Assembly (NCBI GenBank): GCA_963565915.1
Contig: OY751496.1
Coordinates: forward strand, 3,612,131-3,676,130
Direction: 5' to 3'
Origin: Entoloma clypeatum
Lineage: Eukaryota > Basidiomycota > Agaricomycetes > Agaricales > Entolomataceae
DNA: 64,000 nucleotides
In this document: piece by piece, positions 1-64,000 of the stretch
How positions within the stretch are numbered: the first letter of the stretch is position 1
Layout of the letters: every line of letters begins with the position of its first letter
Position numbers and translations under genes: made by a program
The notes under the pieces: generated by a model
Seen by the model: the letters and a program-made list of their open reading frames with translations, nothing else
Told to the model about the DNA's origin: nothing
Database searches by the model: none

Positions 1-637
1 TTGCAACCATCGTGACTTATCTTTCTGAAATGACCAAGGAGGAAGTTAAGGACTGGGTTGTCTGGACTCGTGCAGCTCGCTTGGGGGAGCTAGTTTATAA
101 GGAACCATGCCCTCCAGGGTACAGTCTTGTAAAGGGGGCGCCGAATTTCAAGGTCCGTGTCTCGGATCTATGCAAATCACAATTTAATAAGAGCTTTTCT
201 TCTGCAGAAGCCGAAAGGCTTACTTATGACACCATTCGTGATTGGTTTAGCTGAGCCATACCTGAAGTACATGCATTCCTCCCTCGTCGATTACGGGCAT
301 CCCCGCGGGCTGATTGCGCTGATCCTCGTTTCGGTGGGTTCTCCGTTGATAAGCCATTATCTACTCTTAACGAGGACCGACATAGCTTGAGCGCGGAGTT
401 CGGGCATTCGAAAAGAACGGGGAATACGAAGACCCTGGACCTTTCAATTCTGAACATAAAGCTCTACTTACTGAGTACATCGAAAGCGTGGACGCGTTCA
501 ACAAGTGGCCTGAGTTCTACGAGGCTTGCAAGTTTACTAAAGCCAACGGCGAGTCAGATGTACTTGCTGCGGATGTTTCGCAGACGGATATCGGTCGTCG
601 TGCTCTTAACTTTAGCAGCAGCCCCATCAGGGAGTAG
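1..637 (+). CDS. Unrecognised gene, 3' part only
   Basis: An open frame runs in from the left edge to a stop near 252. A second open frame, which looks like the final exon, runs from an acceptor-like TAG at 383-385 to the stop at 635-637. The second part is acidic and rich in aromatic residues (WPEFYEACKF), with a composition typical of coding sequence. I could not define a convincing donor between the two parts, so the gene may be interrupted or already degraded. The 5' end lies outside the window. I do not recognise the family and propose no function. Confidence 0.3.
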
Positions 638-723
638 AAACTGTATGCACTTGACCGCGCAGACAGATATAGGTCGTCGTTTAGCAGCAACCCCATCAAG
701 GAGTAGAAACCGTATGCGTGTGA
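581..723 (+). repeat. Imperfect tandem duplication, two copies
   Basis: Two adjacent copies begin CAGACGGATAT (581) and CAGACAGATAT (660). They share GGTCGTCGT, TTTAGCAGCA, CCCCATCA and GGAGTAGAAAC. The second copy lacks about 10 bp. The first copy contains the stop codon of the preceding frame, so the duplication lies across the 3' end of that gene. Confidence 0.7.
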
Positions 724-1370
724 CCCCTTGTATATACCCTATACTATGACGACGCCGCTAAATTTGCCGACCTTTAATTCTCGCACAACTTTACAACTTG
801 ATAGATCTTTTCGGTACTTTACAAACTTTACATAACTTTTTTGACTTTCCTAGCCTTACAGCTGACTTTGACACGATAACTTTTTAGGAGGGGGGGCCTA
901 GCCAAACAACTTCTCACTTTTTAACTTTATTGACTGTATACCGTCTTTATAAAGCTCAAAAATTTTTGTGTGAATTTCCTGATGCCCGTCTACAGCCGGG
1001 GTACAGGATATCATCGTCTGCGGCGTCGTTTTTTGTTGCTTCCTCGATATGCTCCAAAGTAGATGGAATCAGGGCGGTACAACTCAGCTCACTCAGGAAG
1101 AATCGTAGACGAGTCTTCCTTACTACTATCTTACAGTTGTTTCCTCGTACATCGTCATTAACCATTGTGAAACATTGACTCGACTCGAAGTTTTCTGGGT
1201 ACATATGAGGAAAGCAGTGATTCTGCGTCAGTCCTCGTGTCCTCAGGGGAGTGGAATCGCAGGAGCTGGTCCAGAACAAAGGTGAACGAATGGTGTATTG
1301 AAATGTAATCTAAATAAGGGGTGATAGGCTACAGTCCTAATGCGAGTCCCGAACGAAAAAGCGGGGAGAG
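638..1370. other. Intergenic, no gene recognised
   Basis: Apart from the second copy of the tandem duplication, I see no conserved coding segment. Open frames here are short and lack family motifs. The stretch from 760 to 960 is AT-rich with a run of G at 889-896. Confidence 0.4.
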
Positions 1371-2634
1371 CTACTCAAAAAACCCCTGCTGTTGCAGATA
1401 CTCCCGATGTTCCTCCTTATGCGAAGCAATTTTTTTGTCGACGGAAGAGCGCCAAATTGGTGTGGCAATCTAGAAGACAGAGAGGAGACGGTCAAATGAT
1501 CAGCAAAATGCGGAAACGATGGAGAACTGAACACGTACATATGCGATGGAATCTAGGATGCCGTCAAGGAACCAATTGTTGACGGGGGCTGTACCACGGG
1601 TCGAGGATCGGAAGAGGGAGGTTATCATGTCGCCGGTGATGTTAACTTGTCCCTTCTCCACGCCTGGATGAGCGAGATGAGGAGCGATGACGAGAGGAAG
1701 AGAGGGATAGAAGGAACCTTGAAACAGGGAGAGAGCAGCTTGATCGGGCGTCACTCCTTCATCCGCCCCCTCGATCTCACGAGTGATCTTCGGCTTTGTC
1801 TTGTTCTCTTCTTCATAGCCGGGCGTGAACATGGTCGCGGGGAAGTATATATGTACGTCGATGCCGTAGAGTATAAGTTCTGACCGCAAGGCCTCTGCGA
1901 GACCTTTTGACATACGAGGTGATCAGTTTTAGGAGGAAACGCTGGGGAGGCGGCTTTTGAATACCTCGCAAGGCATGTTTTGCGGGTGAGTAGGACGACC
2001 AGCCGACGAAGGACATGAATCCCAGAGTAGAGGAGACGAAGACAATCTTAGACTTGCGTTTTCCCTCGCGCGCCATCTGCTTTGCTGCAGCCTAGATATG
2101 GACAACGTTGGAAGCAAGGTATGACGTTGTTGGGCGACTGGAAAATACTCACGAACGCGGTCCAGGCCTGTACCCAATACCCCATTGTCATCCCGTTTGT
2201 GAAGTCTTGCTCCGTCATCTCCACGAAGAACATGGGCTTCGACGCGCCGGCACAGGTGAACACGGCGTCTGGTGAGCGATCGCCATGGGGTGCGCATGCT
2301 GCTTGGAGGGCAGCAGCTGATCCTTTGGCTGTGTCGAGAGAGAACGAGTACGCCTTGAGGATCTGGTCCGGTCGGAGACGCGCAGTCTGAAGTCAGAACA
2401 GGTGAGGGTTTAGGTTGTCATTCAAGAATGTTGCAACAGAGGATGACGGACCTCAAGCTGAGCCAAAGCATTGTCCAATCTCTCCTGATTGCGGGCTACA
2501 ATGGAGACGTGCGCTCCTTTCTTGACCAGGAGAATTGCCAGAGAGAGGCCGAGGCCAGTGCTGCCTCCTGTAACATATGCATGCTGTGTGATGGTTGGTT
2601 GACGTGTCATTTTATTATAATCGAGATTAATCAA
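1371..2634 (-). CDS. TSC10: 3-ketodihydrosphingosine reductase
   Basis: Short-chain dehydrogenase that reduces 3-ketodihydrosphingosine to dihydrosphingosine with NADPH in sphingolipid synthesis, normally on the cytosolic face of the ER. Six exons can be traced: 2634-2452, 2386-2153, 2091-1965, 1903-1718, 1663-1539 and 1469-1371, all with GT..AG introns of 53-69 nt and matching phases. The N-terminus has the nucleotide loop TGGSTGLG. Exon 3 has VSSTLG followed by the catalytic Tyr-Lys in YSPAK. Exon 4 has the family signature PGYEEENKTKP, and exon 5 has ITGDMITSLFR. The last exon ends with the family's basic tail (WRSSVDKKIASHKEEH). A second ATG 24 bp inside the first could be the true start. 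The gene appears intact and faces away from the DUF6533 gene. Confidence 0.88.
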
Positions 2635-3058
2635 ACAAGACGTACCAAGCCATCAGGGTTCCATTTCGAAGAAAAGAACATGGTGGTTGAGACAGTGCAA
2701 TGGCAAGGGCGATTGAGGGTCAACAATTTATTGAACTTCAACTTTGAAGCATGTATTGATCGATCAATTACTCTGTCATGTGAGCGGAGTTAACGCGCTG
2801 CATACAATGAATCACCGTGGTCCACGCCACAGCATCATCGACATCCTCATGGCGCCTCATCCACTTTGAAGCGATGATCAGCTGAACGATCGACCATCAC
2901 GGCCAAAAACATGCTGGCAATCAGTTCTAAATTGATCACATCACCTCATCTCCGCCTTTGGAGGATGATTATCGTGGGTTACCGGTTTTGTCGGTTCATG
3001 GATATCGCACCTTGTCTTTTAAGCCTGTCACCCCTTTTCGCTTCTCACCTCGCTTCCC
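2635..3058. promoter_or_regulatory. Divergent intergenic region
   Basis: About 420 bp separate the reductase (minus) and the membrane protein gene (plus), so both promoters should lie here. I see no clear TATA box or repeated motif to assign to either gene. Confidence 0.3.
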
Positions 3059-4734
3059 ATGCAAGACCTCTCGACAGCCATCGAATCTGCTTTTCGTCTG
3101 CAGACGGTCAAGGCAAGTTCATCCTCCCGGTTCAGCGATTCTCATTTGACACTCATCGGTCACAGTATGTCAATGGTGAGCAAGCTAATCCCAAGTTTCT
3201 ACCAGACAGTTCTCAATCTCTGAATTCAGTCGCGAGCGCTATTCTTTTCGTAAACCTCGTTGTCTTTCGTTTTGGAAGAATGTTCTGAAACTATGGCAAG
3301 GTCTATGACTACTCCCTAACACTGGATATGGAGGTGCGTTCCCACCGTTTGCTTCTGGTCTGCCCGCGCTAACCTCGTTCCAAATACAGGTCCAGTACAT
3401 CTGGAAATCCCCGCTCCATATCGGCGAGATCCTATACTACATCTCGCGGTACTCCCCCTTCTTCGACCTCTCGACTGTCCTATACTGTCAGTTCTCAACA
3501 AATTATCCACCCCCTTATCACTGTTTACCTTGTTCGTCCAGACGTCGTTGGGCCCCACGTTTCGTTCAAGGTGAAAGCCAAATCTACTATTCCTCTTATT
3601 CCCGCCAACGTCATGTTCCCAGATGTGCAGCAGAGTCTACGCCATAGCGTCTTGTAAGACCATCCTCTCAAGAACATCGGAAATAATGAGTTTACCATCT
3701 TCCTTTCTACGATGCAGACTCCACATACCTTGGCATCGGAACGGCGGAAGGTAAGTCGCAAATACCGGTTTGAGACTCGACCTTTACCATCAGCTTTGTA
3801 GCGATAATGCTTCTTCGTACGTGGGCGCTATGGGGAAACAGCCGTCCGCTCCTTGCCATTCTCCTCTTTGTTTTTATTGTTTGTCATTCCGCTCTCGTGC
3901 TCCTTCAAATCTAATACATATAATGCTTCAGGGAATCTGTATCGTGGACGTCCTTTTCCTAAAATTATTCCTGGATTCATTGGAATGTGCGTGCCTGCCT
4001 TCCCGTCGTCCTCGTATCTCAACCTCTCAACCAGATGGACCTCCACCTTTGCCAACAGTGGCGGGCTGCTATCCGACACGAAGAAGTGTTGTCATCTTCC
4101 TCGATTTCGTCCTCCTCATGCTCTACGAACTACGCAAGCGTTATCGTCTCTCTTGGTCATCGCCTTTCTGACATCCTTTTCAACAGTCACCATCATCTTG
4201 ACGCTGTGGATCGGCATCAAGCGATTCCGCCAATCCGTAAGCCCCCTCGTCAAAGTGCTCTATCGTGATGGCGCTTTTTACTTCATCTACACCTTCCGTG
4301 AGCCTTTCATCCCTTGTTTTCGGAGAAGGGACTCACCGACCAACAACGCCATGTCTAGTGATTTCAGCCGGTAACATCATCGTCCTGGTCGTAGGCCCCG
4401 TACGTATCTGCAAGCACTCGTTCCCAAAGTCCCACAAGCTCTAATTCATATCCTGCATCAACAGCCCGAATATCAAGATCTCTTGAACACGTACGTCCCG
4501 TCACTCCCGTCTCAGACACCAAGACTCTCGAACGCCGTTCGCAGATTCCAGAGAGTCATGCACAGCATACTGTCTACCAGGACCGTCCTCCACGTGCGGA
4601 GCATCGCAGCTCGAGAGAGCGGAATGGAAAGCTCGCTGATGGGTGTCTCGGATGCCCGCTTTGCCCCAGGACGATCAACGGAACATTCAGAGACACTTTT
4701 TCTGGATATTTCACGGACGTCAGTTCCAGGTTGA
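3059..4734 (+). CDS. DUF6533-domain seven-helix membrane protein
   Basis: A large agaricomycete family of predicted multi-pass proteins of unknown function. Exons join in phase: VYDYSLTLDME (3301-3333), then VQYIWKSPLHIGEILYYISR (the DUF6533 core), then short exons near 3541, 3640, 3719 and 3802 that end in MLLRTWALWGNSRP and a long hydrophobic helix. Later exons give ILTLWIGIKRFRQ, VKVLYRDGAFYFIY, an internal helix after the acceptor near 4362, PEYQDLLNT, and a last exon beginning FQRVMHSILSTR and ending at 4734. Introns are about 40-60 nt. The first exon is uncertain: the ATG at 3059 is a candidate, but the splice into 3301 is not clean. The membrane core looks functional; the N-terminus may be damaged or misread. 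Confidence 0.75.
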
Positions 4735-5340
4735 TTGGGTCGGGTCACATTCCTTGTAATTTGGCCGATTTGCTGGCGAAAGAAATCCTTCGCCCCCCCC
4801 CCCCCCCTTGGACTAGCTCCAAGGAGTATGTTTCCAAGGGAAAGCAGCGTGCCCTGGTCTGGCGCTCAATGCTTGGCGTTGCCAGGGAAGGGCGGAGGGA
4901 TGGATGTACAACCGTCACTGTTTCAACCCTGTTGGTTACCAGACCCATAGCCCACACCTGTTCTGTGCAAAATCGGGACCCTATTCTTTAGCATGACAAA
5001 AAAAACATGTGTATGGTACAACGCAACGAGGGGGAGAATACATACACATAGCCTGACCAGTTCACCGCGAAACGCGAAGCACGTATACTCAGTCGTTGCG
5101 CGGTAGGCGGGGCTTACATGGAAGCAACAAGGTCAAGTATCATTTTGGACAATCATATCAGAGGTATGTACCGCCAGTTCGTTCGAGTGCTGGACGTCTG
5201 GAAGATTGGGGAGCGGCAGTGGCTCCAGGATGTTACAGTACCCACCTTGATATGTCAACGTTTCAACTTTTAAGTCGGCGGAAATCATACTCGGACGCAC
5301 CGTAAGACGAACATCCAGGCAGTAGATTTGGTCCTCCCTC
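4735..5340. other. Intergenic with poly-C tract
   Basis: Contains an uninterrupted run of 15 C at 4793-4807. No family motif is recognised in any frame. The right part may include unrecognisable upstream sequence of the acetyl-CoA synthetase relic. Confidence 0.4.
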
Positions 5341-5354
5341 TTGCAGTTGTCGAT

Positions 5355-5560
5355 CTATCCATCCATCCTGCAGGGAAACTCAATTCTACTCGGCCCACAC
5401 CTTCTCCGCCGCCTCGAGGCACACCATGTCGAGCTGCATGACCTTTCCAGCCTTCGTGTCCTCGGTGGTGTCGGTGAGCCCATCAACCCTGAAGCACGGA
5501 ACTGGTATAACGAGCATGTTGGTAGGAAGCGGTGTGCCTCCAAAGAAATTGTCATGGGGG
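5355..5560 (+). pseudogene. Acetyl-CoA synthetase relic, left part
   Basis: A short segment matches the middle of acetyl-CoA synthetase, the AMP-forming enzyme that makes acetyl-CoA from acetate. [26 protein letters not shown] and KRCA appear in order. The preceding residues (QFYSA then LLRRLEAHH) lie in different frames, so a frameshift is present. Similarity stops at KRCA. The rest of the adenylation domain resumes about 20 kb away at 25650, exactly where this part ends. No intact start or upstream domain is visible. Confidence 0.75.
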
Positions 5561-5690
5561 CGTGATGGAAAAAAAGCTTACAAAAACATTGTCTCGATTG
5601 CACGAGTATACAGTATGATTACAGACAGGTCTTGTCGGAATGGAAGTTATGGAAAGTTGAGAATCGCAGGGGAAAAAAAAAGCTCCAAAC

Positions 5691-6678
5691 TTATAATTCC
5701 ACGCCGATCTCTTGGACGTATTTCTTGATGTTTTCTTCAGCCGTCCCATCCCAGCTTGTGCCCTCCACTTCGCAGGCCTTCCACGACGGCATGGAGCGTG
5801 TAAACGCAAGAATTTCAGCGATGGTTTCGTCATTCAAAGGTTGCAGCGTGTTCCTCTGACCTGATTCCTTGTCGTTGGTCGTGCCCCCGGACTGCTGCCT
5901 CATATCTCGCTGCGTCACTGTGCCAGTACGTGGCAGTGTCCCACCCTGGCGCCGCTCGTGGATGAGAGAATCGGTTTTCTGATCGATAACGCCGTCCGCT
6001 AAAATCCAGTCTTGCCAAGGGACATCATCCTGAAGATCTATTTCGACCGGTTGGAACGGATGAAATCCGCGGACACGGCACTCGTGAATGATAAATGACG
6101 AAGGAAAAACGGCATAGTGATGATGAGCGTCAAGAGCGATGGCTTTTCCGTGCAGATGAGCGTCGTCCAATCCCCCATAGTTGATGAAAACAAATTTCTG
6201 GGCCTGTATTGCATGAGGACTGGACCGCTGTTGCGACAATATAGAAGAACCATACTTACTGAGGGAATAAAGCGTATGAAATAATTGTATTGTTCAAAAG
6301 CTTGATGATGATTTGCACATAACAAAAACCCATCGCGTGGTTCATGTTCGGGTGAATCTTTCGCACAATCTGGGATCCAACCACGTGACTTGAGCTTGTT
6401 CCACTGCATGCAAAAGACAGTGAAGGACTGTAGTATTGTCACAGCTTACAGCTTACGATCCGCTTGTCGGCCTTTGGAATGATGTGACAATGATCGAGGG
6501 TGCTGTATCTTCCGCAAATGACGCACCGCGCCTTCCCAAGAAAACTGTCGCGATTGTTGACGCCAGTGTTAAATGCGGTTGTAGATGAGGTATCGGAAAT
6601 ATTGGTCTCTTTCCAGCCGTACCCATCTGGAGGATTGGGGGACGAGAGAGGAAGATTGAATAGCTCGAGTGGCGGCAT
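5691..6678 (-). CDS. HNH nuclease-domain protein
   Basis: Three exons join in phase: 6678-6457, 6403-6260 and 6203-5691, with introns of 53 and 56 nt. Exon 1 ends with CVICG and DHCHIIPKADK, which are the first zinc cysteines and the HNH histidines. Exon 2 carries LLCANHHQAFEQY, the second half of the HNH fold. Exon 3 begins AQKFVFINYGG and continues with about 170 residues rich in His and Trp. This arrangement matches a widespread basidiomycete HNH family whose role is unknown; metal-dependent nuclease activity is inferred from the motif only. ATG at 6678 is chosen because upstream in-frame sequence is unlike the family. The gene sits between the two halves of the acetyl-CoA synthetase relic. 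Confidence 0.8.
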
Positions 6679-7448
6679 GGTGGGCGCTGCGTTGGGTGTT
6701 GAGTGCTGCGCAACACAATATGGATTCCCACGCACGGTCCAGGTCGGCGACAACGATGCCGTCGGACTGGTACTATCAGTGACCAGGTATTTGAAACATG
6801 AACAGTATTTGAAAATCTCAACTACCTCCTTCCACATTCCACTTCTACCTCCAGGGTTTGGCACACATCATCCTTTATATCATAATACTGGATCCCCAAG
6901 CTTTTGAGCAGGGAAATTGAAGAGAGCCTGCTTGAGAGGCAATTTGGTGATTTTTCGCGAGGAAAACTGGTGTAAATATGGCAGTGATGGCCAGATCTAT
7001 CCAGATCCTCTGGACCACTTAATGTTCGGTTCACGGAGCCTCTTTGGCAATATGAGGGGACCTCATATCCCGGAGCTCAGGTCTCAGGATGCGTTTGTTA
7101 AAGCAGGGGACACCGAACTATGAAAAAAGAGCTCCTAGAGTGACACTTCCAAGCGGCGTTTGAATCACATAAGGGGGTGCTAAATTATCAATGTGGATGC
7201 GTCAAATGCTTGCGGAGACTGAAATATGACCGTGACGATACCGTGACGATTGTTTCGAATTTTCGACTCCCCCTCACCGGAAAGCCTCTGACGACACGAG
7301 CACAGTATTCCTTCCCAAAGTAAGGTTACAGGATTATAGAAGAGACAGATTACAAGCGATCCCGAACAATCCCGGAGGAAATTGGTAAGGTTCTCGTGGA
7401 GAAATATGTTTGTCACTGAAAATGTTTCAAATACCTGGTCATCGATAG
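6679..7448. other. Intergenic with a 27-nt inverted repeat
   Basis: No gene recognised. The segment at 6773-6799 (CTATCAGTGACCAGG, then TATTTGAAACAT) reappears in inverted orientation at 7422-7448, directly at the left edge of the foldback element, with two mismatches. Confidence 0.5.
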
Positions 7449-7866
7449 CACTCCTGACACTGGTAAGTTTTTCTGGAGGAAAAATCTATTGAGAAAGAGG
7501 AATCCTCTTTTCTTTGGGTGTATCTTTGAGAAAGATACAAAGTATTTCATATAGAAAATTTTAGGAAACATATAATGTGTTTCCAAAGTATTTCTTCTGG
7601 TAAAACTTTTCATTTTTCCAAGAGTATTTCTCAAAGATAAACTTATTCCATTGTTCAAACAATGGATCTGGTTTTTCCTCAAAAGAAAAACTGTAGGATA
7701 AACAAAAAGTTTTTTGGCCAAAAATATTTGGAAAAAACATTACATGTTTCTTGAAAATTTCCATATAAAATACTTTGTATCTTTCTTAAAGATATACCCA
7801 AAGACAAGAGGATTCCTCTTTCATAATGAATTTTTCCTCCAGAAATTTTTTTCAGTGTCAGGAGTG
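7449..7866. mobile_element. Foldback (MITE-like) element, 418 bp
   Basis: Nearly the whole element is one inverted repeat. It starts CACTCCTGACACTG and ends with the complement CAGTGTCAGGAGTG. The arms of about 200 bp share blocks such as TTTCTGGAGGAAAAAT, GAGGAATCCTCTT and GATACAAAGTATTT. The centre is CCATTGTT-CA-AACAATGG at 7649-7666, exactly midway. TAG flanks both ends, a possible 3-bp target duplication. Termini beginning CACT plus a 3-bp duplication would fit a CACTA-type origin, but this is only suggestive. There is no coding capacity. The arms have diverged, so the copy is not new. Confidence 0.75.
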
Positions 7867-8337
7867 TAGTACCATCGTTATATACTGTACTATTACAGTA
7901 ATTGACTGGTCACATGGACACGACTGGTCACTTGGACACTCGACAATTTCTCCCTTCCTGTTGCATTTCAGTATGAAACACATAGCATAGTCCATGAACA
8001 TATTCTCTAGCATGTAGGAAATGTTTCAAAATAGGAGAAACCTAATGTTTTGCACCTGTAAATCTCAAAACATATCTTCTCACACTGGTCTCCAAAATCA
8101 TATCTGGCTCATAACATTTCGCTCTCACTGAATTTCATGCTCTTTCATGCCAATTCATGTTTCTAGACCATTTATGAATCATCAGAGCCATTGTGATTGA
8201 TATTTACATAGAAGAGGTTGGAGAAAATGTGTTATTACGTTGTGGTGCAACATGTCCTTGGACCATGAAATTCATTGTTCAAAATTATCCCCTCTGCATC
8301 ACATACCACTATGCTGACCTATTCCTAAGCTCATACA

Positions 8338-10304
8338 ATGGCTCGGAAAGCTCTTTCTCAGACCAAGAAAGCCCAGATCAGCCGAGAGGAACGGGACAAA
8401 GTCATGAAGCTGGCTGTTGTTTGGTATCAACAGGAGCTCACAAAGCCTGATGGCGAGAGACGAGATGGCCTCCGTATGATTTGTCGACTGGTGTCAGATG
8501 AGTACTACTTTAAAACAAAGCACAGAGTTGTACTGTGCCACAATACCTTGCATAATCTTATCAACGGTGGTCGCACGTGAGCTCAGACGAATTTTGAGGA
8601 CAAAAGTTGGATCACATATGATGAAACTGAGGAGGTCATCCGTTTTGCCATTGAAACAGCTAATTGGGGCCATCCACTGAGCCAACGATGAATGACGGAA
8701 CATATCAATCACATACTTCGAGCACAACTGGGATCCAAGTTTCCGGAGGATGGTGTGGGACAGAATTGGACACGGTGTTTCATTGAGAAGCACTCTGAAC
8801 GTCTACACATTTATACAGCTAAATCTCTCGACACAGCACGTGGGCAAGCTGTCAATGAAACAGCTAACAAGCTGCACTTTGATTTGGTTGAGGAGGTCCA
8901 GTTACGTGGCGATAATGGAAAGCCCATTGCACCGGAATGCACGTATGCAATGGATGAAATAGGATTTCAGCCAAACGGGAACGAGGGCTTCGAGAAGGTG
9001 ATTGGCACAACTGGCAAGATCAACAACAGAAGGGAACACGTGAAAATACAACTGTGCTGGTGACAGTGGGTGGCCATGGAAAACCATTGAACCCAGCTGT
9101 AATTTTCAAGGGAAAGGCCTATTGAGTTCGTTGGCTTCAGGATAATCCTGTAAATGCCTCGTAAGTCAACTCAACATCCATAGAGAAATATACTGACTAA
9201 GGTTTCAGGCTGGGGTACTCAAAGAAGGGATGGACAAACCGAACAATCTGTGTCAAGTACGCCAAGGACTTTGATGCTCAAACCAAAAAGATTGCACGTG
9301 GGCGAACCCGAGTCTTATGGCTGGACTCACATGACTCCCACATTACCTATGAATTCCTTCAGTATTGCATCGCACAGACCATCAAAGTTGCTGCTTACCC
9401 GAAGCATGCTACACACATCTATCAATGTCTTGATGTTGTTCTTTTTGCTCCCCTGAAACTTGAATTTGGCCATCTCCGGGACGAGAATCTTCACACAACT
9501 GGGGAGGCAATCACGAAGGAGAATTTTTTGAAGATCTATGGTCAAGCTCACCTGAATACTCTGACTCCGAACCTAATCAAGACAGGATTTCGCAAAACTG
9601 GCATCATTCCCGTCGATCAAAACATTGTCACACCAGAGATGATGGCTCCCAGTAAAGACACCTCTTATAAGGTTTTTACTCCCATAATTCCTTCGACACC
9701 AATTCATATCGTATCCGACCTCCTTATGGATGTTATTCAGCCTCACAATGACTTAGAAATGCCACAAAATCTACCATCGTTTCTAGTTTGTGTTGCAGTC
9801 CCACAGCTCACTAGCACTAGCCTTGGATATTTCGTCTCAAAATCTCCCATTAAAGCCTCAACCCCACCACCAGACATGCCGAACATCAACATTTCGCCAG
9901 TTAAGCATAGGGGAGCAGTGAAACGGATGACCGAGCACAAACCACAAACCTTGCAAGAACTTGAGCTTGAGCAAGAGCTGGAGATAGCCCGGGCCAAGGT
10001 AATGGAGGTGAAGGGAGTGGCCATGCAGTTGCAGGCACAGGTGTGCATCCAACAGATCTATTGCACTCGTGTTCATGGTCAACCGGGGGCAAAGGAAAAG
10101 AAACGGGATAAGAAAGACGATGGAGGACAGTTGGATGAGAAACTAGCACCCCTCCTCATGCATGAGGACTTTGTTCAGCAGGTCAAGAAAAAGAAAGAGG
10201 CCACGGCAGCGGCAAAGAAGAAGAAGCAGGGTATGAAGGACCAGCGCAAAACATATGATAAGGAGATGGACGATTGGAGAGCTGCAGAAGCAGCACGAAA
10301 GGTC
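8338..10304 (+). pseudogene. Pogo/CENP-B-type DDE transposase, broken
   Basis: The frame starts MARKALSQTKKAQISREE, a helix-turn-helix N-terminus. It continues through a first catalytic-type segment AMDEIGFQPNG (8947-8979) and WLDSHDSHITYEFLQYC, AYPKHATHIYQCLDVV, IKTGFRKTGIIPVD, the layout of DDE_1 transposases. TGA interrupts it near 8578 and 8689; a frameshift lies near 9045 and another TGA near 9122. A Lys/Glu-rich tail is cut at 10304 by the LINE and resumes at 24686 (RNEKREAEWKK) to a stop at 24943-24945. Clearly inactive. Most stops sit where Arg CGA would fit. Confidence 0.85.
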
Positions 10305-10393
10305 TTTTTTTTTTTTTTGGTCATCAATTTATATAGCGGTATACTAGGGGTACAGTCCGCTTGACATAGAGTAAACTACATCGATGCGAGGAT

Positions 10394-13300
10394 CTATGTA
10401 CGCAAGAAGAACAAGCAGCGCAAAGCTCCGTCAAGCTGATAAGTCCTCGCGCCAGGACAGGGGAGTCTGTTATAAACAAACGTGTTAGTATGCGCACCCA
10501 AAAATTCGGCCGCGCGATACAAGAGCACTCCAACCTTGTGGGGTTGGCCGTTAGCGGTGCTGGGGGGTGTCTGCGCCCTACCCCCCAAAGAAGCGCCTGT
10601 GCGGTTCTTATCCTTCGATTGTGTTTGCTTGCCAGAGGGGGCTGCACCCCTTTGTACCCAGCGCGCTACCACACGACTACCGCCAACGGTTGTGTTGGGC
10701 GTTGGACGATCCCTAAAGGCAAAGGCCCCTGGGTTATCCATAATGAATTTCCCGAAGTTGTCCCACGTGGGAGTGTTCCTCGAGAAGGTGGGCATGTCTG
10801 GGGGCCTGGTGGGGTGGTGCAGACATTTGTAGAGTACGTGGGCGAAGCCCCCGACGGATCCTGAACCACAGTCGCATTGTTCAACCTTGTCGCCAATATT
10901 GAACCTATGTCTATAGTGGCCAATTGGGGCATGAGGCCGCGAACCATTTGAGCCGTGAGGGATTGGGAGTGACCCACATCCTTAAGCCATGTGCCGCCCT
11001 TGAGGTGGGACGGTTTCATTCTTTTGGCCTGAGCGTGGTCTTGGCATCTGACGCACGTCCTCAGGAATTGGTAGTGATGGCCAACATACTTGGGGGACTG
11101 ATACAAGTTGTTCCAGTCACCTAGCATGTCATCTGTGAATTGTTTTGTATTGAAATCGAGGGATCTGGAGGCCAACTCGCCACACTCGATGTGTATTGAG
11201 GAGGCGAGGTCGTGCACTGCACGATGGGGTTCGAAGCCATGGTCCGAGCAATCGGGGACATGGTGAAAGAAGACCTTGGATTTCAGACCTGGTTCCTCAA
11301 ACCAAGGAACCAGGTTGCTGATGATAGCAAGTGCAGTTGCCTGCGAAGAGTGGAGGTCCGGGTCTGTGGCACGCCGAATGGCGTTAACAGAGTCGGTGAA
11401 GATGTGGATTTCTTCCAGTTGGGAGAGGCCCCCTAGCAGAGTGACCAGGTTGGAGAACCCATGTCCTATTGCTAAGGTTTCAGTGTCGTCAGAGACTGCG
11501 AGGCCACCAGCAGCCCAGTCTTTGTTGATGGAGTATCCCATGTGCCAGGTTTCCCAAGCTGCAACAGCTTGATGGCCCGACACAAGGGAGGGAACAGCCG
11601 CGTCGGTAACAATGACAGTGGATTTGTTAGAGCAGATGTTGGCATCAAACACCTTGTTAAGGGTGGCAAGGCGTAACTTCCTGGCTTCGGCATGCTCCTT
11701 AGCAGTTTTGCCATGGATAAGAGTGATGTCATGGATGATGCGATCAGGGAATCGGTTGAGGACGCGTTTTCCTGGCTCGTTGTAATTATTAAAGGGTGAT
11801 AGGGGGACAGTCACATTTGCATGGTATGCCCAGATATCGACGAGAGGGGATTTAAGATTGTACATAAATTCCGGGGAGTACCATGGTCGTTTTGAGGGAT
11901 CTTCCTCATCGCAGACCATGATGGTCATGTGCCATGGTGCAAGGGAGTGCATACGGACGCGGTTTCTGCAGGAGAGCTTCTTTAGGTGCAGATGCACCGG
12001 AGGCAAGCCGGCAAGAGATTCGACTGCCCCTGTGGGGGTGGTACAGAAGGCTCCCAGGATCCACAGGGCTGCGCGCCTCTGCACTCTGGAGATAGACTTG
12101 ATGACCCCCTTATTACGGGCGCCATCGAAGTTCCATAGATTGGCCCCATATAGAGCAATCGGTAGAATACACAATCGGTATAGGGTGCATTTGTGTTTGG
12201 GTGTAAGTCCTCGGACTGAGTTTCCCAGTGATAATAAGGCTCCCGTTGCGGAGAATGCCTTAGTGGCATACCATTTTGCATGCTCGGTGAAGAGCAGCTT
12301 ACGGTCGAAGAAGAATCCCAGGTACCTCCAGAAGGTCTTGGGGACAAGGGGGGAGTCGCCTGTGAAGGGCGCATATCCTAGGTCAACCGGGGGGTTATCG
12401 TCACCATTCTTCCTGGAGAAATGGAACACCTCCAATTTAGAGTGTTCGAGGACAAGCCCTAGGGCTGTAGTCAACTCAAACAGACATTTGTATGCCTTTT
12501 TTAGTTTGGCAAGGTTGTCTTTCCACATTTCAGACTGGACTATAATGGTCCCATCATCTACGTAGGAAATGAGGGTAGCCTGCGATTGTTCTGTGTGAAA
12601 CGCATACATCAGCGGGGCGAGATATATGGATGATAGCACGGGGGAGAGGGCAGAGCCCTGACCTACGCCAATGTCCACAGAGAAGAAGTCCAAGAGGTCG
12701 TCCTCCCAGGCGTATTGAGTCTGTCTCCCTATTAGGTAGTTGGAGAAGAAGTCCACGACAGTGTTGGGGAACCCCATCCTATCTAATATGAGCATGATAA
12801 CCGAGTGGTTTAGGGAGGGAAAGTATTGTGCCAAGTCAATGACAACAACACTGGTCTTGAGTTTCCTTGACCACCCTGCACAAATGAGGTGGGTGAGGAA
12901 TTGTCCGGCATCTTCAGTGGAGTTCTGGCGAACCCCTCCGAATTGTCCTGGGTGTAGCAGACTGTAGCGGGCGAGTTCCCATTGCATTTTGTTAGCGATA
13001 GCTTTCTCAAATAGTTTGCCCAGGGTGTTTAAAAGCACGATGGGGCGAAACACTTTGGGAACGTCATACACCGGCTTATTCGGTTTAGGAATAATGACGG
13101 TCATTGAGATTTTGAATATGTCGGGCCAGAACCCTGCCGAGAGGCAAGCGTTCAGAATCCAGACGAACAGCTTCAAGATATGCTCATGTGCGATCAGGCA
13201 CTTGAGGTGGGACCATGTAAGATGATCTGGGCCAGGGGAAGACCAGCTGGAACAGCCGGCCAGGGCCTGGAGGACCTCTTGCGATGAGAATGGACCCCAA

Positions 13301-14603
13301 GCCCTTTTGGGTTGAGGTTCAAGAGCATTGCGCAATCTGTCAGGGTCGACAGGGCGCGCTGAAAAGATTTATGAAACGCCTCACAAGTCTCGGAAGTCGT
13401 GGAGCAGGTCTTGCCTTCGAAAGTAATAGCCTCAGGAGAGGCATTCTTACGTGGGCCGACCCAGGAGGTAAGGTCCCAGGGACGCTTATTTTTGTTGGAT
13501 ACTTCGTCAATTTTCTTGTCAAAGAAGTTCCGTTTGGCGGTGCGAATGATTTTGTGCATGTCGCCCCAGTCTTGGTCTGTCTTATCCGAGTTGGAGTAGG
13601 TGCGCCACCCGGCCTTGCAGTCCTTATCCCACCAGCCCTTTGACCGGAACGAGTCCCGGGGAGAGCAAGAGAATTCGGTCCACTCGGCCAGGATGAGCTC
13701 CTGAACCTTCTGGGTAATACTAGTAATGTCCTCCCTGGAGGCCGTGGCCAGGATAGGGATGGAGGATATGGATTCCGTAAGTGCAGACAGGAAATGAGTT
13801 TCCTCTTCCGAGTCTGAGACTATACGGTAGTGTTCCTTCGTGTTAATGAGGGGGGATCTGAGGAGGGTGATGATCGAGCGGTGGTCCGACTCGTCTGGGC
13901 TCCCAAGCTTAATGATTGAGTCTTTGTCCGTGTTAGGGAGGAAGACCAGATCGATGATGGACGGGGCATTGTTATTCTTAGGGAAGTGGGTGAACCCAGT
14001 CCTATGATGAACAAGACCATGCGAGAATGCGAAGTCTGAGAGGAGAGACACATTATGGTTGTGGCGCACCACTTCGGGGTCCCATAACGGTGAGGGGCAA
14101 TTAAAATCGCCACCTATGTGCCATATAGGAGGAAGGGATGTTCCAAGAGTGGCAAGGACATGTATGGCTGTGCCCTGCGTGTCCGAGTAGGCATTAATCA
14201 AGTTAATCTGACCCTCGGGGACAGACATTGAAAGGAGGTTGACATCCCAGTGGCGGATAATGTCTGAGCGAAGTTTAGGTTTCATGGCGGAGCGCCGCCT
14301 GTGGACGTAAACAATGGCGCGGGGTCGCAGATCCTCATCCAGATTAGATGGGTCGAGGACAGGCTCCGAATGGTGGAGGCACATCCAGTCAGGGTGGTTC
14401 GGCAGACCCACAAGGGGCTCGCCGTCTTTACTCATCATGGAGGCGACATGTCTTATGGTAGCCCATGGGGGCTCTTGCACGAAGATGATGTTGAGGTTAT
14501 CTTTTTGTTGCTCTAACATTGTAGACAGGAGAACGCTCTTTTGGTAGATGTTCTGGGAACGAATATGCAAACCCTCATATTTATTCATAGTTGTACCTAA
14601 CAT
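10394..14603 (-). pseudogene. LINE ORF2: endonuclease, RT, RNase H
   Basis: The ATG at 14603 overlaps the ORF1 stop in ATGTTAG. The first part holds the endonuclease: FVQEPPW, IGGDFNCPSPLWD, IIDLVFLP and SDHRS. A frameshift near 13330 separates it from the reverse transcriptase, with FRPIVLLNTLGKLFEK, VVVIDLAQYFPSLNH, GVGQGSALSPVLSS and SYVDDGTIIV. RNase H follows, with VTDAAVP and IFTDSVNAI. A second frameshift near 10930 precedes a Cys-rich tail (CDCGSGSV, LYKCLHHP). The two frameshifts make this copy inactive in itself. Confidence 0.88.
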
Positions 14604-14681
14604 ACAGCTACATCTGATTGAATGCGGTGATTGTCTCGGTCAGCTGGACGAGGACTGGAATTAGATTCAAAGAAGTGGGTG
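14597..14681 (-). pseudogene. LINE ORF1, last codons
   Basis: Continues the ORF1 frame beyond the Gypsy insertion (ADFTHFFESNSSPRPADRDN) to the stop TAG at 14599-14597, which overlaps the ORF2 start. The AAATC duplication lies exactly at the break (14682-14686 and 22420-22424). Confidence 0.75.
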
Positions 14682-14686
14682 AAATC

Positions 14687-15075
14687 TGTTATGCTTAACA
14701 AACCGTTCCAAGGTTCGGGCAGAGTATGCAGGAAAGTGGAAAGGCGAAGAGCAAAGTGATTGCTAAATCTAAGGAATGTAGCTATGGTACATGGGGTTTA
14801 TATAGTACTGGCTACGAGCGGTAGCGAGTGAGTCAGTAGCTGCGGAAGGCAGTGCGGATGAGTCAGTAACTGCGGAAAGGCAGTGTGAAGTGAGTCAGAT
14901 GACTGCGGACTGAGTAATCCCTACTGCGGAGTGCGAGTCAGCACGGGAGCGAAGTATACTAAAGGAGAATGGTAGAGTAAAGGTAAATGAATAAGCGGTC
15001 CGATGAGTCAAAGAAATAACGAAGGTACAATGCAAGGGAAAAGTGCGTAACATACAAACCGGTAAGTCCATAACA
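14687..15075 (-). repeat. Gypsy LTR (3' copy), 389 bp
   Basis: Same sequence as the interrupted copy at 20902-22419 apart from a few substitutions. It contains short internal repeats built on GAGTCAGTAGCTGCGGA at about 14830-14920, which may be promoter or enhancer repeats. It begins TG and ends CA. Confidence 0.92.
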
Positions 15076-15109
15076 TGTTCCCCTCCTCAAGCTCTGTGTC
15101 CTCACAGAG

Positions 15110-15472
15110 TCATTGTCCCCATCCTCCGGCATCATCGTTGTTTGTCCAGGAGCCATTCTCCTTGAGGCTCCAATCGTCTATTAGCTCTTCGTTGATGGCG
15201 ACGGCGAGCTCGAGACTCCGGACGGCTAGTCGGATACGCCGGTTTTCAATGACCAGCGTATGGGTGTAGTTCCCGAGGATTTGTTTTTCTTCGGGGGTTG
15301 GTGCGACGGGGAGGTTGGATAAAGAATGGAGGCGGATGTGCATCTGTCGATGCAGGATGTCGGCGAGCGAGGCTTCTAGCGCATGGATCTGGTCTCTCAT
15401 GGAGAGGGCTTCACCCATGAGGGCAGTGATGGCGGGGTTGGTTTCAGTGGATGTGGTGGTGGCGGTGGACAT
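15110..15472 (-). CDS. Extra small ORF between pol and 3' LTR
   Basis: An intact frame of 120 codons lies after the chromodomain and before the polypurine tract. It starts MSTATTTSTETNPAITALMG and continues with heptad-like segments (MRDQIHALEASLADILHRQ; IRLAVRSLELAVAINEEL), suggesting a coiled coil. There is no signal peptide or membrane helix, so it is not an envelope protein. Function unknown. It is open while the neighbouring pol has four stops, though a short frame can stay open by chance. Confidence 0.5.
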   Translation of the reverse strand: MSTATTTSTETNPAITALMGEALSMRDQIHALEASLADILHRQMHIRLHSLSNLPVAPTPEEKQILGNYTHTLVIENRRIRLAVRSLELAVAINEELIDDWSLKENGSWTNNDDAGGWGQ

Positions 15473-15594
15473 GGTGCGGAGGATGTTGGAGAGATAGAGG
15501 AAGAATGGAGTAGCTATATTGAAGACGGAGCGGAGAACTCGGTGGGTTTTTGACTGATGAGGTCGATGCTGTTGCTGATTTCAACGGGTGTCTT

Positions 15595-18500
15595 TTATCG
15601 TGGACGTGACGGGTTCTGCCGATGGAAATCATGGATCAAATCTTGAGTGTTCTGAACATTAGCTCGCAGTTCCCATGTGTTCTCTTCTGGGCCATATCCT
15701 TCCCACTGGACGAGGTACTGGATCTTTCCGTGGAACTTTCGAGAGTCCAGGATCGTAGACACATGGTACTCTTCTCATCCTTCGACGATGATCGGATCAG
15801 GGGCTGGTTTCTTTTTCTGGATGGCGTACTTCGGAGTTTCATATGGTGACAACAGGGTCTCGTTGAACACAGGGTGAATCATCTTCCAAGTCTTCGGAAG
15901 ATCAAGAAGGTACACGCTAGCTCCTTTCTTCTCTAGGACTTTGAATGGTCCATGTCGGAGTGCATCAAGTTTCTTTGAGGGTCGATTGGTCCTGATGTTA
16001 GTCCCTTCCAGCCACACCTTGTCTCCGATGCGGTAGTCCCGAGACGGACTTCGCCGTGTGTCAACTGTCTTCTTCATCTGATCCTGTGCTTGTTTCAGCG
16101 CAGCATTGGCTTCTTCTCGTGCCTGTTTGAGTTTTTTCAAGAAGTCGTTGGCAGCTGGATTGGTATCTTCTAACACAAGTTCTCCCTTCCACAGATGTAA
16201 ACCGTAGTTGAGGTAGAATGGGGTGTGCTTCGTTGCCTGGTGTTCTTTGTCATTGTACTGGAACTCTGCGATTGCGATCCATTCTGCCCAATCATCCTGT
16301 AGATGGTTGACAAAGTTTCGTAAGAATGCTTCTGTTTCCTGATGTGATCGCTCGGCCTGTCCATCAGTCTGTGGGTGGTATGCGGTGGATAGGTTCCTCT
16401 TGATCCCTAACATGCGGCAGAGTATCTCCATGAACTTCGCGGCGAACTGCAGTCCCCTATCGCTGATGATCTTCTTGGGGATCCCATGAAGCTTCCATAT
16501 CTGATCCCGATAGATCTTGGCTAATCCTTCAGCTGATAGTTCCACGGTTGTCGGAATGAGGTGAAGCATCTTTGAATGTCTATCCGTGATGACCAGAATT
16601 GCATTTTTTCCATCAGATTCTGGTATCGGTCCCACGACGTCGATCCCTATGTCTTCCCATGGGTGACTTGGTGCTGCATGGGGATGTAGCGGAGCATGTC
16701 GCTTTTGTCGGTTAATCTTGTTGCGTTGACAAGTGTCGCAACCCTTCACGTACTTCTTCACATCATGCAGTATGGTGGGCCACCAGTAGGTGCGAGTGAG
16801 GAGTTCATGTGTCCGGTACTGTCCTGGATGTCCAGCCACTGGTGCATCGTGTGACTCGAACATCAATTCTTGTCATAATTGTGGGTCTGGCAGGACATAG
16901 ACTCGTTCTCCTGCATAGGTGATCCCATTCTCCTGCTGATACCAATGAGGATTCTTTTTTAGGCCCTGCGCTACTTCTGTCTCCATGCGGTTCGAACCCT
17001 TGATGCGTGCGATCCACGGATTTTCAATGGTCATGACATTTCCAATTTTGATGGAATCAGATGTTTCACCCCCTTCAAAGAATTGTTCCTCCGTGAACAT
17101 CTCCATTTGTACCACATCTTCTGATTCCAACCGTTTCAAGAATAGTCCCTCCTTGAGCATTTGGTCACTGTCCTGTGGTTCGAGTTCCGCTTCATACCAG
17201 GGTAAGCGTGACAGGATGTCCGCTTTCGCATTGGTCTTGCCGGGCACATGCCGTAATTCGAAGTCATAGTCTTGTAACTTCATTTTCCAGCGTCGCTGTC
17301 ATTGATTTAGGTCTTGAGGACGACGGAAATATTCCAGGTTCTTGTGATCGGTCAAGATCTCGAAACGTTCCCTGGCTTCAAGCAGATAGTGTCTCCAATC
17401 TTTCAATGCTTCCACGACTGCCAGAAGTTCTTTGTCGTATATCTCATAATTCTGTTCGGCCGCGGACATGGTCCGCGACAAGAACGCGATGGGGTGCCAT
17501 TTGTCGTCTTGCTTCTGAGAGAGTACTGCTCCAATTGCATAGCCCGATGCATCGGTTTCCACCCTGAACTGTCCCTCCGATTTCAGTAATGCCAAGACTG
17601 GTGCCGATGTAATTGCCCGTATGAGACCTTCAAAAGCTTGCTGCTCTGTTGGTCCCCAAGTAAATGCCGTACCGCCTGTGAGCGCGGTGAGAGGTTTCGC
17701 GATGTTTGAGTACCCTTCAATAAAACGTTGATAGAAGTTAGCAAATCCAAGGAACTTCTGAACTTCCTTTTTTGATGTGGGTGCTCGCCAGTTTCGAATT
17801 GTATCCACCTTCTCAGTTTCCATCTCCACACGTCCCTCACCAACCACATATCCCAATATAGGACATTTCGTTACTTCCCATAAACACTTCTTCTCCTTTA
17901 GGAACAGATCATTGTCCGATAGGATCTGTAGGATTTCTTCAGTGTTTCGCGCGAGTTCTTCCTTGGTTTTACCGATAACCACGATGTCGTCCATGTAGAT
18001 CACGCAGATACGTCGGCGGATCTGGTCCCGGAATAGACTAGCCATCATTCGAGAGAACGTTCCCGGGGAGTTGCAAAGACCAAAAAACATGACCAATGGT
18101 TCGAACAATCCTCGACTGGTGAGGAAGGCAGCTTTCCATTCGTCGCCCTCCTTAATCCGGACGTTGTTATAGCCCCACATGATGTCCATTTTATTGAAGT
18201 AGACCGCATCTTTCAGTACGTCCAAGAGATCAGATATTCGTGGGAGTGGGAACTTGTCTTTGACCGTGAATTTGTTGACCATGCAGTAATCTTGTACCAA
18301 TCGTTTGGAGCCATCCTTCTTGTTGATGAAGAAGCAAGGGGAGGCATAAGGGGATTTGGACGGACGGATCTTTCCTGTTGCTAGACCCTCGTCAATGAAT
18401 GCGTCCAATTCCTCTTGTTCCTTTTGCGTCATAGGATATGTATTTCCTCCTAGTTCCTTTGGTGCGTCCAGTGTAAGTTCAATACCATGGTCCCATTCCC

Positions 18501-19100
18501 TCTCCTTTGGGATCTTATCGAAGTTTTCTTTTTTGAAAAGATGAGCAAATCGTTCAACATATGAGGGTCGTTTGGTTGTGGGAGGTGGTGTGGGAGTGAC
18601 AGCTTCCAAGATAGGGTCTCCAGGCTTCCATTTCTGATCCGACTTTTTGGGTGCATCTTTGTCGCGCACCTCAACCATGCGAACTCGGTGTTTGCAACTA
18701 TTAAGGTTAATCCTGAAATCCGAGTGTTTGGTTCGACATGTTGTTGGGCACCGGTTAAATGTTACCGCGCCGGTTGTCCAATTGATTGTGGGGTTGTGGT
18801 GCACCAACCAGTCATGTCCCAAGAGCATGTCCATTCTCCCAATGTCCAGTACCATTGCTTCCATGGTTTCCTGATGTGCTCCCAAATCCAGTTTGACTTC
18901 GGCAAGTTGGCTCGCTTTCTGTTGTCGATTTGGTGATCCATCCGCATTTAGAATTGCTATGGGTGGTATTCCTCACGTGGGGAGGTTCTGTTCGCGTACT
19001 ATTCTGGGATGGATGCATGTGCGCTCACATCCGCTGTCAACCTCAGGTCGGATAACCTTTGGTCCTCGTCATGTTTTGAGCTGAGCTAACAGCCTGATTT
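15595..19100 (-). pseudogene. Gypsy pol: protease, RT, RNase H, integrase, chromodomain
   Basis: Protease has the active-site VDSGCERTC near 19040. Reverse transcriptase has YMDDIVVIGKT, and RNase H has ETDASGYAIGAVLSQ. Integrase has an HHCC finger (CDTCQRNK) and the catalytic residues in DIGIDVVGP, ISDRG and GQAERSHQE. After a TGA at 15777-15775 the frame continues as a chromodomain (YLVQWEGYGPEENTWE) to a stop at 15595. Four in-frame TGA codons occur near 18977, 17299, 16873 and 15775, each where arginine CGA would fit. The protein is otherwise well preserved, so inactivation looks recent and point-mutational. Confidence 0.9.
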
Positions 19101-19244
19101 CTCATCTTTTCGGCGGGTTATCTCCCTTCACAGTCTTAGTCGACGCAGCGGCTTGCTTGGCAGGGATGACATAGGTTCTATTGTCTGCAGTCATACAAGG
19201 CAAGCAAGTCCGTTTAATAGATAAGGGTCGCGACTTAGCGTCGT

Positions 19245-20900
19245 TTAATCGGACCCTTCGGGAAAATCCTTCTCGTCGGCTTCTAAGATTGTGGTTTCAT
19301 CATTCTCGGCATCTTCCTTGGACACCTTCCTAACCCTTCCAGAGTTCTTCTTCGGCTTGCGGCAGTTGCGCGCGATATGGCCTTCTTGGTCACAGTTGAA
19401 ACACTTGCGACCATCTTTCTTCTTTGGAGCGCTACAGTCTTTAGCCAGATGACCAAAGCGTTGACAGTTGTAGCAACGGGCTACTCCTGCTTTGTCGATC
19501 TCCATGGCCTTGCCCTGACCACCATAAGTGGTACCCGATCCGGTGCGCATGTCGCCGCCACCTTGAATGACCAGGGTGTGTCCTTCCATCTGTCGCCCCT
19601 TGTTTCGGATCTCCTTTGCGTAATCGGTGTACGTCTGCCATCGCTAGCCACTTGTTCAGAGATTCTGCGGTTGACGTTTTTCTCTAGGATGTATTTCCCA
19701 GTTTCTTCGCCAAGGTTTGACAGTCCCAAGAGTTCTTCAAATTCATCCAAAAATTCATCAACAGTGCGTTCCTCTTGTTTCAGGACTTCGAGTCTCGCTT
19801 TGGCAGCGACCGACTTGTTGGCGATGGAGAATCGTGTGGTGATATCATCGGAAAAACCTAGCCAGGTGATGTTCTCGTTGTCAGCGGTAAGAGCGTCTAA
19901 CTTGTTACTGGCCCAGTGTCTGCCGGACCCTTCCATCATGCGGGATAGTACCGCAAGAATCTTCTGATCGTCTGTGAGGCTCTTTTGGAACCTGATGTAT
20001 AGTTTGGTGGCTTTCCACCACTCGTCAAAGGTGTATCTGTCCTTGAACATCCCAGGATCCTTGATGATCTTGGATGTATCCATTGTTTGTACAGCCGGAG
20101 CTTCTGCCATGTTTAAAGTCTGCGGAGGAGAAGAGGGGTCGGGTTGTTGGGATGAAGATGGGGTTCAGGATACAGGTAAGGATTGAAAATGAGTCCCTGT
20201 TCTAGGCGTCTGTTTGATATCTGACTGCGCGGAGTCAAAAGTAAATTTGTCAGGGGACTCGTCGGCGGAATCAGTGGCAAAATGTTCAGAGTATTTCCTC
20301 TGTAAATCTCTAAGGAATCTCTGTTCCTGCGCGTCTGTTGGTCTCGAGAAGGGGTCAAGTCTCTCGTTTTGTGCCCAGCGGTTGTACTCGGTTTGTTGTT
20401 CTTCGATGGTGAAGTGGGCATAGATCTGCTGCTTCGAGTAAGACGTGATGATGTGGCTCTGGGACGTCTCAATGTGAGCGTCCTAATCAATCTTCTGATA
20501 ACGGTTGTCTGGACACCGATAAACTCTCTGATCTCTGTGATCCGACCTGTCTGAGGTCCTTCTTGAACGCGAAAACTTTCGAGTTCGTTCTGTCGGGCGT
20601 TGTAACACACGATCTGGTGTTGCCGAGCAAGATGGATGCTCTCTGCTATCTCACCGTGGGGGCGATGCTCGTCGTTGTCTAGTTCTTCGTCAAGCACCTG
20701 CTGTAGGATGCGACGGATCTCCGATTCGATGTACTGCTGGATGAGTGTAAAATTGATACTGTCTCGAGGACTTAGCTCCTCCTGTCGGGCTTCTGGCGTG
20801 CTGAATGGGTTACTGGTGAAGTCTTCAAAGAAGCGCGACGTCTTGACTCGTCTGGTAGTTGCTCTCTTCGCTCTGGGCGAACCTAACGAGATTTAGCAAC
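19245..20900 (-). pseudogene. Gypsy Gag
   Basis: Upstream part (about 20900-20500) is an acidic region of Gag type (QQYIESEIRR, then EELDNDEHRPHGE). The ATG at 20110 opens the retrotransposon Gag core (WWKATKLYIRFQ; FSDDITTRFS; EERTVDEFLDEFEELLG). After a frame change near 19640 come two zinc knuckles, CYNCQRFGHLAKDC and CFNCDQEGHIARNC, then an acidic end at 19245. The core gives capsid and the knuckles bind RNA. Frame changes make it defective. Confidence 0.8.
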
Positions 20901-21017
20901 TTGTTATGCTTAACAAACCGTTCCAAGGTTCGGGCAGAGTATGCAGGAAAGTGGAAAGGCGAAGAGCAAAGTGATTGCTAAATCTAAGGAATGTAGCTAT
21001 GGTACATGGGGTTTATA

Positions 21018-21785
21018 CAGTAGCTCAAAAAACTGTCCCAATGTTTGGCTGTTTTGTACTGTATTGCTAATAACACAACAGGCACTTGTGATAATTTTCT
21101 GCAAAAAAGATATGCTGTTTTGTACTGTATTGCTAATAACACAAAAAAGGTCTGCATTCATAATCCCCTGAACCTCTGTAAGCACCCCCACCCCATTCCA
21201 GCCCATGCACCCCCATACCATAAGGTTATTCCCCCCTCCATGCTTGACTGTAGGAGTAGTGGTTCTGTCAGAAAGTGGTTCCCCCCTTTTTTTCCAAGTA
21301 TACACCCTCCCATCTGATCCAATCCTGTTAATTTTTGTCTCATCTGACCACAAGACCCTCTTCCAATCCTCAACTGTCCAATTTTCATGGTACCTGGCAA
21401 ATCTGAGACGCTCCAGTCGATGGGCCTTTTTAAGCAGAGGACGTTTCTGCTTGACAACAGAGCGAAAGTCATCAGATTTGAGTGCATTTCTGACTGTTTG
21501 AGGTGTGACAGGATTGGGGAGGATGTTGTTGATGTAGTGGATAGCTTGAACAGCATTATCAAGCTTTCCTGTAGTGATTTGTCGAATAATTGATTGCTTG
21601 TCACGAGGAGTAAGCTTGGAAGGACGGCCCCCTCTGCTGTTTTCCTTGTCCCCATCAACCTCCTTCTTGATTCTACCAATGGTAGACTTGCCCACACCAG
21701 TTTTTTCCTCAATTTGACGCAAAGTATAACCTTCTTGAAAAAGTGAAACCACAGAGGAGTGCTTGGTAGAAGATGTGGGCCTCAT
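21018..21785 (-). pseudogene. Tc1/mariner transposase, C-terminus lost
   Basis: Starts MRPTSSTKHSSVVSLFQEGY with a helix-turn-helix (LRQIEEKTGVGKSTIGRIKK) and a second DNA-binding domain. It reaches the first catalytic Asp in VLWSDETKINRIGSDG and VWGCMGWNGVG. Soon after (GIMNADLF) the frame runs into terminal-repeat sequence, so the region with the second Asp and the last acidic residue is missing. It can bind ends in principle but cannot cut, so the copy would need a helper. Confidence 0.85.
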
Positions 21786-22144
21786 ATGATGGTGGAAGAG
21801 GAAGAGAAGGGTTGAAATAATTTCAACATGTCAAACTGATGTAAACAAGGTCACATGATTTTGTTTATTACTCCCACACTCAAACTCACTGTGATTTGGC
21901 TTGCTATAGCAGGGATATTGCCAAAATGACCAAGGGTCAAAAAACTGTCCCAATGATTGATTATTTTGTTTTATTTATTATTCCATCAATATTTGTTCAA
22001 ACCACATGACCCAGGGCTCAAAAGCAAGCTAAGATGATACAGAATAACATATCTTTTTTGCAGAAAATTATCACAAGTGCCTGTTGTGTTATTAGCAATA
22101 CAGTACAAAACAGCCAAACATTGGGACAGTTTTTTGAGCTACTG
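21018..22144 (-). mobile_element. Tc1/mariner element, internally deleted
   Basis: Inverted terminal repeats of about 96 bp begin CAGTAGCTCAAAAAACTGTC and are almost perfect. TA is duplicated at both ends (21016-21017 and 22145-22146). A 35-bp piece of the terminal repeat (CTGTTTTGTACTGTATTGCT and following) occurs a second time just inside the left end. High identity of the arms implies recent movement. It is the youngest member of the nest. Confidence 0.92.
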
Positions 22145-22424
22145 TATAGTACTGGCTACGAGCGGTAGCGAGTGAGTCAGTAGCTGCGGAAGGCAGTGCG
22201 GATGAGTCAGTAACTGCGGAAAGGCAGTGCGAAGTGAGTCAGACGACTGCGGACTGAGTAATCCCTACTGCGGAGTGCGAGTCAGCGCGGGAGCGAAGTA
22301 TACCAAAGGAGAATGGTAGAGTAAAGGTAAATGAATAAGCGGTCCGATGAGTCAAAGAAATAACGAAGGTACAATGCAAGGGAAAAGTGCGTAACATACA
22401 AACCAGTAAGTCCGTAACAAAATC

Positions 22425-24524
22425 CGCACTTACGTTTGCTTCTTGATAACGGCGCCAGATCCAATCAGGATTGAACCGGCTTTTCCAGTACTTGCATACG
22501 TGATCATCTGCGTGGTGGTTACCTTTGCAGTTGATGCAGCAGCCTGCATGTTCGCAGTCCTTCCCATCTGGGGTGGGGGGGACTGGGGGGTTTGCCTTGG
22601 CGTTCCCGTGGCAGCAGGAGGCGAGGGCGCGGTGAAATTCAATGGTGTGGGGTTCACCGCAGATAGGGCAGAGTTTGCTTTTGAGTGGGCAGATCCGAGC
22701 ATTGGACGGATGGCCGAATCGCCAGCAACGGTTGCATTGAGGCACTCCAACGTGCTTCTCGGCGGGGTTTAGAACAAGTCGGTAGGGTCCATACATGAAG
22801 ACCTTTCCGGCGAGGTTCTTGAGAACGAGACCCCCTCTGGAGTCTTCGATGTCGAACCAGATGGTCCCGGTGCTAGATGATGGGGAGTTTCTGGCGAGGT
22901 GGGGCTTTGAGTTCTCATAGTAGGAGAAATCACGAGCAAAGGGGGCAGACAACATGATGTTGGCGACCTGGCTCTCCGAAAGGGAAACGAGGCAGCCAGA
23001 CTTCGGGTCGTGTTGCGGGGTGAGGCCATAGTACGGGAAGTCGCAAATTTTGAGGCTCAATTTGGAGGTGGGTACCTCAACTCGAAGCTCAGTGTCGGGG
23101 GCCGATTGAGCGCTAGCGTTAAGCTTGGACTCGAAGAGGCTTTGGAAGACTTTGAGGTCATCCTCATCGGGAACTTCGTCGGTCGTCAGGGAGAGACCTC
23201 CCCGATTTGACTCAACAGAAGTGACGCGGATCGTCCTCTTTGCATTGCCCAGATGGCCATTGATCTGGGTGAAGATAGTCTCCACCGCCCAAGGGAAGGG
23301 GGGGAGGTGTAAACGGAGACGGACTTGCGGGACCGTCCTGACATGGTGAAACGCTTCTGCTTCTTTCGGCGGGCCTGGGAAGCAGAGGGCGAGGAGGGCC
23401 TGACAGCAGCCGTAGCTTGCTGTAAGGCAATAGTAGTGGTGGCAGGGAACGTCTTGGCTATGGCGACCAGGGTTTCCTGTTGCGACTCAGAAGCGGATTT
23501 GTGTTTTCTAGATGCAGTGGTCCAGGGTTGGGCTGCAGCTACGATGGCGGGCAGGGGGGCCCATGCTGAGCCTGCAAGGCCAGAGGGTTGTCGTCTCGCC
23601 GGGGGCGGAGGGACAGGGTGGGATAGGAGTTTGGCCTTCTCGCGAGCGAGGCAGCCGGACGCTCCAGCTGACGCAGACATGCGTGGAGTGGGTTTAGCTG
23701 TCTTCTTGAAGGAAGGTAGGGGGCGGCGGAGGTTTGGGATCCTTCGCCGCGACGATGTTTTCAGGGGCTGACGTGAACGCCGACACCCCAGGGATCTTGA
23801 CGAGGCGATCAATTAAGATGCCCAGTCCAGTGAGACGAACGCCGGAGGGGTCATCCCCTGCAGCATATTCGGTGAGCGCTCCGACATCCGCAAGAGTGTG
23901 GATGAGGGAGGCTGTAGCGGTGCAAAGCTGGTTTGCAGTGTTTTGGTCAACAGACCGGTGCTGGGATGCGGTCCAAGTGACCAGGTCCCGAACGGAGGCG
24001 ACAGAGGTGAGGGCGGCGTTGAAGTCGGACGTCAGCGTGTCCGTGATGCCTTGCAACATGCAGGGGCCTGCATGTTCGCTGTTGTAGCCTAGGGTTTCCG
24101 GCATGCTGGGGGCTTCAATGGTCATAGGATCATTGATGCGAGTGGCAGGGGCAGGGGAGGGGGGGCGATCCGGGCTGTCAGAGTCATCTGAGGAGGGGGA
24201 TGGAGGGCGAGGGGTAACAGACCCAGCAGATCCCATGGAGATGTTGCTGTCCTGGGGAGAGGAAGGACGGGCAGAGGGCACCTTTTTCTTGTATCGGCCA
24301 CCAGGGGGGCCGATAGGAGCAAGGGCGGATGGTGGTGCCGCAGCGGCCATGGCGGCAACTGTGGACGTGGTGGAGTATGGACCTGTCGTGGCGGAGGCAC
24401 CCACAGGGACAGTGGGGGCTGTGGACCAGTCAGATTTCTGAGATGTGGATGACCTCGTTTGAGGAGGGGGTCTCGGGTTGTTGGAGGGGATCGCAGCCGA
24501 TTTGGGGATCGGCTTTGGGCCCAT
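22425..24524 (-). pseudogene. LINE ORF1 (Gag-like), 5' and middle part
   Basis: Starts at an ATG (24524) with a Pro/Ser/Thr-rich region of about 270 residues. After frame changes near 23700 and 23285 it continues into a basic segment and then an RRM-like region ending in zinc knuckles: CNRCWRFGHPSNARIC, CPICGEPHTIEFH and CINCKGNHHADDHVC. The reading frame is cut at 22424 by the Gypsy element. The last codons lie on the other side of it at 14681-14597. The frameshifts show it is defective apart from the insertion. Confidence 0.78.
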
Positions 24525-24685
24525 GTTGCAGTGAGTTGAGTGTTTTGCCTAAGAGAGCGATAGCAAGAGGATCGGAAGGTACGATGGAGCGGGGGGGGCT
24601 CAACAACTGGAGAGATTGCGACCAGGATGTGGCTGTGCACATTGTGGTAACAAGTCAAGAAGCGACTATGGCAGCACGAAAGGTC

Positions 24686-24945
24686 CGTAACGAGAAGCGC
24701 GAAGCTGAGTGGAAGAAGGCAGAGGAGGCCTGGAAGGTTGCAAAAGCAGAGATTAAGGCAATGGGTGGTAAGATCAGAGAGTGGGAAGCAACTCACCGGA
24801 AGCCGAAGAAAACTGATCCTGAATGGAAAGCAGAAGGTGCAATCACAAAGCCAAAACTCTATGAAAAGGCCGTTGAGGATGCTGGAGACTTGGGCGGAGA
24901 AGATTTTGACCTTGACATGTCTTCAGAGGATGATGGGGAGAAGTG
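24686..24945 (+). pseudogene. Transposase C-terminal tail, downstream of LINE
   Basis: Continues the reading frame of the pogo-like transposase after the 15-bp target duplication GCAGCACGAAAGGTC. It is a charged, coiled-coil-like tail (KKAEEAWKVAKAEIKAMGG) ending in an acidic stretch with LDMSSEDDGEK and a stop. Rejoining the two sides at the duplication restores one continuous frame, which supports insertion rather than rearrangement. Confidence 0.85.
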
Positions 24946-25209
24946 AGATGGTCGTTGATGCATTATCAGGGGGATTTGGGTGGCGTTCTCACAGGTGTCC
25001 AAGTGACTGGTTTTGGCGAAATTGGATGCTTTTCGACTAAAACCATTCCACATCCACTTCTCAACCCCTGATGGCTCTGGCACTTGTTCAGTGTATTCTT
25101 TAGGTACTTAGTTTGATTCCTAGATAGCTGGAATGATTACTGTCCGTCACGATCTCATGCAATTTGACAAAAACAATTTGGGTGTCCATGTGACTGGTCA
25201 ATTACTGTA

Positions 25210-25545
25210 CGACCGGGTGTTCATTGGGTGTGACATGTGACACCAAGTGTCCGTTATTCCGAGGGTTCAAAACCCATGGTGACCTGTGACAAAGTGTTCA
25301 TTAGTGTGCATCTGTGACAGAGTATGCCACCTATAGGCAATATTCGGGCAGAGTATGGCTCATTTGATGATTTTAACTCTAAATTACAGTTATTTTGACA
25401 TGCAACCCCAAAGGGGAAGAAAAATTGACTATTTCATGACTTGTGACCATTTCTGGAAGTGTTCATCAACCTCGTGTGACCGTTACATTGAGCCAAAAGT
25501 GTCCAGTTCATCAGGGTATGTGACGCGTGACTGAACACCCGGTCG
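25210..25545. mobile_element. MITE, 336 bp, in the pogo right terminus
   Basis: Inverted ends CGACCGGGTGTTCA and TGAACACCCGGTCG, flanked by TA on both sides (25208-25209, 25546-25547). Its interior repeats GTGTGACATGTGACAC-like words (variants of GTGACCTGTGACA), and it has no coding capacity. It interrupts the right inverted repeat of the pogo-like element, so it is younger than that element. Confidence 0.82.
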
Positions 25546-25639
25546 TAATAGTACAGTAACCTCACACGTCAGGATCGCGGTCGGTAAGGGTAAGTACAAG
25601 AACTGCTCAGTGAGACTGCTCACTCTATCTCGCCGACGA

Positions 25640-26300
25640 GCGGCGCGCGAAAGGCGGCCGTTCCCATAATGGACATATTCTGGCAGACGGCGACAGGCTC
25701 CATCGTGGTCGCGCTGTTCCCAGGAGCGATCGAGACGAAGGACGGTGCGGCGACTGTACCGTTCTTCAGGATCGACCCTGCGATTTTGGATCCTGTTTCT
25801 GGAGAGGTGCAATTTTCTTCGTTCCGTTACATGGTTGATCATGTACGTAGGAGCTCGCGGGGCACAATGGCATTTCACGAGTGTGTTGGCTCTGAGGGAG
25901 CCACGGCAGCCGGTAGCCACGACGGGGTAGCGAGATCATAAGAGGTATCTGGAGACATACATGGCAGTGAGTTCTGCTCCATCAACTCGCGCTTACGGGT
26001 TTTCATGTATACGCAGCCCAGCCTATACCTCACAGGGTACGGCGCTGCTCGTGATGAGCACGGATATACATATCTGGATCAAGGGGCGTGCAGATGTTTC
26101 GTACATCCGTTTATCTACGACTGCCAGTGGAGCTGACCATCTGTCTCCCTCCTTTTGGATGTTATTAACGTATCAGGACACCATTTGTCGAACCGGAGAT
26201 CGAGTCTGCCCCCATAGATGCCGAGAGTAGTTATTGGCGCAGTATATGAAATGACGGGCCAGGCGGTATATGGCTTCGTCACCTTGAAACCGTCAGCGAC
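25640..26300 (+). pseudogene. Acetyl-CoA synthetase relic, right part
   Basis: Begins with [14 protein letters not shown] and [17 protein letters not shown], the adenylation-domain core just after the point where the 5355-5560 fragment ends. Further pieces follow in shifting frames: [12 protein letters not shown], a GDGAARDEHGYTYLDQG-like stretch near 26050, VINVSGHHLS near 26165 and LTGQAVYGFVTLKPSATF near 26245. The order matches the enzyme's C-terminal half. Several frameshifts and stops make it non-functional. Confidence 0.78.
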
Positions 26301-27989
26301 TTTCATCGCGAGAGAGAGAGGATCAGTCATAACGGTCATGATTGATTCTAGGGAATTCCAACATAACATCGGCGAGGAGTCAGGGCTCGAAAAAGAGTCT
26401 GTCCTCCAGGTTCAAAGGACGTTTTGGCGCTGTGAACCGCCCAACAAGGTCTAGATTTACCCAAGACGGATATGACAAGGTATGTTGAATCAATTATCAC
26501 CGTTGTAATCCTCGCATACGATTTAACATTCGAATACACTCTCTAAATCATAAGGATCATCATTCTCGCTGGACAAGTCGGTGATCAAATAGACATAGAG
26601 GTTAGCACGAGATGAGCAAAGAATTTCAGCACTTATACCCATCGCGAGGCAATCCAATAACCCACTTACGGTGACCTCTCTAGCACACTTTTACCGCCGT
26701 CTTTAACGGCGCTTCCAATCTCATCTGTTCTTTGTCTGCTCTATCATGCTCTCGTCAGATATGCAACTGAAGGACGATGATACTTTCGTAAAACGCAGGC
26801 AAGCGCTGATTTTTTTTACTTGAAACTTGACATGAGCTAATGAAATTCTGGGCAGCAGGCAAAAACTTCCGTGGCCCAACGTGTAATTTTGAAAGATGCA
26901 GGGTGTATTACTTTACTTTCCTTAGCCGAAGCCATAGCGTGTCGACGAGTCGACTCTCGATCGTGCAAACAATTCTCCTCCTCCAACAACAGAACGCTCC
27001 GTCCTCATTTCACCGTTTTTACACCATCCATCCTCGGCTAATCCAGTCTTGCTCGGGATCCTCGAAAACTCAAGGGTCTGCTGTCAAAAAGTTTCACCAT
27101 CCTCCAAGAAGCGGCGTTTCGGAAAAAGCAGCTTAACCATTCTGATATTTACACCATAATAATATCATTGAGAATATTAGGAGAGCGAAACACGGAGTCC
27201 AGGAGAATGAACAAGACCTCCACTGGGAGCTTTGAGCAAGCCACCCCCCCGCCTCGAACTGTCTCCCCACCCTCCTTTGTTTCAATCTCGAGGTCCCCGG
27301 CGTAACCTACGGGCAGGGAAACCCTTCCAGTCTTCACGTTCGGTGGATGAAGAATCAAGGCTGCAACCTCCCCAGTGATGGATGAATGGAAGCCGGGGAC
27401 TGTGCAGAAGCGTGTGCGGAAGCAGGAGGCCCACAACGACGGGAGGAGGTTAACAAGAAGAAGTCGGGTGTGGAGGACTCTAAAGATCTATACGAACCAA
27501 TATATATGTTTGTAATGACGAGAGGACGAAGACGGTGAGGTGGTGAGGGCGACGCACATAGGAGGGAGGGAGGGACGGAGGGGGGAGGGAGAATAGTATA
27601 TGGAGCACGTACGAAACCCAAAGGCGGGGCGGGTGGGCAAAATTGGCTTGCGCGTCACGCAGGGTGGGAGGAGGCCACAAAAATCCAAGAATAAGAATAT
27701 AAACGAGCGCTTCTAAAAAAACGAATGTAGGAAGTGTGGATAATACACATGGGGAGGGGGGGGGGGGAGGGGGGAGCGGGAGTTTTAGGAGAAGGATAAT
27801 AACGTATAGATCATCTGCGGATTATGATAGCGATGGAGGGGAAGGTGAAAAAACAAAGTCCAGAGTGATGATATCGTGATCGGGTCAATCGAGATGGTTG
27901 ACCTGTTTTGCGATGCGTAGGCCGATGGTGATGATAGGGGCAAAATAAGAGGATATGAGGAGGTATCCGCGGTGGGGAAGGAAGGGCCG
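26301..27989. other. Intergenic, no gene recognised; G-rich tract
   Basis: No family motif seen in 26301-27150. At 27751-27780 there is a nearly pure G stretch, broken only by a few A and one C, in the region just past the 3' end of the glucan synthase gene. Minus-strand frames at 27355-27690 are Pro/Ser-rich because of composition and are not called as genes. Confidence 0.4.
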
Positions 27990-30813
27990 TCAACAGCCGT
28001 CGTACTGAAGGTCAACCAGCATTAAGCTAGAAACGCCGGAGGTGAAGAGAAGGAACATACAAGGGAGTTTTTTGGTATTGGCCACTGCCATGTCGTGACA
28101 TTAGGATCTACAGGGCAGGAATCAGCAAGAGTAATGAAACGACGAGGAAGGACATGCTTTGGTAAGCTTCTAGGTGATTGTTGATGTAATCTGCCGTAGG
28201 GTAAGCCTTGGGGTTGCAGCCGACGTTCGTGTGACCCTTGCGCTGGTATACACGAACGTAGTCGATGAGGTATTCCGAGGGAAACATCATGCTTGTAAGG
28301 TCGATAGTTTGCCAATTTGCTGAGAGGAGAGAAGGGTCAGCGTCGAAAAATGGCGGGATTGGATGGACAAGCAAGGGAGTGGTATGGAAGATGGGGTGGA
28401 GATAAGGGGAGAGTGACGTGGGGTACGTTCCTTGAAACGCAACACTCATAAGGGAAGGAAAGACGACGTCACCAGGAACGGGCAACGACAATGACGTGGA
28501 CAATGATATCATGGGCAAGGAAGGAGGCACGCACGCGACATGCCCAAATTCAAAACGATACTCATCGGCTCCTCTGGAATCAGCCTTTGCCCCACTCCAC
28601 TCCCTCCTGTCCCCTGATCCGGACCCATCGCCAAGGCGCCCATCCTCGTTGTCGCCTTGCCGTCGACCATCCACGTAATGAACCCCTCAAGCGGATTAGC
28701 GGGGTCTGTCCAGTACTCGAATCCGAGCGTCTTGAACTTGGCGCCAGAGCCTTGGAACATGTCGCTCGGGACGGTGGACAGAGTGGACACAGCTTGCTGA
28801 CTGTCACACGATGAGAACAAGGTAAGGAGGGATGGGGAGGGATGGGCTTACAGGGCGCTCCCGCGGTAGCTGTTCGGTCTTGAGAGGTTAGGGTCGTAGA
28901 CCGTGAATCGGTCTGTTGTGGAATTGTCGTAGAGGTAGTCGTGTGTAAAGGGCGCAAACTGGCCACTCTGGGAGACGACCTGGCCGTTGGTGGCGGACTT
29001 GTCCTTTTCGGCTTCAAGGATGTCGATTTCGGGTGCGCCGCGGCCTTGAGAGTAGTGAGGACCAGGGTGGTCTGAACCTGGGCAGGAACAGGCGCTGGTG
29101 AGGACGACAGTGAATATAAGGATAAGGCAGAAGTGGTGAGGAACGAACCTAGCGCGTTGACCCGGTAACCAGCTCAGCTCGAAATTGTACTTGGCTCTGG
29201 AAGCGTCCGAGTGGAGGGCTGCGGCGGGGCCAGATCTGTCTTTGAGTGTCTGATTAGGGAAGGTGCCGACGTCGCATGAATTGTAGCTGTTTAAGTAGGC
29301 GTTAAGATAAGGTGTTGGAAAAGACAGGAGAAGACGGACGTATAAGGCCACATTCCGGCGGTAGTCGCAGTGTAACCTGGTCTTCCGAGGTTGCCCATCG
29401 TCCATGCACCAGGCCACTACGGGGAAGGGACCTTGTCAGCGTTGGTCGTGGACGGAAGGGGTTTGACTCACGTATCCTTGGGTATTTTCGTTGGGACCGG
29501 GAAATACGACGCTGACTTCGATGTACCCGCTGGTGAAGCAGAATTTGTTCCAGGACTGAAGCATGCCACTGCGGTAGGTCAGGTTGTGGTTCTGGTCTGT
29601 GGTGAACGGTGCCGTCGAGTCTGGGAAGATGATGATGAGGCAAGTGAGGTAGGAGGGAGGAGAGTGGGAACATACTTGGAGTGACGTGGGGCTGGGTGGT
29701 AGAGGTTGAATCCATGGTGATGACGAGGCTACCGTTGCGGGTGGTGACCTGAGAGGGGTCATACCACTCGACGTCACCGGTGGAGCCGTACCAGATGTCG
29801 CTGGCCTCCCAGAATGGGTCGTCGCCGGAGTAAAATGTGCGACCGGGGACGTTGAACTCGTCAGAAAAGACGAGTTCGTATTTCTGACCGTCGAAACCTG
29901 TTCTTGTCTTTGCGCTGGCGGGGGTGTCGGTGTCGATGAGGTCGGGCATTTGGAAGAGGACGGGGGATTGACCAGTGGCGTTGATGCGAAGGTTGCCGTC
30001 TATACGCTGGTTGCGTGCTTCGTTGCGGTAGAAGGAGAGGACGGGGTAGAAGATGAAGAGGCAGAGGAGGCCGAATACGAGGATGATAAGGACGCCGACG
30101 TTGAGGACGCCACGCCAGGGGAAGCCGTTGTCGCGGGCACCCAGGGCCTTGGGATCATGGAGACGGTCCTCGTCGTCGACGGGGTCGAGGAGATCGGCGG
30201 CGGGGTCGTACTCGTAGGGGACAAGACCGCCTCTGGTGGTGGGGAAGGCAGAGTCGCGGTTGGAGGGGGAAAACTTGTCGACTGAGACGAAGCTGGAGGC
30301 GGAGGAGGAGACGGTCGAGTTCCGGGGGTTGTGGCCAGAGAACTTGGGCGGAAGGAGAAGCTGCGAGTCGCGCGAAAGCGACGTTGGCGGCTTCGAGCCG
30401 GAGCCCTCTTCTGCTGCGAAGCGGTAGAGAATCATCGAGCCGCGGTGTGTCAGCGCCGGCGAACCAGGGGGGAGGAGGCCGTAGGAGGGGTAGGAGGAGT
30501 CACGGGGCTGAATGGCATTTAGGTCAAGGTGGCTACTTCTAGAAACTGGGCGGGAACGACCGGAGGCGAAGGGATTTGCGATGTGTGGAGTCGGGGAAGA
30601 GGGAGCGGACGGGTTCAGTGGTGATGACACAAACGACGCCGTGGACACCACACGGGACGGGGTAGAGCGGTTCGGGGGAGGGGGCGAGCTGGTTCTCGTG
30701 GCGAGATTTGGGTCGGACATAGCTGACAGAAGGCGGGTCTCCTCGACAGACGGGCCAAACCTGGGACTCGGACTGGGCGGTTCGGAATAGTCGTGCACCA
30801 CACCCGCCATCAT
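27990..30813 (-). CDS. KRE6: SKN1/KRE6 family beta-glucan synthesis protein
   Basis: Type II membrane protein with a GH16 fold, required for beta-1,6-glucan in fungal walls and located in the secretory pathway. About 230 Ser/Pro-rich cytosolic residues precede one membrane helix ([19 protein letters not shown], about residues 235-258). The luminal domain follows with [58 protein letters not shown] and the catalytic signature EIDILEAE (E..D..E pattern). [22 protein letters not shown] and [20 protein letters not shown] come next. The last exon codes YDGC then stop at 27992-27990. Multiple short introns. ATG at 30813 is chosen over an in-frame one upstream because 30813 opens the family-like part. 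Appears intact. Confidence 0.88.
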
Positions 30814-31223
30814 CAACTGCCTCGTCGTAAGTATGATACGTGGGAGACGGGGCGAGAGTGTGATACCGATTACATAACACTCCACACCTCCCACACCCTG
30901 CCAAGCCTCCCCATGTCCGAAAATCGGCAGTCACGAACATGCGCATCCTAAGTAGATCTCACACAAGAAGGAACCGAGGAAATCGGAATTCAGTACGTGC
31001 ACCATGTGTACGCGCATCAGCTGATCTCACGCTCATCACATCGGTGTTGCCAGCCGAACTCCAAAACTCGTTTTCCGTTCATCCTTCTGTCTAATCTTTC
31101 CAATAATTTCTACGCAGAACCGAGACCACCCTGCATGTCAAGATGATTTCATGACTTGAACAAAACAACTTTTCGTCATTGCTTCCGAGTCATTCTATTA
31201 AAGTGCTAAAAACGCCCACAAGT
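30814..31223. other. Intergenic
   Basis: Shared upstream region of the minus-strand glucan synthase and a plus-strand unknown gene. Nothing else recognised. Confidence 0.3.
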
Positions 31224-31863
31224 ATGTCTTTCTCTGATCCCGATCTCATACCGATCGAGAGTATGTAAATCTCTTCAGATTATATCACGAGCGTTCGCCA
31301 CTGACTCATACGAGCATCCAATCCTTGGCTTAACCTGGATATACCTCGTAATGGATCGACTGACGAACCTTCCTTTGGTCAAACAGCATCCTCGGCCCAC
31401 GGAATTTATTACGTGAATGTCGTCACTCCAAGATCGTCATTGATGGTGAGTAGAGTCCCTCTATTAACGCCATCCTGAATCAACACCACGTACAGAGGAC
31501 CAGAGTATCCACCATCGCGATCTCTTCTTGTTCCCGTCTTCCCCTCCCCTGCCTTTCCTACAAATGCCTCTCCAACCGGCGTGTCTCAAATCTCAGACGC
31601 GACCAATAACCCAACCGCCCGTGAGCGACATGATGCGTTACTCACCATTCATTCTATTTCCGCCAGCCTTCCTGCGACTGAAGCCATCCCCGCTGTCCGT
31701 ATCATCAGCGCCGCCAGTTGCCTTCTTCAACCCGCCCTCTCGTTATCTGTTCATCCCGAGGCGGTACTTTTCTGCCGGATGAAAGGAAACGGAGACGACT
31801 ATGTAACCGAAAATTCGGTCAATACGACCCGACCCTTGGGCGAGGGTAAGGGCGTCCGTTGAT
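31224..31863 (+). CDS. Unrecognised gene, exon structure unclear
   Basis: A short first exon (31224-31260) ends at a GTATGT donor, an acceptor follows at 31386, and a third part after 31500 is open. The best coding signal is at about 31540-31800 (ERHDALLTIHSISASLPATE, then AVRIISAASCLLQPALSLS), which resembles a helical domain. The phases of the first exons do not join cleanly to this part. I do not recognise the family. It may be intact with a different exon set, or broken. Confidence 0.35.
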
Positions 31864-32795
31864 TTTACACCCCCGTCCCATCTGACAAGCTTTCCGTAGA
31901 TCACGAAGACCGGGACAGGATCCTCCAGATTGTCCGTGGTCTGTGCCGAACGCAACACTACTTTCGTCGCAGAGCAGGGCCCGTATAAGCGCTGAGCTCT
32001 GCTAGAGAGGGCCGCTTTGCGGTGATTCCACGGGGACAAGGTGGAGGTTGAGATACCTTCCAATGCCCAGCCGTCGTCATTGAGGAAAATGTTTTAGTCG
32101 CAGCAACGAAGATGCGGTGGCATGTGACCTTTTGGCCGTGACAGTGCAGATGGCGCAGGAGCAGTAAAACAAGCCAGTCGTGAAGTGGGATGTCGTCGAT
32201 TCTACTCGGATGCAAAAATTGGTCAGCCCCGATTGTTGTTGTCGTTCGTGGAGATTTTGGAGGATAACCAGGGCTCGATGGTTTCGCTGGCAACAGCGCA
32301 GCATCCACAGAGGGTCGCAGAACAGGGGATAGCCACGCCAGGCAGTCAAGCCTCGCCCACGCGAGCAAAACGACCTCAGATAAACACTACGCGTCCTAGA
32401 TCGGTTCTGAGTGTCCAGAAATTGGCATATAATTTCGGCTAGACTATGTGGGGAGAAGGATAACTTATGATTTTCGTCGTCAACAGCGCTGGGCGTAGAA
32501 GACGCACCGCGTTGACTGGCAAACCTAGTTGTCCAGGGGCAGTTTGGGTGATGGTGATAATCCTGGTACCACGAAATCAGCAAGTTAGCAAGAGCGGATA
32601 GGTATGTCACTAATGATGCCAGTGGTCTTCTCGACACGCTGCGTGTACATAGACGTCAAGCAAACCAAGGCTAAGATCGAAGTTATCCAAATAATGACAG
32701 TCTAAGTGTCACGTGATGGACAGAAATCTTGGTCACGCATTTGTGATTGATGGTTAGATGGTTATTACCCTTCGTGCCTAAGGCTTTGTTACATT
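31864..32795. other. No gene recognised
   Basis: A minus-strand frame of about 186 codons (32637-32077) is open but has no family motif and an odd composition. I do not call it as a gene. Confidence 0.3.
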
Positions 32796-33678
32796 ATGGC
32801 CGTGCCTTCCTATATGAATAACGTTCCCAGTGTACACGATCGACATCCTCACCTTCCTCCAACCCTCGCGAATGTTGACCTTACACGACGACTTCAGGCA
32901 GGAACTCCCATTAATCCTGTTAACTTGACACACGCTAGTGCCGTCGCGAAGATGTTAAATGCCATTCATGGTACAACGTCATAACCGCCGAGTAGCGCCT
33001 TATTAACTTACCAACAGAATCAGGCAACAATCCCATGATCACGCAACCTATCGTCGAAAGTGCAGAGTTGCGATACCAAACTGTGGAGGCAGCGCGTGCG
33101 CTCTTCTATTGTTTACCGCCACACTGAGATAACCTTTTTACAGACGCCAACGCCGAGTACGCACCTCTAGGTCTTGTCCAGATGCTGGAAAACATCGCTC
33201 AAGCTGTGCACCATATCAATGAAAACCTTGAGGACCGAATCGATCAGTTGGGGAATCGGCTGGGGAATCGACTTGATGGAATTGCAGCAACTTCCCATAA
33301 CACAAGGATCGTGGCCCGTAACTCTCGACGCCAAGCCCCCGCTCCATACTCCCCTCTCCAGAAAACTGTTCGTCCAATATCCCACTCTAAAACCGCCTCT
33401 TAACCTGTTTTCCGTAGATTCCCGGCAATGGCATCGCCCTAGCTCAAGCTGCTGCTGCGCAGTTGCCACTCGACATTCAACAAGCGATAGCAGCAGCACC
33501 GGCTCAACTTCCAAACATTGGGACGTTACCTCCAAATTTCAATCCTGACCTTTCCACGTATGATCATTTGCAAATCCTTGAGCGTGTTATCTTCTACAAC
33601 GATGATTTCGGTATCATGCCAGCAGACTCTCTTCTCGCTCGCGGCGAAAAGTTGCGTAGGTTCCTGGCTGAGTATTAA
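32796..33678 (+). CDS. Mug135-like domain protein
   Basis: Four exons join in phase: 32796-32970, 33018-33110, 33144-33367 and 33418-33678, with introns of 33-50 nt. The C-terminal part carries the family's pattern: IPGNGIALAQAAA, LPPNFNPDLSTYDH, LERVIFYNDDFGI and a final LRRFLAEY. The middle exon is a coiled-coil-like stretch (LENIAQAVHHINENLEDRID). The domain is named after a fission yeast gene induced in meiosis and is expanded in agaricomycetes; the molecular role is unknown. The gene looks intact. The 33-nt second intron is short and could be misread. Confidence 0.75.
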
Positions 33679-35105
33679 ACTAATCGTCCCTCGGCCTCTA
33701 CTTACATAGTCGAGTGTGGTACTGTAAGTCATGCCCACGTCACGCCGTCTGAAATTTTATTTGAGTTTAGTAACGTGGACTGGGCGTCATGTGGAAGGGA
33801 GGATGAGCGTCACAATGCGGCTGGAGCTGGTTGTGACTGCAACGCTAGCGCCAGCACGCGAAATGGAGGGGACATTATGACATATACAGTCCTGGCGAAG
33901 ACGGCGCCATTTTCAAGGAGGGAACTCATGATGACGAAGTTCCGGTCGGCACCCCCGATGAACACGATTTGGATGAAGACGTGTCAGTACGATGCGACGA
34001 TGACATAACAGACTACTTTATCTCTCATCTTTGAAAAGCTAGAGGCGTGGTTACCGGGCGGAATAGTGAGTAGTTATGTTCGGGCCTGGCCTGGCCTGAA
34101 AGCCGGGCTTTTGGCGGCTCAACACCCAGGCCAGGCCGTGAGCCGTTGAAGCCATGAGCCAGGCCAAAGCCACGGCTTTGTGTGATAAATGTACTGAGAA
34201 AGAGAGGGTGGACTCAGAGCCCCTCCTGCACCTCCATTTTCCTACGTAGATATGATTCCGGAGAGAGCCGGGTTGGGTTACTCTTTCGTACCACACGCGT
34301 GGTCCTTGTGAGAATACGTAGTAGGTCGTTACTGGTCTCATCCTCATCCTGTTTTCCCCCGTCGTCGGCTGCTGGCACCCGTGATCCATCCTGCGAGCCG
34401 TCACTCGCGACGGCAGCCAGCGGTGCTCTGGCGGTGGTCATTCGTCGCCATCACCGTTGTCATCCTTTTGTCCCACGCATCCCCGTCTCCAGCGAGCCGT
34501 TTGTCGCTCGGTGCCGCCTTTCGGATGGGGTGGAACTGTGGTTTCGGGTCTCATCGACGGTGACGTTGCGGTGGTGGTGGCGGGCTCGTTGCGCATCATG
34601 GGGCTCTTGGACCAGGTTTGATAACCTAAAGTTTAGTTAGTTAGTTAAATAAACGCAAAAAGAAAAGAAGAAAAAAACTTACCTAGGGCCCAAACATCAT
34701 TTGGGCCATTTGCCGTGTGACGTGGCCCGTTTGTTGTCGACTTTGGTTGAAAAGCAGGCGTAGTAGGCACTATCCGAGCACCTCGGGAACCCAGAGGAAT
34801 TGAGAAACGACGAAAATCGTCATGTATTGCCACTGGAAGATGACAAGGGCACATGTGCCCATCGTTGCAAACCAAGATGGCCTTGTCATAAGGCAGGGTA
34901 CCGATGCGCCGCCAGTGTACTGGCCCACGGAACCCGACCAGAATGTTGATGATTCCCCGTTGTTGATGACAATGACGAAGAGGCATGGGACTGAGACTGG
35001 GGATGCAATCGGGGCTGGGATGGGAGAACCTTGGGGTTGGAAGAGACGGAGGGCGATGCGAAAGGTTGGGGTGGGGGGTGCTTAATGCTGGGCAACAAGG
35101 GAGGT
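33679..35105. other. Intergenic; short GC-rich inverted repeat
   Basis: Around 34082-34137, GGGCCTGGCCTGGCCTG faces CCCAGGCCAGGCC, with more CCAGGCC words to 34165. This could be the end of a small repeat element. No gene is recognised in the rest; frames at 34182-34640 have no motif. Confidence 0.4.
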
Positions 35106-36867
35106 CTAGAGCCGCTTGCGGTTGGTGGGCTTAGTGGTGTCCTTGACCTTGTCTCTGCTCTCTCCCCAGGTGGGACCACGGTACTCCTCGTCGTCTGCGA
35201 CGCATTTCCCCTCCTCGCCTGTGTCTGCGTCCTTGTTGTTGCCCTTGGCGACGCCCTGGATGAAGTCGAGCATCGTCTTGGCGGATCTGCCGTTCATGTG
35301 GATATCGACATGCACATCGCGTATGTCCTTGCGCATATCGCCGCAGCCAGCTGCGCCTTCCCATTCGCAATCCCATTCGTCCCATCATTCCCCACCCCCA
35401 TCCGATCCATATTCACCACCACCATCAAGCTAATCGCCACAAACTCCACCAGCAAGATCTTCGCCGGATTCTTAAACACCTTGTTCACCCTTTCACCCCA
35501 GACCAGCTCCAATAATACGTGGAACGCATCCTGGACGTTCCCCCGAAACGCCGAAGGGAACTCCGCGTCCTCGCTGAGCCATTTCTTGAGGCGTACGATC
35601 GAGCCCGCAGTCTGGTCTTCATGGCGGGCAAGTAGGACTCCATGCAAAAGACAGCTTGGGCAGGAACGGTCCCATTCGAGGGCGACCTCCGCGAGCGCAC
35701 CGTCCTCCTTGAGGTGTTTGGACTGGAGTTCCCCCATGAAGGTGGCGCGCAGGGTGTTGATGACTTGGAGTTTTCGCGGGTAAGGGAGAGAGGGTTAGGG
35801 GTTAGGGTGTACCTGAGGGTGGGTGTGAGAGCCATACCGAGTTGGACTCGCTGTTTGTGAAGAGTTTGTGGTCAGACGGGAATGGAGTTGGGGAGAGGGC
35901 AGCGGAACGGGACCTGGAAAATCTCCCGCTCGTCGCTGTCGGTGATGTCGCGGTATTCGACCGCAGACGATCTGCTTGTTGGCGAAGATCCGCCAGTATT
36001 TCTCTGGGAGGATCTTCTTGGGCCACCCGGGCCTGCCGGAGGTCTGGACGTCTTTGTACCGGAGGGGTTCACTGGTTAGCCTGCGTGGAGTCGCGTTAGT
36101 GCAAGTGGATGAGTTTTGGAGCAGAAAGGGTGGACGTACAGGTCTTCGTCTGTGTGTGGGGTGGGTGGGTCAGATGGTTAGTGGTGGGTGCTTGGGAGGT
36201 TGAGGATGGCACTAACGAGGTATCTAGGAGTCATGTTAGTGGTATAAAGAACGGAGACACGCCAGACCATCCATGAATCTACCGCCCGTGAACATCAACA
36301 TCGCCCCGCAGAACTAGAAGGGAGGCCCGACGGACCTATGAATTGACGTCAAGCACTGCTTCCCATCAATGCACATCTTGGTCTCCACCCCATCCTCGCT
36401 GGCGGTTGGGTGGTGTGAGTTAGGCAACGTGGTAACCACACATTGAACAGGCGACGTACCGAATATGACGGGTAGGATATAAAAGTTACGAAGAATGGAC
36501 TTTGTGATGTTGATTTGCTTCGTTTCTGGCCATACGACGTCTATATAGTTGATGGGTGGATGAGGATGTGAAGAAAAGAAAGGGGAGAGTTGGATGAGTA
36601 CGTCGTTGAAACTCTGGTTCGAGGTTGATATCGCAGTTGTGTATCTGATCTATGACACCTCTCAGCCCTACGCCGGTGAGTTGACACGTTATGAGCTAGG
36701 TAACTTACCGTAGAGGTCCTGGGCGGCGCAAGTGGTCTCGTGGGGCACGTTGAGGACGTTCTTGATCCTTTAACCGCCGTCCTTGGCCGTCTTGCCCGCC
36801 TGCATCTTCCCTTGTAGTTGTCAGATTCTACATCGGTGAGATCAGAAAAGTCATCGTCCCAGTTCAT
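35106..36867 (-). CDS. DUF262 (GmrSD N-terminal type) domain protein
   Basis: Begins MNWDDDFSDLTDVESD. Spliced segments follow the eukaryotic DUF262 pattern: NVLNVPHETTCAAQDLY, DQIHNCDINLEPEFQR (36650-36604), VVWPETKQIN, SILRNFYILPVIF, DGKQCLTSI, GWPKKILPEKYWRIFANKQIVC, EYRDITDSDEREIFQ, RVQLGMALTP and KLQVINTLRATFMGEL. A C-terminal part ends in a Lys-rich tail. In bacteria this domain is the NTPase-like half of GmrSD, a type IV restriction enzyme; the fungal role is unknown. The conserved Arg of DGKQRLTS is Cys here. A telomere-like insert lies at 35791-35807. Later frames also shift, so the gene may be decaying. Confidence 0.65.
35791..35807 (+). repeat. Interstitial telomeric repeat inside DUF262 gene
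   Basis: AGGGTTAGGGGTTAGGG sits between the segments coding GMALTP and KLQVIN, which are adjacent in the family. No good acceptor is present at the right border, so it looks like inserted sequence rather than an ordinary intron. Confidence 0.6.
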
Positions 36868-38271
36868 AATGAGGTGAGGGGGCAGGCGATGGCCAGGTTG
36901 GATGGGGAAAAAACGAAAGGGAAACCTGGGATAAACAGGATTCAACAACATGTAGGGCGCCAGGTCGACCGCATCTAATTGGCTCCACTGGCATGCACTC
37001 GCCGACTACACAAACTACATTGCTCTCCATATCCAAGGCCACCTCCTGTCTCGTATTCACATTCGTTTATCCAACCGTTGGTATGTCTTCCCGATTCATG
37101 TAACCATCAGTATCAAATTTGAAAAATTCCTTGAACAGATCATAATGTCCAGAACTGAAGAGTTTGTCATGGACATCTGAATGACACTTAAACTCCTCTT
37201 CCGAGATTTGGAACCGTTACCGCCTTTGTAGTCCCCCCTATATGTGTATGCCGCCACTCTTTCTCCAGTCCACATAAAATGAACCAGTATACCTTGTCTC
37301 ACTAGACCATCACCATTCGAAATCGACGAGCGTCGTGTTGGGATACAACATATTCGATTTTTCGGGCCCGATGCTGATGCTGAAGGACAAATAAATAAAC
37401 TTGACATGTTAAGCGGCAGAACGGTGAGTAGTTTTTACATACCTGGGGCGATGTCAACTTCACGTAAGACTGGGTGGGATACGCCCTATCGCAGGTTTGT
37501 GACCTTTGTCTTAGGTGGAACAAACAGTCTTTTGTTGTTCACGATGCATTCTCTCGGGTCGATCGTCTCGTTAGCCGAACCTGGTATGTCAGTCTTTATG
37601 CTTGATTGTCCGACGAGGTACTAACCAGAAAGTATAGGAAAAAACACAGTTTTTGGCTTTCTTAAAGTTTAAGAAACAGCATGAACAGGTCCCCCGAATC
37701 GAACAGGATTCTCCCACCAGTTCATTCGTCAGAGTAATTGTGGCGATAGTGCATGATGGCGATAACCCATCCGGAATCGTGCGATCTTACGTGCCCGCCG
37801 ATAGAGAGGATTGATCCTAATGGAAAAGAGTAATGGCGGAGAATTCGAGCGAGCTGATATGCTAACTTTAATGAGGCAGTGCTTACCCTTGTCCTTGGAA
37901 TCGTCGAATGGATGGATGTGACGACGTTCCGCACTAAAAAAAGCTCAGAATAAATCCCCCCCGGAGGAGAATAGATCAGGGTCGATTTGAATTGCGACAG
38001 CAAGTAAATTCTATGTAGGGGGGGGGCCATCTCTTCACGTAGTGTTACCAGCTCGCGAGAGACCAGCAGGTTGTCCAAAAACTGCTCAAGTCATCCGTTT
38101 ATATGATCTAATATAGGTACTAAGTCGATATGGTATGTGTCCGATATGGCGATATGATATGATGGAGTAGGAGGTATAGGTATATGTACTCAACCCGTAG
38201 TGTAGTCTAACGATATGGGAATGGAGTCGTGTTGCTCTGAGCCGCGGTCCTCCAACACTCTCGCTACAGCC
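36868..38271. other. No gene recognised
   Basis: Several short frames exist. The longest is on the minus strand at 38078-37722 (118 codons), without family motifs. A run of 9 G lies at 38019-38027. Nothing supportable found. Confidence 0.35.
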
Positions 38272-39342
38272 CTATGCCATTGGGAGTCCCAGGGCACGCC
38301 CCATGCACTCCCTGACGTTGTCAGACAGTGGTGCTACATACCACCAGCCAACCCAAACACGTCCATGAAACCATGAATGGGACCATATATAGAGAATTAA
38401 GAGTCCTATCACTCCCGTCATCGTCAAGGCCATCCTCAGTGAGTTTTTCATCGAAACGTCGCTACGCTGGCTCCACCCAAGGTAGAAGAGGGCCCCAAAT
38501 GCGACGACAATACCGATAACAAAGCCCACCAGGGTCCAAACCCTGCATAAGGGGTAGGCTGTGATTTTGATTGAGTGGGGGTTCTGGCCAAATCATAAAT
38601 TGTCCACCCACCGTATAGCGGGATCACGAAGCCCCCGACTGGGAGTGTTGCTGACATCGCTGGGGTCACACCTTGAATCGCCCTGCCATGCTTCCCTCCT
38701 GGTCCCCATTCTCTGATGTTTTCGTACGTCACTAACGCTGGGATGGGTTTGTAGAACCCGTTGACGACCATTTGCCTAAATCAGAACACATCCCTAAGCG
38801 ACCGACACTCGGTAGGAACTCACGAATCGGGGCTTATAGGCTAACCCTGCGGCGAGCTCTGATAATGGAATGGTCTCGTCGGGTTGGACGACTCGGTACA
38901 TATATTGAGGGTGTGCGAGGCTGGTATGAGTCGTGTCGTTGTAGACAAGAAAGACAGGATGGCTGTCAAAGGCATTCAGTATCTCCTGCGCCATGCTGCA
39001 AGATTGACATACAGGGTTGTCATGATCCGTCGACGAAAGTTTGGGGGCGGGAAAGAAAGCGCGACAATACCAATCTAAATAGTCACGTGTTCGCGTCAAC
39101 TTGAATGATGTCACACCAACTTGCATTTTTCTCTTGAGCGTATGTGGTACATAAGCTAGGAGGGATGTTGACGTATCGACACGGGAATGGCCCTTCTGGA
39201 TCGACCAAGGATCGACGATATCGCTTGTATCGTTGCACCCTTGTTGACGATTGTTAGAAATCAATGTGCCATCACGCTTGGAAATCCATCTGCACATTAC
39301 CCCACACCTATGCCCGTGAGAGTGCACTTCCGACTGGTGCAC
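38272..39342 (-). CDS. Membrane protein of unknown family
   Basis: A first segment has YLDWYCRAFFPAPKLS, CQSCSMAQEILNAFD and PLSELAAGLAYKPRF. After an intron near 38800 it continues with GFYKPIPALVTYENIREWGP and LPVGGFVIPLYG. A GTGGGT donor near 38610 joins an acceptor near 38551 to give VWTLVGFVIGIVVAFGALFY, one long helix. A second helix (MTGVIGLLILYIWS) and a short tail end at 38272. So there are two membrane helices at the C-terminus and a Cys-pair domain in front. The true start is uncertain: the first ATG would lie 11 bp from the start of the next gene, and an internal Met such as MQVGVTSF is more likely. Function unknown. Confidence 0.5.
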
Positions 39343-39353
39343 ACGACACGACC

Positions 39354-41832
39354 ATGAGACCGCTTACCCTGCACGCATCGGCGCTAAACGACGAGGAATA
39401 TGAAGTGTACACAGCAAGCTTGCGAGATTTGGCGTGGATGGAGGATGGGGGGGATGTCGTACGTGACGACAGGTATTATGAGGACATCCGGATTAGCTTG
39501 AGGGAGATGAGAGGATGGTTGAGGGGACGGTATGCCGGGATTACGCCAGGAACAATCGATTCAGTGAGTATTGGTGAATGGAGTGTCTGTGAGGCTAATC
39601 ATCCGACAGGTTCTACGATTTTTCTCGCCAGAGTTGAACCAGGGGGAGATGCTGTCGGGCGGGCAGGTTTTTGCGGTGATGCGGCTAGTTACGCACGCTC
39701 AAAATGGAAAGGAGATCGACAGGGCGCTTGGCTTTGTTCAAGGTGTGAAATCGCGTTTTCTGTAGCGGACATGTGTTAACTGCTCCACCACAGCTTATCC
39801 GAAACAACAAAATATCGCCAGCAGCAGTAACCCCTTCGCCATCAAGTCCGCGCCTGCACAATCCTCTGATCCCTCCTTCCGACTCCCTCCCCTCCCTCCC
39901 CGCAAGTTTCCACCTCCCCCTCGGCACAGCTCCGCCCTTGTTGCGCCCCCGGCCCGAAAATCCACCTCACCCTCCCGCACACTCTCCCCGCCCTTCATCT
40001 CATCCACCCCATCCGCACCTCCAGTCCTACCCCCAAAACAGTCTGCGCACGTCATGTCGACGCTCATGAAGCAATCGCTCCGCGCCAGCAAAGTCGGGCA
40101 GACACTGAAAAAAGCCGAGGAACAGCTCGAGCAGGAGCGCGTGCTGCAAGTGCTCAAGAGCAGCTCCCTCGTCTCAGGTGGCTATTCCCTCGCAGGCGCT
40201 AGCATATCTCGCTCATCTATAACCATAGGCACCAATGTGCTCAACCGGAACAGGAGCTTGAGTCCAACGCGGCTCACAGTCTCGAGCGGGTCCGAGGATG
40301 GCGCAAAAGCACCACCATTACCGAAGCGGAGGGGCACTAATGCTGGCAGGGTGTCCCCGCCATTGTCCATCAGCTCACTCGAGCAAGTGGCGCTCGCCAC
40401 GACGACCCCACAACCGCCGGTCCTTGGTCGACAGAACACGGATTCACGGCCGCTCCCTGACCCTGGGTCCTACACGCACCCTCGTCCCCCCCCTTTTCTT
40501 CCGATGGCATCTACGACCACAGTCACAAGAGGGTCGTCTTTCCAACAGACGTCCGCAACTCGCGCCTATAGCGAGTTTCCTAATATGGATAGGAACATAC
40601 ACAACCGTCCCCCTCCTCCTGTCCCTCACGCGACATCTCCACAGAGGTCGCCTAGACAGGCATATACTGAGCTTCCGGGTCCGGTGGCTACTACCACATG
40701 GCCCCCTCCTCCGATCTCCCCCTTCTTTGTTATGGCGGCCTCCTCCCCTCCCCACCATTCACCCACCCGCACATATAGCGAACTCCCGGGGACCAACACG
40801 CACCCACGTGGGCCACCACCGACACATCCTGACAGAAAGCCGGCCCATTTCTCGTACAACCCCCCTCCGTCTTCTCAATCCCATTCTCCTTCTTCGTCTA
40901 CAGCACCTGCCCCGTCCTCACCCACCTTATCCGCCTTCTCAGACGCCGCCTCGTCTTCACACCTGGCTTGCAAAGTCAGCACCACCGAATCTTCGCCCAC
41001 GTCACGCGTCTTCAGATCCAAGTCCCTTCACTATCCCTCTCCCTCCCCTTCTCCCTCGGGTAAATCGCCACCGGTCGCACCACCGAGGAGGAAACGCCCG
41101 GAAAGCGTCCAGGTGCTTCCCAACCATGGGAGTGGCAGATTTGATGGCCTCTTTCTTGGCCAAGATGATGGAGATGGGCCTGGCTCGGTGTCTCTCTCCC
41201 GCCAGTCGTCCCTCTCTCGATCCCCGGCTCATGTACAGGTGCACAGGAGGTCGTCTCTGTCTGTCTCGTCGACCCCGCAGTCAACTGGTGGCGAACCACC
41301 CACGATGGCGTTTCCGCTGTCTAAGATCGCGCTGTCGTTGCAGCCCAAGTTCGAGGCGCTACAACTGCAGCCGAGGTTGGAGAAGGCGAGGTATAAAGCC
41401 GAGGCTGGGCTAAGCAAGCGGGGGTATTTTAAAGCTGATGGCGGAGAGGGATTGTTAGGTGAGGAGGCTAGAGATGGAGGAGGGGATGGTCATGAACAGG
41501 ATCGGCCTCGTCCAGGGAGAGTCGGAACGGGAGGTGTGGCTGCGCGAAGGCGGGAGTGGGACGAACGTGGGCGGCGAGTCGATTGGATTCAACACCGCAA
41601 GGACTTTGACCCACCTGGCGTGGATCCTACAAACGGTGACGATGCGAATATCGAATACGACTCTGATGCTGGAAAGGAACTTCGAGCCAAATTGGGAGCA
41701 GACGACAGTGAGGAGGAGAACGAGAGGGAGCGGCGGAAGTGGGGGAGGGAGACCAACGAGCGCTGGGGTGGGACAGAGAGGGACGCGCTGAAGTGGCCGG
41801 TCAGTGAGGGCGAGGGGTGGAGATTGCTTTGA
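39354..41832 (+). CDS. EH-like domain, proline-rich protein
   Basis: Three exons join in phase: 39354-39563, 39611-39742 and 39794-41832. The first about 110 residues look like a helical EF-hand/EH fold (LNDEEYEVYTASLRDLAW; ILR-type FFSPELNQGEMLSGGQVF). After that come a Pro/Ser-rich segment with an NPF motif (SSSNPFAIKS), a conserved helical block (MSTLMKQSLRASKVGQTL, then KKAEEQLEQERVLQVLKSS), and about 450 residues of low-complexity Pro/Ser sequence. The acidic/basic end has EYDSDAGKELRAKLGADDSE. EH domains bind NPF peptides in endocytosis and actin patch assembly; assignment here is by resemblance only. About 790 residues, no defects seen. Confidence 0.6.
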
Positions 41833-42584
41833 ACCTGGATGGCGCCCTCTTCGTCTTCGGTGTCGTCATTTCTTGCTTCTTCTGTGTGTAGGGCATGCGT
41901 ATCGTATTTGTACACGGAAACAGGCTTTATGCCATTTTATGACTTCGGCCTCGTCTTCTCTTTTGTCTTCCTTTATATTTGTTGTCCTTATTTTTTGTTA
42001 CTCGGCTGTTTGTTTTCCCTCTCCTCCTCACCTCGAATGACTTTATCTACACAGAAGGTACAATCTCTACAAGACTCACAACACTCCCTGCTTCCCGGTC
42101 CCTACCTGTGCGAGGACGCGGCAGCTTTACCAAACCTCCGACACGACTCTGCACACAACAAACGTCGGGCACGCTCGAAACTGCCCCATCGGTCATGGAT
42201 AATCCGGTCCCGCCGAGCATGGTTGGGTCTTCTGGTGATGTTGACGCGGTTCTGGTGTCCTTCCCGTATGTAACTAATGTTATACCTTCCTGAAAGGAAA
42301 GTCTAAAGACCAATGGAACCCCGGTGTGATTACGATTGTTACCAGGCTGGCCTTTGAACGACCAGAAGGCACCGATGGCATCTTTCAGATCGTATCGTCT
42401 ATGCTGTATAGCCCCACCCGCGCCGCCTGCCGCGTTCTCTGTCTTGAAACTTCCCATACCCTTTCTCTGACTCTGACTCCCGTGGTCGCCTCCGCATTAC
42501 CAGATTACACAATTTGTTAGCCCGCTGAACGAGAATACGAGACACAATTGTTTTCAAGCACTCAGAGGCGGCAGTTCCATTCTT
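41833..42584. other. Intergenic
   Basis: T-rich stretch after the preceding stop (41880-42040), consistent with a 3' untranslated region. No family motif recognised. Confidence 0.35.
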
Positions 42585-43190
42585 CTATTCGGTTTGATTA
42601 CTCCGAAATCTCTCGTGATTTTGAAAAGCAAAATTCCTCACGGGTGAATCGTCCAGGACCGCTCGTTCCGAGATGGGGGCCTTGGACACATATTTATGGA
42701 TATCCCTCAGGGCTTCCAAGGCAGAAATTATCAGCAACGCTCCAGAATAGTATGGTGGCGTGTCCTTACCAACAAACGTTAGCACAGGCTCACATTGACC
42801 CTCTTCATATTCAACGGCCCACCTTACGACACCAATCTCAAGCACGAACTTGGGCGGACCACCACCAATAATAAACCTTGGAGGCGGGCGCAAGGTGGCA
42901 ACGCTCGTCCAGATCCAGCCGTGCATCCCGGCTAAACATTTATGAGCCTTAATAGGAGTAATTCCGTTGAGTCTCAAGTAACGAAGAAAAAATACTACAA
43001 TGAACCGAACATCGCCTTCTGACGGATCCGAGATGCCTAATGCACTGCAGTCAAGGTTCCCGTTTTCGTCAAGGATTGCTATTGTATGTGCGATGTACTC
43101 GACTGGTTCGGCACATGGATTTTTAGCACGCCTAATACGTATGCTGTGACGCGTGTGAGTGAAAGTCTCCAAAAGGTGAAGAAAAAACAA
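42585..43190 (-). CDS. Orphan protein, about 200 residues
   Basis: An intron-free open frame with balanced composition: RIRRAKNPCAEPVEYIAHTI, then ILDENGNLDCSALG, FIVVFFLRYLRLNGI, PPRFIIGGGPPKFVLEIGVV and FVGKDTPPYYSGALLIISAL. It has alternating hydrophobic strands and no signal peptide. I do not recognise it. The downstream neighbour on the other strand starts about 220 bp away. Confidence 0.45.
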   Translation of the reverse strand: MFFLHLLETFTHTRHSIRIRRAKNPCAEPVEYIAHTIAILDENGNLDCSALGISDPSEGDVRFIVVFFLRYLRLNGITPIKAHKCLAGMHGWIWTSVATLRPPPRFIIGGGPPKFVLEIGVVRWAVEYEEGQCEPVLTFVGKDTPPYYSGALLIISALEALRDIHKYVSKAPISERAVLDDSPVRNFAFQNHERFRSNQTE

Positions 43191-43412
43191 ACATAGAACC
43201 AGGACCGAGAGGTGGTTTGGGTGATGGGAAAGGGATGGGAATCGACATCCAGATGATCAAGTTGAAGAACTAGATGATTTGTCTGTGTCGAATCCCATGC
43301 CAGGAACTGAACTGTTTCACAGCTTCCATAAAAAAGGAGGTCTTAACCGTCTTGTAGATAAAGGGGAATTTGAACTCTAAACTTTCTCCTCCCTTCCATC
43401 TCGAACCAGAAA

Positions 43413-44004
43413 ATGGGCCAATACAGCACAGCAAACCTCGTCTACGGTTTCGTCCTCAAACAGCCACAACTTTCCAAACTGGTCGAAGCTCTCAATGAGC
43501 GCCACGGTTGCGAAACCAACTCGTCGGAAGTAGAGGAGAGCGACGTTGAGGAAATTTCCGAACAACTTGGAAAATACGTGCAGGGGGGGGAGGCCTCGCC
43601 GTACTTGTTCTGCCTCGACACGACTGGCACCCAGGATACAGACGACGAGCACCAGTTGCTGATTTATTATGATCACATGGAGTGCGGTGGTACTGACGAG
43701 GGGAACAATGAAGATGAAGATGAATCAGACGAGATGGACACCGATTATTGGAGTGTTTATCGGGGAGGGTATGAGCGTGAGTGTTTTTTATCCCTACCTC
43801 CCCCGTCACGCTGATGAGGTGGCCGGATGAATAGCTGGTAAGAGCTTTAAGCCGTTGGGTAACACGTTCCCGGATTCAAAGTTCGTAGAGGAGGCGAAGG
43901 GGGCGATGCAGAAGATCAGGAATATCGAAATATTCAAGAAAGCAGGTTTCACGGAGAAGGATATCGATCCTCAGTGGATTATCTGCGTTTCTTACTCTTT
44001 TTGA
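43413..44004 (+). CDS. Orphan acidic protein, two exons
   Basis: Exon 1 (43413-43776) starts MGQYSTANLVYGFVLKQPQL and is strongly acidic (NEDEDESDEMDTDYW). A 58-nt GT..AG intron leads to exon 2 (43835-44004), with PGKSFKPLGNTFPDSKFVEE and IDPQWIICVSYSF then stop. The phases match. No known domain; the acidic stretch suggests a soluble protein. Confidence 0.5.
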
Positions 44005-44429
44005 AGGGGCCGAATCACCCTAGTAATGAAGTGTTTATAATTTAAGGACGTCGTAAAACACATGATCAGGGCACCCCGGACGTGATTTTCGTCGGCTAGC
44101 ACAGCAAAACTTGACGAAAAACACCAAACGCTAAACATGATGAATCACTCACCCGCTCTCGGCAATCCATGACATCCCCCGGCTCTGCAACAGTGCTCAA
44201 ATCTCCCCGTAGGTCACCTTCTCCTGCGATCACGGTCCTCCGAGTCCGCATAATCTACAGGGGCAGATTGGTGTCAAATAGTGTGCGAGGATTGCAACTG
44301 ATAACTCAACATATCTTTCCGGATCGTGTCTTTCGTAAATCAATAAGAATGTAGACCTCTTTGGGCGCAGCGAACTACGCAAGTCAGGAGAAGACAGATG
44401 GCCAATCATAAGACCGGCGCGCCGGCAGT
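44005..44429. other. No gene recognised
   Basis: Spacer between the orphan gene and the acetyl-CoA synthetase relic. The right part (44340-44430) may be the eroded 3' end of that relic. Confidence 0.3.
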
Positions 44430-45723
44430 CTCAGCAACACCCTTGTGCACAATGAGGGCAGACTCGATCCTTGTGGTCAACAAACAGTGTCCTGATATGT
44501 TGATGACGTCTTAAAGGACAGATCCTTGAAAAACGGATGTACGAACCGCAACAAGCCCCTTGATCCAGATATACGTGCTCATCGCGAGCAGCACCGTCAT
44601 TGGAAGTAGAACCAAGGGTAGGGCTAGGCATACACATGAAAGACCATCAACGTGAAGTGATCGAAGTGGAACTCACTGCCACTTCAGATACCTATGATCT
44701 CGTCCGGCCTCGCTACCGATGGCCATGGGGTCCTCAGAGCCAACACCCGTGACATTGTTCTCCGCGAGCTCATCTGTAAGGAAGAAAGCTCCTCTAGAAA
44801 CAGGATCCGGGTCGATCGCGAAGAACGGCACAGTCGCCACACTGGGCTTCGTCTCTATCGCTCCTGGGAACGGCGTGACCATGATGAAACCCGTCTCCAT
44901 CTGCCAAAAAGTGTCCACGATGGCGCACTGCTTCCCGCCCACATGCTCGTTGTACCGCGGTATTGGTGAGCCCATCAACCCCGAAGTGAGAACTGGAAAT
45001 ATCATACGGCACTACATGGGCAGATGATGTACCTGAACAGTTGGATGATGAAAATGGGGAAGGAGGAAAGGACGTAGATAACATGCGTGTGTCCGGTGAT
45101 CCAGCCGATGTCAGTCATGCAATCGTCGGGATGGACGTCGAAGACGTATTTGACGGTCAACGCAGCGCCGAGAAGGTATCCTCCGGTCATATGCACGACT
45201 CCCTTGTTCTTTCCGGTAGAACCAAACATCTATCTCCAAAGTTGAGTTGCTGATTGAAAAGAAGGAATTGAAGGGACGCACGTAGAGAATAGAAAGGGGG
45301 TCCTCGGATGCCATTATTCCCGGTAGCCAGAACCTTGTCGACTTCTTCATGCCTCGACCCACGCAACAGGATTGCTCCTCCTGAGAACCACTGGCAGGAC
45401 GTGCTCCACTAAGGACACTCCTTCAAGGCATTTTCCACGATGGACTTGGTCGTGATCGACTTTCCACGCCTCCTTCTCTCGTCGCTGATGATGACGACTC
45501 TGGACGAACGGTCGTTGTTACGGTCATGCAAAGACTCGGCGGGGAAGCCAGCGAAAAAGACGGAGTGAATGGCGCCTATGGGAAGGTAGATGGAGACCTT
45601 TCCTACGATGTGAGGACATTTATCAAACAAGTAGGCGATGGAGTGAAAAAGACAGACATTTGCCAACCACGCATCGGAATGGTGGCCGAATGTGCGATGA
45701 CGTCGTGTCATGTGATCGGTCAT
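44430..45723 (-). pseudogene. Acetyl-CoA synthetase relic, near full length
   Basis: Pieces of the enzyme appear in order across frames: [16 protein letters not shown] and [12 protein letters not shown] near 45600-45410, [20 protein letters not shown] and [13 protein letters not shown] near 45230-45090, [20 protein letters not shown] and [17 protein letters not shown] near 44960-44830, and GDGAARDEHVYLDQG-like residues near 44600. The P-loop-like STGKNKG deviates from the usual STGKPKG, and frameshifts separate most blocks. It is a different copy from the split relic at 5355/25640. Confidence 0.8.
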
Positions 45724-45827
45724 GTGGTCTATTAGTATAGATTTCGCTCACTCAACAACGCCCGACTCTTTTCGCCTTCACGGCCCATCTCTCCGAACAC
45801 CGCGCGACCTGCCTGTCTCTTCATAAC

Positions 45828-45945
45828 CCCTGCTTCATCCGGCCCTGCCCAGCGCTTCCTCTCTCTTTCCCTCTCCCGTCTGCAGCTCTTGTATTCCAGC
45901 CCAACTCGGCATCCCCCAGAGTTTGTCCCAGATCTCCTGGCTTTT
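45828..45945 (+). repeat. Duplicated piece of the aspartic protease gene
   Basis: CATAACCCCTGCTTCATCCG, CAGCGCTTCCTCTCTC and TATTCCAGCCCAACTCGGCA match 50657-50775 inside the protease pseudogene, with scattered substitutions. It encodes no continuous protein here. Confidence 0.75.
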
Positions 45946-46096
45946 TGCCCTACGAACTCATCTGTTCCGTAACCCCCAAGTCGCACCAACACTCCACATG
46001 CCCCAAATTTCCTCACGCACCTCTCCACTCATCACACAAAGGAATGCACCAGAAATGCCCAGCCACTCTACGCCCAACAAGTCCTCTATTGCTACG

Positions 46097-46115
46097 CCCC
46101 CCCCCCCCCCCCCCC
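46097..46115 (+). repeat. Poly-C run of 19
   Basis: Uninterrupted C in a poly-proline stretch just before the GT69 relic. Prone to length change and sequencing error. Confidence 0.9.
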
Positions 46116-46713
46116 TTGTCGGCCATGCCCCACCGTCCACCTCCTGGTTCACCGACTTATTCGAAGACGCCGACAAAGACAGCCCGTTCTCCACCCCACT
46201 TCCCCTGCCCAACACAGATGCTTTTTCGCCATCAACCTTTACAACTCCTTCGACGTCATCCCCGACCTCTTCGCCACCCTCTTCCGTGTCGCCGCCATCC
46301 TCGGCTACCAGAACGTCTATGTTTCCATCTACGAAAACAGCTTCACCGACTAGACCAAGGCCCCCTCCGCATCGTCACCCATAGCGTCGGCATGCGCATC
46401 ACAATCCGCACCTCCATGCGCACCCGTGGCGCATTCAACCACCCTATCGAGTATATCGCCGAGGTCCGCAACTCCGCCTTCGTCCCCCTCCACGAGCTGA
46501 GCGACGCCGAGGGCGAGTACTTTGACTCCATCGTCTTCATGAACAACATCCTCCCCTGCGTTGACGACTTCTCCGAGCTCATCTATCAGAGGAAAGGCAA
46601 CAACGCCGGCATCACATGCACCGCGGACTACATGTGCCACGACGAGATCGGCGACCTCGTCTGCTACGACAACTGGGTCGCACACGATATCAACAGCACG
46701 GCACTGTCGTTGT
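46116..46713 (+). pseudogene. GT69 (CAP59/CMT1-like) mannosyltransferase relic
   Basis: Matches the family that adds mannose to fungal polysaccharides in the Golgi. FFAINLYNSFDVIPDLF and RVAAILGYQNVYVSIYENSF are followed by a TAG (46351-46353) where Gln is expected. The frame continues with GMRITIRTSMRTRGAF, EVRNSAFVPLHEL, FDSIVFMNNILPCVDDF (the acidic metal-site region) and CYDNWVAHDI. It then ends at 46713, well short of the usual C-terminus. A frameshift near 46225 separates the Pro-rich start. Broken by stop, frameshift and truncation. Confidence 0.75.
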
Positions 46714-46728
46714 GAGTGCAAAAGTGTT

Positions 46729-46809
46729 TGGACACTGTGGGAATTGAACCCAGGACCTCACGCAAGCATGGAGTGCAAAGTGTGCGCGCTACCCCTGTGC
46801 CAAGAGCCC
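46729..46809 (-). tRNA. tRNA-Ala(UGC)-like gene with small intron
   Basis: Minus strand: acceptor GGGCTCT pairs with AGTGTCC, including G3-U70, the alanine identity pair, with one mismatch. A box runs TGGCACAGGGGTAG and B box is GGTTCAATTCC. The anticodon loop reads TTTGC-A, giving UGC. About 9 nt after position 37 would be an intron, closing a stem with one mismatch. A TTTT terminator follows 6 nt past the 3' end. D and T stems each have one mismatch, so it could be a recent tRNA pseudogene. Confidence 0.5.
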
Positions 46810-47823
46810 ATTGTAACGTAATTTTGAATTCAGAATGTCTATAAGAAACGCCAGCGCCTTTACCACATCGTCACATTCACAATTCTTTTTATTTCATACC
46901 ACATTCAGCTCAGAAACTGTCAAAGAATACTCACCGCGGACGTCACTCGAATGCTCAAAAGGCACGCCCAGCCGCCCTTCAAGTTCCAACGCGCAAACAG
47001 CGCGGAGAATGGCCGCACGTTCTCACACGTGGTAAGACCCTGGCCCTCATTCCCAACTTTCACGTTCGTCGAGATATCTTTCCAGGAGTCTATGCTTTTC
47101 TGGATTCTATTCAATCACGAGGATTACAAATGATAAGCCCCCATAGAAACGACGCATCTCACCAACATCTCACCTGCTCGTCATCGAGGCTGGCCATCAT
47201 GTCAACGTGGTTTGTTAAAGGACGGTTCCGTAGCCAAACTTGAGCCAAACCGGCAAAGGTGACCACTTTCCGAGCCCAGGAGTACTATGATAAGATTGCT
47301 TCGTACTTTCCCTGCCCTCTCCAAAGTAACATTCATGAAGTAAATATCAAGCTACCTGCTCTACCAAAAGCTGACATGTCGAGAGTCATTTTCCGCCGCG
47401 GTGGTGTTCAAGCAGATGCTCTCTCTTTCATTGTCCTCCTAACAAGGATTCATGGATCTGAATGCTCGGCAAAGGAGACGTAAAGATGGCCGTGTCCCAC
47501 CTGGGACCGCGACGATGATGCAAGGATAAAGTAAGTCGTCCATTCACCTACATGGTTAGCACTTCATACTCATTCGAGTCTTTAAAGCTTGATGGTCCAT
47601 GCGCATTCGACGGCACCCAACCGGATACGTTTCAACCAGGTATCAAAACGGTGGATAGATTATTGCCATGTCATGTAATCTTCTCCTTTTTCAAGTCGCG
47701 ACCAACATAGAACCCCCTGCGATTCAGGATGACTACGCCAGCGAAAGATGCGTCGAGGGTTACCAGCTTGAGTCGGATTCATGTGCCAGCGGGTCGGAAC
47801 ATGGAACAATGGTAGATTGTGAT
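46810..47823. other. No gene recognised
   Basis: Short frames without motifs. Weak coding appearance at 47259-47483, but no start context or family. Confidence 0.35.
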
Positions 47824-48119
47824 TTATGGGACTGGTTTCTGATACATGATAAGAGCATCTAGGGAGAATCCAATCTTTGCAGGATAGACTCTATTTCCCG
47901 GGAGCGGGGCAGGCAGCTGTAGGGTGAAGAGAACTGCGGCAGCCACCGCCACGGCGGCGGACGAGCTATGTTTCTAAAATTCAACCTCATATTGGCAGAT
48001 CTAGGTGGATGACGTACGGTGGTGATTTCCAAGTCGTCCGAAGACAGAGGAGCTGCAACGGCGCTCATAGCGCGGAGAGCGATGAAAAAGACGAGAGTGA
48101 GGGAGATGTTGAAATGCAT
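47824..48119 (-). CDS. Small secreted or anchored protein
   Basis: Exon 1 (48119-48018) encodes a signal peptide, MHFNISLTLVFFIALRAMSA followed by VAAPLSS. A 44-nt intron (GTACGT..TTTAG) joins exon 2 (47973-47824), with KHSSSAAVAVAAAVLFTLQL, a second hydrophobic run, then LPAPLPG and a tail. About 83 residues. The second helix near the C-terminus suggests a membrane or GPI-type anchor. Function unknown. Confidence 0.55.
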
Positions 48120-50041
48120 GTCGGAATCGCGAGGGTTTGTTGATTACTGTAACTCGAACACTTGTTGGGTGGAAGCTGAGGGGATTACTTGCCACTGGCT
48201 CCTTTTTAACCACGGCAATGATGATGACTATGGCAGGATTTGCATCCTATATTCGAAATGGGACGTAACAACACCGTGTCACTGCCGAGAGTACCGCGAA
48301 AAGTTCTGTAAGGGTCTCATCAGATTCGAGACTCGTTGCCAAAGAAGTTGAGGAATCTTGTAGTATGAAACGACAACTAATTACCTGTGGTAGGGGCCTC
48401 CGAGCTGTCGGTCTTGCCAACTCGGAGTCCGAGGTGGCAATTGCTGCAAGGATTTGGTGAGGGCGATTTCAAGGTGGGCGAGCCTGAGTAGACGGAAGAT
48501 TGAATATTGGGTGTTAGATGGTGGCGTGGCAAAACAAAGATCGAATGTAATTTAGCCATACCTTTCTGTAGTCGACAGGAGTCACGGCATGCAGTGCTCC
48601 TTGACAGCGGTATAGCGACAGTCGAACCCATGATTCGTTGGGGTTTGGGCTATCGTGCAAACGTGCGAAGGGGCGCATCGGAAGAGGGCTCAAAACTGTT
48701 CTCTACATAACTTCTCTAGATCAGAGCCTACATACATGGTGACATCTCGCGACAAGTGACAACCGCTCAGGTTGATGATGAGATACTGTAGAGCCAACGC
48801 AACGATGCTGCGGGTAACCAGGTTCTATCAGTTTCTCTCGTGTCTGAAAAGTAGAAGCGGCTTCTACATGACCTTTTGGAGGCCGTGTCCAAACCAAATT
48901 CGGCGGTTCGTGTCCAAACTGCGGACCAGCCCTGTCCAGGGGTCCCAACTTCGATCCGGGCTCCGCCCTCGGCGGCTCGTCATGTCCGTGCCATGGCGAC
49001 AGACTCGAGGGAACCAGCGTATCATTGCAGACGGGGTTAATATGCTTCGAGTAGCAGAAAAGAGTCTCTCAGAGTCAAGATATCCGGCGATTCACGTGAA
49101 CATGCATGATTTGGTGTCAAAAACGCCAGTAACAAAACAACATATCGTATGCCTGGGAGGCCACATTTTCACCTGTAGGAGGAGGGCGGCTAGTAGCTTT
49201 GGTATAGTGCGAAAGACAGAAAGGTTACCCGGCATGGGACGCGAGGGCACACTGGCGGCAGCAGCGCAACAAACAAGGGACATCGTCGTCGGTGGTCAGA
49301 ATGGGTTACCAGCCTCGGCTTACATGGCGAGGAGTAGACAATGAACCTAAATCTCTTGCTTTGATCGTCCCCCTTGTCGTGAGTATTTTGGGTCCTGTGC
49401 GTGCAATGTACATACGAGCGCTCAAAATGAGTAGAGGTCATGCCCCACGCTAAGCCCTCCTTCCTGAATTTGAAACCTCAGCAGCGGCCGGGACAAGCGG
49501 GAGGTAACCTCGTACCGGAAGTACCATCTGCAGTCCTCCATGGCGGGGCCTTCATGGTCTGGCTGGCGTGTTTGGGGTGGAAAACCGACGTCCGAAGTTG
49601 ACGTATGCGTTGTCCGATAGTAATCGTATGGGGAAAGGTGGAGGCGCTAAGCCAAGACTCTAATTGTCTGGGTCAATAACGGTGATGAGTGAGAGAGATT
49701 TTCCCCAGGTACTTACCAGAGGATAAGGCGAGGCCGTGTCAACAGAGAAGTGATACACGGTCGCCCTTTCGGAGGCATAGCAAGACTGACGACACTCACA
49801 AGTATGTAGCTCGGCGTTGTCGCAACCGACAAGGACATGTGTGAGAAAGCTCAGGGGTCGTCAGGCACGCCATGTGACGGGGCAGTTGTTGCCGCCACCG
49901 ACTGACTGTTTTTGATCCCCCCCACTCTTTGCATCCTCACCTCCTTTCATCCGTCCGCCTCATCGGACAGAGTCTGAAGGAACAAGGCGCCATCCGTCAA
50001 TTCAAGCCATCGGAAGCGGTAGCTGGGAGGACAGCGCAGGA
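48120..50041. other. No gene recognised
   Basis: A plus-strand frame at 48772-49344 is open for 190 codons but has no motif and no support from composition. The rest has only short frames. Confidence 0.35.
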
Positions 50042-51684
50042 ATGCCGTCGAAGGGGAAAGGACGGGCAGTGGCACGAGACGAGGGAGCCGGAGGAGCGGG
50101 AGGAATCGTGCTTCCTCTTGGCGTGACGAGCAGCAGCGCGACATGTCCGTCCGATCGGTCGATTTCGTGTTCTTCCGCTGCAGACCAGCAGAATCTCTCG
50201 CTCCAAGTCGACACAGAATCCTCCGACCTCGTCCGTTTGACCTTTCAACCTGTCTTCTCCCTCTAACCCCTTTGTTGCAGTGGGCTACCTCTAAAGCTTG
50301 CACCTTGTCTCTTTGCGGCCAAGTCGACGGCCGCCACTACGACCCATCTGGCGACAGGAAAAGACTTTAAGATCACCTACCTCGATGGCCATGTCAGTGG
50401 GCCCATCGTCTGGGACACCGTCCAGATCGGCGGCTCGGCATCGAAAACCAGGCGTTTGGTATGTCACTCCCATCCTTCTTTGACTAACTCTGACCCTTCT
50501 ATCCAGCCGCAGCGGACGATATTCCAAACGAGCCACTCTCACCCCAGTTCGATTCTCGGCCTCGCTCTCCCCCTCAACTCCATCATCGCCGGTGCGATAC
50601 CCCCCGTCACCGGTAATTCTACCGATGGCGCTGCCTGGGCCTCAAATCTCTTCTCCATAACCCCTGCTTCATCCGCCTCTACCCAGCGCTTCCTCTCTCT
50701 TTCCCTCTCCCGCCCGGGAAGCTCTCGTATTCCAGCCCAACTCGGCATCCCGCAGAGCTTGTCCCAGATCCTTCACACATCCTCTACAGCACTCTCGTCA
50801 GCGAATGTACGGGAACTTTTTTCTGGAAAGTCGGCGTCCGTGCCATCACAGTCTATGTCAACGGCCAGCCACGCCCCGTCGACATCGGCAGATCCAATTC
50901 TGGCGCTGCCTTCCCCAGTGCCGTCCTTGATTCGGGTGTCCCCCTCCTCCTCACTACCTCTACAGTCGCTAACGCCATATACGACGCCATCGGCATAAAT
51001 CCCGCCAGTGACGGAAATTGTGGGTCCTCCTCCACTACTTTTCCTCTCGACATACTCAACTTCACCAACAGACTACGTGCCCTGCACTACCCCTTTCAAC
51101 CTCACCATCACCACTGACAACCGTCCCGAAATTCCTCTCCACCCGCTCGACCTCACCACCGAGCCCCCAAAGGACATCCAAGCTGACTTCTGCATCGGCC
51201 TCATCCAGCCCGCCGAAAACATCCTCTCCGACCTCAACTCCAAAGTCGGCGACATCATCCTGGGTGGCCCGTTCCTCCGCAATGTCTACACCGTCATAGC
51301 CTACGCCACAACCCCAACGGCACCTTCCCCCAGACCAACACCACTGGCAGCGACTCGCAGAACATCGCCCCACGGCCTGGGCTCATGGCGCTGACGGACC
51401 CGACGAGTGCGTTGGAGGTGAAGGCGTTCAACTAGCCCAACCAGAATGCGACGGGCGGTGGGACCCCGGGAAGTCATGGCAGGAGCTCGAGCGGGAAGGG
51501 ATGAGCGTCGGCATCATCGCGCTCATCACCATCCTTGGCTTCTTTACTCTCTGTTTTGCGCTCTTTGGGCTCAGGGGGTGGCTCTTCCGGAGGACGTTCA
51601 GGCGCGCAGGCGGCGGGGAGGGGGGGTCCCGGTGGGGAAGTGGACCGTTGTCCATCAGGATCAGTCTCGGCGGGTTGGCGGGTG
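50042..51684 (+). pseudogene. A1 aspartic protease, C-terminally anchored, broken
   Basis: Pepsin-type protease. IVLPLGVTSSSATCPSDRSI leads to the first active site, which reads VDTESSDLV (50207 onward): D-T-E instead of D-T-G. Later blocks in changing frames are FKITYLDGHVSGPIVWDTVQ, FDSRPRSP/ILGLALPLNS, AVLDSGVPLLLTTSTVANAI (second active site, intact D-S-G), PEIPLHPLDLTTEPPKDIQA, GDIILGGPFLRNVY and a membrane helix VGIIALITILGFFTLCFALF. Frameshifts and the active-site change mark it as dead. No signal peptide is visible upstream. Confidence 0.75.
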
Positions 51685-51764
51685 AGAGGGCAAGGAAGCC
51701 GCGCCGACTCTCAAAGCGCCCCCGCCATTCCTCCACCACATGCCTCACACAGCAGGCGCCGTGA

Positions 51765-52236
51765 CGCATCATACATCCCCCGCCCCCCCAACGCCTTCAT
51801 CATCTTCCACTCTTCCTTCATCCGTTCGCACCTGGTCACAGGGGAACCACTCGAATCTCTCAATAATAATCGGTGTGTCCCCCTTCTTCTGCCTTCTAGG
51901 TGCGATACCACACCCTTTCATCATCAGGCATGTATTGGAAGACTCTGCCTCAAACCGAACGCAGCGAATGGGAAGCCAAGGCTGTGATTGCTCAGGATGA
52001 ACATCGGAGACGCTATCCCGACTGGCGTTTTTGTCCTGCCACCGCCACCATCGCCAAGCTCAAGCTCCAAAACGGCTCTGCGCCTCCGCGGAGACGTCGC
52101 GTTCAGAATACCAAAGATCCACCTGATTGGAGGAGGACCCCAGTCTGATCCGGTGGTCGATTCCTCTCGTGATGGACAGGACATGAAGGGCAAGGGTAGG
52201 GCAAAGTCTGCTGGCAGGGGACGAGGGAGGGGACGA
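51765..52236 (+). pseudogene. HMG-box gene truncated at telomeric repeat
   Basis: The HMG box starts IPRPPNAFIIFHSSFIR. In another frame it continues QGNHSNLSIII, then a 55-nt GT..AG intron (51873-51927) leads to GMYWKTLPQTERSEWEAKAV and AQDEHRRRYPDWRFCP. This is the MATA_HMG-like DNA-binding fold of basidiomycete regulators. A one-base frameshift lies between the two first blocks. The frame after 52148 is basic (GRGRGRG-type) and merges into GGGGTTAGGGG at 52237, so the gene's 3' end was lost where a telomere was added. Confidence 0.7.
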
Positions 52237-52253
52237 GGGGTTAGGGGTTAGGG
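52237..52253 (+). repeat. Innermost telomeric repeat tract
   Basis: GGGGTTAGGGGTTAGGG directly after the HMG-box gene. It marks the boundary between chromosomal sequence and the telomeric element array. Confidence 0.9.
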
Positions 52254-52962
52254 AAGAAGTAGTTCCTTCGCAAAGAAGGACTATGGAAGGGGCGACTGTG
52301 GGGCCTGTGCCGAGTGGACAATAGGACTTGGGGAAAGTCCAGGATCCTATTTCGGCCTTTAAAGGCCTCATCAGGTCCGAATACGGCAATCGTTGAGTCA
52401 TTCCAGAGAACAATAACGCTATTGTTCTCTGGGACAGCTGACTCTGCCTATTGTTCACTTTTGGGCCTAGTCTGACAGCGGCGTGACAGGGAAGAACGCC
52501 ACAACCCGGAACCGAACAGGGTCCCGAAAGGACCCTGCAAGGACAAGGCTATGGGGAATCCCCATCAGCGAACCGACAGAAAGGCGCACCACAGTGAACC
52601 GAAATAGCGAGTCGTTCCCAAATCAAAGTCTCAAGAACTTTGAAGACGAAAGGCTATCCCGAAGGATATACAACAAGTAAACTAACCAGAACCCAAGAAC
52701 CGTAAGAACAGTTACAGGCAACACCCTAAGTACGCTATTTACGAAACGTACGAAGAAACGCCAGACACAATGTGTTGACATCAGAGTAGGAGTAAGCAAG
52801 GGCGAACAAGCAGATCATCTCATCGCTAGACATGTCGAATGTTCGATCCGACACCAGCTGAGCGAGATAACCCACAATCCCAACCCAACCCTAAGGTTGG
52901 GTGCATGTCCATCGTTGAGTCTAGCAAAGGCCGGACTCACCACCGATCCTAACGTTAACCGG
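52254..52962 (-). mobile_element. U1: terminal repeat unit, subfamily 1
   Basis: Unit without RT. The proximal (3') end starts AAGAAGTAGTTCC on the plus strand; the distal end is AACGTTAACCGG. Its ribozyme motif is at 52308-52388. It is a diverged form (subfamily 1) of the units that follow, sharing all hairpins but differing throughout in point changes. It probably is a solo copy of the element's terminal repeat. Confidence 0.8.
52308..52388 (-). ncRNA. Type I hammerhead ribozyme, copy 1
   Basis: Minus strand, 5' to 3': TGCCG, internal loop TATTC, GGAC, then the core CTGATGA. Stem II is GGCCT-TTAA-AGGCC, followed by GAA. Stem III is ATAGGA..TCCTAT, then U at the cleavage position, GTCC, loop ACT and CGGCA. 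Stem I is GGAC/GTCC plus TGCCG/CGGCA around an internal loop and is the open stem, which makes it type I. All invariant core bases are present. Predicted cleavage is between 52320 and 52319 (AUU^GUCC). Activity is inferred, not shown. Confidence 0.88.
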
Positions 52963-52975
52963 TTAGGGTTAGGGG
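52963..52975 (+). repeat. Telomeric tract between U1 and U2
   Basis: TTAGGGTTAGGGG. Confidence 0.85.
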
Positions 52976-53578
52976 AGGAGCACTACGACGAGCGCAGCGA
53001 GGAGGAGTGCGACTGAGGGGCCTGTGTGCCGATGTGGACAATAGGACTTGGGATAAGTCCGGGATCCTATTTCGGCCTTTATAGGCCTCATCAGGTCCGA
53101 AAACGGCAATCGGTTGAGTCATTCAGAGAACAATAGAACAATAGAACTATTGTTCTCTGGGCAGCTGACTCCGCCTATTGTCCACTTCGTCACACGCCTG
53201 ACAGGTCGTGAGAGGAAAACGCCACAATAGCGCTCGCCAAGACAGGACCCGAGTAGGACCCTGCAAAGGTAAGGCTATGGGGAATCCCCATCACGGACCA
53301 ACGGTCCGGGTGAGATCCGAGTGAACCGAGATAACGGATCGCTCCCACATCAAAGTCCGAAGATCTTTGAAGGCGAAGACCGTTATCCCGAAGGACACAC
53401 AACAAGAAAACTAACCAATACCTAGTAACATGTAAGAACAGTTACGGGAAACCACCTAAGTACATTATTTACGAAATGTACGTAAAAACGCCAGACACAA
53501 TGGTCGACATCAGAGCTGGAGTAAGCAAGGGCGAACAAGCAAACCATCTCATCGCTAGACATGTCGATTGTTCGAACG
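52976..53578 (-). mobile_element. U2: terminal repeat unit, subfamily 2, 5'-truncated
   Basis: Starts AGGAGCACTACG on the plus strand, the fixed 3' junction of subfamily 2. The distal end breaks at TTCGAAC, inside the unit, and is capped by TAGGGGTTAGGGG. This copy has an 8-bp duplication (AATAGAAC) in the long hairpin at 53130. Confidence 0.85.
53027..53108 (-). ncRNA. Hammerhead ribozyme, copy 2
   Basis: Same layout as copy 1, with stem II loop ATAA and stem I internal loop TTTTC/ACAT. Predicted cleavage between 53040 and 53039. The complementary 12-nt segment GTGGACAATAGG lies upstream in the RNA at 53185-53174. Confidence 0.9.
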
Positions 53579-53591
53579 TAGGGGTTAGGGG
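53579..53591 (+). repeat. Telomeric tract capping U2
   Basis: TAGGGGTTAGGGG. Confidence 0.9.
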
Positions 53592-54300
53592 AGGAGCACT
53601 ACGACGAGCGCAGCGAGGAGGAGTGCGACTGAGGGGCCTGTGTGCCGATGTGGACAATAGGACTTGGGATAAGTCCGGGATCCTATTTCGGCCTTTATAG
53701 GCCTCATCAGGTCCGAAAACGGCAATCGGTTGAGTCATTCAGAGAACAATAGAACTATTGTTCTCTGGGCAGCTGACTCCGCCTATTGTCCACTTCGTCA
53801 CACGCCTGACAGGTCGTGAGAGGAAAACGCCACAATAGCGCTCGCCAAGACAGGACCCGAGTAGGACCCTGCAAAGGTAAGGCTATGGGGAATCCCCATC
53901 ACGGACCAGCGGTCCGGGTGAGATCCGAGTGAACCGAGATAACGGATCGCTCCCACATCAAAGTCCGAAGATCTTTGAAGGCGAAGACCGTTATCCCGAA
54001 GGACACACAACAAGAAAACTAACCAATACCCAGTAACATGTAAGAACAGTTACGGGAAACCACCTAAGTACATTATTTACGAAATGTACGTAAAAACGCC
54101 AGACACAATGGTCGACATCAGAGCTGGAGTAAGCAAGGGCGAACAAGCAAGCCATCTCATCGCTAGACATGTCGATTGTTCGAACCGACACCAGCTGAGC
54201 GAGATGACCCACAATCCCAACCCAACCCTAGGGTTGGGCGCACGTCCGTCGTTGAGTCTAGCAAAGGCCGGACTCACCCCCAGCCCCTAACGTTAACCGG
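53592..54300 (-). mobile_element. U3: complete terminal repeat unit, subfamily 2
   Basis: Runs from the AGGAGCACTACG junction to AACGTTAACCGG, the same outer end as U1 and U7, so this is probably the full terminal repeat of about 709 bp without internal region. Confidence 0.85.
53643..53724 (-). ncRNA. Hammerhead ribozyme, copy 3
   Basis: Core and stems identical to copy 2. Predicted cleavage between 53656 and 53655. Confidence 0.9.
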
Positions 54301-54306
54301 TTAGGG
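54301..54306 (+). repeat. Minimal telomeric junction U3/U4
   Basis: A single TTAGGG separates the two units. Confidence 0.6.
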
Positions 54307-54360
54307 AAGAAGTAGTTCCTTCACAAAGAAGGACTATGGAAGGGGCGACTGTGGGGCCTG

Positions 54361-54441
54361 TGCCGAGTGGACAATAGGACTTGGGGAAAGTCCAGGATCC
54401 TATTTCGGCCTTTAAAGGCCTCATCAGGTCCGAATACGGCA
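54361..54441 (-). ncRNA. Hammerhead ribozyme, copy 4
   Basis: Identical to copy 1 (subfamily 1). Predicted cleavage between 54373 and 54372. It lies downstream of the reverse transcriptase stop in the same RNA. Confidence 0.9.
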
Positions 54442-54675
54442 ATCGTTGAGTCATTCCAGAGAACAATAACGCTATTGTTCTCTGGGACAGCTGACTCTGC
54501 CTATTGTTCACTTTTGGGCCTAGTCTGACAGCGGCGTGACAGGGAAGTACGCCACAACCCGGAACCGAACAGGGTCCCGAAGGGACCCTGCAAGGACAAG
54601 GCTATGGGGAATCCCCATCAGCAAACCGACAGAAAGGCGCACCACAGTGAACCGAAATAGCGAGTCCAAAGATAC

Positions 54676-56281
54676 TCAATCGTGACGAGACAACCAAGCG
54701 TCTCCCAGACTCTGACGAGTATTTACAAGGTGCGCCAATGCAGTTCCCTCGGTTTCAGATAATTCTGAATCTGAGGAGTCCTCGAGATCTTCAGACAGCC
54801 GAAGAACTGGAGATTGACGCGAAGCTTCCTTGTCCATTCCTGTGATCACCACCTTTTTCCAAAGGCTAGTTAAATCAAATAAGTTCAGAGTGCGCTTACG
54901 CGACACTAAGAGCTTTCGTTTATCGAATCCTAACACCCTGATGTCTGGCATGGGGACAACGCCCCCAGAGGTGTGCACCTCAACCGTAAGATTCTCGTCG
55001 TCCATAACAGACGCCAAGTCTCCAGGGTCAGCAGAGAATCGCGGGTGTGAGAGGGAGAATTTCCCTTGCTCAGCGTGATCTAAATAATCGCGCCAGAAAC
55101 CGATGATGGTGTCACCAAGTTCTTTTGCGGAAAAATAATTCCATGCCTCGTTGAATTTAGACTTAAGTACTAACACCTCTGCAGGTGCCTTTCTCACTTC
55201 GTTGAGACGTTTAGCCCAACTGTCAGCACTGTATTTCTTGAGCCAAGCTCTAACGAGTTCTTCGGGGTAGCCACGCTTCACGTACAACAGAACCAACTGC
55301 TGCAGTGCCCTAAGGTAAGTCGATTGTAGACTACATAGTGTGGCGAGCCTCGACATCTCTCCAATAAAAGTCCCTCGTTTCACGTCGAGGGGATGGTGTG
55401 AGATGTATGGAATTCTTTCCAAATGAGAACGTGCTTTGCGATATGGCATGTGTTGTAGGGCGCCTCTTTCGTCGCGATACAGCATCATGTCTAAGAAGGG
55501 TTGATGAGACCCGGACACATTCCATTCAATAACACAATCTTCGATAACGACTTTTTGCATGGTCTGGAGCGCTTCAGCTTCAGATTCAGCATATACTAAA
55601 GCTAGAACGTCATCGATATACCGACCGTAGAAAGCTACGGACGGATCCTCCATGATTCCACAGTGTTTCTCAAAATACCAGCCGGAAAAGGTTGGCAAGA
55701 TCGGGGGAATCAGCTACGCCCATAGCAAGGCCTCTACGCTGTTTGTAGAATTTATCTTGGAATTGTGTTACCAAATTACGGTTGCCGACAAGGAGACACT
55801 GCAGGAATAGTTCATGCAGTTGTAAAACGTCTCGGTCAATGAGTGCGAACTCAGCGTCTAGATCAAAGCCTGACCATTCACAGTATAGAGAATCAACGAT
55901 GTCGATGCATCGTTGAATTGGAATGGAGGGGTAGTACGCTACAACGTCACCAGTGACGAGGTAAAACCTCTTGCCGGGAATCATCCGTAATTTACTCAAT
56001 TTTATCGCCAAGTCTTTGGTTCCATGGATAATGGATGGCGCCGCTTGTACAAGCGGTTTGAGACATTTAGAAATGTACTTTGCAGCTGGGTTCTGGATGG
56101 CACTGTGGCATGGGATGATAGGTCTCATTTTTACAGGTTCCTTATGGATCTTGGGGATCCCGTAGAACTGAGGCACAGTATGTTTGGTGAACCCGCCCTT
56201 TACTTCTTTAGGTGTAACCTTAGATCGCAAAAAACGTGCTAACTGCTTGCCAAGGGGATGAACATTAAAAGCAAGCTTTGC
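54676..56281 (-). pseudogene. Penelope-like reverse transcriptase, copy A
   Basis: 5'-truncated but holds most of the RT. The open frame begins at the break with KLAFNVHPLGKQLARFLRSK, then PQFYGIPKIHKEPVKMRPII (motif 2), FYLVTGDVVAYYPSIPIQ (motif A, first Asp), GLAMGVADSPDLANLF (motif B), and after a one-base frameshift near 55693 FYGRYIDDVLALVY (motif C). The Penelope thumb follows (QPFLDMMLYRDERG; YRKARSHLERIPYISHHPLD; KRGYPEELVRAWLKKY). The C-terminal about 150 residues have no GIY-YIG endonuclease and end LSRHD at 54676. This is the endonuclease-deficient Athena/Coprina type. The frameshift makes this copy inactive. Confidence 0.88.
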
Positions 56282-56308
56282 TAGGGGTTAGGGGTTAGGG
56301 GTTAGGGG
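56282..56308 (+). repeat. Telomeric tract capping U4
   Basis: TAGGGG followed by three TTAGGGG. Confidence 0.92.
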
Positions 56309-56359
56309 AGGAGCACTACGACGAGCGCAGCGAGGAGGAGTGCGACTGAGGGGCCTGTG

Positions 56360-56441
56360 TGCCGATGTGGACAATAGGACTTGGGATAAGTCCGGGATCC
56401 TATTTCGGCCTTTATAGGCCTCATCAGGTCCGAAAACGGCA
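56360..56441 (-). ncRNA. Hammerhead ribozyme, copy 5
   Basis: Subfamily 2 form. Predicted cleavage between 56373 and 56372. Confidence 0.9.
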
Positions 56442-57017
56442 ATCGGTTGAGTCATTCAGAGAACAATAGAACTATTGTTCTCTGGGCAGCTGACTCCGCC
56501 TATTGTCCACTTCGTCACACGCCTGACAGGTCGTGAGAGGAAAACGCCACAATAGCGCTCGCCAAGACAGGACCCGAGTAGGACCCTGCAAAGGTAAGGC
56601 TATGGGGAATCCCCATCACGGACCAACGGTCCGGGTGAGATCCGAGTGAACCGAGATAACGGATCGCTCCCACATCAAAGTCCGAAGATCTTTGAAGGCG
56701 AAGACCGTTATCCCGAAGGACACACAACAAGAAAACTAACCAATACCCAGTAACATGTAAGAACAGTTACGGGAAACCACCTAAGTACATTATTTACGAA
56801 ATGTACATAAAAACGCCAGACACAATGGTCGACATCAGAGCTGGAGTAAGCAAGGGCGAACAAGCAAGCCATCTCATCGCTAGACATGTCGATTGTTCGA
56901 ACCGACACCAGCTGAGCGAGATGACCCACATTCCCAACCCAACCCTAGGGTTGGGCGCACGTCCGTCGTTGAGTCTAGCAGAGGCCGGACTCACCCCCAG
57001 CCCCCAACGTTAACCGG

Positions 57018-57083
57018 TTAGGGTTAGGTTAGGGGTTAGGGGTTAGGAGTAAGGGGTTACTGTTAGGGGGTAAGGTTAGGTTA
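57018..57083 (+). repeat. Degenerate telomeric tract inside U5
   Basis: Repeats of TTAGGG, TTAGG, TTAGGGG, TTAGGAG and TTAGGGGG with interruptions. The same degenerate sequence is found at the same place in U8 and U9, so it is copied as part of the element. A second short piece (GGTTAGGGTTAGG) lies at 57147-57158. Confidence 0.85.
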
Positions 57084-57499
57084 AGCTGTTGGCTATTGTG
57101 TGTCAATAGGCAGGCATATATCTTTTCAATATAAGCTGAGCTTACGGTTAGGGTTAGGCTCCAAGGCTAATTCCTATGGTTTTCCATTGCGCACGAAGGC
57201 GCTATACCGTAAGTCGTTGGTCAGCTACACCGACATGGTGGGTTTCCACCACCGTTAAAGAACCGGAATGGTCAGAGAATGAAGGGGGACTCACTTTCGT
57301 AGGTAAGTCTGTGGTATCAAGGAGTTTATTCTCACTATTATGGTACTCTAGCGTTGTTCTCCCATATGCTCCTTCCGCAGCGTTCGTACTTAAACTACTG
57401 ACTACAAAAGGGATACACACGCCATAACGCAGGTAGGTCTAGCCGGTACATCCAACTGTTCTCCCGTATCCCCCTCGACGCTGTAAAGCGCCAAGACAC

Positions 57500-59121
57500 T
57501 CAGTCGTGACGAGACAACCAAGCGTCTCCAAGACTCTGACGAGTATTAACAAGGTGCGCCAGTGCGGTTCCTTCGGTTTCAGATAGTTCTGAATCTGAGG
57601 AGTCCTCGAGTTCGTCTGCAGACAGCCGAATAACCGGGGACTGGCGCGAAGCTTCCTTGTCCATTCCTGTGATCACCACCTTTTTCCAAAGAGTAGTTAA
57701 GTCAAATAAATTCAGAGTACGCTTTCGCGATACCAAGAATTTTCGTTTATCAAATCCTAACACCCGGATATCCGGCATGGGGGTTACCCCCCCTGCGGTG
57801 TGAACCATGACCGTCAGGTCCTCGTCGTCCATAACAGACGCCAAGTCCCCGGGGTCAGCGGAAAATCGTGGGTGCGAGAGGGAGAATTTCCCTTGCTCGG
57901 CGTTACTAAGATAGTCGCGCCAGAATCCGATGATGGTGTCACCAAGTTCTTTTGCGGAAAAGTAATTCCATGCCTCATTAAAATGTGACTTAAGTACCAA
58001 CACCTCTGCAGGTGCCTTTCTCACTTCGTTGAGACGTTTAGCCCAACTGTCAGTACTGTACTTCTTAAGCCATGCTTTAACAAGTTCTTCGGGGTACCCA
58101 CGCTTCACATACAACAATACCAACTGTTGCAGTGCCCTGAGGTAAGTCGATTGTAGACTACTCAGCGTGGCGAGCCTCGACATTTCACCAATAAAAGTCC
58201 CTCTCTTTACATCGAGCGGGTGGTGGGAAATGTATGGAATTCGTTCCAAGTGTGAACGTGCTTTGCGATAAGGCATGTGTTGCAAAGCGCCTCTTTCGTC
58301 GCGATACAACATCATGTCCAAGAAGGGTTGATGAGACCCAGACACATTCCACTCAATAACACAATCTTCGATGGCGACTTTTTGCACAATACGAAGCGCT
58401 TCAGCTTCTGAATTGGCATATACTAAAGCCAGTACATCATCGATGTACCGTCCATAGAAAGCTACGGACGGATCCTCCATGATTCCACAGTGTTTCTCAA
58501 AATACCAGCCGAAAATACCAGCCGGAAAAGGTTGGCAAGATCGGGGGAATCAGCTACGCCCATAGCAAGGCCTCTACGCTGTTTGTAGAATTTATCTTGG
58601 AATTGTGTTACCAAATTACGGTTGCCGACAAGGAGACACTGCAGGAATAGTTCATGCAGTTGTAAAACGTCTCGGTCAATGAGTGCGAACTCAGCGTCTA
58701 GATCAAAGCCTGACCATTCACAGTATAGAGAATCAACGATGTCGATGCATCGTTGAATTGGAATGGAGGGGTAGTACGCTACAACGTCACCAGTGACGAG
58801 GTAAAACCTCTTGCCGGGAATCATCCGTAATTTACTCAATTTTATCGCCAAGTCTTTGGTTCCATGGATAATGGATGGCGCCGCTTGTACAAGCGGTTTG
58901 AGACATTTAGAAATGTACTTTGCAGCTGGGTTCTGGATGGCACTGTGGCATGGGATGATAGGTCTCATTTTTACAGGTTCCTTATGGATCTTGGGGATCC
59001 CGTAGAACTGAGGCACAGTATGTTTGGTGAACCCGCCCTTTACTTCTTTAGGTGTAACCTTAGATCGCAAAAAACGTGCTAACTGCTTGCCAAGGGGATG
59101 AACATTAAAAGCAAGCTTTGC
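57500..59121 (-). pseudogene. Penelope-like reverse transcriptase, copy B (chimera)
   Basis: The C-terminal part (58480-57500) has MEDPSVAFYGRYIDDVLALV, the thumb and the end LSRHD, with differences from copy A such as ANSEAEALRIVQKVAIE. The N-terminal part (59121-58514) is identical to copy A. At the seam CGGCTGGTATTTT is present twice (58498-58523), a 13-bp duplication that leaves the two parts out of frame. Non-functional as it stands. Confidence 0.85.
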
Positions 59122-59148
59122 TAGGGGTTAGGGGTTAGGGGTTAGGGG
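59122..59148 (+). repeat. Telomeric tract capping U5
   Basis: Same 27 bp as the U4 cap, at the same truncation point, which argues that it was copied together with the distal half rather than added anew. Confidence 0.9.
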
Positions 59149-59655
59149 AGGAGCACTACGACGAGCGCAGCGAGGAGGAGTGCGACTGAGGGGCCTGTGT
59201 GCCGATGTGGACAATAGGACTTGGGATAAGTCCGGGATCCTATTTCGGCCTTTATAGGCCTCATCAGGTCCGAAAACGGCAATCGGTTGAGTCATTCAGA
59301 GAACAATAGAACTATTGTTCTCTGGGCAGCTGACTCCGCCTATTGTCCACTTCGTCACACGCCTGACAGGTCGTGAGAGGAAAACGCCACAATAGCGCTC
59401 GCCAAGACAGGACCCGAGTAGGACCCTGCAAAGGTAAGGCTATGGGGAATCCCCATCACGGACCAACGGTCCGGGTGAGATCCGAGTGAACCGAGATAAC
59501 GGATCGCTCCCACATCAAAGTCCGAAGATCTTTGAAGGCGAAGACCGTTATCCCGAAGGACACACAACAAGAAAACTAACCAATACCCAGTAACATGTAA
59601 GAACAGTTACGGGAAACCACCTAAGTACATTATTTACGAAATGTACATAAAAACG
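59149..59655 (-). mobile_element. U6: terminal repeat unit, 5'-truncated
   Basis: Starts at the AGGAGCACTACG junction and breaks at ATAAAAACG, about 200 bp short of the full terminal repeat. Capped by TAGGGTTGGGGT. Confidence 0.85.
59200..59281 (-). ncRNA. Hammerhead ribozyme, copy 6
   Basis: Subfamily 2 form. Predicted cleavage between 59213 and 59212. Confidence 0.9.
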
Positions 59656-59667
59656 TAGGGTTGGGGT
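59656..59667 (+). repeat. Imperfect telomeric tract capping U6
   Basis: TAGGGTTGGGGT: one repeat lacks its A. Confidence 0.75.
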
Positions 59668-60377
59668 AGGAGCACTACGACGAGCGCAGCGAGGAGGAGT
59701 GCGACTGAGGGCCTGTGTGTGCCGATGTGGACAATAGGACTTGGGATAAGTCCGGGATCCTATTTCGGCCTTTATAGGCCTCATCAGGTCCGAAAACGGC
59801 AATCGGTTGAGTCATTCAGAGAACAATAGAACTATTGTTCTCTGGGCAGCTGACTCCGCCTATTGTCCACTTCGTCACACGCCTGACAGGTCGTGAGAGG
59901 AAAACGCCACAATAGCGCTCGCCAAGACAGGACCCGAGTAGGACCCTGCAAAGGTAAGGCTATGGGGAATCCCCATCACGGACCAACGGTCCGGGTGAGA
60001 TCCGAGTGAACCGAGATAACGGATCGCTCCCACATCAAAGTCCGAAGATCTTTGAAGGCGAAGACCGTTATCCCGAAGGACACACAACAAGAAAACTAAC
60101 CAATACCCAGTAACATGTAAGAACAGTTACGGGAAACCACCTAAGTACATTATTTACGAAATGTACGTAAAAACGCCAGACACAATGGTCGACATCAGAG
60201 CTGGAGTAAGCAAGGGCGAACAAGCAAGTCATCTCATCGCTAGACATGTCGATTGTTCGAACCGACACCAGCTGAGCGAGATGACCCACATTCCCAACCC
60301 AACCCTAGGGTTGGGCGCACGTCCGTCGTTGAGTCTAGCAAAGGCCGGACTCACCCCCAGTCCCCAACGTTAACCGG
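59668..60377 (-). mobile_element. U7: complete terminal repeat unit
   Basis: Extends to AACGTTAACCGG. A small GTGT change near 59715 moves its junction to 65 nt from the cleavage site. Confidence 0.85.
59720..59801 (-). ncRNA. Hammerhead ribozyme, copy 7
   Basis: Subfamily 2 form. Predicted cleavage between 59733 and 59732. Confidence 0.9.
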
Positions 60378-60390
60378 TTAGGGTTAGGGG
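60378..60390 (+). repeat. Telomeric tract between U7 and U8
   Basis: TTAGGGTTAGGGG. Confidence 0.85.
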
Positions 60391-60441
60391 AGGAGCACTA
60401 CGACGAGCGCAGCGAGGAGGAGTGCGACTGAGGGGCCTGTG

Positions 60442-60523
60442 TGCCGATGTGGACAATAGGACTTGGGATAAGTCCGGGATCCTATTTCGGCCTTTATAGG
60501 CCTCATCAGGTCCGAAAACGGCA
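60442..60523 (-). ncRNA. Hammerhead ribozyme, copy 8
   Basis: Subfamily 2 form. Predicted cleavage between 60455 and 60454. Confidence 0.9.
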
Positions 60524-61099
60524 ATCGGTTGAGTCATTCAGAGAACAATAGAACTATTGTTCTCTGGGCAGCTGACTCCGCCTATTGTCCACTTAGTCAC
60601 ACGCCTGACAGGTCGTGAGAGGAAAACGCCACAATAGCGCTCGCCAAGACAGGACCCGAGTAGGACCCTGCAAAGGTAAGGCTATGGGGAATCCCCATCA
60701 CGGACCAACGGTCCGGGTGAGATCCGAGTGAACCGAGATAACGGATCGCTCCCACATCAAAGTCCGAAGATCTTTGAAGGCGAAGACCGTTATCCCGAAG
60801 GACACACAACAAGAAAACTAACCAATACCCAGTAACATGTAAGAACAGTTACGGGAAACCACCTAAGTACATTATTTACGAAATGTACGTAAAAACGCCA
60901 GACACAATGGTCGACATCAGAGCTGGAGTAAGCAAGGGCGAACAAGCAAGCCATCTCATCGCTAGACATGTCGATTGTTCGAACCGACACCAGCTGAGCG
61001 AGATGACCCACATTCCCAACCCAACCCTAGGGTTGGGCGCACGTCCGTCGTTGAGTCTAGCAAAGGCCGGACTCACCCCCAGCCCCCAACGTTAACCGG

Positions 61100-61165
61100 T
61101 TAGGGTTAGGTTAGGGGTTAGGGGTTAGGAGTAAGGGGTTACTGTTAGGGGGTAAGGTTAGGTTA
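61100..61165 (+). repeat. Degenerate telomeric tract inside U8
   Basis: Same order of variant repeats as in U5. Confidence 0.85.
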
Positions 61166-61581
61166 AGCTGTTGGCTATTGTGTGTCAATAGGCAGGCATA
61201 TATCTTTTCAATATAAGCTGAGCTTACGGTTAGGGTTAGGCTCCAAGGCTAATTCCTATGGTTTTCCATTGCGCACGAAGGCGCTATACCGTAAGTCGTT
61301 GGTCAGCTACACCGACAAGGTGGGTTTCCACCACCGTTAAAGAACCGGAATGGTCAGAGAATGAAGGGGGACTCACTTTCGTAGGTAAGTCTGTGGTAGC
61401 AAGGAGTTTATTCTCACTATTATGGTACTCTAGCGTTGTTCTCCCATATGTTCCTTCCGCAGCGTTCGTACTTAAACTACTGACTACAAAAGGGATACAC
61501 ACGCCATAACGCAGGTAGGTCTAGCCGGTACATCCAACTGTTCTCCCATATCCCCCTCGACGCTGTAAAGCGCCAAGACAC

Positions 61582-62593
61582 TCAGTCGTGACGAGACAAC
61601 CAAGCGTCTCCAAGACTCTGACGAGTATTAACAAGGTGCGCCAGTGCGGTTCCTTCGGTTTCAGATAGTTCTGAATCTGAGGAGTCCTCGAGTTCGTCTG
61701 CAGACAGCCGAACAACCGGAGACTGGCGCGAAGCTTCCTTGTCCATTCCTGTGATCACCACCTTTTTCCAAAGAGTAGTTAAGTCAAATAAATTCAGAGT
61801 ACGCTTTCGCGATACCAAGAATTTTCGTTTATCAAATCCTAACACCCGGATATCCGGCATGGGGGTTACCCCCCCTGCGGTGTGAACCATGACCGTCAGG
61901 TCCTCGTCGTCCATAACAGACGCCAAGTCTCCGGGGTCAGCGGAAAATCGTGGGTGCGAGAGGGAGAATTTCCCTTGCTCGGCGTTACTAAGATAGTCGC
62001 GCCAGAATCCGATGATGGTGTCACCAAGTTCTTTTGCGGAAAAGTAATTCCATGCCTCATTAAAATGTGACTTAAGTACCAACACCTCTGCAGGTGCCTT
62101 TCTCACTTCGTTGAGACGTTTAGCCCAACTGTCAGTACTGTACTTCTTAAGCCATGCTTTAACAAGTTCTTCGGGGTACCCACGCTTCACATACAACAAT
62201 ACCAACTGTTGCAGTGCCCTGAGGTAAGTCGATTGTAGACTACTCAGCGTGGCGAGCCTCGACATTTCACCGATAAAAGTCCCTCTCTTTACATCGAGCG
62301 GGTGGTGGGAAATGTATGGAATTCGTTCCAAGTGTGAACGTGCTTTGCGATAAGGCATGTGTTGCAAAGCGCCTCTTTCGTCGCGATACAGCATCATGTC
62401 CAAGAAGGGTTGATGAGACCCAGACACATTCCACTCAATAACACAATCTTCGATGGCGACTTTTTGCACAATACGAAGCGCTTCAGCTTCTGAATTGGCA
62501 TATACTAAAGCCAGTACATCATCGATGTACCGTCCGTAGAAAGCTACGGACGGATCCTCCATAATTCCACAATGTTTCTCAAAATACCAGCCG
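61582..62593 (-). pseudogene. Penelope-like reverse transcriptase, copy C
   Basis: Only the part from just before motif C (YGRYIDDVLALV) through the thumb to the end LSRHD. The frame is uninterrupted over about 326 codons. Motifs 1-3 and B are missing through 5' truncation. Near-identical to copy B over the shared part. Confidence 0.87.
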
Positions 62594-62606
62594 TAGGGGT
62601 TAGGGG
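62594..62606 (+). repeat. Telomeric tract capping U8
   Basis: TAGGGGTTAGGGG. Confidence 0.9.
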
Positions 62607-62657
62607 AGGAGCACTACGACGAGCGCAGCGAGGAGGAGTGCGACTGAGGGGCCTGTG

Positions 62658-62739
62658 TGCCGATGTGGACAATAGGACTTGGGATAAGTCCGGGATCCTA
62701 TTTCGGCCTTTATAGGCCTCATCAGGTCCGAAAACGGCA
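62658..62739 (-). ncRNA. Hammerhead ribozyme, copy 9
   Basis: Subfamily 2 form. Predicted cleavage between 62671 and 62670. Confidence 0.9.
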
Positions 62740-63315
62740 ATCGGTTGAGTCATTCAGAGAACAATAGAACTATTGTTCTCTGGGCAGCTGACTCCGCCTA
62801 TTGTCCACTTCGTCACACGCCTGACAGGTCGTGAGAGGAAAACGCCACAATAGCGCTCGCCAAGACAGGACCCGAGTAGGACCCTGCAAAGGTAAGGCTA
62901 TGGGGAATCCCCATCACGGACCAACGGTCCGGGTGAGATCCGAGTGAACCGAGATAACGGATCGCTCCCACATCAAAGTCCGAAGATCTTTGAAGGCGAA
63001 GACCGTTATCCCGAAGGACACACAACAAGAAAACTAACCAATACCCAGTAACATGTAAGAACAGTTACGGGAAACCACCTAAGTACATTATTTACGAAAT
63101 GTACGTAAAAACGCCAGACACAATGGTCGACATCAGAGCTGGAGTAAGCAAGGGCGAACAAGCAAGCCATCTCATCGCTAGACATGTCGATTGTTCGAAC
63201 CGACACCAGCTGAGCGAGATGACCCACATTCCCAACCCAACCCTAGGGTTGGGCGCACGTCCGTCGTTGAGTCTAGCAAAGGCCGGACTCACCCCCAGCC
63301 CCCAACGTTAACCGG

Positions 63316-63381
63316 TTAGGGTTAGGTTAGGGGTTAGGGGTTAGGAGTAAGGGGTTACTGTTAGGGGGTAAGGTTAGGTTA
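63316..63381 (+). repeat. Degenerate telomeric tract inside U9
   Basis: Third copy of the tract seen in U5 and U8. Confidence 0.85.
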
Positions 63382-63797
63382 AGCTGTTGGCTATTGTGTG
63401 TCAATAGGCAGGCATATATCTTTTCAATATAAGCTGAGCTTACGGTTAGGGTTAGGCTCCAAGGCTAATTCCTATGGTTTTCCATTGCGCACGAAGGCGC
63501 TATACCGTAAGTCGTTGGTCAGCTACACCGACAAGGTGGGTTTCCACCACCGTTAAAGAACCGGAATGGTCAGAGAATGAAGGGGGACTCACTTTCGTAG
63601 GTAAGTCTGTGGTAGCAAGGAGTTTATTCTCACTATTATGGTACTCTAGCGTTGTTCTCCCATATGTTCCTTCCGCAGCGTTCGTACTTAAACTACTGAC
63701 TACAAAAGGGATACACACGCCATAACGCAGGTAGGTCTAGCCGGTACATCCAACTGTTCTCCCATATCCCCCTCGACGCTGTAAAGCGCCAAGACAC

Positions 63798-63904
63798 TCA
63801 GTCGTGACGAGACAACCAAGCGTCTCCAAGACTCTGACGAGTATTAACAAGGTGCGCCAGTGCGGTTCCTTCGGTTTCAGATAGTTCTGAATCTGAGGAG
63901 TCCT
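63798..63904 (-). pseudogene. Penelope-like reverse transcriptase, last 35 codons
   Basis: Codes DSSDSELSETEGTALAHLVN and the common end LSRHD, with nothing upstream. Confidence 0.85.
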
Positions 63905-64000
63905 GGGGTTAGGGGTTAGGGTTAGGGGTTAGGGGTTAGGGGTTAGGGGTTAGGGGTTAGGGGTTAGGGGTTAGGGGTTAGGGGTTAGGGGTTAGGGGTT
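63905..64000 (+). repeat. Telomeric repeat array (TTAGGGG)n
   Basis: Thirteen or so repeats, all TTAGGGG except one TTAGGG near 63918, continuing to the window edge. The G-rich strand points outward, as at a right-hand chromosome end. It is far longer than any internal tract in the array (27 bp at most), which supports a true telomere or a recent one. Confidence 0.9.

Follow-up and report, generated by a model that had tools for sequence, protein, structure and literature searches.

Head-to-tail Penelope-like elements and telomeric repeats at a chromosome end of Entoloma clypeatum

Nine units at the right end of a contig

The analysed window, a stretch of 64,000 nucleotides from the Entoloma clypeatum assembly (60 Mb, 20 contigs), is the right end (C15R) of a 3.68-Mb contig, and its last base coincides with the contig end at 3676130. 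Its distal part (52254–63904) consists of nine head-to-tail units whose sense strand is the minus strand and whose 3' ends are proximal (Table 1), followed by a 96-bp TTAGGGG tract. The telomere pattern, allowing at most one mismatch, occurs 27 times in the window, where 0.01 occurrences would be expected by chance. Nine hammerhead cores were found at this end, matching the nine units, and none on the reverse strand; together with the unit map they bear out the arrangement that a sequence-only reading of the window had described. Four families were distinguished, with A and B forming the units of the window and C and D found at other ends; a D-like reverse transcriptase (RT) piece is also present inside units 4 and 5.

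Three units reach the pLTR 5' end, whereas the other six are truncated and capped by telomeric repeats (53578, 56281, 59121, 59655, 62593 and 63904). Such capped truncations had been noted before and are confirmed, except that those at 56281 and 59121 are a single event that was copied, because both are part of a perfect 1,144-bp duplication. Not every unit is therefore an independent insertion, and a history of nine independent insertions was rejected. The body of unit 4 turns family-D-like near 55690, where its frame breaks, and the frame of unit 5 is broken near 58511; units 4 and 5 turn D-like near the same point, at which unit 8 is truncated. The shared switch point and the duplication indicate that some of the growth was copying from existing ends. 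Elsewhere in the window (10666–14603 and 15775–18885), translations inspected by eye suggest a non-LTR RT with an endonuclease and a gypsy-like integrase/RT pair. One host gene of the window has its best hits in Tricholomella, Hypsizygus, Termitomyces, Sphagnurus and Lyophyllum (top hit 65% identical across 74% of the query), which places the host among the agarics close to these genera.

Table 1. Features of the terminal array (window coordinates).
Feature	Position	Strand	Description
Proximal telomeric tract	52237–52253	+	TTAGGGG type, ahead of unit 1
Unit 1	52254–52960	−	Family B, pLTR only, full to 5' end
Hammerhead, unit 1	52309–52391	−	
Unit 2	52976–53578	−	Family A pLTR, 5'-truncated at unit position 595, cap TAGGGGTTAGGGG
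Hammerhead, unit 2	53028–53111	−	
Unit 3	53592–54298	−	Family A pLTR, full to 5' end
Hammerhead, unit 3	53644–53727	−	
Unit 4	54307–56281	−	Family B 3' part and RT body, 5'-truncated
Hammerhead, unit 4	54362–54444	−	
Duplication	55672–56815 = 58512–59655		1,144 bp, 100% identical; RT piece, tract and part of next unit
Telomeric tract	56282–56308	+	27 bp, identical to tract 59122–59148
Unit 5	56309–59121	−	Family A pLTR, internal telomere-like tract, spacer and RT body, 5'-truncated
Hammerhead, unit 5	56361–56444	−	Predicted cut 56373/56372, unit position 64/65
Internal telomere-like tract, unit 5	57016–57080		
RT, unit 5	57503–58511	−	Telomerase-like, C-terminal part, family A/C
Unit 6	59149–59655	−	Family A pLTR, 5'-truncated at position 507
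Hammerhead, unit 6	59201–59284	−	
Unit 7	59668–60375	−	Family A pLTR, full to 5' end
Hammerhead, unit 7	59721–59804	−	
Unit 8	60391–62593	−	Family A pLTR, internal telomere-like tract, spacer and partial RT, 5'-truncated
Hammerhead, unit 8	60443–60526	−	
RT, unit 8	61585–62593	−	C-terminal part
Unit 9 (outermost)	62607–63904	−	Family A pLTR, spacer and last 35 RT codons, 5'-truncated
Hammerhead, unit 9	62659–62742	−	
Terminal tract	63905–64000	+	TTAGGGG, up to contig end

The complete element and its predicted ribozyme

The RT pieces of the window are all 5'-truncated, and intact frames are located at other ends. The element has the layout pLTR-ORF-pLTR, with tandem or partial tandem copies and 5' truncation. 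In an intact relative on contig C8, the sense order is distal pLTR, 13 nt of telomeric sequence, a short leader, the ORF, a spacer, an internal degenerate telomere-like tract, which is found in all four families, and the proximal pLTR. The full element measures about 4.8 kb from the tail to the body 5' end and contains a single long ORF, with an open frame of 1,191 codons on C8 (1,177 counted from a TTG, the first ATG being 19 codons further). The body 5' end lies at one fixed point in all seven junctions that reach it (four of family C and three of family B).

The predicted RT fold resembles telomerase in the best nine matches of a structure comparison, and the RT is under strong purifying selection. 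The Pfam profile RVT_1 matches the RT part weakly (E 0.0058), and Pfam profiles searched against the whole ORF gave no match even at E 1. A Pfam search for GIY-YIG found none in the ORF, nor in an alignment of 44 sequences that includes 43 of the 120 listed homologues, and the named proteins among these 120 belong to Armillaria ostoyae and Lentinula edodes (52–53% identity). The two earlier statements on the protein, a Penelope-type RT and the lack of a GIY-YIG domain, accordingly stand. The C-terminal 182 residues of the ORF (L017, 3817–4362) form a conserved domain past the RT thumb, the core of which was modelled with good confidence and for which structure comparison of the predicted fold found no match. 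The loss of the endonuclease thus rests on sequence profiles, and a highly divergent domain is possible. Judged by its sequence, the element can be classified as an endonuclease-deficient Penelope-like element (PLE). The genome also contains a match to the telomerase RNA-binding domain, so that telomerase itself is probably present.

Near the 3' end of every unit in the window a conserved type I hammerhead is predicted, with CUGAUGA and GAAA cores and helices I–III. Rfam HH9 matched seven of the nine units with 25–26 bits, which is under the gathering score of 52, and as an isolated domain the hammerhead is the minimum-energy fold in families A, B and D. Between families B and D the ribozyme is identical at 78 of 78 positions, whereas the rest of the pLTR is 33% alike (gaps counted); across families A–D, six of 84 ribozyme columns vary, none of them in the named helices or the core. 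This conservation argues for a function of the predicted ribozyme, but interfamily conversion could also homogenise its sequence. With the 3' tail attached, a competing RNA fold is more stable than the hammerhead fold by 1.3–3.6 kcal/mol, which speaks against constant ribozyme activity. In the modelled competing fold, a tail segment common to families A, B and D (CAGGCCCC-N-CAG; 56309–56444 and equivalents) pairs with the ribozyme core, and this pairing is a possible switch.

Distribution across chromosome ends and a model of their growth

Searching the whole genome with tail patterns (up to one mismatch) returned 122 unit 3' tails, 70 of type A/C and 52 of type B/D. In 109 cases the tail is close to the end of a large contig or adjoins a telomere tract at a scaffold gap, and every one of these is in attachment orientation. 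Tails are present within 40 kb of 15 of the 24 ends of the 12 large contigs, which answers the earlier question whether other chromosome ends carry the same units, and each of the 85 tails at most 40 kb from such an end points as telomere attachment predicts. All 15 telomere tracts examined (11 at contig ends, four at gaps) have units within 1 kb; these tracts are among the matches listed, and with 256 telomere matches genome-wide further tracts are possible. The nine tail-less ends (C2R, C6L, C6R, C8R, C9L, C9R, C11R, C13R and C14R) also lack a telomeric repeat, as judged from the first 1 kb at C6L and C9L and from the last 171–180 bases at the other seven, and therefore provide no evidence against the pattern.

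Inverse internal arrays had been named as one observation that would contradict attachment. Contig C17 has 18 tails and two telomere-capped ends that face each other over a gap of 200 N; its 10 plus tails all lie to one side of this gap and its eight minus tails to the other, each correctly oriented. C2 contains two further telomere tracts adjoining 200-N gaps, with six tails. Opposite-orientation arrays on C17 and part of C2 were thus rejected as misjoined telomere-capped ends, while 13 of the 122 tails are internal or unplaced (eight on C2, two on C6 and three on C11). The scaffold misjoins, where an array or telomere meets a 200-N gap, are near 1994617 and 5578140 on C2 and near 29829 on C17. 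A simple satellite was likewise rejected, the units being structured elements with intact ORFs elsewhere. The 13-kb contig C16 starts with telomeric repeats of the six-base TTAGGG type, not TTAGGGG, and possibly derives from another organism.

Junctions were tallied in 10-kb stretches of 13 ends (14 kb for C15R), setting aside eight tracts at pLTR 5' ends. The 50 interstitial telomeric tracts are 9–77 bp long (median 18). Their proximal joints (marked by a slash) read GGGG/AGGAGC in 27 and GGG/AAGAAG in 12 cases, the other 11 varying by start site or family, so that the fixed 3' junctions of the sequence-only reading are family-specific. A few units start at an internal GG/A, at position 28 (C1L, C10L, C14L) or 31 (C1, C10), as would be expected if a telomeric GG end primed by short pairing. 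New tracts open with AGGGG, TAGGGG or GGGG in 42 of 60 cases, as expected of telomerase capping, with microhomology as a confounder. The telomeric sequence after the 3' tail, CCCC(TAA), lies 64–67 nt beyond the predicted hammerhead cut.

We favour, with a probability of about 0.88, the reading that these are telomere-attached, endonuclease-deficient PLEs that use telomeric 3' ends as primers, receive their caps from telomerase and are reshuffled by recombination. It draws on the observed anatomy, orientation, distribution, predicted RT fold, conservation, capping and duplication; from these we infer the priming, the template pairing, the role of the ribozyme and the source of the caps. Transcription, probably from the distal pLTR, would run toward the centromere and give an RNA that ends with the hammerhead ribozyme, then a short tail, then a C-rich stretch complementary to the G strand of the telomere. 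An exposed telomeric 3' end (...TTAGGGG) would pair with the C-rich RNA and be extended by the telomerase-like RT of the element; with such a primer, the sense strand is directed inward and the 3' end is proximal. Copying could halt anywhere up to the RNA 5' end, telomerase would cap the new end with TTAGGGG, ready for the next round, and recombination between ends would duplicate and shuffle units. The growth by alternating addition of elements and telomere repeats that had been proposed from the window is supported by distribution, orientation and capping, but recombination also contributes.

How much recombination contributes is the substance of one rival, according to which the units belong to an ordinary subtelomeric repeat that has multiplied chiefly through break-induced replication and end-to-end gene conversion, retrotransposition being ancient. 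The unchanged 1,144-bp duplicate, the 3,531-nt frame that C8 left and C10 right share without a difference and the same 13-nt tract at the body 5' end of four family-C copies agree with it, and since duplication and identical frames imply recombination or very recent spread, unit counts overstate insertions. We nevertheless regard it as very unlikely, given 21 telomere-capped pLTR truncation points in 13 ends, mostly followed by a new 3' tail, the interleaving of families at one end, and the selection on the RT together with ribozyme conservation. That the assembly created the arrays is scarcely credible: there are wrong scaffold joins (C2, C17) and unfinished ends, but the same architecture recurs with differing unit orders at many telomere tracts, and the observed wrong joins sit at N gaps, outside the arrays.

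The short pLTR-only units might instead be a separate non-autonomous family, retrozyme-like and possibly with circular RNA, that is mobilised by the RT. Their complete hammerhead and length of about 710 nt recall retrozymes, and they are arranged head-to-tail with telomeric joints. At C1:8127–8403 (L010), a mosaic joins a family-B tail to a family-C body, with a breakpoint (by eye) within about 19 shared nt around the predicted cut. This mosaic is, however, the single one seen, and 13 unit ends (rows read by hand), including the outermost units of C12L, C15L and C1R, fall inside the internal telomere-like tract, so that truncation suffices and a separate family is quite improbable. The simplest reading of the pLTR-only units is thus that copying stopped, or the element was shortened, at its own telomere-like tract, a place at which telomerase or recombination can step in.

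The element type is already known, and the copy set is well preserved, with details worth testing. Gladyshev and Arkhipova reportedly described telomeric PLEs without an endonuclease from basidiomycetes and from other kingdoms in 2007, and a 2014 paper is said to have found hammerheads in PLEs, fungal ones included. Coprina-type PLEs are reported to share with the present element a basidiomycete host, no recognised endonuclease, a telomeric position and 5' truncations capped by the telomeric repeats of the species. The label of a fungal terminon was not retained, the term proper denoting giant multi-ORF rotifer elements. MoTeR1 is a non-LTR element with a restriction-like endonuclease and not a PLE. 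Found in the rice blast fungus, it is likewise a fungal telomere-associated retroelement (excerpt of PMC10088271), and PLEs of another agaric, Agaricus bisporus, are closely linked to telomeres (PMC7473861, in excerpt). Athena elements and Terminons of bdelloid rotifers (passages of PMC6431247) resemble the present element in their telomeric head-to-tail arrays, 5' truncation by telomeric repeats, a hammerhead near the 3' end and a reverse-complement telomeric repeat downstream, which may pair with the overhang; they differ in having up to 40 kb and many ORFs, against about 4.8 kb and one here, and in placing the repeat immediately downstream of the hammerhead, against a 64–67-nt tail after the predicted cut in the present element. 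Drosophila HeT-A, TAHRE and TART (part of PMC5537684) also form one-way head-to-tail units at ends, and an element can be transcribed from the promoter that lies in the 3' region of the adjacent copy, but they are non-LTR elements that make up telomeres devoid of telomerase repeats, whereas this fungus retains TTAGGGG and a telomerase match.

With 122 tails, four families, intact ORFs and distinct truncations, the genome is a dense natural record of end additions beside telomeric repeats. The copy set is relevant to the proposed relationship between PLEs and telomerase, and suggests that telomerase, retroelements and recombination can act together in building the chromosome ends of fungi. The conserved hammerhead, the pile-up of truncations in the internal tract, the truncations near the predicted cut and the 1,144-bp duplication are new relative to the sequence-only reading.

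Truncation points and the hammerhead

Automatic mapping yielded 20 pLTR truncations in the 13 ends and, with one hand-corrected case (C2 left, tail position 59), 21 in total. Four of these lie at −6 to +1 of the predicted cut (P 1.2e-4, for an interval picked after looking); the interval of 6 nt on either side gives P 7e-4 and a scan for a cluster anywhere P 0.02–0.055. Eleven further truncations and by-eye cases (e.g. C2:1880620) came from loci chosen for looking short and were kept outside the test, and the smaller P values of a pool of 44 truncations, partly picked for shortness, were not used. An earlier hand-compiled list (n=22, mixed family coordinates), replaced by the automatic mapping, had placed 3 of 22 at most 5 nt from the cut (P 0.006) and 4 of 22 in the post hoc interval (P 3.4e-4), with no enrichment in the whole ribozyme zone (5 of 22, P 0.15) and P 0.065 for the scan anywhere. 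Two short units (C2 left and C13) end exactly at the predicted cut and five others within about 6 nt. Truncated copies at different ends may share descent, and the cut-site cluster is weaker than that in the internal tract. The cut-site cluster would fit an RT that runs off a cleaved tail and also one that stalls on folded RNA, stalling explaining it about equally well.

Tentatively, and with the odds against it, the hammerhead might set what is copied onto ends: self-cleavage would free a 64-nt 3' tail with a telomere-pairing end, this fragment would itself be reverse-transcribed onto telomeres as a minimal patch, and full copying would need uncut RNA, which the competing fold may protect. 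For a Penelope element of Anolis, reverse transcription begins within the RNA, and hammerhead cleavage is unneeded in vitro (excerpt of PMC11167929), and the in vivo activity and role of PLE hammerheads have been called a mystery (in a passage of PMC7761336); the present copy set makes this role testable. At C12 left and C2:5578109, broken ends in the ribozyme region are followed by near-identical non-telomeric sequence (ctcctccgcttccac...gcggtaccg).
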